21,783 nucleotides of DNA from the IMG/VR virus record IMGVR_UViG_3300027963_000377, positions 1 to 21,783 of that record. One strand, given 5' to 3'. Every line of letters starts with the position of its first letter. Positions within the stretch are counted from its first letter, which is position 1. The notes below the pieces were generated by a model. That model made no database searches. It was not told the DNA's origin and saw only the letters and a list, made by a program, of their open reading frames with translations. This DNA is from a virus. The translations under genes were made by a program, and so were the position numbers. This document shows, one piece after another, positions 1 through 21,783 of the stretch.

Positions 1-954
1 TGCATTGTCAGGGTCAGTACCGTTATAAACAATCACTTCACCCATGCTAGTTACAAATACTGCGTAGTCATCAACGCCTTGACCAGCATCTATAGTCCAA
101 GTACCCATTGCCTGCAAGAACCCTGAATTTCTAGCAATTCCACCAAACAACAACGGAGAAGCTGGGCCACTAACCGCATCTACACCTAAATACCAACAAT
201 CAAGACTGTTTTCTTGGGTGAAATATAAGCGATTTTTAAAAAGGTTTACATGAACAAAAGTGTTTGAATTTACGCCTGTAATAGCGTAATTAATAGTGTA
301 TGCGCCTACAACAGTAGCATTTGTAGCAGGGGCAGAAGCCATTGTGTAAGTAAATGTGCTTGCACCTGTTCTAGTAATAATAAATGTGCCGTTATATTGG
401 GCTGGGCTTGCACCTGCTACTGTAACTTGGTTTCCAGTTACTAAATTATGGGCAGTAGCAGTAGTGACGGTGGCGGTTAAATTGCCTGAACCGCCTCTAG
501 TAATAGTGCTTATTGTTTGGGCAGTTGCAGTAGTAGCAATACTGATCCAATTAGTACCATCATATAACTGGGCAGGATCGACACCATTAACGGCCACCAT
601 AAAGTGACCACCAGAATTGGTAATGTTGACATATTGAAACTTGTCATCTGTGATCGTTTTAACTGCAACGGCTGTAGTGCCTGAAGCATCATAAATAGCT
701 GTTCCAGCGGCCGCAAATAGCTTTTGATTGCTTACGCCTGCATAGTTCATCAAGGTATTAACTTGACCTGTTATGCCAGTAGAGAACCTTGTATAACCAA
801 GTCTTAGTTGAACGCTAGTAGGTGTAGGCCAAAAGTTATTTAAAACAACCGCATCCAATGGAGGCATATTGGCAATAGAATCTCTTGCGTTCCAACCACC
901 AATAGGCGCAGAAACACTAGCAGTTACAGCTTGTCTTTTTTGTGCGACTGCCAT
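1..954 (-). CDS. P22 gp10-like tail hub / packaged-DNA stabilisation protein (C-terminus beyond the window)
   Basis: The frame is open from an ATG at 954 to the left edge: 318 codons with no stop, so the C-terminus is missing. The N-terminus carries the GGWNARDSIANMPP segment (residues 19-32), and the protein continues as short beta-rich repeats (YAGVSNQKLFAAAG, FVHVNLFKNRLYF). This resembles gp10-type beta-propeller proteins that close the tail hub in P22-like phages. A GGAAG SD lies about 8 nt upstream of the ATG, inside the end of the adaptor gene, whose TAA is 2 nt away. Residues about 148-215 form a portable beta module (TATAHNLVTGNQVTVAGA ... YNGTF ... FTYT) that looks inserted into the propeller. 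The family call rests on remembered sequence character and on the position next to a gp4-like gene. It could instead be another propeller-type tail protein. Confidence 0.68.
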   Translation of the reverse strand, partial: MAVAQKRQAVTASVSAPIGGWNARDSIANMPPLDAVVLNNFWPTPTSVQLRLGYTRFSTGITGQVNTLMNYAGVSNQKLFAAAGTAIYDASGTTAVAVKTITDDKFQYVNITNSGGHFMVAVNGVDPAQLYDGTNWISIATTATAQTISTITRGGSGNLTATVTTATAHNLVTGNQVTVAGASPAQYNGTFIITRTGASTFTYTMASAPATNATVVGAYTINYAITGVNSNTFVHVNLFKNRLYFTQENSLDCWYLGVDAVSGPASPLLFGGIARNSGFLQAMGTWTIDAGQGVDDYAVFVTSMGEVIVYNGTDPDNA

Positions 955-956
955 AA

Positions 957-1862
957 TTAGCTTCCGTAACCAGTATCGGGAATATTTGCCCAACCAATCA
1001 ATACAGCACTTGGCTGTGGTGCAAAAGACAATGTTGCAGAACCTTTGTCATTAGCTTTGGCTACATTTAGATAGCGTGTGTAATCTTGTTGCAATGCAGT
1101 AGTATCAAAAGATTTAATTTGGAAGTATTTAAGTTTGGTCAACAATACAATAATTGCATCATCTAATACGGATGTATCGGTATCAACTGTAAAGCTGTTC
1201 TTAACTGCATTTGCGGCACTTCTGACCCAACCTTTTGAGCGATATTCAAAGCCTAAATACTCTAAGGTGTTATATGGTGGCCAGATTTCAAACTTATTAC
1301 CCAATATTCTCCAACGCACCCTTGGGCCAGTTGAAATATAACCTGATTTAAGCCATTGCCATTGCTGGGCATCTACTGGGCCAAGCATCTGCCAATGTTT
1401 TGTCTTATCCCAATGGGTATTATCGGTAATGGTTTCGTAATCAGGTGGCAAAGGGTAAATGGTCTGACTAAAAGTGACTGTTTGACCTATGGATGTTGCC
1501 GATGCTAGTTGACTTGTAGTCACGCTAGTTGCACTATTTACTGTTTCTACATAAGTATCTTGTGGAATACTTGTACCAACAATAGAGTAGTTGCTGTCCA
1601 AACCTACGGTACTAGGAATGTTAGTTAATAAATAAGACCCATTCAAAGTATCGCAGGTCGTGGTGATTGCGTTTGTATAAAACCTATATTCCAACTCCAA
1701 TGCCTGCCAATTGTGTTCCTTAATTAAGTCATACCCAGCACGATTCATCAACGCAAGAATTTGTTGCACATCTTGGTTGGTGTTTCCTGCTACATAAGTA
1801 GGTACGGCTAAGTTAAGTTCAGCGGTTACTTGCTGGACTAATGTAAGCATTGTTGATGACAT
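957..1862 (-). CDS. gp4-like head-to-tail adaptor (connector) protein
   Basis: 301 aa. The helical N-terminus (LTLVQQVTAELNL ... DVQQILALMNRAGYDLIKEH, residues 6-50) and the conserved NW/YRF region (51-61) resemble P22 gp4-type adaptors, which dock under the portal and join it to the tail. WRILGNKFEIWPPYN (184-198) and the helical C-terminal region (about 231-271) also fit. Residues about 68-133 look like a beta-rich insertion (IVGTSIPQDTYVETV) that a minimal adaptor would not need, and a similar module occurs in the tail fibre. The gene lies between a coiled-coil protein and the gp10-like gene, the position expected of an adaptor. The ATG at 1862 follows the previous stop by 1 nt, suggesting translational coupling. 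The functional class is likely; the exact family is not proven. Confidence 0.65.
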   Translation of the reverse strand: MSSTMLTLVQQVTAELNLAVPTYVAGNTNQDVQQILALMNRAGYDLIKEHNWQALELEYRFYTNAITTTCDTLNGSYLLTNIPSTVGLDSNYSIVGTSIPQDTYVETVNSATSVTTSQLASATSIGQTVTFSQTIYPLPPDYETITDNTHWDKTKHWQMLGPVDAQQWQWLKSGYISTGPRVRWRILGNKFEIWPPYNTLEYLGFEYRSKGWVRSAANAVKNSFTVDTDTSVLDDAIIVLLTKLKYFQIKSFDTTALQQDYTRYLNVAKANDKGSATLSFAPQPSAVLIGWANIPDTGYGS

Positions 1863-1863
1863 A

Positions 1864-2514
1864 TTAGGCTTCCTCTGTGGCTACCGTTTTCTGTTTACGG
1901 GGTTTCTTTTCACCAACAGCGGCAAGTATAGCGGCCATTTGATCCTGCATTTGAGCCAGCTTCGCATCTGTTTCTTGCTTCATTTTAGCAGTTTCTAAGT
2001 CTTTTTTGGCAAGTTCTTCTTTCAAAGCGTTAATTTCTTGTTCACGCTTGTCTGTTTCCGCAGAAGTTGTTGCCAGATTTAAAAATGCCTTTGCCTTATC
2101 GCGGAACGCATACGGTGACATTCCTGCCGCCATACCCATACGCTGTAATTGCTGATCTGACGCATTTGCAATAGATTCTACCGTGTGAAATTTCATTGCC
2201 CGTAGTTCTTCAGCTTGGCTTTTTGATACTAAAGGCCATTCTGATACAGGTGTTCCAACCACTTCTTCATCATTTGCGCCAACACGGTTCATATAGTTAG
2301 CCCATTGGATAGGGAAACGCTGTTTATGCTGTTGAAGTGCGTAAGTGTCAATTTCGGTAAGGGTATCGCCAGCAACGCAAATGTGTACAAAATCAAATTC
2401 TTTGTAAATTGGTCTGCCAGCCTCTAATGATTCTTGCTCTTGGTGTACGGGTTTTTTGTAAAAGCGTACTTGTAAGCGTGAATCTGCATTGTTTTCGTCT
2501 GAAGGTAAAGCCAT
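1864..2514 (-). CDS. Conserved phage protein with a helix-hairpin-helix-like segment and C-terminal coiled coil
   Basis: 216 aa, function not recognised. Residues 1-95 look globular (LQVRFYKKPV, FDFVHICVAGD). Residues about 98-147 (SKSQAEELRAMKFHTVESIA ... LQRMGMAAGMSPYAFRDKAK) have the look of a helix-hairpin-helix fold: two short helices around a small-residue turn, as in SAM/HhH-type DNA-contacting domains. Residues about 153-200 are a heptad-like K/E/Q-rich coiled coil, and the tail is basic. The gene follows the decoration-like gene and the terminator and precedes the adaptor, so a virion or head-completion role is plausible but only inferred. The SD is strong (AGGAG, about 9 nt before the ATG). 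No catalytic motif was seen. Confidence 0.75.
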   Translation of the reverse strand: MALPSDENNADSRLQVRFYKKPVHQEQESLEAGRPIYKEFDFVHICVAGDTLTEIDTYALQQHKQRFPIQWANYMNRVGANDEEVVGTPVSEWPLVSKSQAEELRAMKFHTVESIANASDQQLQRMGMAAGMSPYAFRDKAKAFLNLATTSAETDKREQEINALKEELAKKDLETAKMKQETDAKLAQMQDQMAAILAAVGEKKPRKQKTVATEEA

Positions 2515-2547
2515 TTTTAAATCTCCTAAGTAGTTAGGTAAAAGTTA

Positions 2548-2585
2548 AAAGAAAAAAGGGGTCAGCCTTTTGAGCCAACCCCCTG
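2548..2585 (-). terminator. Intrinsic terminator downstream of the capsid/decoration genes
   Basis: On the minus strand, GGGGTTGGCT (2582-2573) pairs with GGCTGACCCC (2567-2558) around a 5-nt loop. The stem has 10 pairs, including three G-T wobbles, and is followed directly by six T (2557-2552) and more T-rich sequence. This is a textbook Rho-independent terminator for leftward transcription leaving the decoration-like gene. Five T also flank the other side (2586-2590), so weak rightward termination is possible. No good promoter was seen between it and the next gene, so partial read-through is likely. Confidence 0.8.
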
Positions 2586-2615
2586 TTTTTACTACATTTT
2601 AGCGTTTTAAGCTAA

Positions 2616-2912
2616 TCAAACTGAAGCCTTGCTAAACCAGCCATAATCGCCTGATGCCATTGAAGCACCTGACAAATATGTGCCTGTCGCACCCAAAGTT
2701 ACTTGGAATGTTGAAGCGTTGATGATGCAAGTTGCGGCTGATGTGCCAATTGCTACAGCGGCTTGGGCAAAAACATAACGGAAACCGTCAGAACCAAACA
2801 CTTCAGCACCAGTAGGGCCAAAAGTTGGGACATTAGTTCCAGCAGAGTTTGCGTTTACTTGAGCGGTGTTATAAAGATCAACACCAGCTAAAGGGGTAAT
2901 GGTATATGCCAT
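2616..2912 (-). CDS. Small beta-rich protein, probable head decoration protein
   Basis: 98 aa, rich in Ala, Gly, Thr and Val, with no charged clusters, no membrane segment and no signal peptide. It begins MAYTITPLAGVDL, has GAEVFGSDGFRYVFAQA at residues 35-51 and ends SGDYGWFSK. This pattern recalls small proteins encoded right after the major capsid gene in many phages, where they decorate or stabilise capsids. It is the first gene downstream of the capsid gene and the last before a strong terminator, so it would be co-expressed with the capsid protein at high level. The SD (AAGGAA) is well spaced. The decoration role is inferred from size, composition and position rather than from a recognised domain. 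Confidence 0.6.
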   Translation of the reverse strand: MAYTITPLAGVDLYNTAQVNANSAGTNVPTFGPTGAEVFGSDGFRYVFAQAAVAIGTSAATCIINASTFQVTLGATGTYLSGASMASGDYGWFSKASV

Positions 2913-2955
2913 GATAATTCCTTTTCTATTAGTTAAGTTGAGTTAAAAGATTCAA

Positions 2956-3936
2956 TTAAGAACCTGTCAACACGCCTTGTAATTGAGCATTTGAAGTAGT
3001 CAAGTTACCAGCCCAACCGTATAACTTAACGATTGCATCTTGGTTGATTGACTGACGCTCGCCACCGATAGGAACGAAATTACGCTCTTTGTGTGGGCGG
3101 AAGAAGATGTAATTAGTGTTCAAGAAGTACATATACAATGCGTTTTCTTGAGCGCCAATACCACCACCTAATACCACATCAGCAGACATACCGCCACCGT
3201 AGAACTTCAATGATGCAAAGCCAGCCGCGCCTTCTTCAACACCAGCAATACGCTGAATAGCTTGCAATGAAGCAACATAGCGTGTGTATAGTGTGTTACC
3301 AGCAATAATCAGGTCAGTCTTATCAGTTCCACGAACGGACTTGATAGCGGCTGTTGTCATTGCGGCTTGGATCAAAGCGGATGTGTCAGCACCAGTTGTT
3401 GCTTGGTTTCTCCAGAACTCCCAGTTAGCACGATTAATGCCTCCGTAGGTTCCAGATGTAGGTGATGTAGAAATTGCGGCCGCTAGACCAGTAATGTTCT
3501 TACCACCATTACCTGTACCGTCACCATAAAGGTCGGTAGAGATACGGTTTAACAAGCGTGCTTCAGAAACTTGCATACGGCCATCTAACAGGTCGATGAT
3601 CGCCTCTTTGGAACTGTTTTGCAACATTTCTAAACCACTCATTGTTACGCTGTCAGCGTACTGAGTAATAGAATATTGAGCCGCAGAAATTGGGCTATCA
3701 GGAGTGATGTTTAATACTTCGTAGCCAGAGTAGCTGTTGGCGTTGTTAGTATTTGGATCGTTGTACATGATTTCTTCCAAGATAACATTACCGCCAGAAA
3801 ACGGGCGTACATTACCTTTAGAGTTCAATCGCTGTAGGATTGCGTTGTTTTGCGTTAAGTTGTCTGCCAATACTCCGCTACGGCTTTGAATGGTAGTAGC
3901 GATAATATCGGTGATTGCGCTATTTGCGAATGCCAT
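2956..3936 (-). CDS. Major capsid protein
   Basis: 326 aa. The sequence has the character of a phage coat protein: a helical N-terminal arm (IIATTIQSRSGVLADNLTQN), a region with GGNVILEEIMY at 48-58, conserved aromatic and Gly positions, MQVSEARLLNRISTDLYGDG (121-140), and a C-terminal domain with FFRPHKERNFVPIG followed by IVKLYGWAGNL. The HK97 fold is inferred from the family, not shown here. The gene lies directly downstream of the scaffold gene and upstream of the decoration-like gene, the classic order. The SD (AAAGGAAA) is strong and the start is unambiguous. This should be the most abundant virion protein. Confidence 0.88.
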   Translation of the reverse strand: MAFANSAITDIIATTIQSRSGVLADNLTQNNAILQRLNSKGNVRPFSGGNVILEEIMYNDPNTNNANSYSGYEVLNITPDSPISAAQYSITQYADSVTMSGLEMLQNSSKEAIIDLLDGRMQVSEARLLNRISTDLYGDGTGNGGKNITGLAAAISTSPTSGTYGGINRANWEFWRNQATTGADTSALIQAAMTTAAIKSVRGTDKTDLIIAGNTLYTRYVASLQAIQRIAGVEEGAAGFASLKFYGGGMSADVVLGGGIGAQENALYMYFLNTNYIFFRPHKERNFVPIGGERQSINQDAIVKLYGWAGNLTTSNAQLQGVLTGS

Positions 3937-3959
3937 GATATTTCCTTTATTAGATTAAG

Positions 3960-5057
3960 TTAAACCCGACCACCCTCTGCATCGGCTAAATTAGCCATCA
4001 GCAAGGATCGTCTATCCTTTGCATCTGCTTTACTCACTTGACCGCTAGGAGTAACGGATCGTGGACTAACCGCAGTTGCTTTAGCTTTTGCTACTTGCTG
4101 TGCCTTAGACGCTTGAGTGTTGGCTGATCTCAGGAGTTTTTCCTGCTCTAACTTAAACGCTTCGTCATTCATACGCACCGCTTTGGCATAAGCCGATTCT
4201 AGGTCTTGGGCTAAACCTCGCTCAAGTAATTGAGCCATATCTTCCCGTACCATTTCAAAGTGCGGAAAAGCCACTTTGTTGCTACTTACACGGCTGATTT
4301 CATTGGTCAACCGTGCATTTTCTTCTTGATCCCGTATCGCTGACAGTTGCTGAACTTGTTGCTGTGTAGCTTGAAGTTGTTGCATTAACTGCTGTTGATA
4401 AGGGTCTACATACGCCTGTTCTGGCATTTGTAAGCTATCTGAATTTAATTGTATTCCATAATCTTGTGCAAGTCTATGGAACATCTGCACCTTCTGATCG
4501 TAAGGCGCTTTAGACAGAACCATGTGGGCGCGGCCAAGATTATTGATCCAAGCAACAGGATGAATACCTTGTTGCTGTAACTCAGGTACAAAAGGGTTAA
4601 TAGCATCCGTCAATTGCCTAGCGTTATCAGCTTCAGCTTTGTAAGCGGATACGCCTTTTTTGTATTCAGCTTCGCGTTGGTTGGCATATTCAGCAAACTT
4701 AATAAATTCTTCTTTTTCTAAAGGTTTGCCATCTTGCATTTTATCCCAAACATCGCGGTACTCTTTTTTCCAAGTAGTAGGGCGCTTTACTTCTTCTTGA
4801 ACTTCATCAGTAGCTTCTGCCACCAGTTCAGGTTCTTCAACGGTATCGTCTTGGCTACTGGTTTCTTCCGACTTACCTTTGAAACGACCTTTTTCGTCAC
4901 GGTCGTTGCTTTCTTCAGGGCTGGCTTCTTCGCTTTCGGCTTGGATTGGATCGTCATTTACTTCAATCTCCTTTTCTACAGGGGCTTCTAAAGTGCCTTC
5001 TTCGGCTTGTTCTAAAGCGGCTTCAAGCATTTCTCTGCGGTCTAATTCTTCTGACAT
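3960..5057 (-). CDS. Scaffolding protein
   Basis: 365 aa, highly charged and mostly helical. Residues 1-90 are strongly acidic and disordered-looking (runs of E/D/S, RDEKGRFKGK). Residues about 115-150 and 215-250 are helical, the latter Q-rich (QQQLMQQLQATQQQVQQL). Residues 264-302 carry a segment I associate with phage scaffolds (FPHFEMVREDMAQLLERGL, then AYAKAV). The C-terminus is basic (SKAQQVAKAKATAV). Scaffolds direct procapsid assembly and commonly bind coat protein through a basic helical C-terminus. The gene is immediately upstream of the major capsid gene. No protease motif was seen, so a protease-scaffold fusion is unlikely. The ATG at 5057 has a weak AGGG SD. Confidence 0.82.
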   Translation of the reverse strand: MSEELDRREMLEAALEQAEEGTLEAPVEKEIEVNDDPIQAESEEASPEESNDRDEKGRFKGKSEETSSQDDTVEEPELVAEATDEVQEEVKRPTTWKKEYRDVWDKMQDGKPLEKEEFIKFAEYANQREAEYKKGVSAYKAEADNARQLTDAINPFVPELQQQGIHPVAWINNLGRAHMVLSKAPYDQKVQMFHRLAQDYGIQLNSDSLQMPEQAYVDPYQQQLMQQLQATQQQVQQLSAIRDQEENARLTNEISRVSSNKVAFPHFEMVREDMAQLLERGLAQDLESAYAKAVRMNDEAFKLEQEKLLRSANTQASKAQQVAKAKATAVSPRSVTPSGQVSKADAKDRRSLLMANLADAEGGRV

Positions 5058-5065
5058 GGTTTACC

Positions 5066-5464
5066 CTATCTGTAATTAAGTTTGGAATAAGTGATTTCCG
5101 CAATTTCACGCTTACGGGCTTCATGTTCTTTTCTGCTAAATTCGTGCGTTTTTTGCTGTGTTGGCACATCGTTACCTAATTCAATGCAGTTATTGCGTTT
5201 AAGGTTCTCACGGTGCTTAGAACGGCTAGATACCCATGTACCATCAGCCATGCTAATGTGGCCTGCAATGTCAGGAACTACCATAGGGGCTTCTTTTGGG
5301 GTCATATTTAGTTTGGCTTGCCACGCTTCTTCAGCTTCAGGCGTATTAAACGGAATATTCCAGTAAGCAAGGTACTTTTCCTTGTTATCATATTGCGTTG
5401 CATCATATTCTTCATGGTCAACCTTGCAATGTGGGCATTTAACGGTGACTTTGACTAAAGCCAT
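5066..5464 (-). CDS. Conserved phage protein with an N-terminal CPHC motif (head gene cluster)
   Basis: 132 aa, function unknown. CPHC at residues 10-13 looks like half of a zinc knuckle; the only other cysteine is the single C in NNCIEL, so a full four-Cys site is absent. The segment DIAGHISMADGTWVSSRSKH followed by RENLKRNNCIELGND resembles a stretch I recall in many phage proteins encoded near portal and scaffold genes. The C-terminal 40 residues are basic and helical. Its start codon overlaps the glycosyltransferase stop (TAATG at 5464) and its stop is 8 nt before the scaffold start, so all three are probably translated as a coupled unit. Confidence 0.7.
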   Translation of the reverse strand: MALVKVTVKCPHCKVDHEEYDATQYDNKEKYLAYWNIPFNTPEAEEAWQAKLNMTPKEAPMVVPDIAGHISMADGTWVSSRSKHRENLKRNNCIELGNDVPTQQKTHEFSRKEHEARKREIAEITYSKLNYR

Positions 5465-6369
5465 TACATTCTCCTTATTATTTCGGGTAATTGGTCGTAT
5501 TCATTTGGTCTAAGTAGGCAAATGCTGTCGTACCAACGGGCATTTTTCCATCTCCAGCAAACAAATTCTTCTTTTGGTAGCAAAACTACGCATTTCACGC
5601 CCAAAGCACCAGCAAGGTGAGCCGTTCCCGTGTCAACAGTAACAATTCCCTTCATAGCTTTCATGTGTGCAGCAGTTTTTACCCAATTTTGCTTCCAGCC
5701 ATCGTTGGGTAATGGGTGAAATAAGCCATCAGAATTAGGGTTTAAGCTGTAACAGTCATCCCCAACCAATTCAGCCATGTGTTCATGGGCAATTGACTTA
5801 ATGTAATACAAAGTTTGTTTAGATGCTTCCCAATTTACGCCAATTTTGGATGGAATATTGCTAGGTTGGGCGTGTAAATACCCTTCTGAACCTACAATTT
5901 TCTTGCGTGTTACTGGAAACATTGCTTTTACAATAGGGTGCGACAAAGAAATGTAATAAGGCAATGACATTGAACCAATCCAATAATCAGATTCATTGGC
6001 AACCCCTTCTAAACCGTTGCTAAACACATCTACAGCGTGTATTTGCCCTAAAAGGTAATGCAATGTACCTTCTTGCAAAACAACAACTTGTTTAGCCCCT
6101 AAAGCCTTTAATGCTGGCAAAAAACGGGCAAACATAATAATGTCACCAAAACCCTGTTCCATTTGTACTGTGATTGATTTACCCATTAGGGATTCACCTC
6201 TCCATACAGGCATTTTTAACGCAGGAGCATAGGGCTGGGCTTGCTTTGCAATTATTTCTGGATGCCAGCGGTATTCAAACTCCCTAAAACCAGCTTCATA
6301 GCGGCCAGCGTGTAGGTGTTCGTAAGCCTTCTTATATTCCGTGTGCGGATTTAATGTAAGAGCAGTAAT
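5464..6369 (-). CDS. GT9-like (TPR-type) glycosyltransferase; probable non-NUG (AUU) start
   Basis: This resembles the C-terminal glycosyltransferase domain of TPR-linked GT9/heptosyltransferase-type enzymes, which transfer sugars from nucleotide donors. Numbering from an ATT at 6369 (301 aa): AGRYEAGFREFEYRW (21-35), MPVWRGESLMGK (53-64), the Gly-rich EQGFGD loop (71-76), KIGVNWEA (175-182), VDTGTAHLAG (245-254, donor-binding region) and WRWKNARWYDS (272-282). The first ATG is at 6213 (249 aa), but the conserved AGRYEAGFREFEYRW block lies upstream in the same open frame, which runs back to a TGA at 6381-6379 without ATG, GTG, TTG or CTG. An ATT at 6369 has GAGG 7 nt upstream. The 3' end overlaps the next gene as TAATG. 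Likely targets are phage or host glycans. The fold is confident; the start is not. Confidence 0.72.
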   Translation of the reverse strand: MTALTLNPHTEYKKAYEHLHAGRYEAGFREFEYRWHPEIIAKQAQPYAPALKMPVWRGESLMGKSITVQMEQGFGDIIMFARFLPALKALGAKQVVVLQEGTLHYLLGQIHAVDVFSNGLEGVANESDYWIGSMSLPYYISLSHPIVKAMFPVTRKKIVGSEGYLHAQPSNIPSKIGVNWEASKQTLYYIKSIAHEHMAELVGDDCYSLNPNSDGLFHPLPNDGWKQNWVKTAAHMKAMKGIVTVDTGTAHLAGALGVKCVVLLPKEEFVCWRWKNARWYDSICLLRPNEYDQLPEIIRRM

Positions 6370-6821
6370 AGTGCGGCCTCATCGTCAAGTTCCTCTTGGC
6401 GTTTGGCTTCCATTACCCTAAGTTGCATCTCAATGTTTGCAACTTCTTGTCTGTAAGCTACTGCCGCAAGGATGTTATCCCGTTGTCTTTCAAGGTAGCT
6501 TATTGACCGTTGTAATTCTTCTGTTTCAGCTAACGGTATATCAGCTTTAACCTCTTGTTTTGATTGTACTTTAGTTTGCTTAACTTTTGCAATAGGTTGT
6601 GGATCAATCTGATCCTTGAAGGCTTGCTTGCGTGATGCGTTTGCATCTTTGGTTGCTTGCTCTAGCTTGCGTTGGCGGTCAGCTATTTTGTGCTGTAGCT
6701 TTTGTATTCTACGGAGTTCTTCCTTAGTCCAATGGCCGCCATCATCCCCACCTACGGGTTCTACATTGATTTGAAATGCGTTATTTTGAAACGCATTAGG
6801 CTGAAAAGCGGTTTGAAACAT
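6351..6821 (-). CDS. Phage protein with N-terminal NAFQ repeats and a coiled coil
   Basis: 156 aa. The N-terminus is a short tandem motif, FQTAFQPNAFQNNAFQI (residues 2-18), which I recognise from small phage proteins encoded near tail-fibre genes. The rest is helical and charged: residues about 32-75 and 100-148 look like coiled coils (ELRRIQKLQHKIADRQRKLE; EELQRSISYLERQRDN). It ends in five leucines and a histidine. The start overlaps the preceding stop as TAATG at 6821. The last about 19 nt overlap the conserved upstream part of the glycosyltransferase frame, which lies in the -1 frame. The function is unknown; the repeats suggest a virion peptide or binding motif, but that is speculation. 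Confidence 0.72.
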   Translation of the reverse strand: MFQTAFQPNAFQNNAFQINVEPVGGDDGGHWTKEELRRIQKLQHKIADRQRKLEQATKDANASRKQAFKDQIDPQPIAKVKQTKVQSKQEVKADIPLAETEELQRSISYLERQRDNILAAVAYRQEVANIEMQLRVMEAKRQEELDDEAALLLLLH

Positions 6822-7186
6822 TAGGTAACTTCAACCCAAGATATAGTGGCCTCATTCCATGTGTATTGCTTGCCGTCTGCTGGATAAGGTATTGGTGATT
6901 CCCATGTCCAAGTGATGTTATTTAGTACCCAACTTGCGTATGGTTGTGCGGCATAAAACACATCATCAGCTTGGTCATAAGTGTAACCAATACCAGCATA
7001 ATTACCACGCAAAGGTATGCCGCCATCAGGCTTTCCATCAGAGCCATAATGGACATTTCCTTTTGTGTTGTAGCTGGTCTGTATCCAATCGCCAGAACTT
7101 GAATCCACAAATGTATCAAAAAAGTCAGGTTCAGCAACAATAACTTGCGTTACTTTACCATCGACTACTTTTGCAAAATGGCCCAT
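6821..7186 (-). CDS. Conserved phage hypothetical protein (cyanophage-type MGHFAKV family)
   Basis: 121 aa. It starts MGHFAKVVDGKVTQVIVAEP and contains WIQTSYNTKGNVHYG, LRGNYAGIGYTYD, QPYASWVLN and a closing YTWNEATISWVEVT. This arrangement resembles small proteins encoded repeatedly near structural genes in cyanophage and other aquatic phage genomes. The protein is rich in aromatic residues and probably all-beta. The function is unknown; its place just after the tail fibre suggests a virion or adhesin-associated part. The SD (AGGAG) is good, the ATG at 7186 is clear, and the stop overlaps the next start as TAATG. Confidence 0.75.
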   Translation of the reverse strand: MGHFAKVVDGKVTQVIVAEPDFFDTFVDSSSGDWIQTSYNTKGNVHYGSDGKPDGGIPLRGNYAGIGYTYDQADDVFYAAQPYASWVLNNITWTWESPIPYPADGKQYTWNEATISWVEVT

Positions 7187-7199
7187 GTAAATCTCCTAA

Positions 7200-7472
7200 T
7201 TAAGCGTCTACTGCGCCTGCGTACTGTGTCAAAGTCTTTAATACACCATAAATAGCTGGCATTAAATCGCCTTTTAAATCTTCCAAATTGATGTAGTGAC
7301 TATCTTCTTTGATTGTGTTGGCATTTGCATGACGCATATCTTCGTTGTGATACACCTGTACCTGAACTTGAATTGCACCACCGCCAGCCCTAAAAAAATT
7401 ACCTACTTTGGCATAAGCAGTAGTAACTTCTTCATGGTTTGTAGGATTGACTGCTGTAATTTTTAAAGCCAT
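7200..7472 (-). CDS. Small conserved phage protein downstream of the tail fibre
   Basis: 90 aa, function not recognised. It starts MALKITAVNPTNHEEVTTAYAKV, has a central beta-rich stretch with alternating hydrophobics (AIQVQVQVYHNED), and a helical end (LMPAIYGVLKTLTQYAGAV). It contains no cysteine and no membrane segment. A very good SD (AAGGAG, 6-7 nt) overlaps the tail-fibre stop codon, so translation is probably coupled to the fibre. Size and position suggest a fibre-associated or chaperone-like accessory factor, but nothing in the sequence proves this. Confidence 0.7.
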   Translation of the reverse strand: MALKITAVNPTNHEEVTTAYAKVGNFFRAGGGAIQVQVQVYHNEDMRHANANTIKEDSHYINLEDLKGDLMPAIYGVLKTLTQYAGAVDA

Positions 7473-7482
7473 TTGATTCTCC

Positions 7483-10326
7483 TTAGTAAGTCATTTCTGT
7501 TGTACGGATTTGGCAAACTGTACGAATAGTCGTGCTTGCTTGCCCTGTAAAAGTTACTGCTAAACCGCCATTAGTAGTGTCTGCTGTAAGACCAATAGTC
7601 CATGTTGCCGCACCAGCATCAGCATATAAAGATGTGACTGTAGAACCTACAAGAGTAGTAGCACCAGCGTTTGCACCTCGCTTGATAACACCAGCGATTT
7701 CCCAGCCTTTAGTGTTACCGCCACCAGTTACTCCTGAAATAACTTCGCCAGTAAAGTAATAGGCAGAGTTGTTAGGCAGTATTACTTGGTTTATTCCGCT
7801 TGCGGCACTTGCATCAGAGCATAAAACTGTTGCGGTTGCATCGGTTGTTTGTCTGCCAAGAAGCAAGGTTGCAGTTTGAATAATTCCAGCAGAGCCACCA
7901 TAAGGTGCATTACAACAAGCTATTGCATTATTTCCTGAGATACTTCTTGTTGTTCCAAAAGTTCCACCAACAACAGTTCCATATATGCTATTTGCCGTAT
8001 TGCTGTAACCTGAACCAACAAATGAAGATTGACCACTTGCTGTGTTTGTTAATCCACCAACTACAGCCGAACTTATCCCACTTGCAGTATTAGGAAAACT
8101 TCCTAATGCGCCTGATGTGGTAAATACTCCACCACCACCAACAAATGAACTTAATCCACTAGCTGTATTTTTATTACCACCACAAACTACAGACCAATCC
8201 CCACTAGCCACATTCCTATTAGCCGCAGTACCGCCATCACCGCCCCCTAAAATTGCACTATATGCCCCAGTTGCTTGGTTATTACCACCGCCTACTACTA
8301 CTCCATGAGGAGTGTAAAAAGATAGAGTGCTTGTAGATGAACCTGATGCGTTTTTGCTTAAAGTAAGTGATGTTCCGCTAATGGCGGCTACATAAGTATC
8401 ACCAGAAATAGAAGTGCCTGTGATGTACTGACCGACCTTGATGTTAGCGTTGCTACCTGACAATGTAACCGCAGTAGTAGCGTTCATTGTGCCGCTTTGG
8501 GTTGTTACGGCAGATGAAGATGTTGTACTGTTTGTAAAGCCATTGCCAACAAAACCATACCAGCCTGATGCTGTGCAAAAGTTTCCTGAACCAACAAAAG
8601 CGTATTGCTGTGATGCTGAATTAAATGCACCAGTTACTATTCCTGAACCATTTTGAGAACTTGAGTTTTGATAGCCACCACCAACAAAAGCATAAGTGCC
8701 TGAAGTAGTATTATTTGCACCACCGCTAATTACGGCTGCTGTAGCACTTGCTACCCTTGCCGCAGTATCTCTAGTAGTCTGCCAATCAACAGCATTAGCA
8801 CCCCTAGCATTACCACCTGTAGCAGTAGAATCTGTCTTTTGTGCTTGTAAAGCACCTGTTCCTGCTGGTTGTAATGACAAACTTCCATTTGTGGCTGTAA
8901 AAATTTGACTTCCAGCAATGTTTAAAGTATTGCTAGTGTTTACTGCCGCTGTTGTTGTAGGTACATATATTGATGTAGTTGAACCTTGCTCAACTTGTGC
9001 TCCATAAACATAAGTATTAACAAAACCACTACCATTTCGGTCTTGCAAACAAAAAAGGAATGTACTGGATGTAGAAGTAAATGTTACTGAATATCTATTC
9101 CAAGTGGTATTTGCAGTAAAAGTTCCATAAATAGTTCCACCATTATCTACAACACTAAATGTTCTTGTTCCACTTGCAACATAACACCAAATACTTAAGG
9201 TATAAATACCGCCAGCAATTGTAGCTATATTGCCTGACTTTAAACCTTGAAATTGATTAGTAATACTTAAAAGTGTTGCAGTTGAACCGCCAAATGGGTC
9301 TGTTTGTCCTGCTGTTACTGATACTGAACCTTCTTTTGTCCAATACGCATTTGTAAAAGTATTAGAGTACAAAAAGTTATTGTTACCTCCACTAATAACT
9401 TCTGTCTGTCCTGTAATCGTGGTTGCAGTAATAGCGGCTGGGGTAGTGCCACCAATGACTGCGTTATCTATTGTGCCGCCTGTGATGGCAGGAGTAGTTA
9501 GCGTAGGGCTAGTATTAAGTACAGTTGAACCGCTACCAGTTGATGTTGTAACCCCTGTTCCACCTCTATTTACTGCAACAGTATTACCATTCCATGTGGC
9601 GCTAGTAATAGAACCAGCATAATCAAGCGTATTGGTAGACCAGCTTACATTTGATGGTGCTTGGTCGTGTCTATCCCAAGAACCAGCCGCAATTGCATTA
9701 GACAATAAATTAACTAAAACAAATCCACCGCTAGGTACAGAAACAACTAGTGTATTAGAATTGTTATTGACAGTTATTGCACCGCTACTTTGGTTATTAT
9801 CAAACTGAAAAACTGCCCCGCTTGTCAATGTGGTAGCGTCAGGCAATTTAATAACTTGACCGCCTGACCCAGTTATTGTGTATCTTCTTGGCGAAGATGC
9901 TGTTAATGTAATTAATGTGCCAGATGCGGCAGTATTTGTATAACCATCGTCTATAGCATTTGCAGAAATATTGTTATTATCATCAACAGTTACGCCTGAA
10001 TTTTTAATCAACTTGCCAGTAGTAGAATCAAATCTAGCTATTGCATTGTTTGTGCTAGACGCTGGGCCAACTACATCACCTGAACCGTTAGTAGTCCAAG
10101 TAGCATTAGTTCCATCAGTTGCTAAGACTTTGCCATTATTTCCTGTTTGACTAGGAAGTAGGTTATTTAAACCATCTGCGGCAGTAGAAGCGCCTGTACC
10201 ACCATTAGCTACAGGAATAGTGCCTGTTAAATCATGGTCATCATTCCAATTTGATGGCCTAACTATAGTTGCATCTGTTCCGTCAGGAATAGCACTAACA
10301 AACTTATGCTTGACTGTTATAGCCAT
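7483..10326 (-). CDS. Tail fibre / adhesin with YadA-head-like repeats
   Basis: 947 aa, the largest gene here. Residues 1-80 form an N-terminal module typical of phage fibres (TGTIPVANGGTGASTAADGL, GKVLATDGTNATW). Residues about 225-310 have fibre-type repeats (SPTLTTPAITGGTIDNAVIG). Residues about 318-458 look like a carbohydrate-binding-type beta sandwich (YSNTFTNAYWT, YTLSIWCYVASG, VYGAQVEQG). Residues about 530-800 carry repeats of the form N-T-A-S-G-x-x-S-x-V-G-G-G, as in left-handed beta-roll heads of trimeric adhesins, interrupted by a beta module at about 607-671. Residues about 820-947 are a C-terminal beta domain. It probably forms the trimeric host-receptor-binding fibre. The start overlaps the HNH stop (TAATG), with GAGG 8 nt upstream. 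Its place between portal and head genes is unusual. Confidence 0.88.
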   Translation of the reverse strand: MAITVKHKFVSAIPDGTDATIVRPSNWNDDHDLTGTIPVANGGTGASTAADGLNNLLPSQTGNNGKVLATDGTNATWTTNGSGDVVGPASSTNNAIARFDSTTGKLIKNSGVTVDDNNNISANAIDDGYTNTAASGTLITLTASSPRRYTITGSGGQVIKLPDATTLTSGAVFQFDNNQSSGAITVNNNSNTLVVSVPSGGFVLVNLLSNAIAAGSWDRHDQAPSNVSWSTNTLDYAGSITSATWNGNTVAVNRGGTGVTTSTGSGSTVLNTSPTLTTPAITGGTIDNAVIGGTTPAAITATTITGQTEVISGGNNNFLYSNTFTNAYWTKEGSVSVTAGQTDPFGGSTATLLSITNQFQGLKSGNIATIAGGIYTLSIWCYVASGTRTFSVVDNGGTIYGTFTANTTWNRYSVTFTSTSSTFLFCLQDRNGSGFVNTYVYGAQVEQGSTTSIYVPTTTAAVNTSNTLNIAGSQIFTATNGSLSLQPAGTGALQAQKTDSTATGGNARGANAVDWQTTRDTAARVASATAAVISGGANNTTSGTYAFVGGGYQNSSSQNGSGIVTGAFNSASQQYAFVGSGNFCTASGWYGFVGNGFTNSTTSSSAVTTQSGTMNATTAVTLSGSNANIKVGQYITGTSISGDTYVAAISGTSLTLSKNASGSSTSTLSFYTPHGVVVGGGNNQATGAYSAILGGGDGGTAANRNVASGDWSVVCGGNKNTASGLSSFVGGGGVFTTSGALGSFPNTASGISSAVVGGLTNTASGQSSFVGSGYSNTANSIYGTVVGGTFGTTRSISGNNAIACCNAPYGGSAGIIQTATLLLGRQTTDATATVLCSDASAASGINQVILPNNSAYYFTGEVISGVTGGGNTKGWEIAGVIKRGANAGATTLVGSTVTSLYADAGAATWTIGLTADTTNGGLAVTFTGQASTTIRTVCQIRTTEMTY

Positions 10327-10793
10327 TATTGTGCCTCGTATTTGTTGTGTTTTTGAACATTCATGGACTTAGGAATAACTTGAATATTGCTATATACATG
10401 AAGTCCTGACACTTTTTTACCGCACAACGGAATTATATGGTCAACATCCCATTTAAAGCCTGTAATTTCTTCTCTTAATTTAGCCAAGTGATGTGCTTCT
10501 TTTATAACAAAAGCATCAAATTCACCATACCAAGATGGAGTTCTTTGCTTTTTGTTCGCAATTCTATTTAAGCTGTACATACGGTTTAAATCTTTATTGT
10601 TTTTCTTCCACAAATGCCTGTTTAATGCCGCTTTTTCTTTGTTTTCAGAAATCCATTTTTTACTTAATTCTGAAACTTCTTTTTTTCTTGAGTCTCTATA
10701 CGCTTTATGACAAGCCATGCACCAGTTACCTGACTGCTTTGCATAGAATAAATCTAGCGTTTTTTCAGTTAAGCATTTGGTACATTGTTTCAT
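10326..10793 (-). CDS. HNH endonuclease with N-terminal zinc finger
   Basis: 155 aa. C4-x2-C7 and C25-x2-C28 form a zinc-binding pair of CxxC motifs (MKQCTKC, WCMAC). A basic helical linker follows (30-85). The nuclease core is WDVDHIIPL (115-123, catalytic H119), then SGLHVYSNIQVIPKSMN (129-145) and KHNK (148-151), the beta-beta-alpha metal fold of HNH enzymes. This architecture is common in phage HNH proteins, either free-standing homing nucleases or packaging-associated nucleases. The gene is joined to its neighbours with no gap: its ATG overlaps the portal stop (ATGA) and its TAA overlaps the fibre ATG (TAATG). That fits an integrated gene better than a recent homing insertion. Confidence 0.88.
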   Translation of the reverse strand: MKQCTKCLTEKTLDLFYAKQSGNWCMACHKAYRDSRKKEVSELSKKWISENKEKAALNRHLWKKNNKDLNRMYSLNRIANKKQRTPSWYGEFDAFVIKEAHHLAKLREEITGFKWDVDHIIPLCGKKVSGLHVYSNIQVIPKSMNVQKHNKYEAQ

Positions 10794-13069
10794 TGGACAC
10801 CTATAATTTTGCCGTCAGAACCTCGAACCACTTGTTTGGGTTGATTTAGCTTATTCATTAATTCGCCAAGCATCATTGCCATTTGGTTGCTATTGTTGTT
10901 GATGGCGTTAGCGACTGTTTCCATTGGGTTTTGCATTGCTTGTGCCATATCTTCTTCGTTAGCATAAGCCATTGCACCGTCTGAATCATCTGAACCAATC
11001 CTTGCAACTTCAATCTTTGCCCCATTATTAATATGGGCTAACAAAACCTGAGTATTGCGTTCAGTCATCATCTTCATTTGGGCAACTTTGACTTCCATGT
11101 CCATCTTCATTTGGTCAGCTTGCATCTTCATTTGGGCATCGGCCTGATTGCGCTGATCTTCCAACTGGAATTTAAGCTGGTTCTCTTGGGCTTGGTATTC
11201 TTGCTTGGCTTTCTCCAGTTCCATCTGCATTTGCATTTCGGCTTGCTTGGCTTGAGATTGGGCTTGTAACTTAGCCTGTTCCATCTGTGCTTGCATCTGT
11301 AACTTCTGCATTTCAGGTGATGGCGGCTTGGGTTGTCCTTCTGCCGCTTTAGCTTGCTCACGGAACTTGTCGGCAGTTTCGTCAATCATGCCTTCCATTT
11401 GCTTACCAGCCTTAAATGCGGTTACGCCAAACTTGAGCATCTCCATAAGCAAAGGTGTGAGTTCAGGAACGCCCTGTGCTACTGGTAAAGCGGTTTGCAT
11501 AAAGCTACTGACTGCGGATAAAAACTCAATGCGGTTTTGCTTTTCTTGTTGCTCATCCTGATAGATCATGGAATCGCTAGTGACTTCGATACGGAAGTTC
11601 TTAGCTGGTTCGTCTTTCAGTAATGCAAGGGCTTGCGGTATAAGTTGTTGATCTTGCGGTGATAATTGCATTGCACCGCTGATCTTAACGATGGTGTCAT
11701 CAGTAAAGTGCTGGCAAATAATCTGTGCTTTGATCTGCAACAGGGCAGTAGCAAAGTTTACTACATCGTGTTGCATCGTCTTTAAACGCCCAGAAGCGTT
11801 GTTAGACTTGATAATTTGTGCGCCTAATGTTTCGCTTGGATCGGTCTGGCCACGCTGAATATCAGCAATACCCATAATCTCGTAGATTTGACCTTTGACC
11901 TGCTCCATAGCTTGATAAGCCATTTGCAAGCCTTGAGCGATCGGAGCAATATCAACTAGGTTAATAGCCCCAGCCATGCCGCCCTTCTCACTAAATGCAC
12001 CGTAGTTTTTAACTGGTAGCAAGGCGTTGTTTTCGCCTTCAGTAAACAAACGCTGTAAGGATGGCTCAGAAGCGTCATATACGCCCCGAACTTTGAGTGC
12101 TTGGATAAATCCATCAATACGGTCTGCCAGAGTGTCTAGCTGTCTTGCTTGGTCTTGGTAAAGAACATAGTCAGGAACAGGAACAAGCGTGTCAGTTGTC
12201 AGCGTAGAGAACATTGGCTTTGGACAAGGCCAAAAGTTCTCAAGTTGTAGCGGATCATCGCGTACATCAAGGATTTTGCCTAAAGACTTAGATAGCCATA
12301 AAACTTGACCTGTAGTTTTATCCCAAATCTCATAAACAACGGCTTCAGATGCGCCTTCGCCCATCTTTTCGTTAAATGTTTTGGATGTTTCAGGCTTGGT
12401 ATCAAGCGGAATCTTACCGCCTAATTCTTCACCAAAGCGCTCTACAAGGGCTGGTCTGCCCATATAAACTTTACGCCATACCGCTGTAACTTCTTCCCAT
12501 GTACGGGCAACGGTTAAACCAAAGTCACGCCAATGGACATAATCTACTGGGGCGCACTCATATTCAATACGCTCTTGGTTCTCACGGTGAATACCGCCTT
12601 CGGTTTCAGCTTCATCAATATCTTCTGTAATTTGGAAGCCATCATCGGGCGCGCCTTCACCTTCGCCGCCCATTTCACCAGTAATATGTGGCTCATAGCG
12701 AACCCATGCAGTACCGCGCCCACCTAACAAACGGTCTTGAACGGCTTGCTTCATGGCACTAGCGTAATCACCGTAATGTTCAACCTCATATTCAAGGGCG
12801 CGTTCTAACATCATTGAGGCTACACGGCCAACAGGATCGTTGTCGCGGAAACGGCGGCTTACATCTGGTCTTGGTAATCGAGCGAATACAGCGGGGGTAA
12901 TAGTCTGTACATTGCTCCAAAGAATATTAAATTTGGCATTAGGGTTATTCCTAGTGCGGGAATCATCGCGATACCGTTTGGTAATCTTGTCTGCTCTGCC
13001 TTCCCATTCTTTGTATGTACGCTCGTACTGGGCAATGCAGTTGTACCAATCTTGGTATGTGTGTTCCAT
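10790..13069 (-). CDS. Portal protein
   Basis: 759 aa. The N-terminal domain carries the block YRDDSRTRNNPNAKF (33-47) and NILWSNVQTITPAVFARLPR (48-67), typical of a class of podoviral, P22-like portals. Residues 300-420 include the conserved YVLYQDQARQLDTLADRIDG and the GIADIQRGQTDPSETLGAQ region. Portals form the dodecameric ring through which DNA is packaged and ejected and which binds the terminase. The C-terminal part (about 584-680) is a long M/Q/K-rich coiled coil, as in the helical barrel of P22-type portals. The gene follows TerL by 3 nt and overlaps the HNH gene by 4 nt. The SD (AGGAT) is well spaced. The portal function is confident; the exact family is an inference. Confidence 0.9.
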   Translation of the reverse strand: MEHTYQDWYNCIAQYERTYKEWEGRADKITKRYRDDSRTRNNPNAKFNILWSNVQTITPAVFARLPRPDVSRRFRDNDPVGRVASMMLERALEYEVEHYGDYASAMKQAVQDRLLGGRGTAWVRYEPHITGEMGGEGEGAPDDGFQITEDIDEAETEGGIHRENQERIEYECAPVDYVHWRDFGLTVARTWEEVTAVWRKVYMGRPALVERFGEELGGKIPLDTKPETSKTFNEKMGEGASEAVVYEIWDKTTGQVLWLSKSLGKILDVRDDPLQLENFWPCPKPMFSTLTTDTLVPVPDYVLYQDQARQLDTLADRIDGFIQALKVRGVYDASEPSLQRLFTEGENNALLPVKNYGAFSEKGGMAGAINLVDIAPIAQGLQMAYQAMEQVKGQIYEIMGIADIQRGQTDPSETLGAQIIKSNNASGRLKTMQHDVVNFATALLQIKAQIICQHFTDDTIVKISGAMQLSPQDQQLIPQALALLKDEPAKNFRIEVTSDSMIYQDEQQEKQNRIEFLSAVSSFMQTALPVAQGVPELTPLLMEMLKFGVTAFKAGKQMEGMIDETADKFREQAKAAEGQPKPPSPEMQKLQMQAQMEQAKLQAQSQAKQAEMQMQMELEKAKQEYQAQENQLKFQLEDQRNQADAQMKMQADQMKMDMEVKVAQMKMMTERNTQVLLAHINNGAKIEVARIGSDDSDGAMAYANEEDMAQAMQNPMETVANAINNNSNQMAMMLGELMNKLNQPKQVVRGSDGKIIGVQ

Positions 13070-13072
13070 GTT

Positions 13073-14413
13073 TTATATCCTGCGATTAACTATTTTAGGG
13101 GTTTCTTTCCACATCTCATTCAGCGTTACATCTGTTTGGCCGACATGAAGTCCTTTAATCCTTGAATCTTTGAGAATAGGGCTGTCCTCATCTTTCCATA
13201 CAATCGATAGATACCTAAAAGCATCCGCAGAGTGGCTTGTCCAATCATGCTTAGGGCGATCCCTAAATACTTTTTTATCATCATCCCACTCTCGTTGATA
13301 TTGACGCAAACATTCGATGCCTTCTTCACATCTATTATCAAACCAAGTGCGAGTTAATGCAAGCCTTGTTGCTTGAATTCCATCCTGTAATGACAGGTTT
13401 GGAACAATTTTTAGATGTTTTATGTCGATTTTTGTCGCAATTTGTTCGATTATGCTCTTACCACCAGATGCTAAGGTTTTTGCTCTAGCATCATGGGGTA
13501 GGTAATGAAAGCCATATTTGTACCCAAATTCTTCTTCTTTTTGGGCAAGTAAACCTGTGTAATAAGGTATAGATTGACCATTAGATGAGTGATGATCTAG
13601 CACCCGTATCTCACCGTAAACTACCTGAAACCACCAAATGCTAGTGGAATCATTGAATCCCAAATCCCAAGCAGTATGGCAAGGGAACATAGGATCGTAG
13701 TCAACGGTGGTAATACGCTCCAAGTCTGTGATCCTACGCATCTCCTGTCCATAGAACGCCCCAAGGATGGCCGCTTCAAAGCTACATAGGAATTCTTGTT
13801 CATACTGGTTATCAGACATAGTTGCCTTTGCATCATCTAATTCTGATTGTGGCAAAAGCATAGTTTGGTCTGCCCGTAATACCTTTACATACCAATTAGG
13901 CTTTTTGGTAGCCTCGTTATATATGTCATAAAAGGCATTGTGGCCCTTTGGAGTACCAATGAATGTAGCCCAGCCAAGCCGATCTGCCAATAATGGGCGA
14001 ATGATCTCACCCCATAATGACGGCTTCATATCAGCCATTTCGTCAAGAACTACGCCATCCAAAAAATTGCCTCGGAGTGCGTCTGGGTTATCAGCGCCAA
14101 ATAAGCGAATACGCGCCCCATTAATCAATTCAACCCATAATTCAGATTGATTGGATTTGGTCATAACTGGTTCAGAAAAGCGTTCTAGGTATCGCCATGC
14201 CACGCTTTTAGCTTGGCTGTAAAAGGGCGCTATGTAGGCATATTGGGCGTGTGGCTTGTTTTCCAACAAGGCTTTGACAATGAGATCATTAATACACGCT
14301 ACGGTCTTGCCACAACGCCTGTGAGCCACAATTACAGCCCAACGCTCCTTACGGTGGTGGTAATCCTCAAAAACGCTTCTGGGGCGGTATTTTAGCTTTA
14401 TAGGGCTATTCAT
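13073..14413 (-). CDS. terL: Terminase large subunit (TerL)
   Basis: 446 aa from the ATG at 14413. ATPase domain: Walker A AHRRCGKT (30-37), Walker B VVLDE (121-125) and coupling motif FIGTPKG (151-157). RNase H-like nuclease domain: first acidic residue in AWDLGFNDSTSIW (D250), HDAR (307-310), and the C-terminal acidic motif DWTSHSADAFRYL (390-402). It translocates DNA into the procapsid through the portal and cuts the concatemer. A TTG at 14425 would add four residues, but it sits directly on a possible SD (AAGGA) with no spacing, so the ATG was preferred. The ATG lies 12 nt from that AAGGA and overlaps the TerS end by 8 nt, suggesting coupled translation. All catalytic motifs look intact. 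Confidence 0.93.
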   Translation of the reverse strand: MNSPIKLKYRPRSVFEDYHHRKERWAVIVAHRRCGKTVACINDLIVKALLENKPHAQYAYIAPFYSQAKSVAWRYLERFSEPVMTKSNQSELWVELINGARIRLFGADNPDALRGNFLDGVVLDEMADMKPSLWGEIIRPLLADRLGWATFIGTPKGHNAFYDIYNEATKKPNWYVKVLRADQTMLLPQSELDDAKATMSDNQYEQEFLCSFEAAILGAFYGQEMRRITDLERITTVDYDPMFPCHTAWDLGFNDSTSIWWFQVVYGEIRVLDHHSSNGQSIPYYTGLLAQKEEEFGYKYGFHYLPHDARAKTLASGGKSIIEQIATKIDIKHLKIVPNLSLQDGIQATRLALTRTWFDNRCEEGIECLRQYQREWDDDKKVFRDRPKHDWTSHSADAFRYLSIVWKDEDSPILKDSRIKGLHVGQTDVTLNEMWKETPKIVNRRI

Positions 14414-14735
14414 CTGCCCATGCAATCCTTACATCGCCACCATTAGCACCAGTAACCTCATTAACTTGGGTTTCTTTCCAACGGGCGCGAGTTTTTAACC
14501 AAAAGATAGCGGCCGCAGTGTTGCCTTTTTTGGCTTGGCTAAACAATGTACCAGCAATAGCGGCATTGGCATCAATGCGCCCTTCATCTAACTCATCCTT
14601 GTAATACTTAACCAGCGTATCAGCACTGATCTTTAAGCGTGTAGCTATGTCCTCATGGGGGCAACCAAGCGCAGATAGGCGTTTAACCTGTTCTTGGGTA
14701 GCTTCTGTAGGTATATGTTGTTTTCCTTGGGCCAT
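14406..14735 (-). CDS. terS: Terminase small subunit (TerS)
   Basis: 109 aa. Residues about 12-50 form a helix-turn-helix (TQEQVKRLSALGCPHEDIAT, then LKISADTLVKYYKDE), a DNA-binding domain of the kind that recognises the packaging site. It is followed by the helical segment LFSQAKKGNTAAAIFWLKTR with ARWKE, a hallmark of many phage small terminases. It would form an oligomeric ring that presents viral DNA to TerL. The gene starts 1 nt after the methyltransferase stop, has a GGAG SD 7 nt upstream, and overlaps TerL. A cos or pac site is often near terS, but I could not identify one by eye. Confidence 0.85.
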   Translation of the reverse strand: MAQGKQHIPTEATQEQVKRLSALGCPHEDIATRLKISADTLVKYYKDELDEGRIDANAAIAGTLFSQAKKGNTAAAIFWLKTRARWKETQVNEVTGANGGDVRIAWADE

Positions 14736-14736
14736 T

Positions 14737-15924
14737 TTATAACTCCGAAAGTACGGCTTTTTTGCCAGTAAAGTCTTCCCAACGCTTTACTATGACATCG
14801 CAGTATTTAGGGTCTAATTCCATAATCCTAGAACATCTGCCTATTTTTTCAGCGGCTATTAAAGTAGAACCTGATCCACCAAATAAATCTAAAACAATGT
14901 CTGAACCTTTAGTGTTGTTTAGTATTTGATATTCCATTAATTCTACTGGCTTCATGGTAGGGTGCAAATTACTTTTAGATGGTCTTTTGCACTCAATAAC
15001 AGTTGTTTGCTTCCTATCACTAGCCCAAAGGTGTGCCGCACCTTCTTTCCATCCATATAAGCAAGGTTCATGTTTCCAATGGTAGTCAGACCTTCCAAAC
15101 GCTGAATTATCTTTATTCCAGATAATTGTTTGGCGTACTTTCCATCCCATATCCCTAGCCGCACCTTTAAAATTATAGCTTTCCATGTCTGCGTGCCATA
15201 TATAAAAAACAGCACCAGCTTTCATAACAGCATTTGCCGCTATATATACATCTTTAAGAAATTGCCTAAATTCATTGTCGGCCATTTCATCATTTTTAAT
15301 TTGCTCTCGTTTTTTACTGCCACCCTCATATTCAACATTGTATGGTGGATCAGTTACTAATTGGTCTGCTAATTGACCATCCATTAACTTTTCTACCGCA
15401 TCAATACTTGTGCTGTCACCGCACATAAGCCTATGATTTCCAAGAATATATATATCGCCTAGCTTAGTTTTTGGTTCTATTGGCGTTTCAGGTACAGCAT
15501 CTTCATCTGTTAATCCATCTGTACCATCTATTACATTGAGCAAGGCATCTAACTCTTTATCGTCAAAGCCAGTCAGCGTTAGATCAAAGCCTTCATCTTC
15601 TAAGTCTTGTAATTCAATTGTTAGCATGGCGTTATCCCACCCTGCATTTAGTGCCAGTTTATTGTCAGCAATAATGTAAGCCTTCTTTTGGCTTTCAGAC
15701 ATATCTGAGCAATCAATTGTAGGTACTTTGTCCAAACCTAGCTTTTGGGCGGCCATTAATCTGCCATGACCAGCAATGATGCCTACCCCGTCTACCAATA
15801 TAGGATTGCGAAAGCCAAACTCTTTAATGCTGGCGGCAATCTGCCCTACTTGTTCAGGGCTGTGTGTACGGCTGTTTTTTGCATAAGGTATTAGCTTATC
15901 TACCGCGACTTCTTGAATTTGCAT
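14737..15924 (-). CDS. ParB-like domain fused to a DNA adenine/cytosine-N4 methyltransferase
   Basis: 395 aa, two domains. Residues 1 to about 130 are a ParB/Srx-type domain (DKLIPYAKNSRTHS; nucleotide-binding-like IIAGHGRLMAAQKLG at 49-63). Residues about 155-395 are an amino-methyltransferase: catalytic DPPYN at 192-196, HPTMKP at 321-326 and the S-adenosylmethionine loop DLFGGSGST at 346-354. The catalytic motif precedes the S-adenosylmethionine motif, the beta-class order. It methylates exocyclic amino groups (N6-A or N4-C). The site specificity is not visible, and no partner restriction enzyme gene is present, so it is an orphan enzyme. Likely roles are protection against host restriction or marking DNA for packaging, given the position just upstream of terS. 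No clear SD precedes the ATG at 15924. Confidence 0.93.
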   Translation of the reverse strand: MQIQEVAVDKLIPYAKNSRTHSPEQVGQIAASIKEFGFRNPILVDGVGIIAGHGRLMAAQKLGLDKVPTIDCSDMSESQKKAYIIADNKLALNAGWDNAMLTIELQDLEDEGFDLTLTGFDDKELDALLNVIDGTDGLTDEDAVPETPIEPKTKLGDIYILGNHRLMCGDSTSIDAVEKLMDGQLADQLVTDPPYNVEYEGGSKKREQIKNDEMADNEFRQFLKDVYIAANAVMKAGAVFYIWHADMESYNFKGAARDMGWKVRQTIIWNKDNSAFGRSDYHWKHEPCLYGWKEGAAHLWASDRKQTTVIECKRPSKSNLHPTMKPVELMEYQILNNTKGSDIVLDLFGGSGSTLIAAEKIGRCSRIMELDPKYCDVIVKRWEDFTGKKAVLSEL

Positions 15925-15928
15925 ATTT

Positions 15929-15940
15929 AACCAAGTGGTT
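15929..15940. promoter_or_regulatory. Short perfect palindrome upstream of the methyltransferase
   Basis: AACCA-AG-TGGTT is a perfect 5-2-5 inverted repeat. It ends 4 nt before the methyltransferase ATG (15924) and lies inside the 34-nt gap after the 272-aa gene. The position fits an operator or an RNA hairpin over the ribosome-binding region, which otherwise lacks a visible SD. The repeat is short, so chance is possible. Confidence 0.3.
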
Positions 15941-15958
15941 GATTAAGATAAGTTAATT

Positions 15959-16777
15959 CTACTCTATTTTGTCTATTTGTTGTTGTATCAGTTCTTTACG
16001 AGCTATAGGTTTAGCGTTTTCTTCTAGTATTTTTTCTTTAATTGTTAATAATTCATCTCCATAATCTTTTCGTGACTTATTAATTCTTTCTAAAATTGGA
16101 TTAACGGCTTCATTCCATGATTTGTATTTAAAAATATCACCTATCTCAATGTCAGCAGGGCCATGTAATGTCATAGCTTGACCGCTTTGCGGATGATTTG
16201 CAAATCTAGCAGTTATAACTTCTCCGCTTAAAGGGTCTACTATTTCTACATATTTAGAATTTGAGAGTGATGAGCCTGATTCTTTAACTTTTAATCCAGC
16301 ATTTTCAAAAACATTAGCCAAATTTTCTTGTTGTGTGTAGTGTGGCATTGCACCTTCATACACATTTTGAATAGATTTTTTTTCTTGTGGCACAATGCTA
16401 GGCATAAAGCCTTGATTAATCATGTAGTTTTTAGCCATCTGACCTACTTTGGGGGCTAATGCTTTAGCGGTGGCTACTGCGGCTGGGGCGGCAAAAGGTA
16501 ATGCCATACCTGCGTATCCTACAGGCTCACCTTGTTCGTAGCCTTCTTGATAGGGTGCTGATGCTGGATTAAGAACACCGCCCTGTACTGGATTTTTTGC
16601 TGGTAATCCAGTTGCCCCCGCTACAAAGCCTGTTTCTTTAGGTAATGGGTTTTTACCTGTAACTAACTGGGTAAATGCCTGTGGATTAGTAATAAAACGC
16701 TGTGCTTCAGTAGGCAGATTAGTTAAGGTGTCTGCCCCTTGACGCAAATATTCAGCAAGTTTGCTACCTAAGTCCAT
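15959..16777 (-). CDS. Hypothetical phage protein with a polyvalent-protein-like N-terminus
   Basis: 272 aa, function not recognised. Residues 45-80 (LPKETGFVAGATGLPAKNPV, then LNPASAPYQEGYEQGEP) followed by an Ala-rich stretch (88-108, GYAGMALPFAAPAAVATAKA) recall N-terminal regions of large phage polyvalent or ejected proteins. Residues about 160-213 look like a small alpha/beta domain (SNSKYVEIVDPLSGEVITAR, then FANHP and HGPADIEIG). The C-terminal 55 residues are a charged helix (about 226-272). The Ala-rich segment is hydrophobic but interrupted by Pro and Lys, so a true membrane helix is doubtful. The start overlaps the upstream 55-aa gene stop (TAATG). It may be a short internal virion protein. 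Confidence 0.65.
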   Translation of the reverse strand: MDLGSKLAEYLRQGADTLTNLPTEAQRFITNPQAFTQLVTGKNPLPKETGFVAGATGLPAKNPVQGGVLNPASAPYQEGYEQGEPVGYAGMALPFAAPAAVATAKALAPKVGQMAKNYMINQGFMPSIVPQEKKSIQNVYEGAMPHYTQQENLANVFENAGLKVKESGSSLSNSKYVEIVDPLSGEVITARFANHPQSGQAMTLHGPADIEIGDIFKYKSWNEAVNPILERINKSRKDYGDELLTIKEKILEENAKPIARKELIQQQIDKIE

Positions 16778-16944
16778 TACTTAACTTCTTTATCCAAGTC
16801 TTTAAGTTTGTCAGCAATAGCGGCTCTACGCTCTAAACGCTCACGCTGGTTCTTTTCTAGCGTAGATTCAGTATGCGGTCTGAGCATTGCATCTTCTTTT
16901 TTGTATTTACGGCTCATTGGGGTGGGTGGAATCATCTTAACCAT
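16777..16944 (-). CDS. Small basic hypothetical protein (55 aa)
   Basis: A 55-codon ORF runs from the ATG at 16944 to the TAA at 16779-16777. It begins MVKMIPPTPMSRKYKKEDAM and ends in a charged helix (KNQRERLERRAAIADKLKDL). The start overlaps the stop of the gene before it, and the stop overlaps the ATG of the 272-aa gene, both as TAATG. An AAGGA SD sits 7 nt before the ATG. These two junctions make it a convincing gene despite its length. The function is unknown; the charge suggests nucleic-acid or protein binding. Confidence 0.75.
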   Translation of the reverse strand: MVKMIPPTPMSRKYKKEDAMLRPHTESTLEKNQRERLERRAAIADKLKDLDKEVK

Positions 16945-17129
16945 TACATATCCTTCATCTTTGAGGCAATCATTTCTTTTCTGCTTTGTGGCTTGGCAGT
17001 CTTGGCAGATTCTTTAAAATCTTGGGCTGTTGGCGCGTTTTTGCTACCAACCTTGTTCATTTTCTCACCAGAACCGTTCTTGATCCGTTCCTGTTTACGG
17101 TGAATATTTGCGTACAATCCGTTTTTCAT
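16944..17129 (-). CDS. Small basic phage protein (KNGLYANIH type, 61 aa)
   Basis: The protein from the ATG at 17129 starts MKNGLYANIHRKQERIKNGS and contains NKVGSKNAPTAQDFKESAKT. I recognise this short Lys-rich pattern from small proteins of many phages, where no function is known. The frame is open further upstream, to an in-frame ATG at 17135 and beyond, but 17129 forms a TAATG overlap with the preceding gene, the junction used throughout this region. The stop overlaps the next start at 16944. It is probably an intrinsically disordered, basic protein. Confidence 0.75.
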   Translation of the reverse strand: MKNGLYANIHRKQERIKNGSGEKMNKVGSKNAPTAQDFKESAKTAKPQSRKEMIASKMKDM

Positions 17130-17395
17130 TAACATTTCCACCTTGCTCTTGCCGCTTTGCCCCGTTCCCCGTTCCATCCTGCTGACCTTGCACAAAAACT
17201 ATCATGCCTTGGGCCACTAGATTGAGGTGCTTTTAAGTTACTACCATTCTTTGCGTTGTACGCTTTGCGACCAGCTTCGGTCATGCCAGCGCCTTCTTCT
17301 ACCGATTGATAATGCCTGCCTTTACCCTTTGTGGTCTTGGCTATTGGCTTATCGTGCTTTTCTACTGCGGCACGAATATCATCTTTACGGCTCAT
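17129..17395 (-). CDS. Small phage protein with a conserved SFCAR ... ARWKC tail (88 aa)
   Basis: 88 aa, basic and Gly/Lys-rich. Residues 38-57 (GMTEAGRKAYNAKNGSNLKA) followed by RHDSFCARSAGW (63-74) and AARARWKC (81-88) resemble a family of short phage and phage-associated proteins of unknown function, possibly related to DUF6321-type sequences. The two cysteines (C68, C88) could bind metal together or in an oligomer. The ATG at 17395 overlaps the previous gene stop (ATGA), and the stop overlaps the next ATG. No strong SD was seen, so translational coupling is likely. Confidence 0.75.
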   Translation of the reverse strand: MSRKDDIRAAVEKHDKPIAKTTKGKGRHYQSVEEGAGMTEAGRKAYNAKNGSNLKAPQSSGPRHDSFCARSAGWNGERGKAARARWKC

Positions 17396-17580
17396 TTATC
17401 TCGCTTACCTAAAAAGCGACCGTAGGCTTCTTCTAATGTAGCTTTTCTAGCACCTTTGGCGTTATCGCGTTCAACATTAAGAGCAATCGCAATAGCTTGT
17501 TTCTTGCCTTTACCAGCTTTCATTTCGGCTTTGATGTTTTTGCCTACGGATGCTTCTGTACCTGATTTGTCTAATGGCAT
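17392..17580 (-). CDS. Small basic phage protein, DUF6496-like (62 aa)
   Basis: 62 aa. It begins MPLDKSGTEASVGKNIKAEM and continues KAGKGKKQAIAIALNVERDN. The pattern M-P-L-x-K ... N-I ... K-Q-A-I-A-I-A-L matches small phage proteins I associate with DUF6496. Highly basic, probably a short helix pair. The function is unknown; similar proteins occur near structural and packaging genes in other phages. The stop overlaps the next ATG (ATGA at 17392-17395), and the start is 2 nt downstream of the Dps-like gene stop. Confidence 0.8.
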   Translation of the reverse strand: MPLDKSGTEASVGKNIKAEMKAGKGKKQAIAIALNVERDNAKGARKATLEEAYGRFLGKRDK

Positions 17581-17582
17581 GA

Positions 17583-17942
17583 TTAAGCCTTAAATTTGAG
17601 TAAATAGATGGTTGTGTCGATTTCTTGCGCGATATTGTCAATTAATTGGACAATTTCGGAATCTGTAGGCAAGTCTGCACGGGCATCTTTAACAAACGCT
17701 TGTAATGATTGCAGGTATGCCAATGGTTCTTTTGGCTGGTGGTATGTAGCAGGGAATTCGGTTATCTGACCGTAGATGCCAAAATAGCACTCTGCCAAAG
17801 CATCTGTATGTTCAATAATGTTTTCGTAAAAGTGGCCAAGTGCTTTATGTTTAGCGTAAGACTTGGTAGCCCAATGGAAAAAATGGGTATTAGTACCAGA
17901 ATGTAGCAATGTTGCTAGGAATAATGCCATTGACTTTTCCAT
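17583..17942 (-). CDS. Dps/ferritin-like four-helix phage protein (DUF5856-like)
   Basis: 119 aa, all-helical. The segment THFFHWATKSYAKHKALGHF (19-38) followed by HTDALAECYFGIYG (45-58) resembles Dps and the phage DUF5856 family. H23-W24, H32, D47 and E51 follow the order of Dps ferroxidase ligands; the H32-D47-E51 spacings (15 and 4) equal those I recall for Dps (H43-D58-E62), while the HW-to-H distance is about three residues shorter. It is shorter than cellular Dps and lacks the basic N-terminal tail. Iron binding, DNA protection or a structural role are all possible. A perfect SD (AAGGAG, 6 nt) fixes the start at 17942. Confidence 0.75.
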   Translation of the reverse strand: MEKSMALFLATLLHSGTNTHFFHWATKSYAKHKALGHFYENIIEHTDALAECYFGIYGQITEFPATYHQPKEPLAYLQSLQAFVKDARADLPTDSEIVQLIDNIAQEIDTTIYLLKFKA

Positions 17943-17964
17943 AAAACGCTCCTTTTGGTGTATT

Positions 17965-18249
17965 TTATAACACTTTTCTGGTAATTCCTAATGCTCTAAT
18001 CGCGGCATCAACGCTGTCCACGCGGCTGATTGCACCACCTCTCCATTTACCCAAAAAGTCTAATTGGTCAGGCGTGAACTTGGCTTTGGCATCGCGCTTG
18101 ATTTCCATTAATACTGTTTCGCCAGCGTAACCTACAAGCAGGTCAGGGCAACCATGCTTCATTGCGGCAAGTGACACCACAGTAGCACCAGCATCTCGTA
18201 ATGCCTTAACTATTTCTTTGTGGTTTGTATCTATTCGTGCGTATGTCAT
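17965..18249 (-). CDS. VRR-NUC-like PD-(D/E)xK nuclease
   Basis: 94 aa. It begins YARIDTNHKEIVKALRDAGA, then VVSLAAMKHGCPDLLVGYAG, VLMEIKRD and FTPDQLDFLGKWRGG. The catalytic pattern is PD at 35-36, E49-I-K51 and Q62, as in minimal VRR-NUC / PD-(D/E)xK nucleases common in phages, which resolve branched DNA or process replication intermediates. The order and spacing look intact. It is the first leftward gene after the divergent gap, so it may head the leftward operon. No strong SD was seen upstream of the ATG at 18249. A Holliday-junction-type role is inferred from the family. Confidence 0.82.
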   Translation of the reverse strand: MTYARIDTNHKEIVKALRDAGATVVSLAAMKHGCPDLLVGYAGETVLMEIKRDAKAKFTPDQLDFLGKWRGGAISRVDSVDAAIRALGITRKVL

Positions 18250-18306
18250 TGATTTTCAATTAAAATAGATTAGTATTAGCTAACTTTACCATTATAAAGG
18301 TGTGGT
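18250..18306. promoter_or_regulatory. Divergent intergenic region, probable bidirectional promoter
   Basis: This 57-nt AT-rich gap separates leftward and rightward genes, the only such junction here. On the minus strand a perfect TATAAT lies at 18296-18291, but only a weak -35 (TTAGGT-like) is found 17-18 nt further up. On the plus strand, TTGATT (18249-18254) with TAGTAT (18271-18276) at 16-nt spacing is a weak candidate, and AAGGTG precedes the ATG at 18307. Transcription must start in both directions near here, but the exact elements are uncertain. Confidence 0.45.
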
Positions 18307-19272
18307 ATGTCTAAACCTAAGTGTACTGACAAAGAATTTATTGACTTATTTAAAGAGCATAGATCACCCACCGCGTTAGCTAAAATACTTAAAATTGATA
18401 TTAGAAGTGTTATAGCCCGTAGAAAAAATTTAGAAAAAAAATACGATATTGTTCTTGAATCTAATAACAATCGTGGTATTCCAAAGTTTACTATTCCCGA
18501 AAACAAAATACGCTGTGAATATGAAATAAAAAATGGCGTGATTTTGGTGGGTTCTGATTGTCACTATAACCCCAACTATGTTTCTACTGCACACAAAGCA
18601 TTTGTACACTTTGTAAAAGAATTAAAACCCAATATGGTGGTTTTAAATGGCGATTTATTTGATTTTGCCCAGATCAGCCAACATAACAGGATTGGGTATC
18701 AACAGCATCCAACAGTCCAGCAAGAATTAGAAGAAGTACAAGCCAGATTAGGTGATATTGAAAAGGTTAGACCTGCTGGTTGTATTTTGCATCGCACCAT
18801 AGGTAATCATGATTTACGCTTTGATGGCAAGCTGTCTAATGTATTGCCGCAGTATGAAGGTGTAAAAGGTATGTGCCTTGCCGATCACCTGTACGGCTGG
18901 TCGTATAGCTGGTCTGTAGTAGTAAACAACAACACAATGATTAAGCATCGCTGGCATAACGGTATTCATGCGGTTTACAACAATATTCTTAAAGGGGGTA
19001 TGTCGATGGTTACGGGCCACCTGCACTCCCTCAAAGTTACGCCTTGGACTAATTACAAGGGCGATATGTATGGTGTAGATACTGGTATGATGGCCGCTGT
19101 CAAAGATGACCAGTTTATATACCATGAAGATTCAAGCGTGAATTGGCGTGCAGGATTTGCGGTTCTTACTTATATAAACGGTCATTTGATGCCGCCTGAG
19201 TTGGTACAGGTTATCAATGAAGATGAAGGACTTGTGTTTTTTAGGGGTCAATTACATGAGATTAACGCCTGA
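18307..19272 (+). CDS. Calcineurin-like metallophosphoesterase with N-terminal helix-turn-helix
   Basis: 321 aa on the plus strand. Residues about 7-45 (CTDKEFIDLFKEHRSPTALA, then KILKIDIRSVIARRK) look like a helix-turn-helix. The phosphoesterase core is complete: D84-x-H86 (GSDCHY), GD at 115-116 (LNGDLFD), GNHD at 166-169, H214 in IKHRWHNG and GHLH at 237-240. Such enzymes hydrolyse phosphodiesters or phosphomonoesters with two metal ions; phage members are often called Mre11-like or serine/threonine phosphatase-like, and the substrate cannot be read from the sequence. The N-terminal HTH suggests DNA targeting. It overlaps the SprT-like gene by 17 nt and forms a two-gene rightward unit. Confidence 0.9.
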   Translation: MSKPKCTDKEFIDLFKEHRSPTALAKILKIDIRSVIARRKNLEKKYDIVLESNNNRGIPKFTIPENKIRCEYEIKNGVILVGSDCHYNPNYVSTAHKAFVHFVKELKPNMVVLNGDLFDFAQISQHNRIGYQQHPTVQQELEEVQARLGDIEKVRPAGCILHRTIGNHDLRFDGKLSNVLPQYEGVKGMCLADHLYGWSYSWSVVVNNNTMIKHRWHNGIHAVYNNILKGGMSMVTGHLHSLKVTPWTNYKGDMYGVDTGMMAAVKDDQFIYHEDSSVNWRAGFAVLTYINGHLMPPELVQVINEDEGLVFFRGQLHEINA

Positions 19273-19609
19273 AGCATTAAAGCATTTATATTCAAGCCTG
19301 TATTGCACTTACCCATTTACTAAATGGCCTATGCCATTGCCTGAAGAAATAGAATTTATTGTTACCCCTGATCCAGAAGTAATGGGAACTTATTTGCTAG
19401 ATACTGGGGAAGATTACGCGCATACCATTACCATCTCATCTGGGCGCTGTAGCCACTATTACACCGTTCTAACCACCCTTGCCCATGAATGTATCCACAT
19501 GAGTTTTCATAAACAAAAAGGCGATAAATGGATGCAACACGGCAAACCATTTAGAACCCGTTGCAAGATGGTAGCCAACGAACTAGGGTTTGATGCTTTA
19601 GAACTATGA
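19256..19609 (+). CDS. SprT-like zinc metalloprotease
   Basis: 117 aa from the ATG at 19256. The zinc-protease motif HECIH is at 77-81 (TLAHECIHMSFH), and a third likely ligand lies in HGKPFRTRCKMVANELG (95-111). This is the minimal SprT-like/WLM arrangement, related to SprT and Spartan-type proteases that cleave DNA-bound proteins. AGGGG sits 8 nt upstream of ATG 19256, inside the phosphoesterase gene, and fixes this start; an in-frame ATG at 19217 is disfavoured because it is buried deep in the upstream gene and lacks an SD. The C-terminal end overlaps the convergent 39-aa ORF by 6 nt. A role in processing protein-DNA complexes or virion proteins is inferred. Confidence 0.85.
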   Translation: MRLTPEALKHLYSSLYCTYPFTKWPMPLPEEIEFIVTPDPEVMGTYLLDTGEDYAHTITISSGRCSHYYTVLTTLAHECIHMSFHKQKGDKWMQHGKPFRTRCKMVANELGFDALEL

Positions 19610-19723
19610 ATTTCGATGATAGTGATCTTTATAATTGGTTTGCATTGATTTAATAAGTTCATCCATATTAAAGAACCATTGAATAACTTTCATGCCATCA
19701 TGCGTATAAATGGTAAAACTCAT
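19604..19723 (-). CDS. Tiny hypothetical ORF (39 aa), tail-to-tail with the SprT-like gene
   Basis: A 39-codon ORF runs from the ATG at 19723 to the TAG at 19606-19604. It begins MSFTIYTHDGMKVIQWFFNM and ends YHRNS. The ATG overlaps the stop of the membrane peptide gene (ATGA), the same junction used elsewhere, which is the main reason to believe it. The predicted product is a short amphipathic peptide. Its stop overlaps the convergent SprT-like gene. The function is unknown, and it could be non-coding. Confidence 0.45.
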   Translation of the reverse strand: MSFTIYTHDGMKVIQWFFNMDELIKSMQTNYKDHYHRNS

Positions 19724-19863
19724 TTAGCCATAATATAAAGACCGACATTAGAAAAAGCATAGCCTGTATATACAACTGCCATAGGCAAGTTACCTTTAAC
19801 ACCTTGCTCTATACCGATATAAAAGTAAATTAACCCTGTAACGATGATTAGCCAGCTACTCAA
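19720..19863 (-). CDS. Small two-helix membrane protein (47 aa, TTG start)
   Basis: A 47-codon ORF runs from the TTG at 19863 to the TGA at 19722-19720. It begins (M)SSWLIIVTGLIYFYIGIEQG and continues with NLPMAVVYTGYAFSNVGLYI. Two hydrophobic segments (about 4-18 and 26-45) flank a short polar turn (E19-N25), predicting a small inner-membrane hairpin protein. I recognise the YTGYAFSNVGLY-type ending from short phage membrane proteins of unknown role. The TTG overlaps the end of the Ref-like nuclease gene, and the TGA overlaps the ATG of the 39-aa ORF. No ATG lies upstream in frame before the nuclease gene. Confidence 0.7.
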   Translation of the reverse strand: MSSWLIIVTGLIYFYIGIEQGVKGNLPMAVVYTGYAFSNVGLYIMAK

Positions 19864-20128
19864 TTAGCTTTTCCGTTTGTTCAAAGAGTTCTTCTTCCGT
19901 GATCTGATACACGATTTCGAATTGCTTGCGGCCCATTCCGTGAATACTGGTATTTGATCCTCGATGGTGGTATGGACATAATGGGATAACAGGGGCATTA
20001 CTTCTTTTGCCAGTTCTTCTAATGTGATGTAATTCTGCTGGCGTTCCTTCATTGCCTTGATGCCTACATAATGAGCATCCCAGTTCAGCAATTTTTCTGT
20101 ACTTTTCTTTTTCAACCTTAGTGGCCAT
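19856..20128 (-). CDS. Ref-like (RecA-dependent nuclease type) HNH protein
   Basis: 90 aa. C18-x2-C21 (LGCSLC), ELHHIRRTGKR (32-42, H34 and H35), IPLCPYHHRG (48-57; C51, H54, H55), then IHGMGRKQFEIVY (62-74). This pattern matches the C-terminal nuclease domain of P1 Ref (RecA_dep_nuc family), an HNH-type zinc-binding nuclease that acts on RecA-bound DNA. It is much shorter than P1 Ref and lacks its DNA-binding N-terminal extension. It probably acts in phage recombination or replication. Its start overlaps the upstream 57-aa gene by 11 nt, and its stop region contains the TTG of the membrane peptide gene. No good SD was seen. Confidence 0.82.
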   Translation of the reverse strand: MATKVEKEKYRKIAELGCSLCRHQGNEGTPAELHHIRRTGKRSNAPVIPLCPYHHRGSNTSIHGMGRKQFEIVYQITEEELFEQTEKLIE

Positions 20129-20291
20129 TGATGTGATCTACGGTCATTTGCTCTAGTTTTTCGGCTGATTCCGCAATATCAACGCTTAATTCAAGCATTT
20201 GCGTATAGTCCTTGCGGTTCATGGCATCTTCGTACATTTTACAAAATAGTTTAAGAATTAAAAATTCTTCGGTTAATTTTAATTTGCTCAT
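20118..20291 (-). CDS. Small hypothetical helical protein (57 aa)
   Basis: A 57-codon ORF runs from the ATG at 20291 to the TAA at 20120-20118. It begins MSKLKLTEEFLILKLFCKMY and continues EDAMNRKDYTQMLELSVDIA. It is predicted to be entirely helical. The ATG overlaps the stop of the 109-aa gene (ATGA at 20288-20291), and the 3' end overlaps the Ref-like gene by 11 nt, typical of dense phage operons. No domain was recognised. It fills what would otherwise be an unexplained 170-nt gap. Confidence 0.72.
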   Translation of the reverse strand: MSKLKLTEEFLILKLFCKMYEDAMNRKDYTQMLELSVDIAESAEKLEQMTVDHINGH

Positions 20292-20617
20292 TTTAATATT
20301 TTATCTTGTGTTCGGTTAGATACTTCTAAAGTTTGCCATGTGGCGTGCCTAAGTCTGGCGGCCTCCAATTCCCACTTTAGCTTTTCTGCGTTTTCCGTAG
20401 CCGTGCCAATTGCTTTGCATAAATCTTGATAATCTTGGCTTCGATAAGCCTCACGCTCCTGCGCCCCAAGAGATTGTTCGCTAGTTTGAGCCATTTTGAT
20501 AGCTTTAAGCGAACTCTTGTACGCTTCAAGTTGCGCCAATTCACCCTTTGCTTGTGCATATTTGCCTGCGTTCTCTAATATAAAGTCAATACATTTATTG
20601 GGGTCTATTTCGCGCAT
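20288..20617 (-). CDS. Conserved phage hypothetical protein (helical, 109 aa)
   Basis: 109 aa. It begins MREIDPNKCIDFILENAGKY and has a helical pattern AKGELAQLEAYKSSLKAIKM, AQEREAYRSQDYQDLCKAIG, and a charged C-terminal helix (KLKWELEAARLRHATWQTLE). I recognise this arrangement, especially the AQEREAYR-DYQ block, from small proteins in the replication or early regions of several phages, without an assigned function. It is probably a coiled-coil helical protein that binds a partner. The stop overlaps the next ATG (ATGA), and the gene starts within the 3' end of the 56-aa gene. Confidence 0.75.
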   Translation of the reverse strand: MREIDPNKCIDFILENAGKYAQAKGELAQLEAYKSSLKAIKMAQTSEQSLGAQEREAYRSQDYQDLCKAIGTATENAEKLKWELEAARLRHATWQTLEVSNRTQDKILK

Positions 20618-20765
20618 ACAGTTCTTTTATCCTATTTTTCACCGCATCTGCGGTATTTTGATTTCGTTCAATTAACTCTTTAACTCTATTCCAGCTACGC
20701 TCCCGTTTGGCAATGGCAATGTAAGCATGTGCTAAATATTCAATTTGTTGCTTAAAGTTGTTCAT
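20595..20765 (-). CDS. Small hypothetical helical protein (56 aa)
   Basis: A 56-codon ORF runs from the ATG at 20765 to the TAA at 20597-20595. It begins MNNFKQQIEYLAHAYIAIAK and continues RERSWNRVKELIERNQNTAD, a basic helical protein. It overlaps the end of the 127-aa gene by 14 nt and the start of the 109-aa gene by 23 nt, in line with the packed arrangement of this region. No clear SD was seen. The function is unknown. Confidence 0.65.
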   Translation of the reverse strand: MNNFKQQIEYLAHAYIAIAKRERSWNRVKELIERNQNTADAVKNRIKELYARNRPQ

Positions 20766-21135
20766 CTAACTGTTTGATCTTTTGGCTGATCCGCGCCCTC
20801 CATTGTTGCCAACCCTCACCAGCGTAAGCCTGACAGCCAACTTCTTGCGCTTTAGCTTTAGTAAGTTCTTCGCTGGAATACCAAGGCAATTCTGGCTTTT
20901 TAAGTTTTTTGACTTGCATATCTAATTCATCTTCCCAGCGGCCTTGATTTAACCATGTAGCAGGGTGTGGAATATAGTCTTTTTCGGTCTGTTTTAACTT
21001 CCAGTATGCAAGATGATTAGGAAGGGCTACAAACGCATCCTGTTGTTCCTGCTGGGTAAGCCTATCCCAACTGCGTTCAGCCGCCCTGCGCCCTTGTTTG
21101 CGTGGGTAGATGGCATAAAATTCGGCAAAGTTCAT
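20752..21135 (-). CDS. Replication-initiator C-terminal-like protein (127 aa)
   Basis: 127 aa. The N-terminus FAEFYAIYPRKQGRRAAERS (3-22), followed by WDRLTQQE and YIPHPATWLNQGRWEDE (54-70), matches a module usually found at the C-terminus of phage replication-initiator or DnaT-like proteins. Here it stands alone, without the N-terminal DNA-binding domain. It may recruit the host replication machinery or have another role. The C-terminal 30 residues are helical and charged. The ATG at 21135 overlaps the previous gene stop (ATGA). The match is to a module; the function itself is an inference. Confidence 0.65.
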   Translation of the reverse strand: MNFAEFYAIYPRKQGRRAAERSWDRLTQQEQQDAFVALPNHLAYWKLKQTEKDYIPHPATWLNQGRWEDELDMQVKKLKKPELPWYSSEELTKAKAQEVGCQAYAGEGWQQWRARISQKIKQLDEQL

Positions 21136-21503
21136 TTTTCTTGTGCCTTTCTTAGTATTGCTCTAGCAAATTTAATAAATGAATCTTCAAAATCACGCAC
21201 TTCAAAAGTTGTATCAAAGATTTCTGTTATTTCCTCATCTGTCAGTTCTTTTACTGGATGGGTATAGAGTGGTGTCGTAATTCCCATGTTTTCCACTTTA
21301 TTTTCTAAAACGCAATCGGCTAAATACAATGCTTCATCCTTAAATCTATCTAAATTAATCCACGCTACTGGTTCAGTAGGTGTTGGATGGGTATAGAGTG
21401 GTGTTTCGGTTACAACTGTTCCAGCCATAGGCTCTCTAACAAAAGTTAATTTTGCACTTCCGTTTGGTCTTTCATACATCCACGCTACTGGTTCATTGTT
21501 CAT
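21132..21503 (-). CDS. Phage protein with duplicated EPVAW ... PLYTHP unit (123 aa)
   Basis: 123 aa. Two copies of a 40-43-residue unit: EPVAWMYERPNG ... TPLYTHP (4-40) and EPVAWINLDRF ... TPLYTHP (44-83). These are followed by a helical tail (KELTDEEITEIFDTTFE ... ARAILRKAQEK). The EPVAW/PLYTHP pattern is widespread in small phage and prophage proteins of unknown function. The duplication is visible in the DNA as 18- and 20-nt identical blocks, so it may be fairly recent. Both ends overlap neighbours as ATGA, and both junctions share the sequence ACAAGAAAAATGAAC. Confidence 0.78.
   Translation of the reverse strand: MNNEPVAWMYERPNGSAKLTFVREPMAGTVVTETPLYTHPTPTEPVAWINLDRFKDEALYLADCVLENKVENMGITTPLYTHPVKELTDEEITEIFDTTFEVRDFEDSFIKFARAILRKAQEK
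21256..21404. repeat. Direct repeat, 20-nt identical copies at 21256-21275 and 21385-21404
   Basis: The copies (beginning GGATGGGTATAG) are identical over 20 nt and 129 nt apart. They encode the PLYTHP ends of the two units of the 123-aa protein. Confidence 0.9.
21358..21495. repeat. Direct repeat, 18-nt identical copies at 21358-21375 and 21478-21495
   Basis: The copies (ATCCACGCTACTGGTTCA) are identical and 120 nt apart, encoding the EPVAW beginnings of the two units. Together with the PLYTHP copies they show an in-frame duplication of about 40 codons. Confidence 0.9.
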
Positions 21504-21703
21504 TTTTCTTGTACTTTCATTGATTTCTCAAACATATTTTTCCAATAATCAATCTCAGCCTTTTGTTTGCGTAACACATTGGCGGCTTTTTGTACCAAAA
21601 ATTCTGGTGTATAAGATTGCGTAATTGTGGCAAGTAAATCTTCAACCAAGAAATCAACATCGTTTTCTGTTGATAGGCGATCTTCGGTAGTAAATGTAGT
21701 CAT
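21500..21703 (-). CDS. Small acidic/helical hypothetical protein (67 aa)
   Basis: 67 aa. It begins MTTFTTEDRLSTENDVDFLV and has a helical body (PEFLVQKAANVLRKQKAEID, then YWKNMFEKS). It ends KVQEK, similar to the RKAQEK ending of the next gene. No domain was recognised; it looks like a small coiled-coil adaptor. The ATG at 21703 overlaps the stop of the upstream gene (ATGA), and the stop overlaps the next ATG the same way. Confidence 0.65.
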   Translation of the reverse strand: MTTFTTEDRLSTENDVDFLVEDLLATITQSYTPEFLVQKAANVLRKQKAEIDYWKNMFEKSMKVQEK

Positions 21704-21783
21704 TTTTTTACTTTCTTCTTTTTAAGTTGAACAGATGCCTCAGCTTCGTCAGGTTGAATTTTGTATTCATCAATTGCTTTGGT
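21700..21783 (-). CDS. C-terminal end of an unidentified gene (N-terminus beyond the window)
   Basis: The frame is open from the right edge to the TGA at 21702-21700, giving 27 residues: TKAIDEYKIQPDEAEASVQL then KKKKVKK. The very basic tail (KKKKVKK) suggests a DNA-binding or disordered end. The ATGA overlap with the 67-aa gene supports real coding. The identity of the gene cannot be judged from this fragment. Confidence 0.6.
   Translation of the reverse strand, partial: TKAIDEYKIQPDEAEASVQLKKKKVKK

Follow-up and report, generated by a model that had tools for sequence, protein, structure and literature searches.

In eukaryotes, SPRTN and the 26S proteasome constitute independent proteolytic routes for DNA–protein crosslinks (PMC8674535, PMC6375733), lesions on which nucleases, MRE11 among them, also act (PMC7782752). 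Nuclease–protease gene pairs are already known from bacterial immunity. In the HamM–protease Hachiman, AVAST and canu pairs (PMC12799240), adjacent and recurrently acquired genes tied to immune cores encode an MBL-type nuclease and a trypsin-like or caspase protease, so that more than one protease type is used, and the protease activates the nuclease. SprT-like proteins have been reported in mycobacteriophages (PMC12363180), and no published description of a phage nuclease–protease pair was found in the open-licence PMC literature. Here we show that a nuclease-type gene paired with a protease gene is a widespread two-gene unit in one group of phages and some others, and that either half is replaceable by a non-homologous enzyme of the same activity class.

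The phage pair resembles eukaryotic crosslink proteolysis (SPRTN/Wss1, the 26S proteasome and MRE11-type nucleases) in its SprT-domain protease with HExxH and a third histidine, in having a proteasome-type protease as the alternative, and in a nuclease partner with the metallophosphoesterase (MPE) fold. It differs in that the phage SprT is minimal (117 aa), without the SPRTN C-terminal modules, and in that the phage genes are physically paired. From the immune pairs it is set apart by its enzymes, which are an MPE, DEDD or HNH nuclease with a SprT, HslV-like or HExxH protease, both sides being exchangeable; Pfam, PHROG and fold results place them in folds other than those of the MBL nuclease and the trypsin-like or caspase protease.

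The window, by which we mean the whole stretch of DNA analysed, is a 21,783-base virus record, an IMG/VR contig. On its minus strand lie genes for structure, packaging and DNA metabolism, whose products are an amidase, a tail protein, the major head protein, the portal, the terminase subunits, replication-initiation, DUF5856, Hjc-like and Ref-like proteins, and a DNA methyltransferase that shows ParB-like similarity. Amid the structural genes, a 947-aa protein (7483–10326, minus strand) has no PHROG match. The MPE and SprT genes form an inverted island (Table 1) which, in the window and in sister phages, has packaging genes on one side and replication genes on the other and adjoins the Hjc-like and Ref-like recombination nucleases. 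The preliminary description had the unit begin at 18250; both genes are indeed on the plus strand, but the first start is at 18307. The most likely start of the SprT gene is the ATG at 19256, which is preceded by AGGGG as read from the sequence and gives the genes the mutual overlap already claimed for them, here 17 nt; with the upstream in-frame ATG at 19217 it would be 56 nt. The tail-to-tail convergence with a tiny minus-strand ORF is likewise borne out, since this ORF overlaps the end of the SprT gene and is conserved in relatives.

Table 1. Coordinates of the plus-strand unit and its flanking features in the window.
Feature	Position	Strand	Evidence or remark
HTH-metallophosphoesterase (MPE), 321 aa	18307..19272	+	Pfam PF00149, phrog_221
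N-terminal three-helix HTH-like segment of MPE, residues 8–46	18328..18444	+	AF2 helices
SprT-like metalloprotease, 117 aa	19256..19609	+	PF10263 above cut-off; alternative start 19217
Conserved 39-aa ORF, convergent with SprT	19604..19723	-	98/98 tblastn matches stop-free
Left border of island: 94-aa Hjc/VRR-like nuclease	17965..18249	-	PF01870 at cut-off
Left flank: DUF5856 protein	17583..17942	-	PF19174, 1.4e-20
Right flank: 47-aa putative membrane ORF	19720..19863	-	Matches in 324 loci, 0 with stop
Right border: Ref-like RecA-dependent HNH nuclease	19856..20128	-	PF16786 1.6e-9, phrog_1588

That these are the only plus-strand genes of the window stands as far as tested, four other plus-strand ORFs having been checked against relatives. 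Those at 16808 (13 matches open versus 96 closed) and 21013 (3 versus 23) are mostly interrupted by stops in relatives, and the ORF at 10535–10849 had no match in the fetched loci. The least clear, at 16873–17103, was open in 57 matches and closed in 71, with its minus-strand rival better kept (108 open, 39 closed).

The MPE of the window scores 25 bits against Pfam Metallophos PF00149 (cut-off 21.5), matches phrog_221 at 8e-29 and is weakly similar to phrog_1745, a ‘DNA transfer protein’ (2.9e-4). All of its motifs (DxH, GDxxD, GNHD, HR and GHxH) are intact, and their residues (D84, H86, D116, D119, N167, H168, D169, H214, H238 and H240) are invariant in 38 diverse relatives. The AlphaFold2 (AF2) model (pLDDT 83) has a calcineurin-like fold, preceded by three confidently predicted helices at residues 8–18, 21–28 and 32–46 (block pLDDT 78–91). 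The earlier label of HTH-metallophosphoesterase is confirmed for its second half by Pfam and PHROGs; its first half is carried by these helices, no Pfam HTH family matching the window protein. The best matches in a fold search were the DNA exonuclease PolD DP1 (6t8h_A; Z 14.7, 209 residues aligned, the longest alignment), YfcE (Z 14.7, 171 aligned), LpxH (Z 13.9, 173 aligned) and Mre11 (3tho_B; Z 13.7, 183 aligned). PolD DP1, YfcE, LpxH, Vps29 and Mre11 all lie within about 1.5 Z of each other for the MPE model, and because enzymes of DNA and of small molecules score alike, the fold does not decide the substrate. The MPE shares both fold and metal-binding motifs with the calcineurin-fold DNA exonucleases SbcD/Mre11 and PolD DP1, but differs from them in its N-terminal HTH-like segment and in a sequence similarity that is marginal, SbcD being the first of three matches of the MPE profile to PDB sequences (E 0.1). 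No SbcC/Rad50-type ATPase was found among those window proteins that were scanned with PHROGs, on a contig that may be partial, and no PolD DP2 or SbcC/Rad50 gene was found beside the MPE.

The identity of the second protein as a SprT-like protease is confirmed by a match above the curated cut-off to PF10263 (26.3 bits; cut-off 25.6) and by an active site in which HECIH and the third histidine, H95 (QHGKPF), are kept. H77, E78, H81, H95 and F99 are invariant in nine aligned SprT members, one of them only 22% identical, and the pattern HE..H(8-18)H...F is seen in 154 of the 159 distinct ORFs for SprT; those without it are five fragments of 61–91 aa. The protein ends 18 residues past the conserved F99, and SPRTN-type C-terminal regulatory or DNA-binding modules are absent from it; its profile found no match among PDB sequences up to E 5. 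Both genes are under strong purifying selection, with dN/dS of about 0.04–0.07 against most relatives; against 11 relatives the values range from 0.036 to 0.068 for MPE and from 0.013 to 0.085 for SprT, with one exception of 0.212, and many of the underlying dS values are saturated.

Scans with the window MPE and SprT proteins returned 73 and 80 distinct loci, in which an absent MPE was replaced by another nuclease-type enzyme and an absent SprT by another protease or by the end of the record. Further queries with an HslV-like protein, a second MPE family (MPE-C), an exonuclease and a 227-aa HExxH protein (HExxH-227) brought the total to 412 viral loci, a number that includes duplicates and many loci from shared contigs; clustering at 90% protein identity leaves 68 SprT, 16 HslV and 14 HExxH-227 clusters. 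Among the gene classes used for counting neighbours, HNH, HExxH-227 and GNAT were defined after the neighbours had been seen.

Across the 412 loci, a gene of the nuclease class directly adjoins SprT in 277 of its 283 copies; it is MPE-A/B (117), MPE-C (80) or the exonuclease (78) on the left and an MPE (2) on the right. Four of the six exceptions lie at record ends (L101, L105, L118 and L128) and two have extra DNA between the genes (L122 and L364). The HslV-like protease touches a nuclease (MPE, exonuclease or HNH) in 81 of 84 copies, with HNH on the right in 29, MPE on the right in 29, MPE on the left in 18 and the exonuclease on the left in 5; in one of the others an ORF intervenes (L175), and two records end about 120 bases past the HslV gene (L202 and L203). 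For HExxH-227 the count is 31 of 32 (HNH right 26, MPE-C left 4, MPE-A/B left 1), the exception, L411, having no nuclease neighbour. Seen from the other side, a protease is touched by 167 of 174 MPE-A/B, 84 of 91 MPE-C and 83 of 86 exonuclease copies. The paired genes mostly overlap or abut, the commonest spacings being -4, -56 (by longest ORF), -11, 0 and +1, and no nuclease–protease fusion occurs among 809 classified ORFs. Recurrence of the pair, chosen beforehand as the test of the original proposal, is thus found well beyond the two families then named. The accompanying suggestion of an independently expressed cassette is made plausible by orientation, both outer neighbours lying on the opposite strand in 68 of the 117 MPE-A/B>SprT pairs, but gained nothing from a promoter and terminator scan of the unit, in which no signal rose above shuffles. 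In three of the 91 MPE-C copies a GNAT acetyltransferase occupies the protease position (for example L233:5233–5661 and L238:4685–5140).

The nuclease position is held by two unrelated-looking MPE families, MPE-A/B and MPE-C (phrog_284 ‘exonuclease’, 5e-46), by a DEDD 3′–5′ exonuclease (phrog_403 ‘DNA polymerase exonuclease subunit’, 3e-91) and by an HNH protein (phrog_2255, 3e-25). Of the 39 distinct HNH ORFs, one motif pattern failed to match 19 and a second 15; the six unmatched ORFs inspected for each keep HH and N-x-H (or N-H-H) and deviate only in how the pattern was phrased. In one locus (L125:3809–5001) the exonuclease partner of SprT lacks its N-terminal part and has an HNH-type ORF upstream, as though a homing-endonuclease insertion had divided the gene. 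Pairs of HslV-like and HNH genes, as at L184:4001–4781, L200:4001–4778 and similar loci, have a constant 11-bp overlap and adjoin a minus-strand gene for a putative capsid-like protein of 300–303 aa.

The HslV-like protease matches phrog_1040 (‘peptidase HslV family’, 5e-26) and keeps its motif in all 51 distinct ORFs. By phmmer it found no HslV or proteasome match among PDB sequences, and the Pfam Proteasome profile scored below its cut-off in the viral copies and above it only in L421 (28.7 versus 22.4 bits). Its identity was settled by fold: the model (pLDDT 87.9) matches HslV at Z 16.0–16.1 over 135–137 of 139 residues, one match being 4g4e (Z 16.0, 135/139 residues), and its T2 aligns to the mature Thr1. 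It keeps the full-length fold of HslV (ClpQ) with the mature N-terminal Thr, the Asp and the Lys, but is shorter, at about 139 aa against about 170–180. No relative of it was matched in the named phage collection. HExxH-227 belongs to no named family and has weak metallopeptidase matches only (0.07–0.15); it is a putative metalloprotease, and members of this family (222–227 aa, HE-x-C/S-H; L239:5215–5895, L383–L412) lie beside an HNH or MPE gene. A search of NCBIfam was not decisive. PADLOC found no match for MPE, SprT, the exonuclease, the HslV-like protein or HExxH-227; for MPE-C and HNH its matches were weak (E 0.07 and E 0.0036, respectively). A known defence system was rejected for MPE and SprT on this ground.

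Exchange of partners is most apparent within a single genomic slot, defined by a bordering Hjc-like or DUF5856 gene on the opposite strand, which holds MPE-A/B>SprT in 78 cases, EXO>SprT in 47, MPE-C>SprT in 44, MPE-A/B>HslV in 6 and EXO>HslV in 3, duplicates included. On trees in which many forks are unresolved, the partner changes number at least 26 for SprT (139 rows) and at least 9 for HslV (48 rows); if the starred branches only are counted, MPE-C still requires at least 10 changes, the exonuclease at least 8 and MPE-A/B at least 4. The order is reversed, with the protease first, in L051, L072 and MW202713. As the gene classes had been partly derived from neighbours, a control scan used the border gene, that of the Hjc/VRR-like nuclease, alone as query. 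It returned 80 loci, 17 of which ended too close, and 62 of the 63 usable ones carry a nuclease followed by a protease, the exception having MPE-C without a protease; no other cargo was found in the slot in these 63 loci, unclassed ORFs of less than 60 aa being ignored. The control bears on this slot rather than on phages more widely, because its loci are close relatives, with query genes 84–100% alike, and partly coincide with those collected before. The swapping of both halves for non-homologous enzymes of the same type supports a functional module of nuclease and protease.

Among wider relatives the pairing is less regular. Fifteen genome-contig loci encode an MPE of the window family (36–47% identity), of which L434 is truncated and was set aside. 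A protease lies next to the MPE in L423 and L429 (SprT) and in L421 and L427 (HslV-like); in L428 the neighbour is a 106-aa HEILH protein with a sub-threshold match to Peptidase_M78 (E 0.012) and no relative in a viral scan. The other 9 of the 14 usable loci have no protease neighbour. Among named phages, MW202674 carries MPE>SprT and MW202713 carries SprT>MPE-C; in MW202879 a 119-aa HECLH protein without a Pfam match precedes the MPE, and in MW202481 SprT and the exonuclease are a few genes apart. MPE has no protease neighbour in the MW202691, Microcystis phage and Rhodococcus phage records examined, nor, by annotation, does the nuclease in Bacteroides phages, cyanophages and Acidovorax phages, and the annotations of MW202697 and MW202796 show further nucleases, but no protease, in the vicinity of the exonuclease. 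In cultured phages (Bacteroides phages and cyanophages), MPE-C relatives occupy replication or recombination regions, where DNA polymerase, exonuclease VIII or a protein for ssDNA binding or annealing is close by; a Parabacteroides record with such a relative is annotated as hypothetical proteins only. The SprT-like gene of MW202713.1 (L417:2989–3336) is absent from the public annotation and runs into the beginning of the MPE-C gene, which is annotated there as ‘archeal DNA polymerase II’. Because wider relatives are so often unpaired, the pairing characterizes this phage group and a few more rather than the nuclease families wherever they occur.

The nuclease position calls for cleavage of DNA or phosphodiesters and the protease position for proteolysis, irrespective of fold or style, which points to a substrate that needs both, namely protein-bound DNA. 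We propose that the phage would make one DNA nuclease and one protease together, from a translationally coupled two-gene module. The protease would digest proteins stuck on DNA, whether crosslinked or tightly bound, and the nuclease would cut or resect the DNA next to them, in aid of replication, recombination or packaging, or to strip the host nucleoid. The substrates are presumably DNA and DNA-bound protein, with both enzymes on the same complex. This reading agrees with eukaryotic crosslink proteolysis and with the replication or recombination setting of the MPE-C relatives; against it count the undecided MPE fold, the many unpaired nucleases outside this phage group, the lack of fusions and the GNAT genes found after MPE-C. 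Our confidence that the module acts on protein-bound DNA in this way is evenly balanced; within this reading, the processing of crosslinks or roadblocks on phage DNA takes the larger part. More tentatively, and with doubts somewhat outweighing belief, we suggest a dedicated crosslink (or nucleoprotein) module of two interchangeable slots, in which SprT and a proteasome-type protease, the alternatives of eukaryotic crosslink repair, would have been exchanged repeatedly within one operon. The preliminary description had spoken of protein-blocked DNA ends: the module of nuclease and protease is supported by recurrence and exchange, but the restriction to blocked ends is not, since the MPE fold is undiscriminating and the nuclease may instead be activated by the protease.

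Such a protease-activated pro-nuclease, in which cleavage by the protease switches on degradation of host or competing DNA, is the main rival; it would fit the tight coupling and co-inheritance of the genes, and the recurrently acquired MBL-type nucleases with their activating trypsin-like or caspase partners provide a precedent (PMC12799240). The folds of that precedent differ, however, PADLOC gave no match or weak ones, and 5 of the 68 clusters of SprT proteins with 90% identity or more contain partners from several nuclease families, which makes a cognate cleavage site less likely: near-identical proteases with different nucleases fit a shared substrate better than a nuclease-specific site. 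HslV-type enzymes, which as far as is known are processive and compartmental, are also poor site-specific activators, and overall we judge this alternative unlikely. Quite unlikely, in our estimation, is that the module breaks down the host nucleoid, or a competitor's nucleoprotein, in bulk for nucleotides or takeover rather than repairing phage DNA. Interchangeable endo- and exonucleases would suit bulk degradation, and the weak similarity of the MPE to the ‘DNA transfer protein’ family and some pairs that adjoin lysis or structural genes speak for it, yet the slot lies between packaging and replication genes, next to recombination nucleases, and nothing indicates what would protect the phage's own DNA.

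The two products could also be separate anti-defence enzymes in one operon, a phosphodiesterase of immune messengers and a protease of defence proteins. MPE-fold phosphodiesterases can use small molecules, and accessory inverted islands often carry anti-defence genes. That a DEDD exonuclease or an HNH protein can stand in for the MPE nevertheless indicates DNA rather than messengers, and the control loci hold no other cargo, so that we consider this explanation improbable; an esterase of small molecules only is compatible with the MPE fold but is disfavoured by the same replacements with DNA enzymes. An accessory slot taking arbitrary genes, the pairing being coincidence or hitch-hiking, might be expected from an inverted island amid minus-strand genes and from the GNAT genes found after MPE-C. 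It is, in our view, scarcely credible given the near-constant pair in the control loci, the adjacency counts of all three proteases and the fact that the pair is also kept elsewhere in the genome and with the gene order turned round.

Nature has time and again put unrelated enzymes with the same activity in the place of either member, which is strong evidence that selection acts on the activities and not on individual proteins. Should the module remove protein from DNA, viruses would possess a small and tractable equivalent of crosslink proteolysis, and the reason why a phage needs such removal would become testable, with packaging roadblocks, host-defence crosslinks and nucleoid stripping as candidate answers. 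If it is instead a protease-gated nuclease, a mechanism of bacterial immunity would extend to phages and to other enzyme folds.
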